Shown one piece after another: positions 1 to 64,000 of a stretch of 64,000 nucleotides of DNA. The stretch lies in contig NZ_LASZ01000016.1 in the NCBI RefSeq assembly GCF_001014645.1, forward strand, positions 1 to 64,000, in the 5' to 3' direction. The translations under genes were made by a program, and so were the position numbers. The DNA comes from Luteimonas sp. FCS-9. Lineage in GTDB: Bacteria; Pseudomonadota; Gammaproteobacteria; Xanthomonadales; Xanthomonadaceae. Every line of letters begins with the position of its first letter. Position 1 is the stretch's first letter. Under the pieces are notes generated by a model that was not told the DNA's origin, ran no database searches, and was given only the letters and a program-made list of their open reading frames with translations.

Positions 1-661
1 CCAGTTCGCCGGCGAGCGTGTCGTCCCAGGCCCGGTCGGCGTGGCGCGAGCGGGCGTAGGCGCCGTAGCGGTAGGCCGGCTGATAGTCCTCGTAGGTGTC
101 GTCCGCACTGCGGTACGGCGCGTTCTCGAAGGCCTCGGCATGGTAGGCGTCGCTGCGTCCGTAGAGGTCGTAGGTGCGATCGGTGCGCTCCCACGCGTCG
201 CGGACGGCCGGCTGCGCATCCTCCCATTCCAGCTTGGACTCGGCCTTGGCCGATTCCCAGTCGCGGCGCAGCTGCGCTTCCGACTCGTCCCAGCCGCGGG
301 TCCGGTCGGCCTCGCGCGCCTGCAGGCCGAAGCCATAGGCCGGCGCATAGTCGCGATCGTAGTCGTGCTCGGGCTTGACGTACGGCCGGTCGCGGTGCGC
401 CTCGCGCCAGTACTCGACCTCGCCGGTCGGGTCGATCCGCTCGGCCACGCCCTTGCCGATCGCCGCACCGGCGACCACGCCCACGGCCGCGCCGATCAGC
501 GTGCCCACCGGGCCGAAGATCGTGCCCGCCGCCGCGCCGGCCGCCACGCCGCCCGCAGTGCCGCCCACGCCGACGCCGACCGGGTGTGCGCCCGGAGCCT
601 TGGTGATCGGGTCGCGGTTGAGGTCGCGGCCGCCGTCGCGGATCTCGTCTTGCTTGGTCAT
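1..661 (-). CDS. Glycine-zipper protein, C-terminus cut by window edge
   Basis: The frame opens at the ATG complementary to 659-661 and runs off the left edge, so at least 220 residues are visible. Residues 1-27 are polar; residues about 28-72 are a Gly/Ala-rich stretch with regularly spaced glycines, typical of glycine-zipper segments that insert into or pack in membranes. The rest is very hydrophilic and rich in Asp, Arg, Tyr and Trp, with repeated acidic/aromatic patches. No catalytic motif is visible. I recognise the domain type but not a function; an envelope or stress protein is a guess. The gene is on its own and lies tail-away from the MgtC gene. Confidence 0.75.
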   Translation of the reverse strand, partial: MTKQDEIRDGGRDLNRDPITKAPGAHPVGVGVGGTAGGVAAGAAAGTIFGPVGTLIGAAVGVVAGAAIGKGVAERIDPTGEVEYWREAHRDRPYVKPEHDYDRDYAPAYGFGLQAREADRTRGWDESEAQLRRDWESAKAESKLEWEDAQPAVRDAWERTDRTYDLYGRSDAYHAEAFENAPYRSADDTYEDYQPAYRYGAYARSRHADRAWDDTLAGEL

Positions 662-751
662 CTGCCTGCTCCGTTGGTGGAAGGTGCCGCCACCGTGCGG
701 GGACCGGCATGAAGCCGCCGTGGGGGAATCGGGAATGCGCGGTCGCGGCGT

Positions 752-1270
752 TCAGGTGTCGCCGCCGGACAGGTCCCTGGCCTGCCCGGCCGCCGGGCGC
801 GGGCGCGGGCGCTGCAGCTTCGGCAGTGCACCGACGACCAGCAGCGCGACGATCGTGGTGACGAGCGCCACCATCTCCTGTCCCATGCCGGCCGCCATGC
901 CGATCGCGGCGGTCATCCACACGCCGGCCGCGGTGGTGAGCCCTTCGATGCGCTCGTCCTTGTCCAGCTTGAGGATCGCGCCGGCCCCCAGGAAACCGAT
1001 GCCCGAAACGATGCCCTGCATCACGCGGGTCACGTCGGCGCCCTCGATCTCGGCCAGCAGCGGCGCGAGCACGAACAGCGCCGACCCGATCGACACCAGG
1101 ATGTGGGTCTTCAGACCCGCGGCGCGGCCCTTGTGCTCGCGCTCCCAGCCGACCATGCCGCCCAGCAGCGCCGCGACCAGCACACGGACCACGATCGTGG
1201 TCAGCGTGTCGGGATCGGGCAGCGCCAGTTCGCGCGCGACCGCATCGGCGATCTGGTCGAACGCGCTCAT
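752..1270 (-). CDS. MgtC/SapB family inner-membrane protein
   Basis: Protein of 172 residues with at least four hydrophobic segments. It carries the family signatures GLKTHILVSIGS, GIGFLGAGAIL and EGLTTAAGVW. The MgtC family is linked to growth in low magnesium and to modulation of ATP synthase or membrane potential in pathogens; in free-living bacteria its role is unclear. The frame is open upstream to 1336, but the ATG at 1270 has a strong GGGGGAG seven bases before it and begins directly before the usual first amphipathic helix, so I use it. It is divergent from the flavin reductase at 1514; the 243 bp between them hold no gene. Confidence 0.88.
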   Translation of the reverse strand: MSAFDQIADAVARELALPDPDTLTTIVVRVLVAALLGGMVGWEREHKGRAAGLKTHILVSIGSALFVLAPLLAEIEGADVTRVMQGIVSGIGFLGAGAILKLDKDERIEGLTTAAGVWMTAAIGMAAGMGQEMVALVTTIVALLVVGALPKLQRPRPRPAAGQARDLSGGDT

Positions 1271-1513
1271 CGCGCTCCCCCGGCGTCTGCGGACGGGCTG
1301 ACGTGGACGGGCGGGATCGGCATCGGGCAACTCCATGGTTGGACGTGCGCAGGACGCTAGCGCGCCGCGGGTCTGGCCTCGGTGACGGCGCGCGGCGAGG
1401 CCTGCGCATGGACCGGGCGGAACGATGCGTCCCGGCCGGCGGCGCGGCGCGCGCCTTGAAAGCCCGCGTCGCGCGCGTCAGATCGGGACCTCGTTCCCGT
1501 CCGGAGATCCGCG

Positions 1514-2629
1514 ATGCCCACCCTGTTCGATCCGCTGACCGTCGGCGCCCTCGCCCTGCCCAACCGGGTCGTGATGGCACCGCTGACCCGTAACCGCGCC
1601 CCCCGGGCGATCCCGCAGCCGCGCACCGCGCTGTACTACGCGCAGCGCGCGAGCGCCGGCCTGCTGATCTCCGAGGCCACCGCGATCAGCCACCAGGGCC
1701 AGGGCTACGCCGACGTGCCGGGGCTGTATGCGCCCGAGCAGCTCGAGGGCTGGCGCCGGGTCACCGAGGCCGTGCATGCGGCCGGCGGCCGGATCGTCGT
1801 GCAGCTGTGGCACGTGGGCCGGATCTCGCATACCGACCTGCAGCCCGACGGCCAGGCGCCGGTGGCACCGTCGGCGATCCGCGCCGCGAGCAAGACCTAC
1901 CTCGTCGACGCGTCCGGCGAGGGCCGCTTCGTCGAGACCTCCGAGCCGCGCGCGCTCGATGCCGCTGAACTGCCGGGCATCGTCGACGACTACCGGCGCG
2001 CCGCACGCGCGGCGATCGACGCCGGGTTCGACGGCGTCGAGGTGCACGCCGCCAACGGCTACCTGATCGACCAGTTCCTGCGCAGCGGCAGCAACCACCG
2101 CGACGACGCGTACGGCGGCGCCATCGCGCACCGCGCCCGCTTCCTCGAGGAAGTGATGGCGGCCGTCGTCGAGGAGATCGGCGGCGACCGCACCGGCATC
2201 CGCATCTCGCCGGTCACCCCGGCCAACGATGCGCACGATCCCGAGCCCCAGCCGCTGTTCGAGCACGTCGCCCGCCGCCTCGGACCGATGGGCCTGGCGT
2301 TCGTGCACGTCGTCGAGGGCGCCACCGGCGGCGACCGCGACCACCGCCAGGGCGAGGCGGCGTTCGACTACGCGGCGCTGCGACAGGCCTACGCCGAGGC
2401 CGGCGGCCGTGGCGCGTGGATCGTCAACAACGGCTACGACCGCGCGATGGCGCAGGCCGCGATCAAGAGCGGCCGCGCCGACGCGGTCGCGTTCGGCCGC
2501 GCCTTCATCGCCAACCCCGACCTGGTGCGGCGCCTGCGCGAAGACGCCCCGCTCAATCCGCCCGACCAGGCCACGTTCTACGGCGGCGGCGACCACGGCT
2601 ATACCGACTATCCCGCGCTCGCCGGCTGA
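1514..2629 (+). CDS. Old yellow enzyme family alkene reductase (NemA-like)
   Basis: FMN-dependent TIM-barrel NAD(P)H:flavin oxidoreductase, 371 residues, the normal size. The start of the barrel (residues 1-22), the QLWHVGR strand (97-103) and the His178-Ala-Ala-Asn181 pair that binds the phenolate or carbonyl oxygen of substrates are all present, followed by Tyr183, the usual proton donor. Such enzymes reduce activated C=C bonds, N-ethylmaleimide, nitroesters and similar electrophiles in the cytoplasm. A CCGGAG ribosome site lies eight bases before the ATG. A weak TTGAAA (1456-1461) with 17-bp spacing to CAGATC may be its promoter. Natural substrate unknown. Confidence 0.9.
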   Translation: MPTLFDPLTVGALALPNRVVMAPLTRNRAPRAIPQPRTALYYAQRASAGLLISEATAISHQGQGYADVPGLYAPEQLEGWRRVTEAVHAAGGRIVVQLWHVGRISHTDLQPDGQAPVAPSAIRAASKTYLVDASGEGRFVETSEPRALDAAELPGIVDDYRRAARAAIDAGFDGVEVHAANGYLIDQFLRSGSNHRDDAYGGAIAHRARFLEEVMAAVVEEIGGDRTGIRISPVTPANDAHDPEPQPLFEHVARRLGPMGLAFVHVVEGATGGDRDHRQGEAAFDYAALRQAYAEAGGRGAWIVNNGYDRAMAQAAIKSGRADAVAFGRAFIANPDLVRRLREDAPLNPPDQATFYGGGDHGYTDYPALAG

Positions 2630-2662
2630 CCGCCGCGCGCGGTCACGATCCCCATGATGCAG

Positions 2663-2697
2663 GACGGGGACGGCCATCGCCGTCCCCGTCGTCGTTT
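2663..2697 (+). terminator. Stem-loop terminator after the flavin reductase
   Basis: Perfect 11-bp stem (2663-2673 with 2680-2690) and a 6-base loop, followed by a short GTCGTTT run. It sits between two convergent genes, 33 bp after the reductase stop, so it probably ends transcription from the left and perhaps from both sides. Confidence 0.7.
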
Positions 2698-2725
2698 GCC
2701 GCGTGGCCGGATCGGCCGACCCGGC

Positions 2726-3094
2726 TCAGTCCACGCAGATCGTCGATGCCACGCCGTCGCGCACCCGCTGCTGGCAGCCGAACGGGTTGGTGTCGACGCT
2801 GCACTGGCCGCCGACCTGCGCACCGTCGACCGTGCCTTCCGGCGCCAGGCACTGGCCTTGGCACTGCTGGCTGTCGGTACAGGCCTTGCCGGCATCGGCG
2901 GTCTGCAGCAGGCATTGCGGGACCGGCGTCCGGCCCAGCTGCGTCCACTGCCCGCCGCGCTGCAGGCATTCGGCCTCGTTGGTCACCGAGGCCACGCCCG
3001 GGCCCGCCTTGGGCTGGACGGTCTCGCGCTCGGCCGGGGCGCTGCAGGCGGCCAGCAGGGCGATGAGCAGGACGGGAGCGATACGCTTGAACAT
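2726..3094 (-). CDS. Cysteine-rich putative lipoprotein
   Basis: Protein of 122 residues starting with a lipoprotein signal (MFKRIAP then a hydrophobic run) and a lipobox LLAAC with Cys17 as the acylation site; the next residue is Ser, not Asp, so outer-membrane sorting is expected. The mature part has eight further cysteines, enough for four disulfides, in a small periplasm-facing domain. I recognise no enzyme motif. The gene lies 71 bp downstream of the symporter on the same strand and may be co-transcribed. Function unknown; homologues occur in related xanthomonads as far as I recall. Confidence 0.75.
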   Translation of the reverse strand: MFKRIAPVLLIALLAACSAPAERETVQPKAGPGVASVTNEAECLQRGGQWTQLGRTPVPQCLLQTADAGKACTDSQQCQGQCLAPEGTVDGAQVGGQCSVDTNPFGCQQRVRDGVASTICVD

Positions 3095-3165
3095 GGGCGG
3101 ACTCTCGCGAAGCGAAGGGACTGCGAGTCTAGGACCGGCGATGTGAATCCGGCTGCAGGGCGTCT

Positions 3166-4539
3166 TCAGCGCGGGCGCTGCCCGCGGTTGCGCATGGCCT
3201 CGGCGTCGTCGAGCCAGTTCTCGCCGCGGTTCTTGAGGAAGAACACATAGACCACCAGCGACACCGCGGTCACCGAAGTCGCGTAGATCACGAACGTGGC
3301 GACCTGGTCGGCCTTGAGCGCGGCCTGGTAGAGCACCGGCGCGGTGCCGCCGAAGGCCGAGTTGGCCAGCGCGTAGCCCAGGCCCACGCCCAGCGCGCGC
3401 ACGTGCGTGGGGAACAGCTCGGCCTTCACCACCGCGTTGATCGACGTGTAGCCGGTCAGGATCACGAAGCCGATGCCCAGGATCACGAACGCCGACAGCG
3501 CGTCGGTCTGCTGCGGCAGCGCGGTCACCAGGTACCAGGTGTAGAGCACGCCGCCGATGCCGAAGAACACCAGCAGGGTCTTGCGGCCGATGATGTCCGA
3601 CAGCCAGCCGCCGACCGGCTGCAGCAGCATCAGGAACGTCAGCAGCGCCAAGTTGATCCAGGTCCCGGTGATCGCGTCGCCGCCGGCGAATGCGGTCTGG
3701 ATCATCTTCGGCCCGTTGACCGAGTAGGTGTAGAACGCGATCGTGCCGCCCGCGGTCACCAGGAAGCACAGCAGCAGCGGGCGCCACTGGTTGACGAACA
3801 GCTCGCGCAGCGAGCCCGACGCGCGCGCGCCGCCGGTCTTCGCCGCCTCGATCGACTCGGTCTCCAGCGATTCGTCCATCGTGCGCCGCAGCCAGAACAC
3901 CACGATCGCCGCGACGCCGCCCAGGCCGAACGCCAGGCGCCAGCCCCACTCGGAGATCTGCGCGGTGTCGAGCGTGAGCAGCATCGCCAGCAGCGTCGCC
4001 TGCGCCAGCACGTGGCCGCCGACCAGCGTCACGTAGTGGAACGACGACAGGAAGCCGCGGCGGCCGGGAATCGCGGCCTCGGACATGTAGGTCGCGCTGG
4101 CGCCGTACTCGCCGCCGGTCGCGAAGCCCTGCACCAGGCGGGCGAGCAGCAGGATGATCGGCGCGGCGATGCCGATGGTCGCCACGGTCGGGGTCACCGC
4201 GATGACGAACGAGCAGCCGGCCATCATCGACACCGAGACCGTCAGCGCCAGGCGCCGGCCGTAGCGGTCGGCGAAGCGACCGAAGTACCAGGCGCCGATC
4301 GGGCGCATCAGGAAGGTCATCGCGAAGATGCCCCACACGTACAACGTGGCGTTCTTGTCCTCGGGCGAGAAGAACTGCGACTCGAAGTACGCGGCGAACA
4401 CCGAGTAGACGTAGACGTCGAACCATTCGACGAGGTTGCCGGCCGATCCCTTCAGGGTGTTCGACACCGACCGGCGCAGGCTGGCGGGACGGGTCGCACT
4501 GGGTCCGACGGGGGAAGCGGCGTGGCTCGAAGCACTCAT
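3166..4539 (-). CDS. MFS metabolite:H+ symporter (MHS family)
   Basis: Twelve-helix major facilitator of 457 residues. The N-terminal GNLVEWFDVYVYS motif and the GRFADRYGRR loop between helices 2 and 3 are those of the metabolite:H+ symporter subfamily (relatives of KgtP, ProP and ShiA), which carry dicarboxylates, betaines or similar solutes with protons. It is closest in look to alpha-ketoglutarate permeases, but substrate cannot be read from sequence. The N-terminal 30 residues are a polar Ser/Pro-rich tail. Acts in the inner membrane. Confidence 0.85.
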   Translation of the reverse strand: MSASSHAASPVGPSATRPASLRRSVSNTLKGSAGNLVEWFDVYVYSVFAAYFESQFFSPEDKNATLYVWGIFAMTFLMRPIGAWYFGRFADRYGRRLALTVSVSMMAGCSFVIAVTPTVATIGIAAPIILLLARLVQGFATGGEYGASATYMSEAAIPGRRGFLSSFHYVTLVGGHVLAQATLLAMLLTLDTAQISEWGWRLAFGLGGVAAIVVFWLRRTMDESLETESIEAAKTGGARASGSLRELFVNQWRPLLLCFLVTAGGTIAFYTYSVNGPKMIQTAFAGGDAITGTWINLALLTFLMLLQPVGGWLSDIIGRKTLLVFFGIGGVLYTWYLVTALPQQTDALSAFVILGIGFVILTGYTSINAVVKAELFPTHVRALGVGLGYALANSAFGGTAPVLYQAALKADQVATFVIYATSVTAVSLVVYVFFLKNRGENWLDDAEAMRNRGQRPR

Positions 4540-4641
4540 ACAGGCGGCCTGCGGGGGCGGGGGTTCGCGAGTATAGGTCCCGGGCCCCCGGTCGGCGTCG
4601 TCAATAGCGAAGACGTGTTAGTCGGCGGCGACCGCAGGCGC

Positions 4642-5619
4642 TCAGGCGAGCGGCAGGGGCGCGTGGGCCCGCGCGAGCGCATCGTGCAGGTCCATCACCC
4701 GGCCGGCCTTCGGATCGATCGCGGCATCGCCGAGCGTGCGCAGGTAGCGGCAGGCGGCGAAGCCCTGCGACCGGCGTGCGTAGGCGTCGATCCACGCCAG
4801 CCGCTCGGGCAACCGCGCGTGCTCGCGCGACCAGGCCGCGCTGCGCGGCCGGATGTGCTCGACGATGCCGATGCGCCACGGCTTGGGACTGACGCGCGCG
4901 CGGAAGCAGTGCTGCAGCCGGCACAGCGACGAGTACAGCCGGTCGGCCTGCAGCGCCTGGAACAGCAGGGCGACGTCGGGCTCGCACGGCGAGAACGTCC
5001 GGTGCAGCACCAGCACGCGCAGGCCGGCCGGGGTCCGGTAGACGCGCAGGTGCCAGTCGGGATGCGCCTGGGCGAACGCCTCGATGCGGGCCAGCGCGCC
5101 GCCCTCCGGGCCGCCGCCACGCGCGAATGCGCGTCGCCTGACCGCCAGCGAGACCGCATTCGCCAGAAACAGCGCAACGAACGCCGCGAGCGCGGCCGGC
5201 AGCGGGTCGACGAACGCGATGCCGACCACGAACGCCGCGCCCCAGACCGCCGCGCCGGCGACCAGCGACAGCGCGCAGCCCGACGGCCGCGGCTCGAAGT
5301 CGACGTCGGCGAACAGCACGTCCGGCGTGTTGAGGCACAGTGCGCCGTAGCTGTTGCGGGTGATCACCGCATCGCCGACGCGCTCGACGATCTCCTCGCG
5401 GATCGGCACGCCATTGAAGCCGTAGTTGGTCAGGCGTTCGCGCAGTGGCCGCGACTCGCCGGCGAGTACGGCGTCGAACGCCTCCTGCACGCGCGCCTCG
5501 GCATGTGCCTGCGCCTGTGCCTGGCCCTCGTCCGACCAGCCGAAGCGGCGGACGGTGACGCGGTGTCCTGCATGCCGGCCGTGCCGGCGGGCCTCCGCCC
5601 AGTACTCGGGAACGATCAC
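4642..5619 (-). CDS. Conserved hypothetical protein with two central TM segments
   Basis: Protein of 325 residues if it starts at the GTG at 5619 (VIVPEYWAEARR), which has purine-rich AGGAGG/AAGGGG sequence just upstream. The open frame reaches 5736 but the extra residues look like shadow sequence. Residues about 115-159 form two adjacent membrane helices; the flanking parts are cytoplasmic-looking and include a conserved-looking NTPDVLFADVD stretch (97-107). This resembles a conserved hypothetical protein of Xanthomonadaceae; I know of no experimentally assigned role. It stands alone between the symporter and msrB. Confidence 0.7.
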   Translation of the reverse strand: MIVPEYWAEARRHGRHAGHRVTVRRFGWSDEGQAQAQAHAEARVQEAFDAVLAGESRPLRERLTNYGFNGVPIREEIVERVGDAVITRNSYGALCLNTPDVLFADVDFEPRPSGCALSLVAGAAVWGAAFVVGIAFVDPLPAALAAFVALFLANAVSLAVRRRAFARGGGPEGGALARIEAFAQAHPDWHLRVYRTPAGLRVLVLHRTFSPCEPDVALLFQALQADRLYSSLCRLQHCFRARVSPKPWRIGIVEHIRPRSAAWSREHARLPERLAWIDAYARRSQGFAACRYLRTLGDAAIDPKAGRVMDLHDALARAHAPLPLA

Positions 5620-5779
5620 CGAGGCGCCCCTTGTCCTCCCCTGACGAGCGCCGATTGTGACGCACGTCGCAGCGGCCGGCCACGGGTCCGCCGAACGCGG
5701 CGACGAACGGTCGCGCGCCCCCAGGAACGACCGCATTCAGCCTGCGCGTGGCGTCCGCCCCGGTCCGGGGCGTCCGGCC

Positions 5780-6244
5780 TCAGGCCGGTGCGGCCTCCGC
5801 ACCACCGCGCGCCAGCGGGTCGGGCAGCGGCTGGCCGGCGTCGACGAACGCCAGCGACACCGAATTGAGGCAGTGCCGCTCGTACGTCGGCGGCGGCCCG
5901 TCCGGGAACACGTGGCCCAGATGGCTGCCGCAGCGCGCGCAGACCTCCTCGACGCGGATCATGCCGTGGCTGGTGTCGCGGATACGGCCGATGTGCGATT
6001 CGTCGAACGGCGCGAAGAAGCTCGGCCAGCCGGTGCCCGAATCGAACTTGGCGCTGGAGCGGAACAACGGCAGGCCGCACAGCCGGCAGCAGTACGTGCC
6101 CTCGCGCTTGTTGTCGAGGAACACGCCGCAGAACGGGGCCTCTGTGCCGTGCTGCAGCAGCACGCGGCGCTCGTCGGCGGACAGGCCGGCCTCCAGCGCG
6201 GCACGCGCCTCGGGACTGGGCGGGCGAAGATCGAACGAGGACAC
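5780..6244 (-). CDS. msrB: Peptide-methionine (R)-S-oxide reductase
   Basis: Reduces the R-epimer of methionine sulfoxide in oxidised proteins using thioredoxin. The SelR fold is clear: two zinc-binding CxxC pairs (Cys53/56 and Cys102/105), the FDSGTGWPSF substrate loop and the catalytic Cys125 in RHCLN. I chose the GTG at 6244 (VSSFDLRPP), preceded by GGAG at six bases; the frame upstream of it is open but unlike the family. The length, 154 residues, is normal for stand-alone MsrB. Cytoplasmic, because no signal peptide is visible. Confidence 0.93.
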   Translation of the reverse strand: MSSFDLRPPSPEARAALEAGLSADERRVLLQHGTEAPFCGVFLDNKREGTYCCRLCGLPLFRSSAKFDSGTGWPSFFAPFDESHIGRIRDTSHGMIRVEEVCARCGSHLGHVFPDGPPPTYERHCLNSVSLAFVDAGQPLPDPLARGGAEAAPA

Positions 6245-6355
6245 GGCATGCTCCGGGGGGCGACCGACAACAAGCTGGCGATGCCCGGACCGCATTGCAA
6301 GGCCCGACGGTCTGCCGCGTGCGTCCCGCGCGTGAACGCGCCGCGGCTGCGCTGG

Positions 6356-8068
6356 CTACCTGGTGCGCAGGTCGAGCCCGCCGTCCACCAGCGCCGACAG
6401 CACCTCCACGTTCTCGACCGGCGACTTCGCCAGCCGCAACGTCCGCAGGCCATGCATCCCGCGCAGCGGCGCCACGTCGCGCACGCGCGTCTCCTCCATC
6501 GTCAACCAGCGCAGCCGCGGCAGCCCCGCGAGAACGGAGACGTCGTCGACGGGGGTGCGCGACAGGTCGAGCGTCTCCAGCCTGCGCAACGGGGCGAGCG
6601 TGGCCATGTCGTCGAACGCGGTGCTGGTCAGGTCCAGCGTCTCGAGCGCCGTCAGTTCCGCGATGACCGAGAAATCGGTCGCCGACGTTCCACGCAGGCC
6701 CAGGTCGAACAGCCGGGCGTGACCGGCCAGCGCCGAGAGATCGGCGACCGGCGCGTTGGTCAGCGACAGCCGCTCGAGCCTGCGCAGGCCGGCCACCGGC
6801 GCGAGCGCGGCGACCCGGGTGTCGTGCAGGTGCAGCACGCGCAGGGCCGGCATCCGCGCAACCGCGTCGATGCGCTCCACCCGGGTCGACCCGAGCCCCA
6901 GTTCCTCGAGCCGCCGCATGCCCGCCAGCGGCGCCAGGTCGACGATCGTGCTGCCGCCGAGCCTGAGCTCGGTCAGGCCGGTCAGCCCGGCCAAGGGCCG
7001 ATAGTCCGCGGCCTGGCTGCTGGTCAGCACCAGGGACCGGAGCGTCGTTAGCCCGGCCAGCGGCGCGATGTCGGTGAACGGATTGCCGTTGAGGACGAGG
7101 CTTTCGAGCGCGGGCAGCCCTGCGATCGGCGACAGGTCGTCGATCGCGTTGTTGCCCAGATCCAGCGTCGCGAGCGCGGGCTTGTCGCGCAGGAAGCCGA
7201 GGTCGCGCACGCCCGCGCTGGCGAAGTGGAGCAGGCGCAGCTCACGAAGCGTCGCCAGCGGCGACAGATCGCCGATCTCGGTCTCCGACAGCGTCAGCAC
7301 GCGCAGGTCCGGCAACGTGGCGAGCACCGCGATGTCGCGCACGCGGCTGCCCGACAGGTACAGCGTCCGCAGGCGCGGCAGCCCCGACAGCGCGTCGATG
7401 CCGGCGACCCGCGTGCGGTGCAGGTTGAGCGTCTCCAGCGCCCGCAGCGTCGAGAGCGGGCCGATGTCCTGCACCGCCGTCTCGTACAGGCTGAGCGTGC
7501 GAAGCGCCCGCAGCGCCGCCAGCGGCGCGACGTCCACCACGCCCGAGCCGGTGAGATCGATCGACGCGAGCCCGTCCCAGGCCGCCAGCGCCGACACGTC
7601 GCGCAACTGCGGCAGGTGCATGAGGTCGAGCGTACTGCCATCGAACGCGCCGTTGAGCGCGACGATGTCGGCAGCGGCCAGCTCCGGATTGTCGGCGGCC
7701 AGGCCCGCGGCCAGTCGCGCCAGCGTCGCGTCGGGCGCCGACGGCAGGCCGCACCGCGGCTGCACGGTCTGCTCGTGGACGTAGCCGCTGCGCAGCGTGC
7801 GGCCGCTTCCGGCGATCACGCTCACGCTGTAATAGCCGTGGCCCTCCGGGGTATGGAAGACGTCCTCGACCCGCAGGCGAGTTCCGTTGGGCATCCGCGC
7901 CGTCGACGGATACCGGCTCGCGCTCGGCCCGTTGCGCAGGTGGGTGTACGGGCTGGCGGCATTGCAGACCTGGGCCGACGTGCCGCGCTCGAGCGGCGCC
8001 GCCATGGCCGCCGGCACGAGCCCCAACAGTGATGCCGCGCAGGCGGCCAGGCGATGGATTCGTTGCAT
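6356..8068 (-). CDS. Secreted leucine-rich-repeat protein, 19 tandem repeats
   Basis: Protein of 570 residues. A signal peptide ending in AAMA (residue 23) is followed by an SH3-like segment of about 80 residues (VCNAASPYTHLRNGP...) and then 19 tandem repeats of exactly 22 residues with consensus LxxLxLxxTxVxDlxPLAgL, as in internalin-type bacterial LRRs; the last repeat ends at the C-terminus. GGGGAG lies seven bases before the ATG at 8068. The architecture suggests a periplasmic or exported binding scaffold: LRRs form curved ligand-binding surfaces, and SH3-like modules often bind peptidoglycan. No cell-wall anchor or transmembrane segment is seen. It begins 82 bp after hutU on the same strand and may share its transcript. 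Ligand unknown. Confidence 0.85.
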   Translation of the reverse strand: MQRIHRLAACAASLLGLVPAAMAAPLERGTSAQVCNAASPYTHLRNGPSASRYPSTARMPNGTRLRVEDVFHTPEGHGYYSVSVIAGSGRTLRSGYVHEQTVQPRCGLPSAPDATLARLAAGLAADNPELAAADIVALNGAFDGSTLDLMHLPQLRDVSALAAWDGLASIDLTGSGVVDVAPLAALRALRTLSLYETAVQDIGPLSTLRALETLNLHRTRVAGIDALSGLPRLRTLYLSGSRVRDIAVLATLPDLRVLTLSETEIGDLSPLATLRELRLLHFASAGVRDLGFLRDKPALATLDLGNNAIDDLSPIAGLPALESLVLNGNPFTDIAPLAGLTTLRSLVLTSSQAADYRPLAGLTGLTELRLGGSTIVDLAPLAGMRRLEELGLGSTRVERIDAVARMPALRVLHLHDTRVAALAPVAGLRRLERLSLTNAPVADLSALAGHARLFDLGLRGTSATDFSVIAELTALETLDLTSTAFDDMATLAPLRRLETLDLSRTPVDDVSVLAGLPRLRWLTMEETRVRDVAPLRGMHGLRTLRLAKSPVENVEVLSALVDGGLDLRTR

Positions 8069-8150
8069 TGCGATGTCTCCCCTGCCCTGTCCCCGTTTCC
8101 CCGGATCGCCGCACATTGCGTCGGCGCCACGCCTTCCCTGCGCCCCGGCG

Positions 8151-9824
8151 CTAGGCCAGCATCGGCAGGTCGAGCCCCTGCGCCTTCGCGCACCCCACAG
8201 CGATGTCGTAACCGGCATCCGCATGCCGCATCACGCCGGTCGCGGGGTCGTTCCACAGGACGCGCTCGATGCGCCGGTCGGCGGCCTCGCTGCCGTCGCA
8301 GACGATCACCACGCCCGAGTGCTGCGAGTAGCCCATGCCGACGCCGCCGCCGTGGTGCAGCGACACCCAGGTCGCCCCGCCGGCGACGTTGAGCATCGCG
8401 TTGAGCAGCGGCCAGTCGCTGACCGCGTCGCTGCCGTCGGCCATTGCCTCGGTCTCGCGGTTCGGGGAGGCGACCGAGCCCGAGTCGAGGTGGTCGCGAC
8501 CGATCACGATCGGCGCCTTCAGCTCGCCGGTGCGCACCATCTCGTTGAACGCCAGGCCCAGCTTGTGGCGCAGGCCCAGCCCGACCCAGCAGATCCGCGC
8601 CGGCAGGCCCTGGAAGGCGATGCGCTCGGCGGCCATGTCGAGCCAGCGATGCAGGTGCGGGTCGTCCGGAATCAGCGCCTTGACCTTGGCGTCGGTCCGG
8701 GCGATGTCCTCCGGGTCGCCGCTCAGCGCGACCCAGCGGAACGGGCCGATGCCGCGGCAGAACAGCGGCCGCACGTAGGCGGGCACGAAACCGGGAAAAT
8801 CGAAGGCGTTCCCCAGCCCCTCGTCCTTCGCCATCTGGCGGATGTTGTTGCCGTAGTCGACGGTCGGGATGCCCTGCGCATGGAACGCCAGCATCGCTTC
8901 GACGTGCACGCGCATCGAGGCCTTGGCGGCGTCGCGCACCGCACCGGGATTGGCGGCCTGCTCGGCCAGCCAGCGTTCGACCGTCCAGCCAATCGGCAGG
9001 TAGCCGTGCACGGGATCGTGCGCACTCGTCTGGTCGGTCACGCAGTCCGGGCGCACGCCGCGCCGCGCCAGTTCGGGCAGCACCTGCGCCGCGTTGCCGA
9101 GCAGCGCGATCGATTTCGCCTCCCCGGCGCGCGTGTACCGTTCGATGCGCGCCAGGGCGTCGTCGAGGTCGTCCGCCTGCTCGTCGACATAGCGTGTCTT
9201 GAGGCGGAAATCGATGCGGCTCTGCTGGCACTCGATGGTGAGCGAACACGCACCGGCCAGCGATGCCGCCAGCGGCTGCGCCCCGCCCATGCCGCCCAGG
9301 CCCGCAGTCAGGATCCATCGGCCCGTCAGGTCGCCGCCGTAGTGCTGGCGGCCCATCTCGACGAAGGTCTCGTATGTGCCCTGCACGATGCCCTGGCTGC
9401 CGATGTAGATCCACGAACCGGCGGTCATCTGGCCGTACATCGCCAGACCCTTGCGATCGAGCTCGTGGAAGTGCTCCCACGTCGCCCAGTGCGGGACGAG
9501 GTTGGAATTGGCGATCAGCACGCGCGGCGCATCGGCATGCGTGCGGAACACGCCGACCGGCTTGCCCGACTGCACCAGCAGGGTTTCGTCATCGCCCAGC
9601 GTCTTCAGCGATTCGAGAATCGCGTCGTAGCACGCCCAGTCGCGGGCGGCGCGGCCGATGCCGCCGTAGACGACCAGATCCTCCGGCCGCTCGGCGACGT
9701 CGGGATCGAGGTTGTTCTGCAGCATCCGGAACGGCGCCTCGGTGAGCCACGACCGGCAGGTCAGTTCGCTGCCGCGGGGCGCGCGGATCGTGCGGGACGG
9801 GTCGTGGCGCGAGGCGTCGGTCAT
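8151..9824 (-). CDS. hutU: Urocanate hydratase
   Basis: Second step of histidine degradation: hydrates urocanate to imidazolone propionate with tightly bound NAD+. The 557 residues match the family length (about 555-560). Visible signatures are the NAD-binding [10 protein letters not shown] stretch near residue 180, the TDQTSAHDP and GYLPIGW motifs, and [13 protein letters not shown] in the C-terminal third. It is separated from hutF and hutI by about 6 kb of unrelated genes, and histidine ammonia-lyase (hutH) is not in the window. The LRR gene follows on the same strand. Confidence 0.97.
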
Positions 9825-9918
9825 GGGCGGCGTCCGGTCGGGGCGATGCGCCGATTATTGCACCGGCGCGCGGGCCGGCCTGATGCGCTGCGGCGTGAGC
9901 GCGGCGGGCGCGGGCGGC

Positions 9919-9924
9919 TATGCT
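9919..9924 (+). promoter_or_regulatory. -10 box (TATGCT), predicted leaderless start
   Basis: TATGCT matches the -10 consensus TANNNT and lies seven bases before the ATG at 9932, the distance expected when transcription begins at or next to the start codon. No convincing -35 is visible and no ribosome site precedes the ATG. Confidence 0.5.
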
Positions 9925-9931
9925 CGCGCGC

Positions 9932-10693
9932 ATGCGCCCCGCCCTGCTCGCCATCGCCGCCCTGCTCGCCGCGTCCGCATCCACGTCCGTGGATGCATCG
10001 CCGTCGCCCACCGCATCCGCCGTCGACGCGGCCGCGCCGCGCGTGCTGGTGTTCACCCGCACCGCGGGCTTCCGCCACGACGCGATCCCGACGACGATCG
10101 AAACGCTGCGCGCGCTCGGTGTGCAGGCCGGGGTCGCGATCGAGGCGAGCGAGGACCCGGCGCGCTTCGACGACGCGACGCTGGCCGGCTACCGCGCAGT
10201 CGTGTTCGCGCACACCACGCGCGAGGTGCTCGATGCCGCGCAGCAGGCCGCCTTCGAGCGTTACGTCGGCGCGGGCGGCGGCTACCTGGGCATCCACGCC
10301 GCCGCCGACAGCGGCTACACCTGGCCGTGGTACGGCGAGCTCGTCGGCGCCTGGTTCGCGCGCCACCCCGAAGGCCTGCAGGCGGTGCGCGTGGTGTTCG
10401 AACAGGACCATGCACCGCTCGGCCGGCGCGACTGGCAGGCCGTCGACGAGATCTACGACTACCGCCGCAATCCGCGCGCCGGCGTGCGCGTGCTCGCGTC
10501 GGTCGACCCCGCCTCGCACCCGGCCGGCCGGATGGGCGACGACCACCCGATCGCGTGGTGCCATACGCGCGCCGGCGGCCGCGCCTGGTACACCGGGCTC
10601 GGCCACGATCCTGCGCTGTACGCCGATCCGGTGTTCCGCGCGCACCTGCTGCAGGGCCTGCGCTGGACGACCGGGCAGACCGACGACTGCTGA
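9932..10693 (+). CDS. ThuA-like domain protein, exported
   Basis: Protein of 253 residues: signal peptide (about 23 residues, hydrophobic Ala/Leu run) followed by a ThuA (trehalose-utilisation, class-I glutamine-amidotransferase-like) fold. Recognisable stretches are VLVFTRTAGFRHD at the start, GGGYLGIHAAAD in the middle and the late GLGHD. ThuA proteins act in sugar metabolism, but exported members have no settled substrate. A slightly earlier in-frame ATG exists at 9920; I prefer 9932 because it opens the signal peptide and is seven bases from a -10-like box. A terminator hairpin follows directly. Confidence 0.85.
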   Translation: MRPALLAIAALLAASASTSVDASPSPTASAVDAAAPRVLVFTRTAGFRHDAIPTTIETLRALGVQAGVAIEASEDPARFDDATLAGYRAVVFAHTTREVLDAAQQAAFERYVGAGGGYLGIHAAADSGYTWPWYGELVGAWFARHPEGLQAVRVVFEQDHAPLGRRDWQAVDEIYDYRRNPRAGVRVLASVDPASHPAGRMGDDHPIAWCHTRAGGRAWYTGLGHDPALYADPVFRAHLLQGLRWTTGQTDDC

Positions 10694-10706
10694 GCCTGGA
10701 TAGGGA

Positions 10707-10729
10707 AACGCCCGGGCATGCCGGGCGTT
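10707..10729. terminator. Stem-loop between convergent genes
   Basis: Perfect 9-bp stem (10707-10715 with 10721-10729) with a 5-base loop. It lies 13 bp after the ThuA gene and 25 bp after the small secreted protein gene that ends at 10755 on the other strand, so it may serve both. No U-tract follows. Confidence 0.6.
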
Positions 10730-10754
10730 CCAGGGGCGTGCAGGACGGTCGCGC

Positions 10755-11072
10755 TCAGAACACCGACGGGTCCAGACGGCGCAGCGCGTCCTTGACGTCG
10801 ACCGAGCCGGTGCTCTCGATGTCGCTGCGGGTGTAGACCCGGCCACCGCCATTGACGCATTCCTGCTCCGCGCGCTTGGAGCGCGCATTGCGCGCCGCGG
10901 TCACGCGCGAGCCGGTCTCGCGGATGCAGAAGCGGTCCGACGGGCTCGCGCGCTGGCCGCGCTCGCGGATCGCCTCTTCTTCTTCCTCCTGCTGCTGGGC
11001 CTGGGCGGGATGCGACACCGCGCCGAGCGCCAGGCCGGCGAGCATCGCCGCCATCCACCATCTGCTGTTCAT
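10755..11072 (-). CDS. Small secreted hypothetical protein
   Basis: Protein of 105 residues with a clear signal peptide ending around AQA (residue 25). The mature protein starts with Gln and a run of glutamates (QQQEEEEE), then a basic/polar segment with two cysteines that could form one disulfide. No known domain recognised. The upstream sequence on this strand contains a purine-rich GGGAGGT about eight bases before the ATG. Likely periplasmic; function unknown. Confidence 0.7.
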   Translation of the reverse strand: MNSRWWMAAMLAGLALGAVSHPAQAQQQEEEEEAIRERGQRASPSDRFCIRETGSRVTAARNARSKRAEQECVNGGGRVYTRSDIESTGSVDVKDALRRLDPSVF

Positions 11073-11268
11073 CGCGCACCTCCCGGGTGCCGGTCGTCGA
11101 GTGCCGCACGATACGCCGACCGTGGTGCGCCGTGGTCTGCGCGGGCTGAACGTTCAGGTTCACGGGGCCGAGGGAAACGGGGCTGGCGTCGCGTCGCGCG
11201 CGGGTGGGCGGCCCGGCCCCGGGCGTGGTAACGCGTGCCGCTGTCGCCGATGCGTCATCCGCGCTCGC

Positions 11269-11274
11269 TATCCT
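11269..11274 (+). promoter_or_regulatory. -10 box (TATCCT), predicted leaderless start
   Basis: TATCCT matches TANNNT and ends exactly six bases before the ATG at 11281. Transcription would start at the start codon. No Shine-Dalgarno sequence is present. Confidence 0.5.
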
Positions 11275-11280
11275 ATGCGG

Positions 11281-12558
11281 ATGTCCGATGCCCTTCGTGT
11301 GCGCCCGACGGCGCCGTTCGCCCGCGTCCATCTCCTCGTCTGCACCCTGCTCCTGCTCGCCGGCTGCGCCACCGGCGCCGCGCCGCCCGCCGCCGGCGAG
11401 CCACCGCCCACGTTGCTGCTGATCTCGCTCGACGGCGCCCGCCCGGACTACCTGGGCCGGGGCGAGACGCCGCATCTCGACGCGCTCGCGCGCGAGGGCG
11501 TGCACGGCTGGATGCGCCCCGCGTACCCGTCGCTGACGTTTCCCAACCACTACACGCTGGTCACCGGCCTGCGGCCCGACCGCCATGGCATCGTGCACAA
11601 CACGATGCACGACGCCGCGCTCGGCGACTTCAAGCTGTCCGACCGCGCGGCGGTCGAGAACGCGGCGTGGTGGAACGACGGCGAGCCGTTGTGGGTGACG
11701 GCCGAGAACGCCGGCCTGCCGACCGCGACGCTGTCGTGGCCCGGCAGCGAGGCGCCGGTGCGCGGCGTGCGCCCGACGCGCTGGCTGCCGTTCGATGCGA
11801 CCCGTCCGCTCGACGCGCGCGTGGACACCGTGCTCGGCTGGCTCTCCGAGCCCGATGCCACCCGCCCGCGGCTGGCGACGCTGTACTTCGAGCACATCGA
11901 TTCGGCCGGCCACGCCCATGGCCCCAATGCGCCGCAGGTGCATCGCGCGCTGCGCGACATCGACGCGGCGATCGGGCGCCTGGTCGCCGGCCTGCGCGCG
12001 CGCGGGCTGCTCGAGCGCACGAACATCGTCGTCGTCTCCGACCACGGCATGGCCGAGGTCGCGCCCGGGCACGCGGTCGCGGTCGAGGACATGGTCTCGA
12101 TGGAGGAGGCGCGCGTGGTCTCGATCGGCCAGGTCGTGGGCATCGCGCCCAATCCCGGCCACGAGGACGCGGTCGCCGCCCGCCTGCTCGGCGCGCACGC
12201 ACAGTACGACTGCTGGCGCAAGGAGGCGCTGCCGGCGCGCTGGGCCTACGGTCGCCATCCGCGCGTGCCGCCGATCGTGTGCCAGATGCACGAGGGCTGG
12301 GACGCGCTGCCGCGCGAGGTCGTGGCCACGCGCGAGGCGCGTCCGCGCGGCTCGCACGGCTTCGATCCCGCGCTGGAGTCGATGCGTGCGCTGTTCGTCG
12401 CGCGCGGCCCGGCGTTCCGCAGCGGCGTCGCGCTCGACGGCTTCGACAACGTCGACGTGTACCCGCTGCTGGCGCGGCTGCTCGGCGTGGCGCCGGCCGA
12501 GCACGACGGCGACGCGGCGACGCTGTTGCCCGCGCTGCGGACCGACGATCCCCGCTGA
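11281..12558 (+). CDS. Alkaline-phosphatase-superfamily phosphodiesterase, lipoprotein (NPP-like)
   Basis: Type I nucleotide pyrophosphatase/phosphodiesterase-like enzyme of 425 residues. An N-terminal hydrophobic segment ends in a lipobox (LLAGC, near residue 27), so a periplasm-facing lipoprotein is expected. Metal-site residues are in place: Asp in ISLDGARPD, the nucleophilic Thr in PSLTFPNHY, Asp and His in EHIDSAGHAHGP, Asp-His in SDHGM and the late His in GSHGFDP. Such enzymes cleave nucleotide or phospholipid phosphodiesters with two zinc ions; the natural substrate is not deducible. It ends 76 bp before the alkA-type gene, which has its own -10 box. Confidence 0.9.
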   Translation: MSDALRVRPTAPFARVHLLVCTLLLLAGCATGAAPPAAGEPPPTLLLISLDGARPDYLGRGETPHLDALAREGVHGWMRPAYPSLTFPNHYTLVTGLRPDRHGIVHNTMHDAALGDFKLSDRAAVENAAWWNDGEPLWVTAENAGLPTATLSWPGSEAPVRGVRPTRWLPFDATRPLDARVDTVLGWLSEPDATRPRLATLYFEHIDSAGHAHGPNAPQVHRALRDIDAAIGRLVAGLRARGLLERTNIVVVSDHGMAEVAPGHAVAVEDMVSMEEARVVSIGQVVGIAPNPGHEDAVAARLLGAHAQYDCWRKEALPARWAYGRHPRVPPIVCQMHEGWDALPREVVATREARPRGSHGFDPALESMRALFVARGPAFRSGVALDGFDNVDVYPLLARLLGVAPAEHDGDAATLLPALRTDDPR

Positions 12559-12622
12559 CCGGCCGCGGCGCGCGCGCCGCATTGGTGTCCGAAAACGGCC
12601 AGTCCGGCACCGGACGCGGTGC

Positions 12623-12628
12623 TAGCCT
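12623..12628 (+). promoter_or_regulatory. -10 box (TAGCCT), predicted leaderless start of alkA-ogt
   Basis: TAGCCT matches TANNNT and ends six bases before the ATG at 12635. This is a good leaderless candidate; the gene's own Ada-like domain would be the obvious activator of this weak promoter. Confidence 0.5.
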
Positions 12629-12634
12629 GCGGGC

Positions 12635-14155
12635 ATGACCTCGGCTGCCGCCCTGCCCGATCCCACCGTCTGCGAACAGGCGCGCCTGAGCCGCGACGCG
12701 CGCTTCGACGGGCTGTTCTTCACCGCGGTGCGCACCACCGGCATCTACTGCCGCCCGGTCTGCCCGGCGCCGCCGCCACGGCCCGGCAACGTGACCTACT
12801 ACCCCACGGCCGCCGCGGCGCAGGCCGACGGCTTCCGGCCGTGCCTGCGCTGCCGGCCCGAGCTCTCGCCCGGCGACGGGCGCTGGCACCGCGGCGACGA
12901 CGTCGTGGCGCGCGCGCTGGCGCTGATCGACCGCGGCGCGCTCGACGACGCGCCGCTGGCGTCGCTGGCCGCGCAACTGCACGTGGGCGAACGCCAGCTG
13001 CGGCGGCTGTTCGTCGAGCGGCTGGGCGCGGCACCGATCGGCGTGCGCGGCACGCGCCGCCTGCTGTTCGCCAAGCAGTTGCTGACCGAGACCGCGCTGC
13101 CGGTCACCCAGGTCGCCATGGCCGCGGGCTTCGCCAGCCTGCGCCGGTTCAACGCAGCGTTCCTCGAGGCCTACCGCATGGCGCCGCGCGACCTGCGCCG
13201 CCAGCCGTCCCCGCCGGTCGCCGGCGATGCGCTGGTGCTGCGGCTCGGCTACCGGCCGCCGTACGACTTCGCCGCGATGCTGGACTTCCTGCGCGGTCGC
13301 GCGCTGCCCGGCATCGAACGCATCGACGAGACCGGCTACACCCGCGTGGTCGGCGACGCGTCCGCGGCGGGCCGGCTGCGCGTCTCGCATTGGCCGGCGA
13401 CGGCGGCCGGTCCGGCGCACGCGTTGCGGCTGGAACTGCACGGCATCGCGCCCGCGCGACTGCAGGGCACGGTGCGGCGCGTGCGGCGGATGTTCGATCT
13501 CGACGCCGAGCCGACCGCGATCGCCGCGCACCTGGCGCAGGATCCGCGGCTGGCGCCGCTGCTGCGCGCCCGGCCGGGCCTGCGCCTGCCCAGCGGCTGG
13601 GACGGTTTCGAGATCGCGGTCCGTGCGGTGATCGGCCAGCAGGTCAGCGTGGCCGCCGCGCGCACGCTGACCGCGCGGCTGTCGCAGCGCTTCGGCAGCC
13701 CGTTGCCCGAGGCGCTGGCCGCGCAGGGCTTCGACCGGCTGTTCCCCACGCCCGAGGCGCTGGTCGACGGCGACTTCGACGGCCTCGGCCTGATTGGCAG
13801 CCGCATCGCGACGATCCGCGCGATCGCCGCCGCCCTGCTCGAAGGCCGTGTGGATTTCGACCCGGCGCGCACGCTCGACGAGACGGTCGCCCGCTGGACC
13901 GCACTGCCCGGCATCGGGCCGTGGACCGCGCAGTACATCGCGCTGCGCGCGCTCGGCCATCCCGACGCGTTCCCCGCGCAGGACCTCGTATTGCAGAAAG
14001 CCGTGACCGCCGACGGCAGCCGCCTCGACGCCCAGGCACTGCAGGCGCGCGCGCAAGCCTGGCGGCCGTGGCGCGGCTACGCGGTCTTCCACCTGTGGCG
14101 CGACGCCGCGCTGGCCACGCCGCCCGCCGCCTGCCGATCCCGGAGCCCTCGATGA
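12635..14155 (+). CDS. alkA: Ada-type sensor / AraC HTH / AlkA DNA glycosylase fusion
   Basis: Three-module alkylation-repair protein, 506 residues. Residues 10-80 are the Ada zinc/methyl-acceptor domain with Cys39, Cys43, Cys70 and Cys73; in E. coli Ada the first of these takes methyl groups from phosphotriesters and turns the protein into an activator. Residues about 90-190 are an AraC-type double HTH. Residues about 205-500 are a 3-methyladenine glycosylase II (AlkA) domain with the helix-hairpin-helix [11 protein letters not shown] and catalytic Asp450 in FPAQDL. So sensing, regulation and base excision are in one chain. The stop overlaps the ogt start by 4 bp (ATGA), showing translational coupling. 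Excises alkylated purines in the cytoplasm. Confidence 0.93.
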
Positions 14156-15909
14156 CCGCCCCGCCCGTCTTCACCGCCGCGCTCGACACCCCGATCGGCC
14201 CGCTGCGGCTCGCCGCATCCGATGCCGGCCTGCACGCGATCGACTTCCCGCAGGCCCGGCCGCCCGCCCGGGGACGCGAGCGCTGGCAGGCCGGCGATCA
14301 TGCGCTGCTGCGCGAGGCCGCGGCGCAGCTGCGCGCCTATTTCGACCGCCGCCTGCGGGCCTTCGACCTGCCGCTGGCCGCCGACGGCACCGCGTTCCAG
14401 CGCGAGGTCTGGCAGGCGCTCGCGCGCATTCCCTACGGCACCACGGTCAGCTACGTCGCACTGGCGCGCGGCCTGGGCCGACCGACCGCCAGCCGCGCGG
14501 TCGGGGCCGCGAACGGGCGCAACCCGATCCCGATCGTCGTGCCCTGCCATCGCGTGATCGGCGCCAGCGGCGCGCTGACCGGCTTCGCCGGCGGCGTGCC
14601 GACGAAGCGGTTCCTGCTCGATCTGGAAGGCGCGCTGCCGGCGGCCGGCGGCCTGTTCGCCCCGCCCATGGCCGCACCGCCCGCGTAGCCGGGCGCGCGC
14701 GGGAGCCGCCGGTCCCGCGACCGCCCAGCGCAGCGCGGGCCGCTCCTGCGTGAGGTGCGCGGCGATCAGCCGCCGGAACGGCGTGAGCCGCTGGGCGATG
14801 CGCAGCGTCGCACTGCGCACCAGCCGCGCGGGCGCGCGGTCGTCGGTGTAGAGGCTGGCGACGATGCCGGTCGCGGCGAACAGCGGCCAGGTCGCGGCGC
14901 GATGCTGGCGCTGGAAGCGCGCGAGCACCGGCCCGCCCGCGAAATCTCGGCCCGCGTCCTGCGCGCGTCGGATGCCGTCGGCCAGGCGTTCGGCGCCCTG
15001 CAGGCCGAGGTTGAAGCCGTGCGCGGTGACCGGATGCATGCCCACGGCCGCATCGCCGATCAGCGCCGCGCGCCCGGCGACGAAGCGGTCGGCATAGACG
15101 CCGACCAGCGGGTAGACGTGGCGGGTGCCGACCGTGGTCATCGCGCCGAGCCGGTCGCGGAAACGGCGCTGCATGTCGGCCGCGAACGCCGCGTCGTCCA
15201 TCGCCTCGACCTCGGCCATCGCCTGCGGCGGCAGCGTCAGCACCACCGAGGCGCGGCCTTCGTCGAGCGGCAGCAGCGCCATCGTCTGGCCATGGTCGAA
15301 CCACTCCCAGGCGACGTGGTCGTGCGGGCGCTCGTGCGCGACGCGGCACACCAGCATGCGCTTGCCGAAGTCGCGCATGCGCGCGCCGATCCCGAGCATG
15401 CGGCGCACGTCCGAGAACCGGCTGTCGGCGGCGACCAGCAACCGCGCCGACACCGTCGCGCCGCCGTCGAGCGCGACCTCGACGCCGTCGCCGCGATGCG
15501 CGACGCCACGTACGGACGCGTCGCAGACCAGTTCGACGCCGTCGAGCCCCGCCACGGCGTCGAACGCCGCCTGGCGGATCAGGTGGTTGGGCACCAGCCA
15601 GCCGAGCTGGCGGCCGCGGCCGTCGTCGGCGGTGATCGTCAGCCCGGTCTCGGCGCCGCCGTTGAGGATGCGGGCATCGCGCAGGTCGAAGACCTGCGCC
15701 GGGTCGATCCGCGACCACAGGCCCAGCGCCTCCATGATCCGCCGCGACGCATGGGTCAGCGCGATCTCGCGGCCGTCGAACGCCGGCGCGGCGATCGCCT
15801 CGCGCGACTGGCGCTCGATCAGCGCGATCTTCAGCCCGGTGCCGGCCAGCGCGCGGGCGAAGCACAGCCCGACCGGCCCGGCCCCGACGATGGCGATGTC
15901 GACCTGCAT
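14077..15909 (-). CDS. UbiH/UbiF/COQ6-family FAD hydroxylase with anomalous C-terminal read-on
   Basis: Class A flavoprotein monooxygenase of the ubiquinone-hydroxylase family (UbiH, UbiF, UbiM, VisC). N-terminal [13 protein letters not shown] binds the FAD ADP part; the [20 protein letters not shown] motif (near residue 280) binds the riboflavin part. The ATG at 15909 has GGAG eight bases upstream. Family proteins have about 390-410 residues, which would end here near 14690-14710, but no stop occurs in frame until 14077, so the literal frame is 610 residues and lies antisense to all of ogt and to the end of the alkA-type gene. The last 200 residues look like antisense shadow (Arg/Gly/Ala/His-rich). 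Either the gene lost its stop or a base is wrong near 14700. Likely role: a ring hydroxylation in ubiquinone synthesis. Confidence 0.65.
14152..14688 (+). CDS. ogt: Methylated-DNA-protein-cysteine methyltransferase
   Basis: Suicide repair enzyme that moves methyl groups from O6-methylguanine or O4-methylthymine to its own cysteine. The acceptor Cys132 sits in the invariant PCHRV motif; the [11 protein letters not shown] winged-helix stretch and GTTVSY are present. The 178 residues are normal for Ogt. It overlaps the preceding alkA-type gene by 4 bp, forming a two-gene alkylation-damage operon that is probably controlled by the Ada-like domain of that protein. The opposite strand under this gene is also an open frame (C-terminal extension of the neighbouring hydroxylase), which I regard as fortuitous. 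Confidence 0.95.
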
Positions 15910-16007
15910 GCGCACGACTCCAGCAACGAAAGGAGGCCCGCAGGATACCGAGCCCCGCCCGTGCCGGGCGTTGACCTGAATCAAGCGGCGGCGACGCCGC
16001 CCGGCCT

Positions 16008-17255
16008 TCACTGCGCGAGCAGCCGGCGCATCGCCCCGGCATGGCCATGCGCGGCCTGCGCGTGCAGCCGATGCCGGCCGTCGACGACCAGTCGCTCGCC
16101 GCCGACCTCGACCTCGCGCACCAGCGGCCGGTTGCCGGCGAACAGCCAGCGGTCGGCGACGTCGGCGGGCGTGGCGCCGGCAAGCAGCGGCGCGTCGGCG
16201 TCGAGCACGATCGCGTCGTCGGCCTCGGCGAAGCCGGTCGATGCCGCGGCGCTGGCCCACACGCCGGCGAGCAGCGTCGCGCCGACGCTCGGCGACGCAG
16301 GGCCGACCGCGACGTTGCGCCGATGCCCGACCAGCCGCTGGCCGTACTCCAGCCAGCGCAGTTCCTCGACCGGCGATACCGAGGCGTGCGAATCCGAGCC
16401 GATGCCCCAGGCGCCGCCGGCATCGAGGTAGGCGCGCAGCGGGAACAGGCCGTCGCCGAGATTGGCCTCGGTCGTCGGGCACAGCGCGACGGTCGCGCCG
16501 CTCGCCGCGATGCCGGCGATCTCGCCCGCGTCGAGGTGGGTCGCGTGCACCAGCGTCCAGCGCGCGTCGACCGGCGCGTGGTCGAGCAGCCACGCCACGG
16601 GCCGCGCGCCGCGCACCGCGACGCAGCCGTCGACCTCGGCGACCTGTTCGGCGATGTGGATGTGCACGCGCGCATCGCGCGGCAGCGCGGCGAGCACGGC
16701 GTCCATCGCGTCGGCCGGCACCGCGCGCAGGCTGTGCAGCGCGCAGCCCACCCGCAGGCCTGCGCCCTGGCGCGCGTGCAGGTCGGAGAACAGCCGCAGA
16801 TAGCCGTCGACGTCGTGGCCGAAGCGCCGTTGCCGCGCGTCCAGGGCCCGCCCGTCGAAGCCGCCGGCCATGTACAGCACCGGCAGCAGCGTCAGCCGGA
16901 TGCCGGTCGCCTCGGCCGCCTCGATCAGCGCGTCGGCCATCGCAGACGCGGGCGCATAGGGCCGGCCGTCGGGCGCGTGGTGCAGGTAGTGGAACTCGCA
17001 GACCGTGGTGTAGCCGGCCTCGAGCATCTCGACGTAGAGCTGCGTGGCGACCGCGCGCAGCGCGTCCGGATCGAAGCGCGCAGCCATCCGGTACATCGTC
17101 TCGCGCCAGGTCCAGAACGAGTCGGCCGGATCGGTCTGCATCTCGGCCAGGCCCGCCATCGCCCGCTGGAACGCGTGCGAATGCAGGTTCGCGATGCCCG
17201 GCAGGCGCCAGCCCGCGGAGGTGCGCTGGATCGGGACCGTCGGGGCGTCTGGCAT
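16008..17255 (-). CDS. hutF: Formimidoylglutamate deiminase
   Basis: Converts N-formimidoyl-L-glutamate to N-formyl-L-glutamate and ammonia in the five-step histidine pathway. Amidohydrolase fold: metal-binding His25-Ser-His27 in [21 protein letters not shown] just after, HIHIAEQ in the middle and the metal Asp in GIGSDSH. At 415 residues it is shorter than the roughly 450-residue Pseudomonas enzyme because the N-terminal beta-sandwich strands are reduced; the start is nevertheless supported by CCGGAG eight bases before the ATG. It is divergent from the hutI operon and shares a back-to-back promoter with it. Confidence 0.95.
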
Positions 17256-17282
17256 CGTGGGACTCCGGAAAACGAGTACGGT

Positions 17283-17292
17283 AGGCTAGCCT
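17283..17292. promoter_or_regulatory. Palindromic double -10 box between hutF and the hutI operon
   Basis: The 10-bp palindrome AGGCTAGCCT contains TAGCCT on both strands. On the plus strand it is placed to start transcription near 17299, before the small protein gene at 17315; on the minus strand it would start near 17276, before hutF at 17255. Both give leaders of about 15-20 bases that include a ribosome site. Polymerase could occupy only one direction at a time. Confidence 0.5.
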
Positions 17293-17314
17293 GTCCGCCG
17301 GGGTGGGACACCGC

Positions 17315-17545
17315 ATGCACGATTTCTGGATCGGCCAATTGGCTTCTTTCCTCACCGTGGGCCTTGCCGGTATCGCGTTGCTGGCCGGGCTGTGCATCTG
17401 GCTGCACAGCCACCTGGCGCGGAAGCGCGCCCCCTCGACCGACGGCGGAACGGGAACCGAGGGCGCGGTCCTGCCCGGCCATGCCGGCAGCGACGCCTGC
17501 GTGGGAGGCGGCGGCGACTGCGGAGGCGGCGATGGCGGCGACTGA
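17315..17545 (+). CDS. Small single-pass membrane protein upstream of hutI
   Basis: Protein of 76 residues. One hydrophobic helix (about residues 5-28) is followed by a basic KR patch, giving N-out/C-in topology by the positive-inside rule, and a Gly-rich tail with two cysteines ([13 protein letters not shown]). The purine-rich GGGGTGGGA lies just upstream of the ATG. It overlaps the hutI start by 14 bp in another frame, so the two are translationally linked. Not a known hut component; function unknown. Another in-frame ATG four codons earlier (17303) is possible. Confidence 0.6.
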
Positions 17546-18755
17546 CCGCTGGGACGGGCTGATCGTCGGCCCGACGCTGGTCACGCTGGCTGGCGACGCC
17601 GGCTACGGCCTGGTCGAGGACGGCGCGCTGGGCTGGCGCGACGGCACGATCGTGCACGTGGGCACGCGCGCCGCGCTGCCCGCGCAGGCCGAGCGGCTCG
17701 CCGATCGCGTGATCGAGACCCGCAGCCTGGTCACGCCCGGCCTCGTCGACTGCCACACCCACCTGGTGTTCGGCGGCGACCGAGCCGCCGAATTCGAGCA
17801 GCGGCTGCAAGGCGCCAGCTACGAGGCGATCGCACGCAGCGGCGGCGGCATCGTCTCGACCGTGCGCGCGACCCGCGACGCCGACGAGGACGCACTGCTC
17901 GCGCAGTCGCTGCCACGCGCCCGCGCGCTGCTGGCCGACGGCGCCACGACGCTGGAGATCAAGTCCGGCTACGGTCTCGATTTCGCGCACGAACGCAAGA
18001 TGCTGCGCGTCGCCCGGCGCATCGGACAGACGCTGGGCGTCACCGTGCGCACGACGTTCCTCGGCGCGCATGCGCTGCCGCCCGAGTACGCCGGGCGCGG
18101 CGACGCCTACATCGATGCGGTCTGCGGCTGGCTGCCGCGCCTGCACGAGGAAGGCCTGGTGGATGCCGTGGACGCGTTCGCCGAGCGCATCGCGTTCGAT
18201 GCCGCGCAGACGCGCCGGGTGTTCGAGGTCGCGCGCGCGCTCGGCCTGCCGGTCAAGCTGCACGCCGACCAGCTCAGCGACGGCGACGGCGCCGCGCTGG
18301 TCGCCGCGTTCGGCGGCCTGTCGGCCGACCACGTCGAGCACACGTCCGAGGCCGGCGTGGCCGCGATGGCGGCCGCCGGCACGGTCGCGGTGCTGCTGCC
18401 CGGCGCATTCCACGTGCTGCGCGAGACCCGGCTGCCGCCGCTCGACGCGTTCCGCGCGGCCGGCGTGCCGATGGCGGTCGCGACCGACTGCAATCCCGGC
18501 ACGTCGCCGCTGCTGTCGCTGCGCCAGGCGATGCAGCTGGCGGTCACCCATTTCCGGCTCACGCCCGAGGAGGCGCTGCGCGGCGCCACCGTGCATGCGG
18601 CCCGTGCGCTGGGACTGGCCGACCGCGGGCGGCTCGCGCCGGGCCAGCGCGCCGACTTCGCATGCTGGCGCCTCGCGCAGCCGGCCGAACTGGTCTACTG
18701 GCTCGGCGGCCCGTTGCTCGACATGGCGTTCGCCGGCGGCCACCGCCTGCCCTGA
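17532..18755 (+). CDS. hutI: Imidazolonepropionase
   Basis: Third step of histidine degradation: hydrolyses 4-imidazolone-5-propionate to N-formimidoyl-L-glutamate. Amidohydrolase with metal ligands His75 and His77 in [20 protein letters not shown] near residue 140, LHADQLSD and the metal Asp in [10 protein letters not shown]; 407 residues, the normal length. Its product is the substrate of HutF encoded divergently, so the two steps are neighbours, whereas HutU is made 6 kb away. The start lies inside the preceding small membrane-protein gene. Confidence 0.96.
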
Positions 18756-18778
18756 CACCCGACAAGGACCCCGATCGC

Positions 18779-20002
18779 ATGCGCCTGCTTCCGCTCGCCC
18801 TCGCCCCGCTGCTGGCCGTCGCGGCCGCCCAGACCCACGCCCAGACCGACGAGGCCGACGAGGCCGCGCACGCCCTCGCGCAGGACGCCGTCATCGTCGA
18901 CACCCACATCGACGCGCCCGGCGTGCTGCTCGAACGCTGGGCGGACCTGGGCGACGCCGCGACCGACCGCGAGTTCGACTACCCGCGCGCACGGGCCGGC
19001 GGGCTGGACGTCGCCTTCATGTCGATCTACACCTCGGCCGCGCAGGACGCCGCCGGCACCGCACGCGAGATCGCGCACCGGCAGATCGACGCGATCGAGG
19101 CGCTGACCGCCCGCCATCCCGGGCGCTTCGCGCTCCTGCGTTCGCCGCGCGACGTCGACCGCCTGCGCATCGCGCCGGACGGCACCGCGCGCGTGCTGCT
19201 GCCGCTGGGCATGGAGAATGCCGCGCCGATCGGCGACGACCTGTCGCAGCTGTCGGCGTTCTTCGATCGCGGCGTGCGCTACGTCACGCTCGCGCACAGC
19301 GCGGCCAACCGCGTCGCCGATTCGTCCTACGGCAGCAAACGCCGCTGGAACGGTCTGAGCCCGTTCGGGCGGCAAGTCGTTGCCGAGATGAACCGGCTGG
19401 GGATCATGGTCGACGTCTCGCACGTCTCCGACGCCGCGGCCGAGCAGGCGATCGCGCTGAGCACGGTCCCGGTGATCGCCAGCCACTCCGCGTTCCGCCA
19501 CTTCACCCCCGGTTTCGAGCGCAACATCAGCGACGCGCTCGCCCGCGCGATCGCCGCCAGGGGCGGCGTGGTCCAGATCCCGTTCGGCACCGCGTTCGTC
19601 GATCCGCAGGCCGCCGCCGACACCCAGGCCTGGTTCCGCGCGGTCGATGCCTTCGACGCGCGCAACGCCGAGCGCGTCGCCGCCGGGCAGCCACCGCTCG
19701 ATGCCGCCGCGTTCGAGCGCGACTGGGCCGCGGCGCATCCCGCGCGCGAGACGCCGATCGAATCGGTGCTGCAGCAGATCGACCACGGCGTGCGCCTGCT
19801 CGGCGTCGACCACGTGGGCATCGGTTCGGACTTCGACGGCGTCGACGGCGCACTGGCGCAGGGCCTGCGCGACGTGTCCGCCTTCCCCAACCTCGTCGCC
19901 GGGCTGCAGGCGCGCGGCTACGCCGACGCCGACATCCGCAAGATCCTCGGCGGCAACCTGTTGCGGGTCTGGGCCGAAGTCGAGGCCGGTGCCGGACGCT
20001 GA
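18779..20002 (+). CDS. Exported membrane-dipeptidase-like peptidase (M19)
   Basis: Renal-dipeptidase family zinc peptidase, 407 residues. A signal peptide ends in AQTHAQ (about residue 22). Metal ligands follow in order: His and Asp in VDTHIDAPG, Glu in MENAAP, His in DVSHVSD and His in ASHSAFR, with GIGSDFDG near the C-terminus. Cleaves dipeptides in the periplasm. It begins 23 bp after the hutI stop on the same strand, so it may be read from the hut promoter; a dipeptidase would add free amino acids, including histidine, to the pathway, but that link is inference. Confidence 0.92.
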   Translation: MRLLPLALAPLLAVAAAQTHAQTDEADEAAHALAQDAVIVDTHIDAPGVLLERWADLGDAATDREFDYPRARAGGLDVAFMSIYTSAAQDAAGTAREIAHRQIDAIEALTARHPGRFALLRSPRDVDRLRIAPDGTARVLLPLGMENAAPIGDDLSQLSAFFDRGVRYVTLAHSAANRVADSSYGSKRRWNGLSPFGRQVVAEMNRLGIMVDVSHVSDAAAEQAIALSTVPVIASHSAFRHFTPGFERNISDALARAIAARGGVVQIPFGTAFVDPQAAADTQAWFRAVDAFDARNAERVAAGQPPLDAAAFERDWAAAHPARETPIESVLQQIDHGVRLLGVDHVGIGSDFDGVDGALAQGLRDVSAFPNLVAGLQARGYADADIRKILGGNLLRVWAEVEAGAGR

Positions 20003-20029
20003 GCCGGGCGCGCGCGGCCCGTGAAACGC

Positions 20030-20055
20030 GAAGACCCCGCCGGGGCGGGGTCTTC
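20030..20055. terminator. GC-rich hairpin terminator after the dipeptidase
   Basis: Stem of 11-12 bp (20030-20041 with 20044-20055) and a very short loop, 27 bp after the dipeptidase stop. Its ends read GAAGACC/GGTCTTC, giving a short U-rich tail on either strand. It may also stop transcripts coming from THX on the other strand. Confidence 0.7.
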
Positions 20056-20133
20056 GGAAAGAACCGGCGTCGCCGCCGGTCGCCTGATGGTCGGCCCGGT
20101 CCCGGCGCAGCGCGCCGGACCGTCGGCCGGCGG

Positions 20134-20316
20134 TCAGGAGGCCTTCTTGGCGACGGCCTTCTTGGCCGGGGCCTTGGCCACGGTCTTGGTGCCGGTCTTC
20201 TTCGCGACCGGAGCGGTCGCGGTGCCTGCGGCCTTGACGACGCCCTTCGAACGGGAATTGCCGTAGCTCGCGTTGTAGCGCTTGCCCTTGAGGGTCCTGC
20301 GGTCGCCCTTGCCCAT
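20134..20316 (-). CDS. 30S ribosomal protein bTHX with Lys/Ala tail
   Basis: Sixty residues. The first 23 are the canonical THX core (MGKGDRRTLKGKRYNASYGN), a tiny basic peptide that sits in the head of the small ribosomal subunit. It is followed by a 35-residue tail of Ala, Lys, Thr and Val (repeated AKKAVAKK-type units) like the tail of histone H1-like proteins. AGGAG lies ten bases before the ATG. I reject the in-frame start at 20403 because the added residues are unrelated to the family. Acts on rRNA; the tail probably makes further nucleic-acid contacts. Confidence 0.85.
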   Translation of the reverse strand: MGKGDRRTLKGKRYNASYGNSRSKGVVKAAGTATAPVAKKTGTKTVAKAPAKKAVAKKAS

Positions 20317-20428
20317 GAATCTGCTCCTGATGTGCTGCGTGTATTGGTTGCGGTAGACGCGAATGCGCGCCCGGCGGGCGCACAAGACCGCGGATTCTAG
20401 CATGCGGCCCCGTGGGCCGCGGCGCGCG

Positions 20429-20842
20429 TCAGTGCCCGGCGTGCTGGTGCGTGAGCCGCAGGTTCAGCAGGTGCGCGCCGGCCAGCAGCAGACCGCCGAT
20501 CGTCATCACCACCGCATGGGTGAAGGTGTGGTCGTGCAGGTGCGTGAACGCACCGGCCCACACCATCGCCAGGCCGGGCAGCAGCAGGAACCAGGCGCGG
20601 AACCCGCGATGCCGGCGATAGCCGATCGTCAGCGTCGTGAGCCCCAGCAGCGTCGCGAACACGACGAAGGCTTGGTCGATGTCCACCCAGCCGCCCAGAT
20701 TCAGGCCCAGCGCGGGCAGCAACGCGAGCGCAAGCGGCAGCAGCGCGCAATGCACGGCGCACAGGAACGACGCCGCGAAACCGAGGCGGTCGGCGTGGCG
20801 CAGGGTGCGGCGCGATGTGGGGGTGACAGTCCGCTGCTGCAC
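20429..20842 (-). CDS. MerC-domain membrane protein, candidate Zur target
   Basis: Protein of 137 residues with four predicted helices. Near the first helix it has CAVHC, the cysteine pair typical of MerC-type metal-ion membrane proteins, and His-rich stretches HLHDH and HQHAGH in the loop and at the C-terminus. MerC moves mercuric ions in mer operons, but there is no other mer gene here, and the Zur-like palindrome overlapping its promoter suggests zinc. The start is the GTG at 20842, preceded by AAGGAG at seven bases. Inner membrane; transport of zinc is inference. Confidence 0.85.
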   Translation of the reverse strand: MQQRTVTPTSRRTLRHADRLGFAASFLCAVHCALLPLALALLPALGLNLGGWVDIDQAFVVFATLLGLTTLTIGYRRHRGFRAWFLLLPGLAMVWAGAFTHLHDHTFTHAVVMTIGGLLLAGAHLLNLRLTHQHAGH

Positions 20843-20863
20843 GAGGGGTCTCCTTCCTAGATC

Positions 20864-20878
20864 TGTAATTCTATAACA
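20864..20878 (-). promoter_or_regulatory. Candidate Zur box overlapping the MerC-like promoter
   Basis: The 15-mer TGTTATAGAATTACA (read on the minus strand) matches 12 of the 14 defined positions of the enterobacterial Zur core TGTTATANTATAACA as I remember it. It includes a possible -10 (TATAGA) and ends 22 bp before the GTG start. Bound repressor would block transcription. Confidence 0.45.
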
Positions 20879-20939
20879 GCAAGCCCGTATCGCGCGTGTC
20901 GTCGCCCCCGCCGTTCATCGGCCGGCGTGCGGCGCGGTC

Positions 20940-21689
20940 CTACGCCGGCTCGGCAACCACGATGTAGTCGTGGCCATGACGCAGCGCGCCCTCCCGGGCG
21001 AGATGCGCCAGCGCCCGGGTGCGCAGGTCGGCCACGTGCGCGAGCAGCGGGGCCGCCAGCGAGCGGTCCCGCAGTTTGTCCACCGACCGCAGGCAGAGGT
21101 CGAGCTGGCTGTGCACGAAGCGTTCGCGGTAGCCGATCGGCACGGTCTGGGCGTCGACGACGCGGAAGCCGGCCTGCTCGAGATGACGCAACGACCAGTC
21201 CAGGGGGTACTCGCGGTACGGCTGCTCGCCGGCCAGCAGCAGGCAGGCGTCGCGCAGCCGACCGATCTCGTTGACCAGCCGACCCGCCGGATCCTCGGGC
21301 ACGCCGTGCACGTAGGGCTCCAGACCGATCATGTAGAGCCGCCTGCCGACCAATGGGCGCAGGCGCGAGAACAGCCGGTCCTGCCAATAGGGCGCGAAGC
21401 CCTCGATCGCGCCGAGCAGGTAGTCGGCGAGCACGACGTCGTGACGCTCGCCGGCCAGCAGGCCGGGATCGGCCCAGTTGCCGACGACCAGTCGGTCCTG
21501 CTCGCGCATCCGCGTGCCGATCTCGGCACGCGTCTGGGCCGCCATCGATTCGGCGCCGGTGACCGCGGTCCAGCGCGCGGTCTCCAGCCCCAGCAGCCAG
21601 CGCATCGACGCGCGGCCGGTCCCGGCATCGAGCACCGCGCCCCACGGCCGGTGGCCATGGAGCGCGGTGATCCGGTCGTACAACGACAC
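20940..21689 (-). CDS. Class I SAM-dependent methyltransferase, co-transcribed with the ZnuD-like receptor
   Basis: Protein of 249 residues. The N-terminal LDAGTGRASMRWLLG stretch (about residues 19-33) is the SAM-binding motif I of the Rossmann fold, and VVLADYLLG (about 85) is the end of motif II/III. Substrate unknown; no target-recognition domain is seen. It starts at a GTG only 7 bp after the receptor stop, with its ribosome site inside the receptor's last codons, so it should be expressed with the receptor and share its zinc control. What a methyltransferase does in zinc uptake is unclear; modification of a metallophore is speculation. Confidence 0.8.
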   Translation of the reverse strand: MSLYDRITALHGHRPWGAVLDAGTGRASMRWLLGLETARWTAVTGAESMAAQTRAEIGTRMREQDRLVVGNWADPGLLAGERHDVVLADYLLGAIEGFAPYWQDRLFSRLRPLVGRRLYMIGLEPYVHGVPEDPAGRLVNEIGRLRDACLLLAGEQPYREYPLDWSLRHLEQAGFRVVDAQTVPIGYRERFVHSQLDLCLRSVDKLRDRSLAAPLLAHVADLRTRALAHLAREGALRHGHDYIVVAEPA

Positions 21690-21696
21690 TCCGGCC

Positions 21697-23817
21697 TCAG
21701 AACGCGAGGCTGACGCCGAACGTCAGGTTGCGGCCAGGCAGCGGGACGGTATCGGCGAGGAACGAGGTGTGGTTCCAGATCTGCTCGTCGAGCAGGTTCG
21801 AACCGCGCAGGAACAGGCGCGTATTGCCGTCGGGCAGCCGGTAGTTCACCGAGAGGTTGAGCATGTCGTAGGCCGGCGACTCGGTCTCGAAGTCGGCGAT
21901 GTCGCGCTGGGCGCTGGCATGGAAGTACTCGAGCTCGCCGCCGAACGCACCGATGTCGGCATTGAGGCGCGCGCCCAGGCGCGACGGCGGAATCCGCGGT
22001 ACGTAGCCGCTGCCGTCGGCGAACTTCGCGGTGACCCGGTCGCCGAAGACGCCGACCGAGAACATGTCGTTGATCCGGTAATCGGCCTCGGCCTCGAATC
22101 CGCGGAACTCGGCATCGCTCTGCGTGTACTTGATCAGCCGGAAGTCCTCGAACCGGTCGAGCGTGCGCGCGTAGATGTAGCCGTCGAAATCATTGGCAAA
22201 GGCACCGACACTGAACGTCAGATCGCCCGCCGTCTTGCGCAACGTGAGCTCGTAGTTCTTCGACGATTCGTTGCCGTAATCGGCATTGTTCTCAAGTCCG
22301 CCGCACGTCAACGGATGCCCGACCAGGCCGCACTCGTAGGTGTTGGTGGCGAGGTGGACGCCGCGGGCATAGAGCTCCTGCGCGTGGGGCGCGCGCTCCG
22401 AGCGCGAGGCCGAGAACGTCAGCGACAGGTCGGGGCGGAAGCTCCAGATCGCCGCGCCCGAGAACGACGTGGCGGTGTCGCTGTACGACGGACGGCCGCG
22501 CGCATCGTCGATCGGATCGTGGTCAACCCACTCGTGGCGCGCGCCGAGCTCGAAATGCCACTGCTCGTTGAGATCGAGATGCTCGATGACGAACAAACCC
22601 GTCGTGCGCGTGTCGACGTCGGGCATGAAGGCCTCGACCCCGTCCGCACCGAATTCGGTGTCGGCGTGCTGCAGGCCGAACACGCCGGTCCACAGGCCGA
22701 TCGGCGCATGCTCGAACTCCACGCGCGAATCGTGCCCCTTGTTGGTGAACGTGGTGGCGACCTCGCCCTCGTCGAGCTCGTCGTGCTTGTAATCGGTGTA
22801 GCTGGAGCGGAAACGCACGCGCGAAATGCCCGCGAACGGATCGCGGTACTCGCCGCGCAGGTCGAAGCGCTTGCTCTCCAGATCGACGATGGCCACATGT
22901 TCGTGCCCGTGATCGTGGTCATGATCGTGGTCGTGGCCGTCGTCGTGGCCATGATCGTGCGAACCGCAATGCAGCGCGCTGCCGTGCGGGTGGCAGCCTT
23001 CGTACTCGTGGCTGTGACCGGGCAGACCGTAATCCTCCTCGCGGTACGAGTAGGCCAGACCCACATAGCCCTTGTCGCCCACCCACGACAGCCCGACGCT
23101 GCTGTTGCGCGAATCGCTGAAGGTGCCGTCCACGCGTGCCTCGTCGAGGCCCGGCGCGCGGTAGTCCTCGGTATCGCGGCGGGAGGTTTCGACGTGCAGC
23201 ACGAGGTTGGAACCCAGCTGCGCCGACACGCCCGCGCCGAACGCGCGCTCGTCGGCGACGGAATTGCCGCGCAGCACGAAGCGGCCGGACAACCCGCCCT
23301 CGGGAAGCTCGGTCGGCACCTTGTTGTCGAGCACGTTGACCACACCGCCGATCGCGCCACCGCCGTAGAGCAGCGTCGCCGGGCCGCGCAGCACCTCGAT
23401 GCGCTCGCCCAGCAGCGGATCTACCGTCACCGCGTGGTCGGGCGAGATGTCGGACGCGTCGAGCACGGCCGAACTGTCGGACAGCACCTTGACGCGCGGT
23501 CCGACCTGACCGCGGATCACCGGCCGGCTGGCGCCGGCGCCGAAGGTGTCGGCGTGCACGCCGGGCTGGCCCGACAGCGCCTCGCCCAGCGTGGCCGCGC
23601 CACTGGCGACGACGTCGTCTCCGGAGATCACGCTGACCGGCGATGCGATCCGATTCGGATCCTCTGCGATGCCGATCACCTGGATCGGCCGCAGGTCGGT
23701 GACCTTGTCGTCGCCGTCGGTGGCGACGTCCAGAGCCATGGCGGGAGCGGCGCTCAGCGAGGCGCCGAGCAGGATGCAGCGGATCGCGGCACCCAGGGGA
23801 TGAAGGGTCTTGGTCAT
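21697..23817 (-). CDS. znuD: His-rich TonB-dependent receptor, ZnuD-like
   Basis: Outer-membrane receptor of 706 residues: signal peptide (1-28), plug domain (about 45-165, with IEVLRGPATLLYG and GGAIGGVVNVLDN), 22-stranded barrel and a C-terminal Phe for outer-membrane targeting. Residues 268-307 form an extracellular loop extremely rich in His and Asp (13 His in 33 residues, with HDHDHDH), as in ZnuD-type zinc receptors. The ATG at 23817 begins the signal peptide; the frame is open to 23925 but that part is leader. A Zur-like palindrome overlaps the promoter and the zur gene is next door, so zinc starvation should induce it. Confidence 0.9.
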   Translation of the reverse strand: MTKTLHPLGAAIRCILLGASLSAAPAMALDVATDGDDKVTDLRPIQVIGIAEDPNRIASPVSVISGDDVVASGAATLGEALSGQPGVHADTFGAGASRPVIRGQVGPRVKVLSDSSAVLDASDISPDHAVTVDPLLGERIEVLRGPATLLYGGGAIGGVVNVLDNKVPTELPEGGLSGRFVLRGNSVADERAFGAGVSAQLGSNLVLHVETSRRDTEDYRAPGLDEARVDGTFSDSRNSSVGLSWVGDKGYVGLAYSYREEDYGLPGHSHEYEGCHPHGSALHCGSHDHGHDDGHDHDHDHDHGHEHVAIVDLESKRFDLRGEYRDPFAGISRVRFRSSYTDYKHDELDEGEVATTFTNKGHDSRVEFEHAPIGLWTGVFGLQHADTEFGADGVEAFMPDVDTRTTGLFVIEHLDLNEQWHFELGARHEWVDHDPIDDARGRPSYSDTATSFSGAAIWSFRPDLSLTFSASRSERAPHAQELYARGVHLATNTYECGLVGHPLTCGGLENNADYGNESSKNYELTLRKTAGDLTFSVGAFANDFDGYIYARTLDRFEDFRLIKYTQSDAEFRGFEAEADYRINDMFSVGVFGDRVTAKFADGSGYVPRIPPSRLGARLNADIGAFGGELEYFHASAQRDIADFETESPAYDMLNLSVNYRLPDGNTRLFLRGSNLLDEQIWNHTSFLADTVPLPGRNLTFGVSLAF

Positions 23818-23867
23818 GCGGAGTCCGTAATCGTTGGCTGGAGCGGTGGCCGCAAGGCCACGATCTG

Positions 23868-23885
23868 GTAATGATATACCATTAC
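23868..23885 (-). promoter_or_regulatory. Zur-type palindrome overlapping the znuD promoter
   Basis: GTAATGATATACCATTAC is an 18-bp palindrome with 16 symmetric positions, in an AT-rich island of a GC-rich region. It fits the AATGnTATAnCATT form of gammaproteobacterial Zur boxes. On the minus strand a TTGTCC(-35)-16 bp-TATCAT(-10) pair lies across it, placing the operator on top of the znuD promoter, 51 bp before the start codon. Confidence 0.7.
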
Positions 23886-23990
23886 AAATCACGGACAACG
23901 ATTTTTTAGCACTCTCCCGCCGCATGACTGGGTCGTCGCGGCTGCCTCCAGCGGATCAGGTCCGGTCGCGCGCACCGGCTCCCGCGGCGG

Positions 23991-24488
23991 TCACGCGCGC
24001 TGGGCCACGCTGCACGCTTCGCACAGGCCGTGCACCTCCAGGGTCTGCGCCTGCGGCACGAAGCCCAGCGCGCGCGCGCGCGCATCGAGCGAGGCGACGA
24101 CCGCCTCGTCCTCCAGTTCGACCGCGCTGTGGCAGCGATCGCAGATCAGGAACGGCACCGAGTGCTGCGCGGTGCTGGGATGGTGGCAGGCGACGAATGC
24201 GTTGACCGACTGCAGCTTGTGGATGAAGCCGTTGGCGAGCAGGAAATCCAGCGCGCGGTAGACGGTCGGCGGCGCCGCCGCACCGGGCCCGTCGCCCTCG
24301 CGGACCTGGTCGAGCAGGTCGTAGGCCTTCAGCGGCTTGCCGGCCTTGGCGATCAGCCCGAGCACGTGGGCGCGGATCGGCGTCAGCCGCAGTCCGCGCT
24401 CACTGCAAGCGCGCTCGACGGCTCGAACGAAGCCGGCCGCGTCGTCGACGTGGTGGTGCGGATCGGTGCAGGCGTTGGCGTGTCCCAT
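23991..24488 (-). CDS. zur: Zinc uptake regulator, Fur family
   Basis: Fur-superfamily repressor, 165 residues. N-terminal winged helix (about 20-90, with GLRLTPIRAHVLGL and TVYRALDFLLANGFIHK), then the zinc-binding dimer domain with HHPS, CDRCH and the C-terminal CEAC pair, the two CxxC pairs holding the structural zinc. The start at 24488 (MGHANACTDPHHH) gives a short His-containing N-terminal arm found in Zur; the frame further upstream is not family-like. It lies upstream of znuD on the same strand but is separated from it by the Zur-box promoter. Represses zinc uptake genes when zinc is sufficient. Confidence 0.92.
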   Translation of the reverse strand: MGHANACTDPHHHVDDAAGFVRAVERACSERGLRLTPIRAHVLGLIAKAGKPLKAYDLLDQVREGDGPGAAAPPTVYRALDFLLANGFIHKLQSVNAFVACHHPSTAQHSVPFLICDRCHSAVELEDEAVVASLDARARALGFVPQAQTLEVHGLCEACSVAQRA

Positions 24489-24653
24489 CCCATGATGATG
24501 GCGGTCGCGGGACGGGGACTCAAGCGGCCCCGGCGTCCGGGGCGCGCCGGGCGTGGCCGCGCCCGCAGGCGGCCCGACCTTGCGTCGACCCACTGCGCCC
24601 CGCGTACGGCGCCGGAGCGCGCACGCACGCCTGCCCGGACGCCGATCGCGCGT

Positions 24654-26057
24654 TCAGGCGTCGGGCGTCATCGCGATCGCGGCGTCGATCCGGCGCAGGG
24701 CTTCGTCCCGCCCGGCCAGGTACACGGTGTGGCCGATGTCGGGGCTGACCTGGGTGCCGGTGATCGCGACGCGCATCGGCTGGGCGACCTTGCCCATGCC
24801 CAGCCCGAGCGCCTCTGCGGTCTCGCCCAGGGCCGTACCGATCGCCTCGGCCGACCAGGCCGGCAGTGCGGCGATGCGCGCGCGCGCATCGGCCAGCGGG
24901 GCCCGCGCCTCGGCCTTGAGGTGCTTGGCGACGGCCTTGTCGTCGTAGCCCGCCAGCGGGCGGTACCAGACCGCCGCGCGCTCGGACATCTCCGTGAGCG
25001 TCTGCACGCGGTCGCGCAGCGCGACGACGACGTCGGCCGGCGCCGGGCCGTTCGACAGGTCGTAGCCGTCGTGGCGCAGGTGCCATTCCAGATGCGCGGC
25101 GACCGCGGCCGGATCGTCGGACTTCAGGTACTGCTGGTTCAGCCAGCCCAGCTTGGCCGGGTCCAGACGCGAGGCCTTGGCGTTGACGTCCTTCAGATCG
25201 AACAGCGACCGCATCTCGTCGATCGAGAAGATCTCCTGGTCGCCATGCGACCAGCCCAGCCGCACCAGGTAGTTGAGCAGCGCGTGCGGCAGGTAGCCGG
25301 CGTCGCGGTACTGCATGACGTCGGCCGCACCGGTGCGCTTGGACAGCTTGGCGCCGTGTTCGTCGAGGATCATCGGCAGGTGCGAGAACGCCGGCGGCTC
25401 GGCGCCGAGCGCGCGGTAGATGTTGATCTGCCGCGGCGTGTTGTTGACGTGGTCGTCGCCGCGCACGACGTCGGTGATGCCCATGTCCAGGTCGTCGACG
25501 ACGACCGCGAAGTTGTAGGTCGCGTAGCCGTCGGGGCGGAAGAGCACCAGGTCGTCGAGCTCGCTGTTGGCGATCTCGATCCGGCCCTTGACCTTGTCGT
25601 CCCACGCGACCGTGCCCTCGAGCGGGTTCTTCAGGCGGGTGACGCGGTTCGGGTCCTCGCGGCGCGGTTCGCCGCGATCGCGGTAGGCGCCGTCGTAGCG
25701 CGGCTTGTCGCCGCGGGCCATCGCCGCCTCGCGCATCGCGTCGAGCTCGGCCTTGGACTCGTAGGCGTAGTAGGCCTTGCCATCGGCGACGAGTTGCTCG
25801 GCGACCTCGCGATAGCGGTCGAGCCGGTGGGTCTGGTAGATCGGGCCCTCGTCGTAGTCCAGGCCGAGCCAGTCCATCGCTTCCAGGATCGCGTCGATCG
25901 CGGCCTGCGTGCTGCGTTCGCGGTCGGTGTCCTCGATGCGCAGCACGAACTGCCCGCCGCGGCGGCGCGCCTCCAGCCAGCAGTACAGCGCGGTGCGCGC
26001 GCCGCCGATGTGCAGGTAGCCGGTGGGACTGGGCGCGAAGCGGGTACGGCAGGTCAT
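24654..26057 (-). CDS. gltX: Glutamyl-tRNA synthetase
   Basis: Class I aminoacyl-tRNA synthetase of 467 residues, the usual bacterial length. The HIGH-type motif [13 protein letters not shown] (residues 9-21) and the KMSKS-type KLSKRTG (about 240) are intact, and the RIEDTD stretch follows the first. Charges tRNA-Glu in the cytoplasm. I use the ATG at 26057 ([11 protein letters not shown]); ten upstream codons are open. A TAGAAT -10 box lies about 30 bp upstream. It is divergent from lpxH. Confidence 0.97.
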
Positions 26058-26085
26058 GCGGACGCTCGGAACGGGGAAACCGCGC

Positions 26086-26091
26086 ATTCTA
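26086..26091 (-). promoter_or_regulatory. -10 box (TAGAAT) of gltX
   Basis: TAGAAT on the minus strand, 28 bp before the gltX ATG, giving a short leader. It lies 48 bp from the divergent lpxH -10 box. No good -35 is visible. Confidence 0.45.
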
Positions 26092-26139
26092 CCCGGCGCG
26101 CCCCGGCCACCGGGACGCGCCCCGGACCGGGCAGGCTTC

Positions 26140-26145
26140 TACAAT
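26140..26145 (+). promoter_or_regulatory. -10 box (TACAAT), predicted leaderless lpxH
   Basis: TACAAT, a near-consensus -10, ends exactly six bases before the lpxH ATG at 26152. The six bases between (GGCGCG) cannot hold a ribosome site, so the mRNA should start at the ATG. Confidence 0.55.
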
Positions 26146-26151
26146 GGCGCG

Positions 26152-26892
26152 ATGACGACCTACTTCCTGTCCGACCTGCACCTCGACCCGGCGCGGCCGG
26201 CGATCACCGAGCTGTTCGCCGCGTTCCTCGACGGCGAAGCGCGGCAGGCCGAGGCGCTGTACGTGCTCGGCGACCTGTTCGAGTCGTGGGTCGGCGACGA
26301 CGATCCGTCCGAGGCCGGCGCGCTCGTCGCCGGGCGCCTGCGCGCCCTGGCCGACGCCGGCGTGCCCGTGGCGTTCATGCACGGCAACCGGGACTTCCTC
26401 GTCGGCGACGCCTGGGCGCGCCGGGCGGGCCTGCGGATCCTGCCCGATCCGGCGGTGATCCTGCTCCACGGCCGTCCGGTGCTGCTGACCCACGGCGATC
26501 TGCTGTGCACCGACGACGTCGAGTACCAGGCGATCCGCGCCCAGACCCGCGACCCGCGCTGGCAGGCGCAGATGCTCGCCCAGCCGCTGGCCGCACGGCT
26601 GGCGTTCGCGCAGCAGGCACGCGCGGCCAGCCAGGCGCGCGCCGGCGCGCTGCGCGAGGCCGGCACGATGGAGACCGTCACCGATGTCGCGCCCGCGACG
26701 GTCGCCGAGTGGTTCGTCCGCTACGGCGTCGACACGATGATCCACGGCCACACCCACCGCCCCGCGATCCACGACCTGCAGGTCGCCGGCCGCGCCTGCC
26801 GCCGCATCGTGCTCGGCGACTGGTTCGAGCAGGGCTCGCTGCTGCGCGCGTTCCCCGACGGCCGCTTGGACCTGTCGGCGCTGGCCACTTGA
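26152..26892 (+). CDS. lpxH: UDP-2,3-diacylglucosamine diphosphatase
   Basis: Lipid A biosynthesis enzyme that cleaves UDP-2,3-diacylglucosamine to lipid X and UMP, at the cytoplasmic face of the inner membrane. Calcineurin-like manganese site: Asp8 and His10 in SDLH, GDLFESW, GNRDF, THGD, and HGHTHRP near residue 196. The 246 residues are the normal size. It is preceded by a leaderless-type promoter and stands alone, facing the DUF455 gene; a GTAG repeat separates the convergent genes. Confidence 0.95.
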
Positions 26893-26905
26893 GCGATGAC
26901 ACGCC

Positions 26906-26996
26906 GTAGGAGCGGCGCTTGTGCTTGCATCCCCTTTTCGGGGGCGCGCGATGAGGCACTGCCGGGGAAGCCCATCGCGCGCAAGCGCGCTCCTAC
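26906..26996. repeat. GTAG-type REP pair (degenerate left arm)
   Basis: Starts with GTAGGAGCGGCGCTT and ends with GCAAGCGCGCTCCTAC, the inverted mate. This is the same dispersed intergenic palindrome found at six other places in the window. It lies between the convergent lpxH and DUF455 genes. Confidence 0.7.
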
Positions 26997-27008
26997 GGAC
27001 GATGTCCT

Positions 27009-27836
27009 CTAGCCGTTGGCGACGGCCTGCAATGCGGCCAGTTCCTCGGCGCTGAAGCCTGCGGCGGCGCGGGCGTCGAGGTTGAACGGGCCGTGCAGCG
27101 CCGCGCGCGCGTAGTCGGCCAGCAGTTCGCGGAACCTGGGTTCGGGATCGATGCCGTCGCGCGCGCAGTACCAGCGGAACCAGCGGCTGCCGGCGGCGAC
27201 GTGCGCGACCTCCTCGCGCAGGATGATCTCGAGGATGTCGGCGGTCGCGTGGTCGCCGAGCGCGCGCAGCTTGACGATCATGCCGGGGGTCACGTCCAGG
27301 CCGCGGGCCTCGAGCACGCGCGGCACCAGCGCCATGCGCGCCAGGCCGTCGTGCGCGGTCTTCTCGCACATCTCCCACAGCCCGTTGTGCGCGTCGAAGT
27401 CGCCGTAGTCGTGGCCGAGTTCGCGCAGGCGGTCGCGCAGCAGCACGAAGTGCCGCGCCTCGTCGTCGGCGATCGCGACCCAGTCGGCGTAGAACGCGTC
27501 GGGCAGGTCGCGGAAGCGATAGACCGCGTCCCAGGCCAGGTCGATCGCGTTGAGCTCGATGTGCGCGATCGCATGCACGAACGCCGCGCGTCCCTCGTCG
27601 CTGCCCAGGCCGCGTCGCGGCAGTTCGCGCGGATGCACCAGCCGCGGGCGCGGCGGCCGGCCGGGCATCCGGATCGGCTCGGGCGGTGGCGGGTCGACCG
27701 GCAGCGGCAGCGCGCCGGCACGCTGCCGTGCGGCATGGTGGCGGGTCAGCGCGACCTTGGCATCGGGATCGCACGCGTCCAGGCACTGGCGCGCCGCGGC
27801 CAGCAGGTCGGGCGCGTCGGGCACCGCCGCGCTCAC
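27009..27836 (-). CDS. DUF455 ferritin-like protein, coupled to purF
   Basis: Protein of 275 residues with a ferritin-like four-helix bundle. Carboxylate and His ligand stretches are visible in order: [20 protein letters not shown] and REEVAHV, the two-iron pattern of this family (related to MiaE-type hydroxylases). The N-terminal 80 residues are Pro/Arg-rich. The start is the GTG at 27836, which overlaps the purF stop by 4 bp (GTGA), so translation is coupled to purF. Substrate unknown; an oxygen-dependent di-iron oxidase or hydroxylase is the expected chemistry. Confidence 0.85.
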
Positions 27837-29299
27837 GCGCGGCGCTTGTTCTTGGCCTCGTCCGACCGCAGCTGCTGGAGCCGTTCGAAATAGCCCGGCT
27901 CGATGCCGGTCACGTACTCGCCGCTGAAGCACGAGCTGTCGAAGCGCAGGTCGGGGCACTTGGGCCCCGCCACCGCCGATTCCAGATCGGCCAGGTCCTG
28001 GTAGATCAGCCAGTCGCAGCCCAGGAACGCCTCGATCTCGGCCTCGGTGCGGTTGTGCGCGACCAGTTCGTCCACCGACGGCATGTCGATGCCGTAGATG
28101 TTGGGGTGGCGCACCGGCGGCGCGGCGGACGCGAGGTAGACCTTCTTGGCGCCGGCGTCGCGCGCCATCTGCACGATCTGCTTGGACGTGGTGCCGCGCA
28201 CGATCGAATCGTCGACCAGCAGCACGACACGGTTGCGGAACTCCAGCGGGATCGGATTGAGCTTGCGCTTGACCGACTTCGCGCGCTCGCCCTGCCCCGG
28301 CATGATGAAGGTGCGGCCGACGTAGCGGTTCTTGATGAAGCCCTCGCGGTACTTCACGCCGAGCACGTTGGCGATCTCCAGCGCGGAGTCGCGCGAGGTG
28401 TCCGGGATCGGGATCACGGTGTCGATGTCGTGGTCCGGGCGCAGCCGCAGGATCTTCTCGCCGAGCGTCACGCCCATGCGCATGCGCGCCTTGTGCACCG
28501 AGATGTTCTCGATCATCGAGTCGGGCCGCGCGAAGTACACGTACTCGAAGATGCACGGCGCGTGCGCCTGCCGCGGCGCGCACTGGCGGTGGTGCAGCTC
28601 GCCGCGCGCGGTGACGACGATGCCCTCGCCGGGCTCGACGTCGCGCAGCCGCTCGAAGCCGAGGATGTCGAGCGCGACCGACTCCGACGCGACCGCGTAC
28701 TCGGTGCCTTCCGCGCTCTCGCGCCGGCCCAGCACCAGCGGCCGGATGCCGTGCGGATCGCGGAACGCGACCAGGCCCAGGCCCAGCACGGTCGCCACGA
28801 CGGCGTAGCCGCCGCGCGCGCGGCGGTTGACGCCCTCGACGGCCCGGAACGCGGCCTCGGGCGTGAGCGCCTTCTCGCGGTCGAGCTCGTGCGCGAAGAC
28901 GTTGAGCAGCACCTCCGAGTCCGACTCGGTGTTAACGTTGCGGCGGTCGGTCTCGAACACCTGCTGGCGCAGCTGGTCGGTGTTGACGAGGTTGCCGTTG
29001 TGCGCGAGCGCGATGCCGAACGGCGAATTGACGTAGAACGGCTGCGCCTCGTCGCTGCCCTCGCTGCCGGCGGTGGGATAGCGGCAGTGCGCGATGCCGA
29101 CGCGGCCGCGCAGCAGCGCCATCGCCTTGGCGTCGAACACGTCGCGCACCAGGCCGTTGCCCTTGTGCACGCGCAGCGCGGTGCCGTTGGCGGTGGCGAT
29201 GCCGGCCGCATCCTGCCCGCGGTGCTGCAGCACCGTCAGGCCGTCATACAGCGCGCCCGCGACTTCCGAGGTTCCGACGATCCCGACGATCCCGCACAT
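27833..29299 (-). CDS. purF: Amidophosphoribosyltransferase
   Basis: First committed step of purine synthesis: PRPP plus glutamine to phosphoribosylamine. N-terminal glutaminase with the processed nucleophile Cys2 in [15 protein letters not shown] and NGNLVN; C-terminal PRTase with the PRPP loop [15 protein letters not shown] (about residue 360). Length 488, normal. In many gammaproteobacteria cvpA lies directly upstream; here the gene before it is the SPOR protein, 75 bp away, with no cvpA between. The stop overlaps the DUF455 start. Confidence 0.97.
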
Positions 29300-29374
29300 G
29301 GCGATTCCAGTCCTGCTGGGCGCGCGACGCGCGCCGTTGAAAGAGAGTGTGGCGGTGCGCGCCGCCCCGCGGCA

Positions 29375-30352
29375 TCAGGGATGCGGACGCACCAGGCCGT
29401 CGATACCGACCTTCGCGCGCACCTGCGCCTTGAGCTGGTCGGCCTCGCCGCGGCTGGCGACGGGCCCGGCCTTGACCCGGGTCAGGCGTCCCTTGTCTGT
29501 GGTGACGCCCTCGGTGAACGCGGTGACGCCAGCCGCGCGCAGCCGGTCGCGCAGGCGCTCGGCGTCCGCGGCGTTGCTGAAGGCGCCGAGCTGCACGACG
29601 AAGCCGACGCCCGCCGTGGGTGCCGGGGCAGGCGCCGCGGCGGGCGGCGACGGCGGCGCCGCTGGCTTTGGCGCGGGGGACGGCGGCGTCTGCGCCGACC
29701 GCGCGGGCTCGGCAGCCGGCGTCGCGGCCGGGGCACGCGGCGCGGGCGCGGACGAAGTCGACGCGGCGGGGGCGGCCGCGGCATCGAGCGCGACCACGCG
29801 CGGGCTGACGTCGTCGCGCACCTGCGCGGCACGCAGACGCACGATCTCGGCCTCGGCGCGGCTGGCGTAGGGGCCCAGCCGCACGCGCTGCGCCGGCCGC
29901 CCGTTGAGCGTGAACGCTTCGCGGTAACCGGTCAGCGACGACTGGCCGAGCTGGCGCAGGATCGCCTCGGCATCGGCCTCGGTGGCGAACGCGCCGTAAT
30001 GGACCGCGTAGCCGCCGCCGGCGGTCGTCGGCGGCAGCGGTTCGTCCTGTGCGCCGGTCTCGACCGTCGGCAGCGCCTCGCCGCCGGCCGGGGCCGTCGT
30101 CGTGGCGGGGGCGGCCGCACCGCCGCGCGATGCGCCTTCGGCGAGCACGCCGCCCGCGGGCGCCGGGGCCGGGGCGACCAGCGGCAGGTCCACGGTCTTG
30201 TACTGCCCGTCCGGCGCATCCGGCAGCTCGAGCGGCATGTCGGGCAGCCCGCTGGCGGGCGCCGGCCCCTTGACCAGCATCGGCAGGAAGATCACGGCCA
30301 GCGCGATCAACACGGCGGCACCGATCAGGCGCTGTTTCAGTCCAGGCGTCAT
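29375..30352 (-). CDS. Double-SPOR inner-membrane protein (DedD-like)
   Basis: Protein of 325 residues. One transmembrane helix (about 9-27), a Pro/Ala-rich periplasmic linker, then two SPOR domains: the first from GYAVHYGAFATEADA, the second from GFVVQLGAFSNAADA, separated by another Ala/Pro linker. SPOR domains bind denuded glycan strands at the division septum. It occupies the dedD position after folC, as in E. coli, where DedD has only one SPOR domain. A TATAAT box lies 32 bp upstream, so it can be expressed apart from folC. Confidence 0.88.
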   Translation of the reverse strand: MTPGLKQRLIGAAVLIALAVIFLPMLVKGPAPASGLPDMPLELPDAPDGQYKTVDLPLVAPAPAPAGGVLAEGASRGGAAAPATTTAPAGGEALPTVETGAQDEPLPPTTAGGGYAVHYGAFATEADAEAILRQLGQSSLTGYREAFTLNGRPAQRVRLGPYASRAEAEIVRLRAAQVRDDVSPRVVALDAAAAPAASTSSAPAPRAPAATPAAEPARSAQTPPSPAPKPAAPPSPPAAAPAPAPTAGVGFVVQLGAFSNAADAERLRDRLRAAGVTAFTEGVTTDKGRLTRVKAGPVASRGEADQLKAQVRAKVGIDGLVRPHP

Positions 30353-30383
30353 GCAGGAAGGCGCAGGCGGGGGGATCGGCGCG

Positions 30384-30389
30384 ATTATA
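30384..30389 (-). promoter_or_regulatory. Consensus -10 box (TATAAT) of the SPOR gene
   Basis: Perfect TATAAT on the minus strand inside a GC-rich spacer (GGCGCG before, CGCGCC after), 32 bp before the ATG at 30352 and 22 bp after the folC stop. Confidence 0.6.
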
Positions 30390-30410
30390 CGCGCCGCGAC
30401 CGCCGGCTTC

Positions 30411-31679
30411 TTAACCCCGGCCCTGCAAGCGGGCCAGCGCCGCGGCGGCGGTGTGGAACGAACCGAACACCAGCACCCGGTCCCCTGGACGCGCCTGCGC
30501 GAGCGCCTGCACGAGCGCGCCCGCCACGTCGGCCTCGCACCGCGCGCGCGCGGCGGCGGTGCCGGCCAGGCGTGCGCGCAGCGCCTCGGCCGGCTGGCTG
30601 CGCGCGCCCGCATCGTCGAGCCCGGCCAGCCACCAGTCGTCGACCGCGGGCGCGAGCGCCGCGACCACGCCGCCCGCGTCCTTGTCGGCGAGCGCGGCAT
30701 AGACCGCGAGCGTCCGGCCCCGGGCCGGCGCGGCGCGCAGCCACTGTGCCAGCGCGTCCGCGGCCTGCGGGTTGTGCGCGACGTCGACGACGAGCTCGAC
30801 GCCGTCGCGCTCGAAGCGCTGCAGACGCGCGGCGACGCGGGCGCCGGCAATGCCCGCCGCGAGCGCGGCGTCGGGCACGTCGGCGTCGAGCGCGCGCAGC
30901 GCCGCCACCGCGACCGCGGCATTGCGCAACTGGACCGGCGCGGCCAGCGCGGGCATCGGCAGCTCGACCTCGTAGCCGACCTCGCGCCAGGTCCAGCGCC
31001 CCGCGTCGGCCGGTGCGAACAGGAAGTCGCTGCCGGCGCGGATCGCGACCGCGCCGATGCGGTAGGCATGCTGCAACACGCTCGCCGGCGGATCGTCGTC
31101 GCCGATCACCAGCGGCCGCCACGGCCGCGCGATGCCGGCCTTCTCCAGGCCGATCGCCTCGCGGTCGCTGCCCAGCCAGTCCTGGTGGTCGATGTCGACA
31201 GTGGTCACGACCGCGACGTCGGGATCGACGATGTTGACCGCGTCCAGCCGGCCGCCGAGGCCGACCTCCAGGATCGCCAGGTCCAGCCCGGCGCGCGCGA
31301 ACAGCCACAGCGCCGCCAGCGTGCCGGTCTCGAAGTAGGTCAGCGGCGTGTCGCCGCGTGCGGCCTCGACCGCCTCGAAGGCTGCGACCAGCGCGGCGTC
31401 GTCGACGTCGGCACCGTCGATGCGCACGCGTTCGTTGTAGGCCAGCAGGTGCGGCGAGGTGTAGGCGCCGACGCGCCAGCCGGCCGCGCGCGCGATCGCC
31501 TCGATCAGCGCGACGGTCGAGCCCTTGCCGTTGGTGCCGGCGACGGTCACGACCCGGGTGGCCGGGCGGCCGCAGCCCAGCCGCGCGTTGACCGCGGCGA
31601 CGCGCGCCAGGCCCAGTTCGATTTCGGTCGGGTGGCGCGCCTCGATGCGCGCGAGCCAGTCGGCGAGAGTGTTCGGCAT
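30411..31679 (-). CDS. folC: Bifunctional folylpolyglutamate / dihydrofolate synthase
   Basis: Joins glutamate to dihydropteroate and to folates, in the cytoplasm. Mur-ligase fold, 422 residues. P-loop VAGTNGKGST (about 46-55), YTSPHLLAYNER and the VGLGGRLDAVN stretch are intact; VDVAHNPQA in the C-terminal domain is the usual DxAHN motif. The ATG at 31679 is preceded by TACAAT at exactly six bases, so a leaderless mRNA is likely. Next on the same strand is the SPOR gene. Confidence 0.95.
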   Translation of the reverse strand: MPNTLADWLARIEARHPTEIELGLARVAAVNARLGCGRPATRVVTVAGTNGKGSTVALIEAIARAAGWRVGAYTSPHLLAYNERVRIDGADVDDAALVAAFEAVEAARGDTPLTYFETGTLAALWLFARAGLDLAILEVGLGGRLDAVNIVDPDVAVVTTVDIDHQDWLGSDREAIGLEKAGIARPWRPLVIGDDDPPASVLQHAYRIGAVAIRAGSDFLFAPADAGRWTWREVGYEVELPMPALAAPVQLRNAAVAVAALRALDADVPDAALAAGIAGARVAARLQRFERDGVELVVDVAHNPQAADALAQWLRAAPARGRTLAVYAALADKDAGGVVAALAPAVDDWWLAGLDDAGARSQPAEALRARLAGTAAARARCEADVAGALVQALAQARPGDRVLVFGSFHTAAAALARLQGRG

Positions 31680-31685
31680 GGCGCG

Positions 31686-31691
31686 ATTGTA
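31686..31691 (-). promoter_or_regulatory. -10 box (TACAAT), predicted leaderless folC
   Basis: TACAAT on the minus strand, then six bases (CGCGCC), then the folC ATG. Same hexamer and same spacing as at lpxH. Confidence 0.55.
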
Positions 31692-31712
31692 GGCGCGCAG
31701 CCGCCCTCGCCT

Positions 31713-31776
31713 GTAGGCGCGCGCTCGCGCGCGACGGGCTTTCCCGGACATGCCCTTCGCGCGCGAGCGCTCCTAC
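31713..31776. repeat. GTAG-type REP pair
   Basis: Opens with GTAGGCGCGCGCTCGCGCGCG and closes with CGCGCGAGCGCTCCTAC, a 64-bp inverted arrangement with a central CGGGCTTTCCCGG-like part. Fills the space between folC and the phosphatase gene. Confidence 0.7.
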
Positions 31777-31780
31777 GGCA

Positions 31781-32425
31781 TCACAGCGCGCGGTGGACCG
31801 CCTCGCCGAAGAACGCGGTGTGGTGCGCGCAATCGTTCAGGCGGACCACGTCGAGACGGTCGACATCCGGGCCCTCGAGCAGGTTGAGCGTGGTCGGCGC
31901 CTGCCGGAAGGTCCACAGCTTCGCCAGCGGGATGCCGAGCACGCGGCACAGGATCACGCGGTTGACCGCATCGTGCGCGACGATCAGCGCGGTGTCGTCC
32001 GCGCCCAGGCCCGCGACCGCGCGCGCGAATGCCGGCCAGGCGCGGTCGAGCACCTGCTGCAGCGACTCGCCGCCCGGCATCTGCACGGTGTCGGGTGCGT
32101 CGCGCCACGCGGCCAGCCGCTCGGGATCGCGTTCGCCGATCTCGGTCGCGAGCAGGCCTTCCCAGGTCCCGTGCGCGATCTCGGCCAGGCCGGCATCGGT
32201 CGTCAACAGGGATTCACGCTCGGCGCCCAGCGCCAGGCGCGCGGTACGGTTCGCGCGCGACAGCGGCGAACTGACCGCCCGGTCGATGCGCACGTCGGCC
32301 AGCCGCGCGCCGAGCAGCGTCGCCTGGCGCTCGCCGACCGGCGAGAGCGGGATGTCCTCCTGCCCCTGGTAGCGGCCTTCGGCGTTCCACGGCGTTTCGC
32401 CGTGGCGGGCAAGCAGGATTCTCAT
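31781..32425 (-). CDS. Histidine phosphatase (phosphoglycerate-mutase-like)
   Basis: Protein of 214 residues of the histidine phosphatase superfamily, branch 1. The phospho-His is in LLARHGET (residues 4-11); SSPLSR, the Glu of HGTWEGL and the second His in VAHDAVNR complete the site. It could be a small-molecule phosphatase or a CobC/GpmB-like protein; the sequence does not decide. GAGGAG lies 7 bases before the ATG, and TAGACT (32453-32458) is a likely -10. Flanked on both sides by GTAG repeats. Confidence 0.88.
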   Translation of the reverse strand: MRILLARHGETPWNAEGRYQGQEDIPLSPVGERQATLLGARLADVRIDRAVSSPLSRANRTARLALGAERESLLTTDAGLAEIAHGTWEGLLATEIGERDPERLAAWRDAPDTVQMPGGESLQQVLDRAWPAFARAVAGLGADDTALIVAHDAVNRVILCRVLGIPLAKLWTFRQAPTTLNLLEGPDVDRLDVVRLNDCAHHTAFFGEAVHRAL

Positions 32426-32476
32426 GCGCGGCTCCTCGGATGCGGGCGCGCCAGTCTACGGGAGCGTCCCGCCGTT

Positions 32477-32573
32477 GTAGGAGCGCGCTTGGGCGCGATG
32501 GGCGCTCCCAGGGCCCGGTCGCGCGCGAGGAACTCTCCGGGGAAAGCCCATTCGCGCGCGAGCACGCTCCTAC
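32477..32573. repeat. GTAG-type REP pair
   Basis: Opens with GTAGGAGCGCGCTTGGGCGCG and closes with GCGCGAGCACGCTCCTAC; 97 bp with a GGGGAAAGCCCA-type middle shared with other copies. Lies between the phosphatase and the S46 peptidase genes. Confidence 0.7.
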
Positions 32574-32587
32574 GGGGAGTGCGTGGA

Positions 32588-34756
<2,169 letters not shown>

Positions 34757-34882
34757 GGTGGTCCTGTCGGTCGTGGCGGGGCGCCAAGTCTAGAACGTGC
34801 CGCCGGTGGCCGGCCAACCCGGACCGGGCCGGGCGCCCCGCGGCGACGGTGCGGTGCAGCAGGGCCGCCGTCGCGCGGCCCG

Positions 34883-34888
34883 TATAAT
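34883..34888 (+). promoter_or_regulatory. Consensus -10 box (TATAAT) of tdh
   Basis: Perfect TATAAT in a GC-rich context (CCCGTATAATCG), 36 bp before the ATG at 34925, followed by a pyrimidine-rich leader. No clear -35. Confidence 0.6.
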
Positions 34889-34924
34889 CGCCGCTCTTTT
34901 TCCGCCCCCGCAGGCAAGACGACG

Positions 34925-35959
34925 ATGACCCGGACGATGAAGGCGCTGGTCAAGCGCGAGGCCACCAAAGGCATCTGGATGGAAGAGGTGCCGGTGCCGG
35001 CGCCGGGTCCGAACGACGTGCTGATCAAGCTCGAGAAGACCGCGATCTGCGGCACCGACCTGCACATCTACCTGTGGGACGAGTGGAGCCAGCGCACGAT
35101 CCGCCCCGGCCTGGTCATCGGCCACGAGTTCGTCGGCCGCATCGTCGAGCTCGGCTCGGCGGTCACCGGCTACACGGTCGGCCAGCGCGTGTCCGCCGAG
35201 GGCCACCTGGTCTGCGGCCACTGCCGCAACTGCCGCGCCGGCAAGCCGCACCTGTGCCCGAACACGGTGGGCATCGGCGTGACCCGCGACGGCGCATTCG
35301 CCGAGTACATCGCGATGCCGGCGACCAATCTGTGGCCGATCCCCGACCAGATCCCGTCCGAGCTGGCGGCGTTCTTCGACCCCTACGGCAACGCCGCGCA
35401 CTGCGCGCTGGAGTTCGACGTCGTCGGCGAGGACGTGCTGATCACCGGCGCCGGCCCGATCGGCGTGATGGCCGCGGGCATCTGCAAGCACATCGGCGCG
35501 CGCAACGTCGTGGTGACCGACGTCAACGACTACCGCCTCAAGCTGGCCGCCGACATGGGCGCCACGCGCGTGGTCAACGTCAGCAACACCTCGCTCAAGG
35601 AGGTCATGGCCGACCTGCACATGGAGGGTTTCGACGTCGGCCTGGAGATGAGCGGCAACCCACACGCGTTCAACGACATGCTCGACTGCATGTACCACGG
35701 CGGCAAGGTCGCCCTGCTCGGCCTGCTGCCCAAGGGCGCGGGCATCGACTGGGACCGGATCATCTTCAAGGGCCTGACCGTCCAGGGCATCTACGGGCGG
35801 AAGATGTACGAGACTTGGTACAAGATGACCCAGCTCGTGCTGTCGGGCTTCCCGCTGGGCAAGGTGCTCAGCCATCAGCTGCCGGTCGACGACTTCCAGA
35901 AGGGCTTCGACCTGATGGAATCGGGCAAGTCGGGCAAGGTCGTCCTCAACTGGACCTGA
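34925..35959 (+). CDS. tdh: L-threonine 3-dehydrogenase
   Basis: Oxidises threonine to 2-amino-3-ketobutyrate with NAD+, which Kbl then splits to glycine and acetyl-CoA. Zinc-dependent medium-chain dehydrogenase, 344 residues: catalytic zinc Cys42 in ICGTDLH, GHEFVG, the structural zinc cysteines in [15 protein letters not shown] (about 98-113) and the NAD fold [11 protein letters not shown]. The family usually begins MKAL, which is the second ATG (34937); either may be used. Normally tdh and kbl are adjacent, but here a metallopeptidase gene lies between them. Confidence 0.95.
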
Positions 35960-36068
35960 GCTGCGCCCGAGGCGCGCGTGTGCAAGTCCGCCGCATGACG
36001 TCCGGCACGTTCGGCGATCGTCAATCCGTTGCAGGCTCGCTGGAATCGACAACCACAGGAGGTGGGGC

Positions 36069-37085
36069 ATGCGGCATGGACACACGTGCGCTCGACTTTT
36101 CGCAGCGACCGCACTGGCACTGATCGCGCCTGCCGCCTTCGCTGCCGAAACGCCGACCTGCCCTGAGGTTGCCGCGCCGCCGGCGCCGGTATGCCTGGCC
36201 ACGATGCAGGGACTCGCGTACGCCGACACCGAGGCTGACGCGCAGATGGCGGCGGAGGCGATCCAGAGCGCTGCAACGCAGTTCAGCAGCGCATTCGGGC
36301 GCGCGTTGGCGCCCGGCATGCTGGTGTTGAGCGCCACGTTCGACGACGAGCAGGCCCAACGCTTCGCCCGTGATCACAACCTCGGGTTCTGGCAGGTCTG
36401 GCTGTCACCTGCCGACAAGCGGGCCCAGGTCGAGACGGTGATGCGCCGCGCCAATCCAAATCCCGATGCCGACCGCGTTGCGCAGGTCCTTGGCCACTTG
36501 CAAGCGCAGCATTTGAACACCCTGCGCCACGAGCTCGGCCATGCGCAGTACCGCGCCGCCTACTGGCCCGATGCCGAGTCCGTCGACGGCCAGTATGGGA
36601 CGCCCGCTCCGGACTGGCTGGAGGAAGCCGCAGCGGTGCGCATGGAAGGAGATGCGGCCCGTGCGCAATACGAGCGCAACTTCTTCGCCGCCCTTCGGAC
36701 AGAATCACCGGCCGTCCTTCCACTCGCGCAGTTTCTGGCCCACACGCACCCGGTCGTTGCGCAGCGGCAGGCGTTGATGCAATCAAGCGGCGTCCAGACC
36801 CCTTCCGGCATCCAGGTGATGACGATGTCCGGCGACGGCGCGCGGGCGGCCAGCCTGTTCTACTCGCAATCGATGCTGTTTGCCGACTTCCTCGACCAGA
36901 CAAGCATCCAGCCGCACATCCTCGGCGCCATCAGCGACGCGATCGCGGCGGGCGCGGATTTCGAGTCCTGGCTTGCCGACACAGGCGCTGTCTACGGCCT
37001 GCCGGGCGATATCGCCGCCTTGCAGACGGCCTGGGACGCGTGGTGCACGGCACGCGCGGGCGGCGCACACGAGGCTGCCGGGTAA
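36069..37085 (+). CDS. Secreted gluzincin-like metallopeptidase between tdh and kbl
   Basis: Protein of 338 residues with a signal peptide ending in AFAAE (about residue 26). His154-Glu155-Leu-Gly-His158 is a complete HExxH zinc site, followed 27 residues later by DWLEEAAA, whose Glu185/186 could be the third ligand, the arrangement of gluzincins. Rough codon inspection shows more A/T-ending codons and more Gln, Thr and Asn codons than its neighbours, hinting at recent arrival. A strong AGGAGG lies just before the ATG. I do not recognise a named family. Two early cysteines (31 and 42) may pair. Likely periplasmic or exported peptidase. Confidence 0.75.
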
Positions 37086-37088
37086 ACT
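37083..37088 (+). promoter_or_regulatory. -10 box (TAAACT) of kbl
   Basis: TAAACT overlaps the metallopeptidase stop codon (TAA at 37083-37085) and lies 31 bp before the kbl ATG. It would give kbl its own promoter, needed because the inserted gene separates it from tdh. Confidence 0.45.
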
Positions 37089-37119
37089 GCGCGCATCGCC
37101 TCTTCTTCCGGATCGCCCG

Positions 37120-38313
37120 ATGTCCCTGACCGACCGCTACGCCGACACCCTCGACGAGATCCGCGACGCCGGCCTGTTCAAGTCCGAGCGCGTGATCACC
37201 GGCCCGCAGTCCGCGCAGATCACGCTGGCCGACGGGCGCACGGTGCTGAACTTCTGCGCCAACAACTACCTGGGCCTGGCCGACCACCCTGACATCATCG
37301 CCGCGGCCAAGGAGGCGCTCGACACGCATGGCTTCGGCATGGCCTCGGTGCGCTTCATCTGCGGTACGCAGGACCTGCACAAGCAGCTCGAGAAGACCAT
37401 CGCCGACTTCTTCGGCAAGCAGGACACGATCCTGTACGCGGCTTGCTTCGACGCCAACGGCGGGCTGTTCGAGCCGCTGCTCGGCGAGGACGACGCGATC
37501 ATCAGCGACGCGCTCAACCACGCCTCGATCATCGACGGCGTGCGGCTGTGCAAGGCCAAGCGCTACCGCTACGCCAATTGCGACATGGCCGACCTGGAGG
37601 CGCAGCTCGAGCAGGCGCGCGCCGACGGCGCGAAGACCATCCTGATCACGACCGATGGCGTGTTCTCGATGGACGGCTTCATCGCGCCGCTCGACGAGAT
37701 CACCGCACTGGCGCACAAGTACGACGCGCTGGTGCACATCGACGAATGCCATGCGACCGGCTTCCTCGGCGCCACCGGGCGTGGGTCGGCCGAGGTCAAG
37801 GGCGTGCTGGAGAAGATCGACATCATCACCGGCACGCTCGGCAAGGCGATGGGCGGCGCGCTGGGCGGCTTCACGACCGCGAAGGCCGAGGTCATCGAGC
37901 TGCTGCGCCAGCGCTCGCGCCCGTACCTGTTCTCCAACTCGCTGCCGCCGCACGTGGTCGCCGCCGGCATCAAGGCCTTCGAGATGCTGGACGCGGCCGG
38001 CGAGCTGCGTGAGCGGCTGGTCGAGAACACCCGCTATTTCCGCGAGCAGATGACCGCGGCCGGGTTCGACGTGCGCCCCGGCACCCACCCGATCAGCCCG
38101 GTGATGCTCTACGACGCCAAGCTGGCGCAGCGCTTCGCCGAACGTCTGCTCGAAGAAGGCATCTACGCGATCGGCTTCTTCTTTCCGGTCGTGCCCAAGG
38201 ACCAGGCCCGCATCCGCACCCAGATCAGCGCGGCGCACACGCGTGCGCAGCTGGACCGCGCGATCGATGCGTTCACCCGCATCGGCCGCGAACTGGGCGT
38301 GCTCGCCGCCTGA
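37120..38313 (+). CDS. kbl: Glycine C-acetyltransferase (2-amino-3-ketobutyrate CoA ligase)
   Basis: PLP-dependent alpha-oxoamine synthase, 397 residues, completing threonine breakdown to glycine and acetyl-CoA with Tdh. Family motifs [31 protein letters not shown] and the Schiff-base Lys in GTLGKAMGG are all present. The start [11 protein letters not shown] matches the family. The stop is followed by a convergent pseudouridine synthase gene. Confidence 0.96.
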
Positions 38314-38374
38314 GACGCGCCGCGCGGGGGACCACGCGCGGCGGCGGCATCGGCGCGCGCCCGCCCGGCCGGCA

Positions 38375-39133
38375 CTAGGCGCGCTCGCGTGCCGCGGGTG
38401 CCGAGTGCGGCGCCAGGCGCTCGACCTCGTCGGGCGCGAGTTCGCGCCAGGCGCCCTTGGCCAGTTCGCCGAGCGCCACGCGCCCGATCGCCACGCGCAC
38501 CAGCCGCAGCACGCCGACGTCGTGCGCGGCCAGGAGCCGGCGGATCTGCCGGTTGCGTCCCTCGTCGAGGACGATCTCCAGCCACGCGTTGCGTCCGCCC
38601 TGCCGCAATACGCGGGCCGAGGCCGCGCGCAGGTGTTGCCCGGCGTCCTCGACGCCGGCATGCAGGCCCGCCAGCAGCGCGGCGTCGGGCAACACGTCGA
38701 CCTGCACGTGGTAGGTCTTGGACGGGCCCTGCTCGGGATCGGCGATCGACGCGGCCCACACCGGGTCGCTGGTGAACAGCAGCAGGCCCTCGCTGGCCTT
38801 GTCGAGGCGGCCGACCGGCGCGATCCACTCGAGACCCGCGCCGTCGAAGCAGCGGTAGACGGTGTCGCGGCCGCGCTCGTCGCGGGCGGTGGTCACCAGC
38901 CCGCGCGGCTTGTTGAGCATCAGGTAGCGGTGCGCCGTGCCGGTCGCCGCCAGACCGTCGACGACGATGCGCGCCTCGTCGAGCGCGACCGGGTGCTCGG
39001 GGTCGCGGACCAGTCGGCCGGCGACACGCACGCGTCCCTCGCGCACCCAGCGCTCGGCCTCGCTGCGCGAGCACAGCCCGCGCTTGGACAGCACCCGCGC
39101 CACCCCGTAGCGCGGCGTCCTGCCGCCGTTCAT
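38375..39133 (-). CDS. RsuA/RluB-family rRNA pseudouridine synthase
   Basis: Protein of 252 residues. N-terminal S4 RNA-binding domain (about 8-60, VLSKRGLCSRSEAERWV), then the RsuA-type catalytic domain with Asp111 in VGRLDKASEGLLL as the nucleophile and LNKPRG before it; EGRNRQIRRL follows. Which rRNA uridine is modified (RluB, RluE or RluF type) cannot be read from sequence. The chain lacks the long basic C-terminal tail of many RluB proteins. It is convergent with kbl. Confidence 0.9.
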   Translation of the reverse strand: MNGGRTPRYGVARVLSKRGLCSRSEAERWVREGRVRVAGRLVRDPEHPVALDEARIVVDGLAATGTAHRYLMLNKPRGLVTTARDERGRDTVYRCFDGAGLEWIAPVGRLDKASEGLLLFTSDPVWAASIADPEQGPSKTYHVQVDVLPDAALLAGLHAGVEDAGQHLRAASARVLRQGGRNAWLEIVLDEGRNRQIRRLLAAHDVGVLRLVRVAIGRVALGELAKGAWRELAPDEVERLAPHSAPAARERA

Positions 39134-39209
39134 GCGCGCGGCGCGACCAGACAGACGAACGGCCCGCTCGCGCGGGCCGTCGATGTCGACGCGTCGAGGA
39201 CGCGGATAC

Positions 39210-39695
39210 TCATTCCGACGGCATCGCCGGTGCCGCGGCCGGGGCGGCCTCGGCCGGCGCGTTCGGATCGACGCGGCGACCGACGCTGTAGCCGTTCGCC
39301 TTGAGCCAGGCGTCGAAATCGTCGGCGGTCATGCGCTTGCCGCTCTGGGTCATGTTGAACCGGTACGGCGTGTTGTCGAACTCGGTCTGCTTGACGTACG
39401 CGGCCGGATCGCCAGGCTGGACCACGCCGGCGGCGGGCGTGGCCATCGCGACGTTCTGGCAGCGCTCGATCTCCAGCCGCAGCAGTACCTGGTCGACCGA
39501 CTGCGCGTCGTCGTAGGCGCGCGACAGCACGGCGGTCGTGCCGAGGCGATAGTTGGGCGCGGCCAGTTCCGGCGACAGCGGCACCAGCGCGGTCGGCTGC
39601 AGCGGACGGGCGGCACGCGTGTCCAGGTCGGCGCAATCGGCTGCCTGGCCGGCAAGCGGAAGGGCGAGCAGAGTCGTCAACACGATGGCGCGCAT
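39210..39695 (-). CDS. Secreted hypothetical protein
   Basis: Protein of 161 residues. The signal peptide ends in GQAAD (about residue 19). The mature chain has two cysteines, an N-terminal LDTRAARPLQPTAL stretch and an Ala/Pro-rich C-terminal tail (PAEAAPAAAPAMPSE). No known domain recognised. The ATG at 39695 is the signal-peptide start; a further 16 codons are open upstream but are unlikely. A TTGTCG-17 bp-TACACT promoter lies just upstream. Confidence 0.75.
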   Translation of the reverse strand: MRAIVLTTLLALPLAGQAADCADLDTRAARPLQPTALVPLSPELAAPNYRLGTTAVLSRAYDDAQSVDQVLLRLEIERCQNVAMATPAAGVVQPGDPAAYVKQTEFDNTPYRFNMTQSGKRMTADDFDAWLKANGYSVGRRVDPNAPAEAAPAAAPAMPSE

Positions 39696-39724
39696 AACTG
39701 GTCCCTGGAGTCGAATTGGCCTGA

Positions 39725-39753
39725 AGTGTATGCGCCAAGTCACCGCCCGACAA
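39725..39753 (-). promoter_or_regulatory. Sigma-70-type promoter of the secreted protein gene
   Basis: On the minus strand TTGTCG (39748-39753), 17 bp, TACACT (39725-39730). Start point near 39718, leaving a leader of about 20 bases before the ATG at 39695. Confidence 0.55.
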
Positions 39754-40212
39754 GGGAAATTCTGCTTTCACGCATTCACTTAGCGAGGACGCGGGCACGC
39801 TCCTTCCGCGGCGATGGCGGAAAAAGACGCAAAAAATCTCTTCTCCCAAATGCTCGAATGCGCATTCCACTTCTGATGGGCAGCGGCCTGCCAGCCGGAA
39901 GCCGCTCTCCCCTCGGTCAAGGCCGCTTCGCGGTCCGGCCACGCGAAGCACGCGTGGCCTTCGCATGGATGCGCGGCAATGCCGCCCACGCCATCCATTC
40001 TCACCCTGCCTTGACTCGGGCGCGCGCCATCGGTGGCGCGCTTGACGCGGCCACCGCCCGTCAGTCCGCTCCCGTAGACGTTTGCAACTTCACTTCGGAT
40101 GGACTCGGAATCGCCCGCGGGGAGCAGCCGCCGGCCGGCGAGACGCGCGGTCCGGAGAAGAGCCCTTGATCAAGCGAGCAGAAGTTGGATTCCCTGACTT
40201 AGGCCAAGAACC
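39754..40212. other. Intergenic stretch without a supported gene
   Basis: About 460 bp between the promoter of the secreted-protein gene and the ompA terminator. Short open frames occur on both strands (for example 39780-40004 on the minus strand), but none has a ribosome site or protein-like composition. It has more AT than its surroundings around 39820-39860 and 40160-40215. A small RNA cannot be excluded; no second terminator is visible. Confidence 0.5.
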
Positions 40213-40242
40213 AAAAAAGAAGCCCGGCGTGAGCCGGGCTTC
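40213..40242 (-). terminator. Rho-independent terminator of the OmpA gene
   Basis: On the minus strand a perfect 10-bp GC stem (40219-40228 with 40233-40242) with a GTGA-type tetraloop is followed by six Ts (A-tract at 40213-40218). It lies 27 bp after the OmpA stop. Confidence 0.9.
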
Positions 40243-40268
40243 TTCGTGTTGCTTCGCTGGCGCCAGAA

Positions 40269-41342
40269 TCAGTTCTGGACGTTCAGCTCGGTGCGGCGGT
40301 TGCGCGCACGACCTTCCGGATTGTCCGAACCATCCGCGTTGGTGTTCGGCGCGATCGGACGGCTCTCGCCGTAACCGGTCGGGCCCACCAGGCGGTCGGC
40401 GGTGATGCCGTTGCTGGTCAGGTGGTCGTACACGGCCTTCGCACGGCGCTCCGACAGGCGCTGGTTGTAGGCGTCCGTACCGACGGAGTCGGTGTGGCCT
40501 GCAACCTCGACGCGCAGTTCGGGGTAGCGACGCAGGATCTCGACGGCCTCGTTCAGGATCGCCACCGCGTCGGGACGCAGCGTCGAACGGTCGAAGTCGA
40601 AGTTCACGCCGTTCAGGTCGATCGTGATCGGAGCCGGCGGCGGCGGAGCCGGGGCGGGAGCCGGCGGCGGCGGCGGCGGAGCCGGGGGAGCCGGCGGTGC
40701 CGGCGGCGGGCCGAGCGGGACCACGACGCCGACCGAGGCCAGCACGTCGCCGAAGTAGCTCTCGTTCGAGTTGTGCGGGTAGCCGGCCCAGTCACGCGAA
40801 CCGTTGGCGGCGACGCTGCTGTCGTCGAAATCGGCGCGGTAGGCGACTTCCGCACGCACGGCGACGCGCTTGTCGAACGTGGTCTGCAGACCGGCGCCGA
40901 CCTTGGCGGCGAAGTTGCCGTCCTTGCGCTCGCCCGGCGAGTTCGGGCTCGGGAACGCGCTGAACTCTTCTTCCGAGCGCTGGTAGCCGACACCTGCGAG
41001 CAGGTAGGGGTTCCAGCCACGGCCTTCGGAGATGAAGTGGTAGCGGAAGTCGATCGAGGCGCCGTACTGGCTCCAGTTCAGATCGGGGTTCGCGCCTTCG
41101 ACGCTGCTGTCGAAACCGGGGTTCTGATAGTTCAGCTCACCGTCGATCGACCAGTTCGGGCTGATGAAACGACCAAAACCGATGGTGCCGAACGGGGTGT
41201 CGTCGGTGCGGCGGTCTTCGGCCTGGAAGTTGTAGCCGACGGAGCCGGTCAGGTACCAGCGGTCGTCGAACTCCTGGGCATTGGCGGCCTGCACCAAGCC
41301 GAGGCCGCCGAGCAGAGCGGCGCAGAGGAGTTTCTTATTCAT
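40269..41342 (-). CDS. OmpA-family outer-membrane porin
   Basis: Protein of 357 residues. Signal peptide (1-22, ending ANA), an eight-strand beta-barrel (about 23-210), a Pro/Ala linker (about 211-240) and a C-terminal OmpA domain that clamps peptidoglycan, with GHTDSVGTDAYNQRLSERRA containing the Asp and Arg that bind diaminopimelate. It ties the outer membrane to the wall. AGGAGCTG lies before the ATG, followed by a long leader region (41343-41500) with three TAACG repeats near 41450-41465. The strong terminator suggests high expression. Confidence 0.93.
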   Translation of the reverse strand: MNKKLLCAALLGGLGLVQAANAQEFDDRWYLTGSVGYNFQAEDRRTDDTPFGTIGFGRFISPNWSIDGELNYQNPGFDSSVEGANPDLNWSQYGASIDFRYHFISEGRGWNPYLLAGVGYQRSEEEFSAFPSPNSPGERKDGNFAAKVGAGLQTTFDKRVAVRAEVAYRADFDDSSVAANGSRDWAGYPHNSNESYFGDVLASVGVVVPLGPPPAPPAPPAPPPPPPAPAPAPPPPAPITIDLNGVNFDFDRSTLRPDAVAILNEAVEILRRYPELRVEVAGHTDSVGTDAYNQRLSERRAKAVYDHLTSNGITADRLVGPTGYGESRPIAPNTNADGSDNPEGRARNRRTELNVQN

Positions 41343-41591
41343 GTTGTATCAGCTCCTGTTGAAGGGGGAATGCGTCATGGCATCGGTTTGAGGCGTCAAA
41401 CGCACACGCCTTGGGGACATAGCCTAAAGTCAGCTGTGTGAAGGCGTCGTTAACGCTAACGTAACGGTTGAAAGATTCCAACGGAACGACACCTTACCGT
41501 TCATCCAGGCTTTGGTTAAGCCGGGAACTCCCAACGGCGCCGCATTGTCGTGATTCGATGTGCGCGTGGCGTCAAGAAACGACGGTCCCCG

Positions 41592-42527
41592 TCACCTGCC
41601 CCGGGTGCCGTCCGCCACCTGCACCCACGGCGGCGATCCGCCCAGTTCAGCCAGCAGGAACTCGACGAACGCCCGTGTGCGCGGCGGCACGAGCCGGCGC
41701 GCGGGCATGACCGCGTGGATGCCGCTCTGGGGCGGGGCGTGGCGGCGCAGCACGCGCACCAGCCTGCCGGCGCGCAGGTCGTCGGCGACGTGCCACACCG
41801 AGTGCATGGCGATGCCCTCCCCGGCCAGCGCCGCGTCGCGCAGGGTCTCGCCCAGCGTGCTCTCCATGCGGCCGGACACCACCACCTCGCTCCGCCCACC
41901 GCGCGCGTCGAGCAGCGTCCAGCGGTCCTGGCGGCCCTGGCTGCCGACCAGCAGCAGGCAGTCGTGGCGCACCAGGTCGGCCGGTACCCGCGGGTGGCCG
42001 CGCCGGCGCAGGTAGTCGGGCGAGGCGACCAGCACGCGGTCGTTGTCGGCGATGCGGCGCGCGACGAGCCGCGAGTCGTCGAGCGCGCCGATCCGGATCG
42101 CCAGGTCGAACCCCTCCCGGACCAGGTCCACCAGTTGGTCGCTCATGTGCACGCTCAGCCGCAGGGCGGGATGCAGGGCGAGGAACCGCGGCAGCAGCGG
42201 CGAGACGTGCTGACGGCCGAACGAGGCCGACATCGTCACCCGCAGCGTGCCCGCGATGCCGCGCCCGCCGCTCTCGCGCAGGCTCGCGGCGAGGCTGTCG
42301 AGGTCCTCGACCAGCGCGCGCCCGCGGGTGGCCAGTGCCGTGCCCTCAGCAGTGGGATGCAGCCGCCGCGTCGTCCGGTGCAGCAGGCGCACGCCGAGCG
42401 CGGCCTCCAGCCGCTTCAACCGCTGGCTGGCGACGGCGGGCGAGAGGTCGAGCGCCCGCGCGGCGGCACTGATCGAACCCAGGTCGACCACGCGCAGGAA
42501 CAGGGCGATGTCGTCGAGGCGCTCCAT
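41592..42527 (-). CDS. LysR-type transcriptional regulator
   Basis: Protein of 311 residues. N-terminal HTH (about 1-60: DIALFLRVVDLGSISAAARALDLSPAVASQRLKRLE) and the periplasmic-binding-protein-like effector domain. It looks like the CrgA/AaeR subgroup. It is divergent from the MFS-aldo/keto reductase-quinone oxidoreductase genes, so it probably controls them; the 70-bp gap contains the palindrome CTTTCgttGAAAG. Effector unknown. Confidence 0.92.
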   Translation of the reverse strand: MERLDDIALFLRVVDLGSISAAARALDLSPAVASQRLKRLEAALGVRLLHRTTRRLHPTAEGTALATRGRALVEDLDSLAASLRESGGRGIAGTLRVTMSASFGRQHVSPLLPRFLALHPALRLSVHMSDQLVDLVREGFDLAIRIGALDDSRLVARRIADNDRVLVASPDYLRRRGHPRVPADLVRHDCLLLVGSQGRQDRWTLLDARGGRSEVVVSGRMESTLGETLRDAALAGEGIAMHSVWHVADDLRAGRLVRVLRRHAPPQSGIHAVMPARRLVPPRTRAFVEFLLAELGGSPPWVQVADGTRGR

Positions 42528-42538
42528 CGATCTTCAAT

Positions 42539-42551
42539 CTTTCGTTGAAAG
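42539..42551. promoter_or_regulatory. Candidate LysR operator
   Basis: CTTTCgttGAAAG, a perfect 5-bp inverted repeat with a 3-bp spacer, in an AT-rich spot 12 bp upstream of the LysR start and about 47 bp upstream of the MFS start. The T-N11-A form of LysR boxes fits this stretch. Confidence 0.45.
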
Positions 42552-42597
42552 TGATTGTCGATCCTAACCCTGTCTGTCCGGATCGCCGCTTTCGAGA

Positions 42598-43821
42598 ATG
42601 GCCGCCTCTTTCCTCGCGCCGTTCCCCATGTCCCGTTCCGCATCCTCGCCCCGCATGCCGGTCGCGCTGTACGCGCTGACTGCCGGCGCCTTCGGCATCG
42701 GCACCACCGAGTTCGTGATCATGGGCCTGCTGACCCAGGTCGCGACCGACCTGCAGGTGAGCCTGCCGGCCGCCGGCCTGCTGATCTCGGGCTACGCGCT
42801 GGGCGTGTTCGCCGGCGCGCCGCTGCTCACGCTCGCGACCGGCCGGCTGCCGCGCAAGGCGGTGCTGATCGGGCTGATGGCGGTGTTCACCGTCGGCAAC
42901 CTGGCCTGTGCGCTGGCGCCCGACTACGGCTGGCTGATGGCCGCGCGGGTGGTCACCTCGCTCGCGCACGGCACCTTCTTCGGCGTCGGCGCGGTGGTCG
43001 CCGCGGGTCTGGTGCCGGAGACGCGCCGCGCGAGCGCGATCTCGGTGATGTTCACAGGCCTGACGGTCGCCACCCTGCTCGGCGTGCCGGCCGGTGCGTG
43101 GCTGGGCCTGCATGCCGGCTGGCGCGCGACGTTCTGGGCGGTCGCGGCGATCGGCGTGCTGGCGACGTTCGTGATCGCGACACTGGTGCCGTCCGAACGC
43201 GAGGCCGCCTCGTCCGGCGGCGTGCGCCGCGCGCTCGCGGCGGTGTCGCGGCCGCCGGTCGCGCTCGGCCTGCTGACGACGACGCTCGGCTACGCAGGCG
43301 TGTTCACCGTGTACACCTTCGTCCAGCCGGTGCTGCTGGAGGTCACCGGCCTGCCCGAGACCGCGGTCTCGCCGGTGCTGCTGGTGTTCGGCATCGGCAT
43401 GATCGCCGGCAACCTGCTCGGCGGCCGCGTCGCCGACCGTGCGCCGGTCGCCGCGATCCCGGCCACGCTGCTCGCGCTCGCCGCGGTGCTCGCGCTGCTC
43501 GGCCCGGCGATGCGCCACGCCACGGCGATGGTCCTGGCCATCGGTCTGCTCGGCGTCGCCGCATTCGCCACCGTCGCGCCGCTGCAGGCCTGGGTGCTGC
43601 AGCGGGCCGGGCAGGACGGCCGCGACCTGGCGTCGAGCCTCAACATCGGCGCGTTCAACCTCGGCAACGCGGCCGGCGCCTGGCTCGGCGGCCTCGTGGT
43701 GGCCCACGCCGGCGGCCTGGGCCGGCTTGGCACCGCCGGCGCGCTGGTCACGCTGGCGGGGGTCGCGGTCTGCGCGCTGGCGATCCGCCGCGTGCACCCG
43801 GCCGCCACCCAGCCCTGCTGA
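42598..43821 (+). CDS. MFS efflux transporter (AraJ/YdhP-like)
   Basis: Twelve-helix drug:H+ antiporter-1 type transporter, 407 residues from the first ATG or 397 from the ATG at 42628 (MSRSASSPRM); neither has a clear ribosome site. The GIGTTEFVIMGLL start of helix 1 and the ATGRLPRK loop are those of AraJ/YdhP-type sugar or drug exporters. It is the first gene of a LysR-controlled set with an aldo/keto reductase and a quinone oxidoreductase, so it may export a reactive carbonyl or quinone product. Inner membrane. Confidence 0.88.
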   Translation: MAASFLAPFPMSRSASSPRMPVALYALTAGAFGIGTTEFVIMGLLTQVATDLQVSLPAAGLLISGYALGVFAGAPLLTLATGRLPRKAVLIGLMAVFTVGNLACALAPDYGWLMAARVVTSLAHGTFFGVGAVVAAGLVPETRRASAISVMFTGLTVATLLGVPAGAWLGLHAGWRATFWAVAAIGVLATFVIATLVPSEREAASSGGVRRALAAVSRPPVALGLLTTTLGYAGVFTVYTFVQPVLLEVTGLPETAVSPVLLVFGIGMIAGNLLGGRVADRAPVAAIPATLLALAAVLALLGPAMRHATAMVLAIGLLGVAAFATVAPLQAWVLQRAGQDGRDLASSLNIGAFNLGNAAGAWLGGLVVAHAGGLGRLGTAGALVTLAGVAVCALAIRRVHPAATQPC

Positions 43822-43871
43822 CGTCGCCATCGCGGCGTCGCCCGTCTCCCCTCCCCTCCAAGGATTCCTGC

Positions 43872-44926
<1,055 letters not shown>

Positions 44927-44930
<4 letters not shown>

Positions 44931-45964
44931 AAGCCATCGCCACGACCCGCCCGCTGCCGATCGACGACCCGCAGGCGCTGGTCGAGCTCGACCTCGACAC
45001 GCCCGCGCCCGGTCCGCTGGACCTGCGCGTCCGGGTCGAGGCGGTCTCGGTCAACCCGGTCGACACCAAGCTGCGCCGCGCACCGCTGGCCGACGGCGCG
45101 ACGCATCGCGTGCTCGGCTACGACGCGGCCGGCGTCGTCGATGCGGTCGGCGACCAGGTCACCGGGTTCTCGGTCGGCGACGCGGTCTACTACGCGGGCG
45201 ACGTCACCCGGCCGGGCAGCAACGCGCAGTTCCAGCTGGTCGACGCGCGGCTGGTCGCGCGCAAGCCCGGCACGCTGGACTTCGCCCAGGCGGCCGCGCT
45301 GCCGTTGACCGCGATCACCGCCTGGGAGCTGCTCTTCGAGCGCATGCCGTTCGCGTTCGACGGCGGCGGCGCGGGCAGGACGCTGCTGGTGATCGCCGGC
45401 GCCGGCGGCGTGGGCTCGATCGCGATCCAGCTCGCCAGGCTCGCCGGCTTCTCGGTGATCGCGACCGCCTCGCGCGACGAGAGCATCGCCTGGTGCCGGG
45501 CCCTCGGCGCCGACCACGTGATCGACCACCGCCAGCCGCTGGCGCCGCAACTGCAGGCGCTCGGCTACGACAGCGTCGACGTGGCGCTCAACCTCGCCGA
45601 CACCGACGGTTACTGGGTCGAACTGGGCGAACTGCTCGCGCCACAGGGTCACGTGGGCCTGATCGTCGAGCCGGCCGGGGCGCTGAAGATCGGCGACCCG
45701 TACAAGGCCAAGTGCATCGGCATCCACTGGGAATTCATGTTCGCGCGCCCGCGCTTCCGCACCGCGGACATGGACGCGCACGGACGCATCCTCGCGCGCG
45801 TCGCCGAGCTGGTCGACGCCGGGCGGCTGCGGGGCACGTTGACCGAGACGCTGTCGCCGATCGATCCGGCCAACCTGCGCGAGGCGCACCGCCGGCTCGA
45901 GAGCGGCCGCACGATCGGCAAGCTGGCCGTCGCCGGCTGGTCGTCCGCGCACGGCGGCGCCTGA
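44927..45964 (+). CDS. Zinc-free quinone oxidoreductase-like dehydrogenase
   Basis: Medium-chain dehydrogenase/reductase, 345 residues, of the QOR/zeta-crystallin branch: SVNPVDTKLR, GYDAAGVV and the NADPH fold GAGGVGSIAIQLA. The catalytic zinc Cys/His/Cys set of true alcohol dehydrogenases is missing, as expected for quinone or enone reductases. Last gene of the LysR-linked cluster; overlaps the aldo/keto reductase gene by 4 bp. A pair of GTAG repeats follows. Confidence 0.9.
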
Positions 45965-45982
45965 CGGGCGCACGATACCGAC

Positions 45983-48298
<2,316 letters not shown>

Positions 48299-48702
48299 CG
48301 GCGCGCTCTCCGCCTGGCCCACTGCCCGGGCGCCGCACGAGGCAGTGACGACACGGCTGAAACTGAACATCGGTTCAGCCGAGTACGCATGCGGTGACGC
48401 CGCTTCCACAGGCGTTCGAAGCTGAATACGGGAACATTCCGGCCGATTCCAGCCACAGATCCACGCGACGCGCCAGTGCCGCGCATTCACGTTCGATTCG
48501 AAAAACCGCCGATACCTTGCCGCCACTTCGTTCCGCCCGCCTTGGCGGAACACCGGCCCGGCCGCGACGTTCGCGGTTTCGGTGCCCGGGCGAAAGCGCC
48601 ATAGAGTCGCCGCCCTCCCCAATACGCCATGTCGATGTCGCATCCGTCCTGCCCGCCCGGGCTGGACGACGCGACGCGGCGCAACGGAGCAAGGAGCCAA
48701 CG
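48299..48702. other. Intergenic stretch with hairpin and likely promoter
   Basis: About 400 bp without a supported gene. It holds a 7-bp inverted repeat GGCTGAA/TTCAGCC (48355-48380) with a long loop, perhaps a weak terminator for the dienoyl-CoA reductase gene, and TAGAGT (48602-48607), a possible -10 for the cell-wall hydrolase gene about 95 bp upstream of its ATG. Nothing else stands out. Confidence 0.45.
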
Positions 48703-49188
48703 ATGAAACTGGAATGGGTGATGTGGCTGGCCTCCGTGCTGCCGCCCCCGGCCGCCGATTCGCTCTGCCTGAGCACGACGGTCTATCTCGAGGCCCGCGA
48801 CCAATCGGTCCGTGGGCAGGAAGCGGTCGCCGAGGTCGCGCTGCGCCGCCAGGAAAGCGGCCTGTGGGGCGAGTCGATGTGCGAGGTCGTGACCGCGCGC
48901 AAGCAGTTCGCGCCGACGATCCTCTCGCCGAACACCCGGCTTGCCAACACCAATGCGTGGACGCGCGCGGTGAGCGTGGCGCTGGCCTCGGAGCGCAACT
49001 GGTCGCTGCCGCGCGAGCAGCGGCGCGAGATCGTGCCCGGCGCCAGCCACTTCATGGCGCACGGCATCGCGGCGCCGACATGGCGCCACGCCCAGCCCGT
49101 GGCGACGATCGGCGACCACACCTTCCTGCGCGTGCAGGCGCTGCGTCCGCAGCCCTCGGCGCCGGCGCCGGCCACCGCGCGCGGCTGA
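48703..49188 (+). CDS. SleB-type cell wall hydrolase domain protein
   Basis: Protein of 161 residues made of one Hydrolase_2 (SleB-like) domain. The catalytic Glu is in VYLEARDQ (about residue 29), followed by AVAEVALRR and the ARKQFAPTI stretch. Such domains cut peptidoglycan (lytic transglycosylase type). The first 20 residues are moderately hydrophobic (MKLEWVMWLASVLPPP), possibly a weak signal or anchor. AAGGAG lies eight bases before the ATG. No binding domain is attached. Confidence 0.8.
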   Translation: MKLEWVMWLASVLPPPAADSLCLSTTVYLEARDQSVRGQEAVAEVALRRQESGLWGESMCEVVTARKQFAPTILSPNTRLANTNAWTRAVSVALASERNWSLPREQRREIVPGASHFMAHGIAAPTWRHAQPVATIGDHTFLRVQALRPQPSAPAPATARG

Positions 49189-49246
49189 GGTTCCCGCCGG
49201 CGCGCCGGCGGCGCATGATGGCGTCCCGCCCCGGCCTGGACCGTGC

Positions 49247-49861
49247 ATGCTGACCCTCTACACCAAACCCGGCGCCTGCTCGCTGGCCGACCATATCGCG
49301 CTGCGCTGGATCGGCGCGCCGTTCGAGCTGCGCGTCGTCGACGCGACGACGATGAAGGCGCCACCGTTCCTGGCGCTCAATCCCGCCGGCGCGGTGCCGG
49401 TGCTGGTCGACGACGACTGGGTGCTGACGCAGAACGCGGCGATCCTCAACTACCGCGCCGACCGCTTTCCCGACGCCGCACTCGGCGGCGACGGCACGCC
49501 GGAGGGCCGGGCCGAGGTCAACCGCTGGCTCGGGCTGCTCAACGCCGACCTGCACCCCGCGTTCCATCCGCTGTTCGGCGCGACCAAGTACCTCGAGGAT
49601 CCCGAGGCCGTCGACCGCACGCGCAAGCATGCGATGCAGAAGATCCGCGGCCTGTACGAGCGCCTGGACGCGCAGCTCGACGGCCGCGACTATCTCGCGG
49701 GCAGGCGCTCGGTCGCCGATGCCTACCTGTTCGTCACGCTGCAGTGGGCCAAGCGCCTGAAGCTCGACCTGGGCGGCCTGGACCGCCTGCACGTGTTCGA
49801 CGCACGCCTGCTGGCCGACCCGGCCGTGCGCGCGGCGATGGACGCCGAGGGCATCCTCTGA
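49247..49861 (+). CDS. Glutathione S-transferase family protein, beta-class-like
   Basis: Protein of 204 residues. Thioredoxin-like N-terminal half with KPGACSLADH, where Cys11 is the beta-class active-site cysteine, and NPAGAVPVLVDDD giving the cis-Pro; the C-terminal half is all-helical with VADAYLFV. Conjugates or reduces electrophiles with glutathione in the cytoplasm. Stands alone, convergent with prpF. Confidence 0.9.
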   Translation: MLTLYTKPGACSLADHIALRWIGAPFELRVVDATTMKAPPFLALNPAGAVPVLVDDDWVLTQNAAILNYRADRFPDAALGGDGTPEGRAEVNRWLGLLNADLHPAFHPLFGATKYLEDPEAVDRTRKHAMQKIRGLYERLDAQLDGRDYLAGRRSVADAYLFVTLQWAKRLKLDLGGLDRLHVFDARLLADPAVRAAMDAEGIL

Positions 49862-49903
49862 CGCCTCGGGCGCGGTGCGGGGCCCGCCCGGCGCTGCCGG
49901 CGC

Positions 49904-51103
49904 TCAGCCGGGCAGCGCGTCGGCGGGCACGCGGACCGCGCCCTCCATCAGCACACGCGCCGAGCGCGACATGATCGCCCGGGCGACGGTCCAGCGGCCG
50001 TCGTCCTGGACCGCCTCGGCGCCGACCCGCAGCGTGCCCGACGGATGCCCGAACCGCACCGACGTGCGCGCCCCGCCGCCGGCCGCGTCGCTGACCAGCG
50101 TGCCGGGAATCGCGGCAGCGGTGGCGATGGCAACGGCGGCCGTGCCCATCATCGCGTGGTGCAGCTTGCCCATGGACAGCGCGCGCACCAGCAGGTCGAC
50201 GTCGGACGCGGCCACGGCCTTGCCGCTCGACACCACGTGGTCGCGCGGCGGCGCGACGAAGGCGACCTTCGGCGTGTGCTGGCGCTTGGATGCCTCGGCG
50301 AGATCGCCGATCAGCCCCATGCGCACCGCGCCGTGCGCGCGGATCGTCTCGAACATCGCCAGCGCCTGCGCATCGCCGTTGATCGCGTCCTGCAGCTCGG
50401 CGCCGGTGTAGCCGAGCGCGGCCGCGTCGACGAAGATCGTCGGGATGCCGGCGTCGATCATCGTCGCGCGCAGCGTCCCGATACCCGGCACCTCGAGATC
50501 GTCGACAAGATGGCCGGTCGGGAACATCGCACCGCCGCCGTCGCCTTCACCCTCGTCGGCCGGATCGACGAACTCCAGCACGATCTCCGCCGCCGGGAAC
50601 GTGACCCCGTCGAGTTCGAAATCCCCGATCTCCTGCACCTGCCCGGCTTTGATCGGCACGTGGACGATGATCGTCTTGCCGATGTTCGCCTGCCATACGC
50701 GCACCGCGACCGTCCCGTCGCCGGGGATGCGCGCGGGATCGATGAAGCCGTTGGCGATCGCGAACGGCCCGACCGCGGTGCTGAGGTTGCCGCAGTTGCC
50801 GCTCCAGTCGACGAACGCGCTGTCGATGGCCACCTGGCCGTAGAGATAGTCGACGTCGTGATCGGGCACCGACGCGGGCGCGACGATCACGCACTTGCTG
50901 GTGCTCGAGGTCGCGCCGCCCATGCCGTCGGTGTGCTTGGCGTAGGGATCGGGCGACCCGATCACGCGCAGCAACAGCGCATCGCGCGCGGGCCCGGGCA
51001 CCTGCGCGGCGGCCGGCAGGTCCGCCAGGCGGAAGAACACGCCCTTCGACGTGCCGCCGCGCATGTAGGTGGCGGGAATGCGGAGTTGCGGGGCGTAGGT
51101 CAT
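49904..51103 (-). CDS. prpF: 2-methylaconitate cis-trans isomerase
   Basis: Accessory enzyme of the AcnD branch of the methylcitrate cycle: it isomerises the trans-2-methylaconitate made by AcnD so that it can be hydrated to 2-methylisocitrate. DAP-epimerase-like fold, 399 residues, with the start motif PATYMRGGTSKGVFF, GGATSSTSK and the SGNCGNLS stretch holding the active-site Cys. I use the ATG at 51103; a GTG nine bases earlier is also open. It is the last gene of the prp cluster, cut off from acnD by a DUF559 unit. Confidence 0.95.
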   Translation of the reverse strand: MTYAPQLRIPATYMRGGTSKGVFFRLADLPAAAQVPGPARDALLLRVIGSPDPYAKHTDGMGGATSSTSKCVIVAPASVPDHDVDYLYGQVAIDSAFVDWSGNCGNLSTAVGPFAIANGFIDPARIPGDGTVAVRVWQANIGKTIIVHVPIKAGQVQEIGDFELDGVTFPAAEIVLEFVDPADEGEGDGGGAMFPTGHLVDDLEVPGIGTLRATMIDAGIPTIFVDAAALGYTGAELQDAINGDAQALAMFETIRAHGAVRMGLIGDLAEASKRQHTPKVAFVAPPRDHVVSSGKAVAASDVDLLVRALSMGKLHHAMMGTAAVAIATAAAIPGTLVSDAAGGGARTSVRFGHPSGTLRVGAEAVQDDGRWTVARAIMSRSARVLMEGAVRVPADALPG

Positions 51104-51121
51104 GGTGTTCACTCGCTCTGT

Positions 51122-51213
51122 TTTTGCTTGCCTCTCCCGCTCGCGGGAAAGGAGTCGGATTGCGCTTGTTTTGCCTCTCTTCCTGCGGGGAAAAGATCGG
51201 ACTCTGCTTGTCT
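51122..51213. repeat. Degenerate CTCTCCC-type repeats
   Basis: Two imperfect units, GCCTCTCCCGCTCGCGGGAAAGG... and GCCTCTCTTCCTGCGGGGAAAAG..., each followed by a TCGGA-type stretch and GCTTGT. They resemble the left arm of the adjacent DUF559 unit and may be remnants of it. No gene. Confidence 0.5.
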
Positions 51214-51634
51214 CCCCTCTCCCCTTGTGGGACTACGTGCCCGCCGGGGTAGAGGGGTCGGGGGAGAGGGGTGCTTCCCGCAACGCATTCCAGATCGCTT
51301 CGAGCACCGATTCGGTGTGCTGCAGGATGTCGTGATTCCAGAAGCGCAGCACCTGGAAGCCCTGCGCCTTCAACCATGCGTCACGAACTGCGTCCCTGGA
51401 CGATTCGGCATGCTGGCCGCCATCTGCCTCGACGATCAAGCGCGCACCGAAGTGCACGAAGTCGGCGATATAGGGACCGATCGGCTGCTGACGGCGGAAC
51501 TTCTGTCCATCGAAGCGGTGGGCACGAAGGTGACACCAGAGCAGGCGCTCGGCCTCGGTCATGTTTCGACGCAGCGTTTTGGCGAATGCGCGTTGATCCA
51601 TCGGCGGGCACGTAGTCCCGCAAGGGGAGAGGGG
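51214..51634 (-). mobile_element. 421-bp unit: DUF559 gene framed by 33-bp inverted repeats
   Basis: Left arm 51214-51246 and right arm 51602-51634 are inverted copies with 32 of 33 bases identical. The right arm ends one base before the DUF559 start codon and the left arm contains its stop codon, so the unit is just arms plus gene. Each arm has an internal hairpin (GCGGG...CCCGC). It sits 6 bp from the acnD stop, inside the prp operon, in the same orientation. No transposase is inside; calling it mobile is inference from the repeat structure and the interruption. Confidence 0.55.
51233..51601 (-). CDS. DUF559 endonuclease-fold protein
   Basis: Protein of 122 residues with the DUF559/Vsr-like PD-(D/E)XK nuclease fold. 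Start MTEAERLLWCHLR, then Asp47 in YIADFVH and Glu59-Ala-Asp-Gly-Gly-Gln-His64, the conserved acid/His cluster; VLRFWNHDI is the usual late strand. The C-terminal LSPDPSTPAGT is encoded partly by the left repeat arm. No ribosome site is visible before the ATG, because the repeat arm abuts it. Such genes are scattered in proteobacteria; the biological role is unknown, perhaps mobility or DNA repair. Confidence 0.85.
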   Translation of the reverse strand: MDQRAFAKTLRRNMTEAERLLWCHLRAHRFDGQKFRRQQPIGPYIADFVHFGARLIVEADGGQHAESSRDAVRDAWLKAQGFQVLRFWNHDILQHTESVLEAIWNALREAPLSPDPSTPAGT

Positions 51635-51640
51635 CTTTGG

Positions 51641-54265
51641 TCATGCGGCCCTGCTGGACTCGAGGAAATCCTGCGCGAAGCGCTGCAGCACGCCGCCGGC
51701 CTCGTAGATCGACACTTCCTCGGCGGTGTCGAGCCGGCAGGTCACCGGCACCGCCAGCTGCGTGCCGTCGGTGCGGTGGATCGCCAGCGTCAGCACCGCG
51801 CGCGGCGCGCGCGCGCCGATCACGTCGAAGGTCTCGGTGCCGTCGATCCCGAGGGTCAGGCGCGTGGTGCCGGGCTGGAACTCCAGCGGCAGCACGCCCA
51901 TGCCGATCAGGTTGGTGCGGTGGATGCGCTCGAAGCCTTCGGCGACGATCGCCTCCACGCCGGCCAGCCGCACGCCCTTGGCCGCCCAGTCGCGCGAGCT
52001 GCCCTGGCCGTAGTCGGCACCGGCGACGATGATCAGCGGCTGGCGGCGGTCCATGTAGGTCTCGATCGCCTCCCACATGCGCACGACCCGGCCGTCGGGC
52101 TCGATGCGCGCCAGCGACCCCTGCCGCACGGCGCCGTCGACGACCGCCATCTCGTTGACGAGCTTGGGATTGGCGAAGGTCGCGCGTTGCGCGGTCAGAT
52201 GATCGCCGCGGTGCGTGGCGTAGGAATTGAAGTCCTCCTCGGGCACGCCCATCTTCGCCAGGTACTCGCCGGCCGCGCTGCTGGCCAGGATCGCATTCGA
52301 CGGCGAGAGGTGGTCGGTGGTGATGTTGTCGCCCAGCACCGCCAGCGGCCGCATGCCGGTCAGCGTGCGTTCGCCGGCCAGCGCGCCCTCCCAGTACGGC
52401 GGGCGACGGATGTAGGTGCTCGCCGGCCGCCAGTCGTACAGCGGCGCGACGCGCTCGCCGGTATCGACGTGCAGCTTGAACATCGGCCCGTAGACGCTGC
52501 GGAACTGTTCGGGCTTGACGCTGGCCTTCACGACCGCGTCGATCTCCTCGTCGCTGGGCCACAGGTCCTTGAGCGTGACCGGACGGCCGTCGGCGTCGAC
52601 CCCGAGCGCGTCCTTCTCGATGTCGAAGCGCACGGTGCCGGCGATCGCGTAGGCGATCACCAGCGGCGGCGAGGCCAGGAACGCCTGCTTCGCGTAGGGA
52701 TGGATGCGGCCGTCGAAGTTGCGGTTGCCGCTGAGCACGGCGGTCGCGTACAGGTCGCGCTCGACGATCTCCTGCTGGATCGCCGGATCGAGCGCGCCGC
52801 TCATGCCGTTGCAGGTCGTGCAGGCGAACGCGACGATGCCGAAGCCCAGCCGCTCGAGCTCGGGCAGCAGGCCGCTGTCCTGCAGGTACAGTTCGACCGC
52901 CTTGGAGCCTGGCGCCAACGACGTCTTGACCCAGGGCTTGCGCACCAGGCCGCGCGCATTCGCGTTGCGCGCCAGCAGGCCGGCGGCGATGACGTTGCGC
53001 GGATTGGAGGTGTTCGTGCAGCTGGTGATCGCGGCGATGATCACCGCGCCGTCGGGCAGCAGCCCCTGGGCCTCCTGCGTGCGGGCCAGCGTCAGGTCGC
53101 CGGCGATGCCGCGCTCGACCAGCGCCGAGGTCGGCAGCCGCCGGTGCGGGTTCGACGGGCCGGCCATGTTGCGCTCCACGCTTGACAGGTCGAAATGCAG
53201 CGTGCGTTCGTACTGCGCGCCGGCCAGCGCGTCGGCCCACAGGCCCGCGGCCCGGGCGTAGGTCTCCACCAGCGCGACCTGCGCGTCCTCGCGCCCGGTC
53301 AGGCGCAGATAGTCGAGCGTGTTGTCGTCGATGAAGAACATCGCCGCGGTCGCGCCGTACTCGGGCGCCATGTTGGAGATCGTCGCGCGGTCGCCGACCG
53401 ACAGCGCGGCCGCGCCCGGCCCGCGGAACTCGAGGTACGCGCCGACGACCTTGGCCTGGCGCAGGAACTCGGTCAGCGCCAGCACGACGTCGGTCGCGGT
53501 GATGCCGGGCCCGGGACGGCCGGCGAGCTCGACGCCGACGATCTCGGGCGTGCGCATCCACGACGCGCGGCCGAGCATCACGTTCTCCGCCTCCAGCCCG
53601 CCGACGCCGACCGCGATCACGCCCAGCGCATCGACGTGCGGGGTGTGGCTGTCGGTGCCGACGCAGGTGTCGGGGAACGCGACGCCCCGCCCGTCCGTGC
53701 CTCGCTGCACGTAGACCACCGGCGACATCTTCTCCAGGTTGATCTGGTGCATGATCCCGTTGCCCGGCGGGATCACCTCGACGTTGCGGAACGCCTGCTT
53801 CGTCCAGTCGATGAAGTCGAAGCGGTCGGCGTTGCGGCGGTCCTCGATCGCGCGGTTCTTCTCGAACGCCTGCGGGTCGTGGCCGCCGCACTCCACCGCC
53901 AGCGAGTGGTCGACGATCAGCTGCACCGGCACGACCGGATTGACCTTGGCCGGATCCCCGCCCTGCTCGGCGATCGCGTCGCGCAGGCCTGCCAGGTCCA
54001 CCAGCGCGGTCTGGCCGAGGATGTCGTGGCAGACCACGCGCGCCGGATACCACGGGAAGTCGATGTCGCGGCGCAGCTCGATCAGCTGGCGCAGCGCGTC
54101 GTCGAGCAGCGCCGGCTCGCAGCGCCGCACGAGGTTCTCGGCGTGCACGCGCGCGGTGTAGGACATGCGATCAAACGCGCCGGGCTGCAGGGCGTCGACA
54201 GCGGCGCGCGCGTCGAACCAGTCGAGGTCGGTACCGGGAAGGGGCTTGCGATGCTGGCTGTTCAT
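51641..54265 (-). CDS. acnD: Fe/S-dependent 2-methylisocitrate dehydratase
   Basis: Aconitase-type dehydratase of the methylcitrate cycle, acting on 2-methylcitrate with PrpF. 874 residues, close to the usual 860-870. The 4Fe-4S cysteines are in ITSCTNTSNP and CTTCNG, GTDSHTPH holds active-site residues and the swivel domain GADYGQGSSRDWA is intact. The ATG at 54265 (MNSQHRKPLPG) fits the family; the frame upstream is repeat sequence. Between prpC and prpF as usual, but separated from prpF by the DUF559 unit. Confidence 0.95.
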   Translation of the reverse strand: MNSQHRKPLPGTDLDWFDARAAVDALQPGAFDRMSYTARVHAENLVRRCEPALLDDALRQLIELRRDIDFPWYPARVVCHDILGQTALVDLAGLRDAIAEQGGDPAKVNPVVPVQLIVDHSLAVECGGHDPQAFEKNRAIEDRRNADRFDFIDWTKQAFRNVEVIPPGNGIMHQINLEKMSPVVYVQRGTDGRGVAFPDTCVGTDSHTPHVDALGVIAVGVGGLEAENVMLGRASWMRTPEIVGVELAGRPGPGITATDVVLALTEFLRQAKVVGAYLEFRGPGAAALSVGDRATISNMAPEYGATAAMFFIDDNTLDYLRLTGREDAQVALVETYARAAGLWADALAGAQYERTLHFDLSSVERNMAGPSNPHRRLPTSALVERGIAGDLTLARTQEAQGLLPDGAVIIAAITSCTNTSNPRNVIAAGLLARNANARGLVRKPWVKTSLAPGSKAVELYLQDSGLLPELERLGFGIVAFACTTCNGMSGALDPAIQQEIVERDLYATAVLSGNRNFDGRIHPYAKQAFLASPPLVIAYAIAGTVRFDIEKDALGVDADGRPVTLKDLWPSDEEIDAVVKASVKPEQFRSVYGPMFKLHVDTGERVAPLYDWRPASTYIRRPPYWEGALAGERTLTGMRPLAVLGDNITTDHLSPSNAILASSAAGEYLAKMGVPEEDFNSYATHRGDHLTAQRATFANPKLVNEMAVVDGAVRQGSLARIEPDGRVVRMWEAIETYMDRRQPLIIVAGADYGQGSSRDWAAKGVRLAGVEAIVAEGFERIHRTNLIGMGVLPLEFQPGTTRLTLGIDGTETFDVIGARAPRAVLTLAIHRTDGTQLAVPVTCRLDTAEEVSIYEAGGVLQRFAQDFLESSRAA

Positions 54266-54279
54266 GGCGGGCAGTGAGA

Positions 54280-54356
54280 CCGGGATTGGGGAATGGGGAT
54301 TCGGGCGTCGGGAAAGCGGGGACCGGGCGAACCGAATCCCCAATCCCGATTCCCGG
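54280..54356. repeat. Long imperfect inverted repeat between prpC and acnD
   Basis: Arms 54280-54304 and 54332-54356 pair at 22 of 25 positions around a 27-base loop. Sequence is of the GGGATTGGGGAATGGGGATTCGG type. In the prp mRNA it would form a stable stem just before acnD and could shape the relative expression of prpC and acnD. Confidence 0.7.
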
Positions 54357-54371
54357 ATCCCGGCCGAGCGC

Positions 54372-55523
54372 TCAGCGCTCGGCGATCGGCACGAACGTCT
54401 GGTCCTCCGGACCGGTGTAGTTCGCGCTGGGGCGGATGATCTTGCCGTCGATGCGCTGCTCGATGACGTGCGCGCTCCAGCCGGCGGTGCGGGCGATGAC
54501 GAACAGCGGCGTGAACATCGCCGTCGGCACGCCCATCATGTGGTAGCTCACCGCACTGAACCAGTCGAGGTTCGGGAACATCTTCTTGATGTCCCACATC
54601 ACCGTTTCCAGGCGCTCGGCGATGTCGTACATCTTGCGGCTGCCCATTTCGTCGGAGAGTTCGCGCGCCACGGTCTTGATGACCTCGTTGCGCGGGTCGC
54701 CGACGGTGTAGACCGGATGGCCGAAGCCGATGATCACTTCCTTCCGCTCCACGCGCGCGCGGATGTCGGCCTCGGCCTCGTCGGGCGTGTCGTAGCGCTT
54801 CTGCACTTCGAATGCGACTTCGTTCGCGCCGCCATGCTTGGGTCCGCGCAGCGCGCCGATGCCGGCGGTGATGCACGAATGCATGTCGCTGCCGGTGCCG
54901 GCGACGACGCGGCTGGCGAAGGTCGAGGCGTTGAATTCGTGCTCGGCGTACAGGATCAGCGAGGTGTGCATCGCCTTCACCCAGGATTCGCGCGGCTCGA
55001 AGCCGTGCAGCAGGTGCAGGAAGTGGCCGCCGATCGAGTCGTCGTCGGTCTCCACGTCGATCGCCCGGCCGTTGTGGCTCCAGTGGTACCAGTACAGCAG
55101 CATCGAACCGAGGCAGGCCATCAGCTTGTCGGCGATGTCGCGCGCGCCCGGATGATTGTGGTCGTCCTTCTCCGGCTGCACGCAGCCGAGCACCGAGACG
55201 CCGGTGCGCATGACGTCCATCGGGTGCGCCGACGGCGGCAGCTCCTCGAGCGCAGCCTTGACCGCCGCGGGAATGCCGCGCAGCGAGCGCAGCTTGGCCT
55301 TGTAGCCGCGCAGTTCGGCGGCGTTGGGCAGTTTGCCGTGCACGAGGAGGTAGGCGATCTCCTCGAACTCGCTGGTGCGCGCCAGATCGAGGATGTCGTA
55401 GCCGCGGTAGTGCAGGTCGTTGCCGCTGCGGCCGACCGTGCACAGCGCGGTATTGCCGGCGGCGGTGCCGCTCAGCGCGACGGACTTCTTCGGCTTGAAC
55501 GCCGGGGCGGTGGTCTCGCTCAT
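54372..55523 (-). CDS. prpC: 2-methylcitrate synthase
   Basis: Joins propionyl-CoA and oxaloacetate to 2-methylcitrate. Citrate-synthase fold, 383 residues, with all three catalytic residues: His in RGPKHGGA, His in IGFGHPVY and Asp in PNLDWFSAV. The ATG at 55523 (MSETTAPAF) has GGAGAA at seven bases; the longer frame upstream is not family-like. Second gene of the prp operon, 179 bp after prpB, with a partial GTAG repeat between them. Confidence 0.96.
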
Positions 55524-55702
55524 GCTCTGTTCTCCGTTCTGGAACGTGTTGGCCGCGGATCTGCGCGGACCGACAGGGATTGGAAGGCTGCTTTCGCCGG
55601 AACTGCCGTCATTCCCTCCGGTGCGCAGGAGCGCGCTCGCGCGCGATGTGGCATTCCCCGGCACGCCCTGTCGCACAGGGGGAGGGCGAATCCTTCGTCA
55701 AA

Positions 55703-56587
55703 TCACTTCTTCGCCGCAAACAGCGCGTCCAGGCGCTGCTCGAAGGCGTGGTAGCCGATGCGATCGTAGAGTTCCTCGCGGGTCTGCATCGCATCGACGA
55801 CGTGTTGCTGGTGACCGTCGCGGCGCACCGCGGCATAGACGGCCTCGGCCGCCTTGTTCGCGGCGCGGAACGCCGACAGCGGGAACAGCTGGATCGCGAC
55901 GCCGGCCGACGCCAGCTCGTCGCGCGTGAACAGCGGCGTCTTGCCGAACTCGGTGATGTTGGCGAGTACCGGCACCTTCACGGCATCGACGAATTTCCGG
56001 TACGTATCGAGGTCGTAGGCGGCCTCGGCGAAGATGCCGTCGGCGCCGGCCTCCACGCAGGCGATCGCGCGCTCGATCGCGGCATCGACGCCGTCGACCT
56101 GGATGGCGTCGGTGCGCGCGATCAGGAAGAAGTCGGGGTCGGTCTTCGCGTCGGCCGCGGCCTTGATCCGGTCGACCATCTCGCCCTGCGACACGATCTC
56201 CTTGCCCGGACGATGGCCGCAGCGCTTGGCACCGACCTGGTCCTCGATGTGGCAGGCGGCCGCGCCGGCCTTGATCAGCGACTTGACCGTGCGCTCGATG
56301 TTGAACGCGCTCGCGCCGAAGCCGGTGTCGATGTCGACCAGCAACGGCAGGTCGCAGACGTCGGTGATCCGGCGCACGTCGATCAGCACGTCCTCGAGCG
56401 TGTTGATCCCCAGGTCCGGCAGGCCCAGCGAGCCGGCGGCCACGCCGCCGCCCGACAGGTAGATCGCCCGGAAGCCGGCGCGCTTGGCCAGCAGCGCGTG
56501 GTTGGCGTTGATCGCGCCGATCACCTGCAGCGGCGATTCGGCGGCGAGAGCGGCGCGGAACGTCGCGCCTGCGGAGGAGGTGGTCAT
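55703..56587 (-). CDS. prpB: 2-methylisocitrate lyase
   Basis: Splits 2-methylisocitrate into pyruvate and succinate, the last step of propionate oxidation. ICL/PEPM-fold protein of 294 residues with the substrate loop [14 protein letters not shown], metal site DIDTGFG and the catalytic Cys loop KRCGH. The ATG at 56587 ([10 protein letters not shown]) has CGGAG upstream. First gene of the prp operon; it faces the HTH-citrate synthase gene across an AT-rich palindromic region. Confidence 0.96.
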
Positions 56588-56648
56588 CGATGCGACTCCG
56601 GATCTGCGGTGTACCGCGATGGCGTGCAATCTGGCACCATCCGAATGG

Positions 56649-56697
56649 TTGATCAATCTTGATCGAATCAATCAATACATCTGGATTCAATGTGAAT
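56649..56697. promoter_or_regulatory. AT-rich palindromic island between prpB and the HTH-citrate synthase gene
   Basis: Holds TTGATCAA (56649-56656), the perfect 13-mer TTGATcgaATCAA (56659-56671) and ATTCAatgTGAAT (56685-56697), plus repeated GATTGAT units. It stands out in GC-rich surroundings, lies about 60 bp before prpB and 20-65 bp before the divergent gene, and is the natural operator region for both. Confidence 0.6.
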
Positions 56698-56715
56698 GGA
56701 AACGATGGCGATCTG

Positions 56716-57909
56716 ATGTCCGCGGCCGAGGCCTGCGCTGCGCTCGGCATCAGCACTGCGACGCTGTACGCCTACGTCAGCCGCGGACTGCTCGAGTCGC
56801 GCCCCGGAGCGGACCATCGCAGCCGCGTCTACCTGCGCCAGGACGTCGAGCGGCTGGCGCAGCGCAAGCGGGCCGGCCGCGGGGCCGCACGTGGGGCGGC
56901 GCAGAGCCTCGACCGCGGGTTGCCGGTCATGGAGACGCGGATCTCGCTGATCCGGCCCGACAGCCCCTATTACCGCGGGCGCTCCGCGGTGGCGATGGCG
57001 CAGGCTGGCGCGACGCCCGAGGACGTGGCGCGACTGCTGTGGGACAGCGGCGACGTCGATCCGTTCGACCACGGCCCGCTCGACGGCTGGCCGGCCCGGG
57101 TGGCACCGGTCGCGACCGACGTCGCGCTGCCGCCGCTCGAGCGCGCGATGGCGGCGATCCCGCTGCTGGCGCCGGACCTGCGCCATTCGCTGAGCGCGGC
57201 GCCCGGCGTCCGGCGCGGCATCGCGGCGACGCTGCTGCGCCAGAACGCGGCGTTGCTGGTCGCCGGCGCGCCGGACACGCGGCCGGTCCACGCGGTGCTG
57301 GCGGACGCCTGGCGGCCCGGCGACGCGGACTTCGCCGATCTCGTCCGCACCGCGCTGGTGCTGTGCGCGGACCACGAACTCAACGTCTCGGCGTTCGCCG
57401 CGCGTGTGGTCGCGTCCACCGGCGCGCCGCTGCACGCCACGGTCTGCGCGGGCCTAGCGGCGCTGTCGGGGCCGCGCCATGGCGGCGCGACCGCGCGCGC
57501 GCATGCCCTGATCCGCGAGGCCTGCGACGCGCCCTCGCCCGCCGCCTGCATCGCCGAGCGCTGGCAACGCGGCGACGACCTGCCGGGCTTCCACCACGTG
57601 CTCTACCCCGAGGGCGACCCGCGCGCCGCGCACGTGCTCGAGCGGCTGCGCGCGACGCTCGGCGACACGCCGCGCATGGGCCAGGTCGAGGCGGTGATCG
57701 CCGCGGCCGCCGAGACCAGCGGCCGGCAGCCGAACATCGACGGGATGCTCGCGGCGATCTGCTTCGTCCACGACCTGCCGGCCACGCCGGCGCTGGCGAT
57801 GTTCGCCGCCGGACGCCTGTCGGGCTGGCTGGCGCACGCGCTCGAGCAGCAGGCGCTGGGCCGGCTGATCCGGCCGCGCGCGCACTACGCCGGCACCGAG
57901 CCCGCATAG
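56716..57909 (+). CDS. HTH-citrate synthase fusion, candidate regulator of the prp genes
   Basis: Protein of 397 residues. Residues 1-50 are a MerR/excisionase-type winged HTH (AEACAALGISTATLYAYVSRGLLES). Residues about 80-397 are a citrate-synthase fold that keeps the catalytic triad: His in SGPRHGGA, His in GFHHVLYPEGDPR and Asp in QPNIDGML. So the protein could bind DNA and sense, or still make, methylcitrate or citrate. It is divergent from prpBC across palindromic sites and just upstream of the convergent prpE. The ATG at 56716 begins at the HTH; a TTG at 56659 is open but sits inside the operator. Regulation is inference. Confidence 0.85.
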   Translation: MSAAEACAALGISTATLYAYVSRGLLESRPGADHRSRVYLRQDVERLAQRKRAGRGAARGAAQSLDRGLPVMETRISLIRPDSPYYRGRSAVAMAQAGATPEDVARLLWDSGDVDPFDHGPLDGWPARVAPVATDVALPPLERAMAAIPLLAPDLRHSLSAAPGVRRGIAATLLRQNAALLVAGAPDTRPVHAVLADAWRPGDADFADLVRTALVLCADHELNVSAFAARVVASTGAPLHATVCAGLAALSGPRHGGATARAHALIREACDAPSPAACIAERWQRGDDLPGFHHVLYPEGDPRAAHVLERLRATLGDTPRMGQVEAVIAAAAETSGRQPNIDGMLAAICFVHDLPATPALAMFAAGRLSGWLAHALEQQALGRLIRPRAHYAGTEPA

Positions 57910-57923
57910 CCACGGTTTCTTCT

Positions 57924-57988
57924 GTAGGAGCGCGCTTGCGCGCGAGAGCGTTCCCGCAACAGTCCCTCGCGCGCAGGCGCGCTCCTAC
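57924..57988. repeat. GTAG-type REP pair
   Basis: GTAGGAGCGCGCTTGCGCGCG and its inverted mate GCAGGCGCGCTCCTAC, 65 bp in all, between the convergent HTH-citrate synthase and prpE genes. One of the cleanest copies. Confidence 0.8.
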
Positions 57989-58024
57989 GCCGATCGCCCC
58001 GCATCCAGACGCCGTGGCCGCACA

Positions 58025-59923
58025 TCATCCCGCGTCCGCGCCCCGCGCCAGCACCCGGCGCACCTCTTCCAGCGCGTTCGGGTCGTCGAGGGTCGACAGA
58101 TCGCCCGGGTCGCGCGCCTCGGCCAGCGCCTGCAGCGAGCGGCGCAGCAGCTTGCCCGAGCGCGTCTTGGGCAACGCGTCGACCAGGTACACGCGCGCGG
58201 GCCGGGCGACGGCACCGAGCTGATCGGCGACGGTGCGCATCATCTCGCCGGCGGTCTGGTGCCGGCGTTCGGCATCGGACGCGGCCTGCTTGAGCGTCGC
58301 GAACACGATCGGGACCTGGCCCTTGAGCTCGTCGGCCACGCCGATCACCGCAGCCTCGGCCACCGCCGGGTGGCCGGACACCGACTCCTCGATCTCGCGC
58401 GTGCCCAGGCGGTGCCCGGCGACGTTGATGACGTCGTCGGTGCGACCGAGGATGAAGGTGTAGCCGTCCTCGTCGCGGATCGCCCAGTCCAGCGAGCTGT
58501 AGAGCAGCTCGTCGAAATGCGAGAAGTAGCTCGACAGGAAGCGCTGGTCGTCGTTCCACACGGTGGTCATGCAGCCCGGCGGCAGCGGCGGCCGGATCAC
58601 CAGCACGCCCTTCCGGCCGGGCGCGGCCGCCTCGCCGGTGGCTTCGTCGATCACGCGCAGATCGTAGCCGGGCGACGGCAGCCCGGGGGAGCCGAACTTC
58701 ACCGGCTTCATCTCCACGCCCGGCATCAGCGTGAGCACCGGCCAGCCGGTCTCGGTCTGCCAGTAGTTGTCGATGACGGTCTTGCCCAGGCCGGCGTCGA
58801 TCCACTGCGCGGTCGGCTCGTCGAGTGGCTCGCCGGCCAGGAACAGGTACCGCAGCGCGGAGAGGTCGTACTTGCGCAGGAATGCAGGATCCTGCTTCTT
58901 CAGCACGCGGATGCCGGTCGGCGAAGAGAACATCGTGCGCACACCGTAGTCGGCGCAGATCTTCCACCAGATGCCGGCATCGGGCGCGGTGGGCAGGCCT
59001 TCGTAGAGGATCGACGTGGCGCCGGCGATCAGCGGACCGTAGACGTTGTAGGAGTGGCCGACCGCCCAGCCGACGTCGGAGGTCGAGAACATGGCCTGGC
59101 CGGGACACACGTCGTAGATCGCCCACATCGACAGCGCCATCGCGACCGCGTAGCCGCCGACGTCGCGCTGCACGCCCTTGGGCCTGCCGGTCGTGCCGGA
59201 GGTGTAGAGCAGGTAGCTGGGTTCGTTGGACTCGAGCCATTCGACCGGCACGTCGGTGCCGGCATGCGCGGCGCGCAGGGTGGCGTAGTCGACGTCGCGG
59301 CCATCGACGCGCGGCCAGCCCGGCGCGAGGCCGCGGTCGACGATCAGCACCTTCGGCGGCGGGACCTTGGCCTCGGCGCACGCGGCGTCGACCAGCGGCT
59401 TGTACGGGATCACCTTGCCGCCTCGGCTGCCGGCGTCGGCCGCGATCAGCAGCGCGGGGCGGGCATCGTCGATGCGCAGCGCGAGGTTGTGGGCGGCGAA
59501 GCCGCCGAAGACGACGGAGTGCACGGCGCCGATCCGGGCGCAGGCGAGCATCGCGAACACCGCCTCGGCCATGTTGGGCATGTAGATCACGACACGGTCG
59601 CCGCGGCCGACGCCGAGCGCGACGAGCACCGCGGCGAAGTCGACGACCTCGCGGTGCAACTGGCGGTAGGTGAGTTCGCGGGTGGTGCCGGTCTCGGTCG
59701 AGATCGCGACCAGCGCGAGCTGGTCGCCGCGCGCGTCGAGATGACGGTCGACGGCGTTGAAGCAGAGGTTGGTCCGGCCGCCGACGAACCACTTGCGGAA
59801 TGGGGGATCGGCGTACTCGAGCACGCGGTCGAAGGGGCGATGCCAGTGGATGGCCTGGGCTTGCTCGGCCCAGAAGCCCTCGGGATCCTCGATGGAACGG
59901 CGGTGGAATTCCTCGTAGCCCAT
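58025..59923 (-). CDS. prpE: Propionate--CoA ligase
   Basis: Activates propionate to propionyl-CoA through an acyl-adenylate, feeding PrpC. ANL-superfamily enzyme of 632 residues, normal for PrpE/Acs. AMP-binding core LLYTSGTTGRPKGV (about 235-248), the YWQTETGWP motif, LGRTDDVINVAGHR hinge and the acetylatable Lys in PKTRSGKLLRR at the C-terminus are all present. Not in the prpBCDF transcript but on the same strand, 1.4 kb upstream with the divergent fusion gene between. Acetate may also be used. Confidence 0.92.
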   Translation of the reverse strand: MGYEEFHRRSIEDPEGFWAEQAQAIHWHRPFDRVLEYADPPFRKWFVGGRTNLCFNAVDRHLDARGDQLALVAISTETGTTRELTYRQLHREVVDFAAVLVALGVGRGDRVVIYMPNMAEAVFAMLACARIGAVHSVVFGGFAAHNLALRIDDARPALLIAADAGSRGGKVIPYKPLVDAACAEAKVPPPKVLIVDRGLAPGWPRVDGRDVDYATLRAAHAGTDVPVEWLESNEPSYLLYTSGTTGRPKGVQRDVGGYAVAMALSMWAIYDVCPGQAMFSTSDVGWAVGHSYNVYGPLIAGATSILYEGLPTAPDAGIWWKICADYGVRTMFSSPTGIRVLKKQDPAFLRKYDLSALRYLFLAGEPLDEPTAQWIDAGLGKTVIDNYWQTETGWPVLTLMPGVEMKPVKFGSPGLPSPGYDLRVIDEATGEAAAPGRKGVLVIRPPLPPGCMTTVWNDDQRFLSSYFSHFDELLYSSLDWAIRDEDGYTFILGRTDDVINVAGHRLGTREIEESVSGHPAVAEAAVIGVADELKGQVPIVFATLKQAASDAERRHQTAGEMMRTVADQLGAVARPARVYLVDALPKTRSGKLLRRSLQALAEARDPGDLSTLDDPNALEEVRRVLARGADAG

Positions 59924-60065
59924 GTCGGCCTCCGGTGACGAACCCCGAGGCTAGTCCGGGCGTCACCGGGATGCCCTACGACAATGGTCGAGTGTGGCGA
60001 CGCAAGGCACTGCGCGTGCGGCGTACGCAGAACGACCGCTTCCGCGTCCCACGCCACCGACACCG

Positions 60066-60120
60066 GGGTCCGGGTCCGGGTCCGGGTCCGTGGTCGGGCG
60101 TCGGGCGTCGGGCGTCGGGG
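60066..60120. repeat. Two adjacent short tandem repeats
   Basis: Four perfect copies of the hexamer GGGTCC (60066-60089), then three perfect and one nearly perfect copies of the heptamer GTCGGGC (60093-60120). They lie in the 455-bp gap before prpE (59924-60378), which otherwise holds one GTAG half-repeat, the mdh terminator and no supported gene. Slippage-prone sequence. Confidence 0.85.
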
Positions 60121-60125
60121 TGGTC

Positions 60126-60150
60126 GTAGGAGCGCGCTTGCGCGCGAAGG
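60126..60150. repeat. Single GTAG-type REP half
   Basis: GTAGGAGCGCGCTTGCGCGCG followed by AAGG; the inverted mate seen in other copies is missing here. Directly follows the tandem repeats. Confidence 0.65.
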
Positions 60151-60331
60151 GCTGTCGCGGGGCGCGGGACGACGCATGGTGCCTAGCATCGACCGCGATG
60201 TCTGCGCGTGCGCCTGCCAGGTACCGCGCCCAGTCGCGGCCCGATACCCGCTTGGTGGTCCCGGCACCCGGCAGGCGCTGGACACAGGTGCGATGGCGGG
60301 TCGAAAAGCGGGCTTGCGCGGCGAACCAAAG

Positions 60332-60360
60332 AAAAAGCCGGGCGCAGGGCCCGGCTTTTT
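60332..60360 (-). terminator. Rho-independent terminator of mdh
   Basis: AAAAAGCCGGG (60332-60342) pairs with CCCGGCTTTTT (60350-60360). On the minus strand the GC stem ends in five Ts, 18 bp after the mdh stop; the symmetry means it can work on either strand. Confidence 0.88.
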
Positions 60361-60378
60361 CGACGACATGGCGAAGGC

Positions 60379-61365
60379 TCAGCCCAGCAGGTGCGCCACG
60401 CCGGAACGCTCTTCCTCGAGCTCGGCGAGCGTCTTGTCGATCGCCTTCTGGCTGAAGTCGTCGACCGGCAGGTCGCGGACGATCGTGTACTCGCCGTTCT
60501 CGGTGGTCACCGGGAAGCCGAAGATCACACCCTCGGGGATGCCGTACGAGCCGTCGGACGGAATGCCCATCGTGGTCCACTTGCCGTTCGAGCCCAGTAC
60601 CCAGTCGCGCACGTGGTCGATCGCGGCGTTCGCGGCCGAAGCGGCCGACGACAGGCCGCGGGCCTCGATGATCGCCGCGCCGCGCTTGCCGACCTGCGGG
60701 ATGAAGGTGTCGGCGTTCCAGGCGTCGTCGCCGATCTTGTCCTTCAACGAGGCGCCGCCGACCGTCGCGAAGCGGTAGTCGGGGTACATGGTCGGGCTGT
60801 GGTTGCCCCAGACGATGAGCTTCTCGATGTCGCCCACGGCCACGCCGGCCTTGGTCGCCAGCTGGCTCAGCGCGCGGTTGTGGTCCAGGCGCAGCATCGC
60901 GGTGAAGTTCCTGGCCGGCAGGTCGGGCGCGGACTTCATCGCGATGTAGGCGTTGGTGTTGGCCGGGTTGCCGACGACCAGCACCTTGACGTCGCGCGAG
61001 GCGACCTTGTTCAGTGCCGCGCCCTGCGCGGTGAAGATCTTGGCGTTCTCCAGCAGCAGGTCCTTGCGCTCCATGCCGGGGCCGCGCGGCCGCGCGCCCA
61101 CCAGCAGGGCGATGTCGGCGTCCTTGAACGCGACTTCCGGGTCGTCGGTGCCGACGGTGCCGGCCAGCAGCGGGAACGCGCAGTCCTCCAGCTCCATGAT
61201 CACGCCCTTGAGCGCGGCCTGGGCCTTGTCGATCGGCAGCTCGAGCAGCTGCAGGATCACCGGCTGGTCCTTGCCCAGCATTTCGCCGGAGGCGATCCGG
61301 AACAGCAGCGCATAGCCGATCTGGCCGGCGGCACCGGTCACGGCAACACGGACGGGCTTCTTCAT
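60379..61365 (-). CDS. mdh: Malate dehydrogenase
   Basis: TCA-cycle enzyme, NAD+-dependent oxidation of malate to oxaloacetate, which is the co-substrate of PrpC and citrate synthase. LDH/MDH fold, 328 residues, of the type found in many beta/gammaproteobacteria: [16 protein letters not shown] loop, catalytic Asp in RLDHNRA and His in WGNHSPT. The ATG at 61365 has GAGG at eight bases; a TTG two codons earlier is also in frame. Strong terminator follows. Confidence 0.96.
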
Positions 61366-61435
61366 CGTCAATCCTCTCGTTTCGTTCGAACGGTCACGTG
61401 GGTGGAAGCGAACCGGGCGGCGGGGGCCGGCCGGG

Positions 61436-62635
61436 TCAGGTCAGTTCCGCGAAGAACGCGCGGATGCGGTCGAGCCCGGGCGCGAGCTGCGCCTCGGGAC
61501 AGGTGTAGCTGATGCGCAGCGCCCGCGGCTCGCCGAACGCCGAACCCGGCACGCAGGCCACGCCCTTGGCCTCGAGCAGCGCGTTGCACAGGTCCACGTC
61601 GTCGCCGATGCGCAGGTCGCCGTGCGACTTGCCGAACGCGACGCTGACGTCGGGGAACACGTAGAACGCGCCAGCCGGCTTCGGGCACACGACACCGGGA
61701 ATCTGCGCCAGCGCCGCCATCACCACGTCGCGGCGCGCCTGGAATTCCGCGCGCTTCGCCTCGGGTATGTCCTGCGGGCCGGACAGCGCGGCGACGGCGG
61801 CGGCCGTCACGACCTCCGGCACGTTGGTGATGTGGTTGGAGTTCATCGTCGCGAAGGCGGTCGCGACGCGCTCGGGACCGGCCAGCAGGCCGACGCGCCA
61901 GCCCGGCATGCCGTAGGTCTTGGACAGCGAGTCGACGAACACCGTGCGTTCGCGCAGTTCGGGCCGCGCCTGCACAACGTGGTGGTAGCCGATGCCGTCG
62001 AAGACCATCGCGTTGTAGATGTCGTCGGTGACGATCCAGGTGTCGGGATGGCGCACGAGCACGTCGGCCAGTGCGGCGATCTCGTCCCGGGTGTAGACCA
62101 TCCCGGTCGGGTTAGACGGATTGTTGAACAGGAAGACCTTCGGCTTCTTCGCCAGCGCAGCGTCGAGCTGCTCTGGGGTCAGCTTGTAGTCCTGCTCGGG
62201 CGGGCACGGCAGCAGCCGGATGTCGGCGCCGACGATCTCGGCGATGTCCAGATACGTCGTCCAGTACGGCGTGGCGAACGCGAGGCCGTCGCCCTCGTCA
62301 AGCAGGACCTCGGCCAGCGTGTAGAGCACGTGCTTGGCGCCGATGCCGCTGGCGCAGTTCGCGCGGGCGTAGCCCGGCAGGCCGATGCGTTCGAGGTGGG
62401 CGACGAACGCGTCGAGCAGCGCGTCGCTGCCGCGGTTGGCGCCGTACTGGCCGCTGTCGCGGTCGAGCGCGTCGCGCGCGGCGGCGTAGACGTGCGGGCC
62501 GGGCAGGAAGTTCGGCACGCCGATCGAGAAGCTGATGATGTCCCGCCCTTCGGCCTTCAGACGCTTGGCCTTCTCGGCGACCTGCATGATGGCGCTGGGC
62601 TTGGCGCGACCGGTGCGCGCGGCGAGCTGGGGCAT
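61436..62635 (-). CDS. Class I aminotransferase (aspartate/aromatic type)
   Basis: Fold-type I PLP enzyme of 399 residues. [22 protein letters not shown] and the Schiff-base Lys in [14 protein letters not shown] are in place, with RISYT near the C-terminus providing the carboxylate-binding Arg. This is the AspC (subgroup I-gamma) type of many bacteria, converting aspartate and 2-oxoglutarate to oxaloacetate and glutamate; the exact specificity is not certain. GAGG lies seven bases before the ATG at 62635. It lies 70 bp upstream of mdh on the same strand, a plausible unit because both handle oxaloacetate. Confidence 0.93.
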
Positions 62636-62793
62636 CGCACAACCTCGTTCTGGGAGGGCTGGCCGGTAGAGCTGGACGGCTGTTTTTCCGGCGCGAAATG
62701 GTATCACGGCGCTCCGTCGCGACCGTGCCATGGCGCGGTGCCCTGCACGTTGCGCGAACGGGGCGCGGGCGCCTGTGGAGGGTCTGCCGACGC

Positions 62794-63576
62794 CTACAGG
62801 TAGTCGAGCACGTCGCCCAGGTCGTAGTTGTCGTCCAGATACACCTGCCACCGCGCATAGACGTCGCGCAGGCAGGCCGGCGTCGTGCACGCGTCGAGCT
62901 GCTGGACCACCACGGCCGCCGTGCGGTCGCCATCGGGATAGCGTGCCGACAGCTCGACAAGCTGCGTGCGCAGATTGCGGTCGAGCGCGGCGAACTCGTC
63001 GTGGCTGCAGGCGAGCGTCGCGCGCAGGCTGCCCTCGACGGCGTCGGTGTCGCAGGCCACCGCCGGGACGCGGCCGGCCTGCGAGATCGCAAGGCCGATC
63101 TCCTGGCGATCGCGCGGGGTGAGCCGACGCACGAACCGCAGGTCGTCGTCGTGCCCCTGCGCCCAGGTCAGGCGCAGCGTGTACGCACTGCCCACGTCGG
63201 GATGCACGACCTTGCGCAGGGTCACGGTCTCGCCGGGCCCCTGCGTGCGGTCGACATGGAAGGCCAGGGTCTGATTGTCGAGGTCCACGTCCTCGACGCG
63301 GCCGGCCAGCCACGCGCCGTCGCGCAGGATCCGCAGGCCCGACGCGGTCTGGTACTCGATGGCGTAGATCGTCTCGGCATCGTCGCCCTGCGCGATGCCG
63401 GTGCTCCAGATGCCTTCCAGACTCTGCTCGAACGCGCCGTCCTGGAGCTGCGACCCGGTCGGGGCAGGCGCGGACGGGGCCAGCTCCGCGACCTCGGACG
63501 GACGATCGCAGGCGGACAGGCCCAACAGCAGGGCCGGCAGCAGGACGAGGGACCGCAGGCGGGCAGGCGATGTCAT
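62794..63576 (-). CDS. Putative lipoprotein
   Basis: Protein of 260 residues with a lipoprotein signal: MTSPARLR, hydrophobic run and lipobox GLSAC (Cys near residue 23), next residue Asp, which in E. coli would mean inner-membrane retention. The mature part is acidic, contains a possible beta-rich domain (YAIEYQTASGL, TLAFHVD) and a four-cysteine C-terminal region ending DNYDLGDVLDYL. No family recognised. It lies 55 bp after the cyclophilin gene, with a hairpin between. Confidence 0.75.
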   Translation of the reverse strand: MTSPARLRSLVLLPALLLGLSACDRPSEVAELAPSAPAPTGSQLQDGAFEQSLEGIWSTGIAQGDDAETIYAIEYQTASGLRILRDGAWLAGRVEDVDLDNQTLAFHVDRTQGPGETVTLRKVVHPDVGSAYTLRLTWAQGHDDDLRFVRRLTPRDRQEIGLAISQAGRVPAVACDTDAVEGSLRATLACSHDEFAALDRNLRTQLVELSARYPDGDRTAAVVVQQLDACTTPACLRDVYARWQVYLDDNYDLGDVLDYL

Positions 63577-63597
63577 GGCCGGGCGTCCCTCGCAGAA

Positions 63598-63624
63598 GGC
63601 AGGCCGGCGATGCACCGGCCTGCC
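63598..63624 (-). terminator. Hairpin after the cyclophilin gene
   Basis: Perfect 10-bp stem GGCAGGCCGG/CCGGCCTGCC (63598-63607 with 63615-63624), 7-base loop, 7 bp after the cyclophilin stop. No U-tract. Confidence 0.6.
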
Positions 63625-63631
63625 GATTGCA

Positions 63632-64000
63632 TCACGCCGCGAGGGTCTTGTTCCACTCCGCGACGCGGTCGGCCTTGGCGGCCAGCACGGCCTCGGCGTC
63701 GCCCTCGATCTTCACCGACTTGATGACGTCGCCCTGCTTGATCGCGTCGACCACGTCCAGGCCCTGGGTTACCTTGCCGAACACGGTGTGCTTGCCGTCG
63801 AGCCAGTCGGTCTTGATGTGGGTGATGAAGAACTGGCTGCCGTTGGTGTTGGGGCCGGCATTGGCCATCGACAGCACGCCGCGTTCATGCTTGACGCCGT
63901 TGTTCGTTTCATCCTCGAAACGGTAGCCCGGGCCGCCGCGCCCCGAACCCTCCGGACAGCCGCCCTGGATCATGAAGTCGGCGATGACGCGGTGGAAGGT
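63632..64000 (-). CDS. Cyclophilin-type peptidyl-prolyl isomerase, N-terminus cut by window edge
   Basis: The C-terminal 122 residues are visible; the frame runs off the right edge. It includes [13 protein letters not shown], the catalytic-Arg strand of cyclophilins, then [17 protein letters not shown] and HTVFGKV. Catalyses cis-trans isomerisation of Xaa-Pro bonds. The missing N-terminus would decide between a cytoplasmic (PpiB-like) and a periplasmic (PpiA-like) form; the short length favours PpiB. Confidence 0.92.

Follow-up and report, generated by a model that had tools for sequence, protein, structure and literature searches.

The DUF559 gene that stands between acnD and prpF in Luteimonas sp. 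FCS-9 is enclosed by two inverted hairpin repeats, and this unit of repeat, gene and repeat is real and one of very many. Across the genomes analysed, the number of dispersed repeats goes with the presence of DUF559, a link that is specific to the type of repeat and holds mostly within genera. We consider it probable that DUF559 is the dedicated partner of dispersed hairpin repeats, as RAYT is for REPs, and that the unit described here is one of a family of small mobile cassettes. DUF559 most likely spreads its cognate hairpin repeats, by catalytic steps that we propose in the Discussion.

Results

The unit in the prp operon

The unit and its neighbours in the window, the whole stretch of 64,000 nucleotides that was analysed, are:

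51233..51601, minus strand: DUF559 gene, predicted PD-(D/E)XK nuclease of Vsr/homing type (PF04480, E 2.1e-41; AF2 model; nearest structure 3hrl; dN/dS)
51602..51634, minus strand: upstream repeat (5' of the gene), truncated to left arm and loop, abutting the ATG (full-length in loci L093, L095 and L101)
51214..51271, minus strand: downstream repeat, a complete loop variant with tail, inverted relative to the upstream repeat and including the 33-nt arm 51214-51246
51128-51153 and 51171-51196, no strand assigned: two degenerate hairpin relatives between the unit and prpF (direct repeat D1, 73%; hairpin 51131-51152)
51641..54343, minus strand: acnD, preceding the unit in the operon (aconitase domains; its place in the prp operon, with which the name acnD agrees)
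49904..51112, minus strand: prpF, following the unit in the operon (PF04303, E 2.2e-167)

The initial annotation had described a DUF559 gene between 33-bp inverted arms with one mismatch, inside the prp operon, and both the coordinates and the PF04480 match bear this out: the arms (51214-51246 and 51602-51634, 33 nt each) are inverted, 97% complementary and 355 nt apart, with an inverted-flank score of 61, and they enclose an ORF of 122 aa. The ATG (51599-51601) lies immediately next to the upstream arm, the stop codon (51233-51235) falls within the downstream arm, and the final residues of the protein are also encoded by the repeat. The domain matches of acnD and prpF are intact, the unit being intergenic and neither an intron nor an intein. 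Degenerate relatives of the arm, which had been noticed beside the unit, were found there as listed above. A hairpin scan of the window, which missed the unit's own arms with their broken stems, recovered 51131-51152 as the sole C/T-armed repeat-like hairpin. Folded as single-stranded DNA, the upstream repeat by itself forms no long stem, and the downstream repeat forms a hairpin that is only moderately better than those of shuffled sequences (z -1.77). Rfam returned two matches, both far under their gathering scores, PADLOC two weak ones (best E 0.0029) and NCBIfam a DUF559 model match under its cut-off.

The protein matches PF04480 with 140.7 bits against a cut-off of 20.6; Pfam further gave a weak MTES_1575 match under its cut-off and no Y1 (HUH) transposase family. 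As modelled (AF2, pLDDT 84.5), it has a Vsr/homing-type PD-(D/E)XK fold with predicted nuclease activity. The closest solved structure is itself a DUF559 protein, NGO0050 (3hrl; Foldseek E 2.5e-9, 54% identity; profile E 4.7e-39), and weaker Foldseek matches were to Toxoplasma mitoribosomal proteins, I-Bth0305I (3r3p, E 2.2e-3), PvuRts1I, Vsr (1vsr, E 0.09) and an R2 retrotransposon protein. R11, E18, W22, R26, Q38, D47, E58, D60, G61, D70 and R73 are invariant in 31 sequences; we take E18, D47, E58 and D60 to be the conserved acidic core, presumably catalytic as in the family at large.

History of the acnD-prpF site

We surveyed 30 Luteimonas loci around prpF, out of 46 genomes with a match. 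DUF559 with its repeats stands between acnD and prpF in seven of them (L092, L093, L094, L095, L101, L102 and L106; the DUF559 match is split in L094) and a solo repeat without the gene in two (L097 of genome G224, L098 of G207), and no DUF559 was seen in the remaining 21. Outside the 30 loci, DUF559 adjoins prpF, by coordinates, in G233. The comparison of acnD-prpF spacers in sister strains, which the initial annotation had proposed as a way to an empty site, does yield 21 loci in which no DUF559 was seen and two with a solo repeat; the unit itself is old at the site.

The 33-bp loop variant occurs just twice in the window genome, as these two arms, which is why we regard the unit here as resident and partly degenerate. 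The same variant is found in the upstream repeat of L095 (G234) and in the solo repeat of L098, and with three mismatches close to the unit of G228. In L093, L095 and L101 the upstream repeat is longer, with a complete hairpin and tail ahead of the ATG, so that the exact abutment at the ATG is a truncated derivative, produced by a local deletion, and not the usual fit; the exact fit claimed earlier is real in this genome, but derived. The window unit is best read as an old, vertically kept copy, partly degenerate and with one arm truncated. In the simplest history, the old variant would have been copied over to the other arm and the upstream arm then truncated.

Two other readings of the site were rejected. 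A recent cassette insertion at acnD-prpF conflicts with a unit common to seven of 30 Luteimonas loci and with the solo repeats in L097 and L098, and the 33-bp arm does not qualify as the ancestral repeat, its loop variant being confined in the window genome to two arms of which the upstream one is truncated relative to the sister species.

DUF559 at this site is under purifying selection, judging from a median dN/dS of 0.14 in six Luteimonas orthologues (prpF, 0.13). In three of these orthologues (L093, L095 and L102) the DUF559 frame has no stop and continues in frame into prpF via a repeat-encoded linker. A different open stretch of several hundred bases occupies the place of DUF559 before prpF in L096, L099, L100 and L103. 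When Luteimonas genomes were searched for insertion junctions, three relatives (L355, L362 and L366) proved to have a hairpin of a different type that the window genome lacks at the matching place, on the 50-64 kb side of the window; no clean junction was found.

Inverted repeats around DUF559 genes

Flanks were scored by comparing the 200 bp that precede the domain with the reversed 200 bp that follow it and taking the best local match, with a threshold of at least 40, and displaced window pairs of equal spacing in the DUF559 loci served as control. The loci were not a random sample: they comprised 30 loci of the window's family (L009 excluded) with 60 more taken mostly by E-value, three of them from the window's genus, and, from the phylum, 28 loci plus 40 chosen for diversity. 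We left out genes flanked on either side by under 200 bp of sequence, those whose domain match was short, exact duplicates, L123, L203 and one of the 27 new loci of f38, a family outside the window's class.

Inverted flanks reached the threshold in 72 of 99 gene instances from the family and genus (a set that includes one gene twice, as L001 and L092, and split or partial matches in L094 and L042), against 21 of 99 in direct orientation and 6 of 1848 displaced pairs. Of the loci picked for their diversity, 29 of 39 reached it in inverted and 10 in direct orientation (displaced 0 of 429), and in f38 22 of 26 did so (displaced 0 of 299). The 27 usable best-scoring loci of the phylum gave 10 inverted, 12 direct and 2 of 299 displaced, and some branches of DUF559 are therefore probably not repeat partners. 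With duplicates removed, and over loci up to L248, 117 of 180 distinct Pseudomonadota genes reach 40 and 127 reach 36. A search of the flanks of related DUF559 genes, as suggested in the initial annotation, thus found inverted repeats of the same general kind; and of the two adverse outcomes that it had named, an armless gene at this site in all sister genomes and a lack of arms at other DUF559 genes, neither was what we found.

If hairpin repeats were simply common at operon borders in GC-rich genomes, DUF559 genes might stand among them by chance. The repeats are indeed GC-rich hairpins at the borders of operon genes, and the displaced windows often lie in coding DNA, but no more than 8 of 2875 displaced pairs reach 40 when all are pooled, and in a control nuclease family from the window's family of bacteria, UPF0102, 0 of 30 genes reach even 36. 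Together with the co-occurrence within genera and the unit duplications reported below, these counts leave the absence of any link already disfavoured and, in our judgement, very improbable.

By eye, most of the 30 oriented family loci follow a common plan, in which a pyrimidine-rich left arm, a purine-rich right arm and a purine-rich tail that faces the gene are followed by the gene and then by the reverse complement of the same elements; the arms in the window are local variants of this general pyrimidine-armed hairpin with its tail. Repeat sequences vary among loci, yet the two flanks of one gene match, and the alignment of repeats is poor at the left arm. In other families an additional small hairpin may sit between the main hairpin and the tail. 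In the minimum-energy fold of the canonical repeat as single-stranded DNA, the left arm pairs with the tail around the nearer right arm, and the one pyrimidine arm therefore has two possible purine partners.

A stop codon inside the repeat is common and not a rule: among the 117 flanked genes, the stop lies inside the downstream repeat or at most 12 nt from its end in 44, before the repeat in 25 and beyond it in 35, while in 13 the frame is still open over 300 nt after the domain. At L007, a run of CAACAG-type repeats downstream of the domain extends the DUF559 frame with a Ser-Asn repeat.

Repeat numbers follow the presence of DUF559

The relation between gene and dispersed repeats was analysed in 198 genomes of the window's family, 106 with DUF559 and 92 without, using three repeat types (A, B and C). 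At least five dispersed copies of the three types together were present in 88 of the 106 and in 7 of the 92. For the tail of type A (at most two mismatches), the median was 11 copies with DUF559 and 0 without, at least five copies being present in 71 of 106 against 4 of 92 genomes. Within 21 mixed genera, genomes with DUF559 had more type A copies in 18, fewer in one and as many in two, and none of 2000 genus-stratified permutations reached the observed value; types B and C went in the same direction. The contrast used was the presence or absence of DUF559, since a control with reversed patterns, near zero for types B and C, is unusable for type A, whose pattern nearly equals its own reverse.

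Each type was also more numerous in genomes with a DUF559 gene flanked by that type than in genomes whose DUF559 is flanked otherwise (p 1.6e-6 for A, 1.4e-4 for B and 1.1e-8 for C), in a test on 64 genomes with characterised loci, often not every locus of a genome, and with two copies subtracted. The window genome has 22 copies of type C and none of types A and B; its second DUF559 gene (C7:16641) has, by eye, a type-C-like hairpin downstream and an inverted score of just 32. A related pattern was present in f38 in 67 of the 172 genomes that have DUF559, against 1 of the 27 that lack it (p 8e-5), seven of these 27 having been identified by subtraction. There were exceptions in both directions in the window's family: the three types together fall short of five copies in 18 genomes that have DUF559, and G036, G038, G045, G081, G113, G173 and G175 have at least five without DUF559. 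Repeat doublets less than 250 bp apart were in the same direction in 33 cases, with tails facing in 13 and tails outward in 3; these were selected among the first places listed per genome, and the pattern is suggestive only.

One pair of genomes of the same genus was compared over 400 kb each, by a pattern-free search. In G029, which has DUF559, the most frequent 14-mers come from the DUF559-type repeat, and the search found 27 hairpins with an arm made up purely of pyrimidines or purines. In G098, which lacks DUF559, it found 0 hairpins of this kind, and the most frequent 14-mers correspond to published REPs of Stenotrophomonas RAYTs (table in PMC2817692). Repeated 14-mers are more numerous overall in G098 (195, against 44 in G029), and a few REP-like ones persist in G029. 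This one pair suggests that DUF559-type hairpins and RAYT-type REPs are two alternative repeat systems.

These data bear on the possibility that the hairpin repeats are moved in trans, by a RAYT or another transposase, and that DUF559 was merely caught between two of them. The unit encodes no joining enzyme, the repeats far outnumber the DUF559 genes, and G029 keeps REP-like 14-mers beside its DUF559, all of which a passenger gene would accommodate. In relatives free of DUF559 the repeats are, however, rare or absent, and the abundant repeats of G098 are the published RAYT-type REPs, the DUF559-type hairpin not having been found in its 400 kb. Moreover, the repeat type is specific to the flanks of DUF559, and a passenger is not expected to predict it. 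We consider this explanation unlikely, if the most serious of the alternatives to a dedicated partner.

Comparison of protein and repeat similarity

Repeats are unlike between DUF559 paralogues of the same genome (17 pairs, mean similarity 0.35) and alike between genes that occupy one site in different genomes (269 pairs, 0.67). With shared sites taken out, the similarity of the repeats tracks that of the proteins weakly (Mantel r 0.17, with 1 of 1000 permutations as high). In 33 of 34 comparisons the more similar repeat is that of the closest protein relative in another genome, a figure that drops to 18 of 34 with same-site relatives excluded; much of the agreement is therefore inheritance of the whole locus. 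Around the three DUF559 genes of G121 (L003, L045 and L067), the repeat type is different at each.

Copying of whole units

Duplications were searched for in 20 stretches from four genomes that had been picked for holding several DUF559 genes, for which reason the finds give no rate. In G693, two copies of the whole unit (L376 and L378) are 95.8% identical over 528 bp in unrelated flanks, the identity beginning 26 bp before the first hairpin and stopping 26 bp beyond the second. The two copies in G434 lie 5.7 kb from each other and share 86% identity over 589 bp, again in unrelated flanks, and the identity stops at the hairpin edges. Terminal inverted repeats accordingly bound the duplicated unit, at the hairpin edge in G434 and 26 bp outside it in G693. 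In G100 (L393, C73:38262-41201), the unit of repeats and DUF559 is tandemly duplicated, with 97-100% identity. Neither the unit pairs of G693 and G434 nor one site with and without a hairpin gave a clear target site duplication. Each of the two G693 copies has GTCG at either end, a tetranucleotide that could belong to the unit or be a preferred target. As read from these alignments, the duplications show that the unit gets copied as a whole, with its nuclease a candidate for the enzyme responsible. The initial annotation had proposed a minimal mobile cassette or a family of repeats in which each member brings its own nuclease: the repeat family is supported, with repeat numbers that follow DUF559 and units duplicated in two genomes, but a recent cassette at acnD-prpF is not, seven of 30 loci sharing the unit.

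The copying of whole units in G693 and G434 would also be expected of a homing-like selfish gene, whose nuclease cuts unit-free sites and is copied in by repair, the scattered repeats being mainly cut targets or remnants of units. Such a gene would fit the homing endonuclease I-Bth0305I among the fold neighbours and the solo repeats that lost units leave behind (L097 and L098). However, a genome of the family can hold up to 174 type A copies beside DUF559 genes numbering 1-6 per genome, more than remnants would easily give, and the unit is intergenic, without intron or intein, and recurs at varied places. We rate a homing-like origin of the pattern as less likely again than a passenger gene.

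In 85 of 90 loci, both homology-supported neighbours are co-directional with DUF559, and the gene is probably expressed from host promoters; the persistence of units in sense inside operons would then probably reflect a reliance on host transcription. Operon location and purifying selection could also be those of a host Vsr-like nuclease of very-short-patch repair, with the hairpins acting as transcription or translation signals. Support for this comes from Caulobacter, where VsrA, a DUF559-domain protein, is needed for the SOS response when a cytosine methylase is missing; on the genetic evidence of PMC12907096, the DNA-damage response there is due to a DUF559 protein, for which the authors suggest a part in very-short-patch repair. 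But signals alone fail to explain repeats that are inverted, matched within a locus, type-specific and co-occurring with the gene genome-wide, and the duplication of units would go unexplained. A repair role for the unit appears improbable to us, more so than homing.

Discussion

The preferred reading, that DUF559 is the partner of the repeats, leaves the manner of copying to be explained, and we infer that the nuclease itself drives it. The nuclease would recognise the repeat when it is extruded or single-stranded, a state in which one pyrimidine arm has two competing purine arms, and would then nick or cut at the repeat or at the target. Host repair or replication would copy the repeat, or the unit, into the break; we assign this step to the host because no known DNA-joining enzyme is encoded in the unit. 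To our knowledge, a PD-(D/E)XK nuclease alone cannot join DNA. We tentatively put forward, as a real possibility held with more reserve than the partnership itself, that these units form a class of nuclease-only elements of about 0.5 kb that may spread themselves and a large non-autonomous hairpin population by cutting and host repair, convergent with REP/RAYT through a different chemistry.

DUF559 is widespread and its function unsettled, and the mobilising enzyme of many untagged palindromic repeats is stated as open in PMC3733652. The link reported here brings these questions together and opens each of them to testing, by giving every repeat type a candidate enzyme and every such enzyme a candidate substrate. 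If the explanation is right, REP-like populations have arisen alongside enzymes of two or more unrelated classes, and a mobile element can be sustained by a nuclease that lacks joining activity. A nuclease-only element, if true, would account both for what many DUF559 proteins do and for how untagged palindromic repeats came about in many Pseudomonadota.

In the open-access literature, covered through titles and the beginnings of abstracts and excluding preprints, we found no report that ties DUF559 to repeats. NGO0050 (3hrl) belongs to the same DUF559 family, and the title of its entry gives no function. Caulobacter VsrA shares the DUF559 domain and differs in its proposed role in mismatch repair (PMC12907096). 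Vsr and I-Bth0305I have a similar fold, at 13-18% identity and with some mitoribosomal proteins ranking above or among them; the DUF559 unit has no intron or intein and is flanked by hairpins. CGTC and other untagged palindromic repeats resemble the present ones by description, as short dispersed palindromes for which no dedicated transposase is known according to PMC3733652.

The closest likeness is to REP/RAYT systems, with their REPtrons, REPINs and BIMEs. In both, a gene lies between two inverted palindromic repeats (here in 117 of 180 genes, and in 22 of 26 in f38), the number of dispersed repeats goes with the cognate gene, a genome may hold several types with a gene for each, and doublets occur; these are the criteria of the RAYT paper (PMC2817692). 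The differences are that the enzyme here is a predicted PD-(D/E)XK nuclease of the DUF559 family, whereas RAYT is a Y1/HUH tyrosine transposase; that no GT(A/G)G head was seen, by eye, in the DUF559 repeats inspected; that the single pyrimidine arm of a DUF559 repeat has a choice of two purine partners; and that the DUF559 gene lies in operons in sense direction. With a different enzyme and head motif, the unit is in our view REPtron-like in its genomic behaviour and not a RAYT system.
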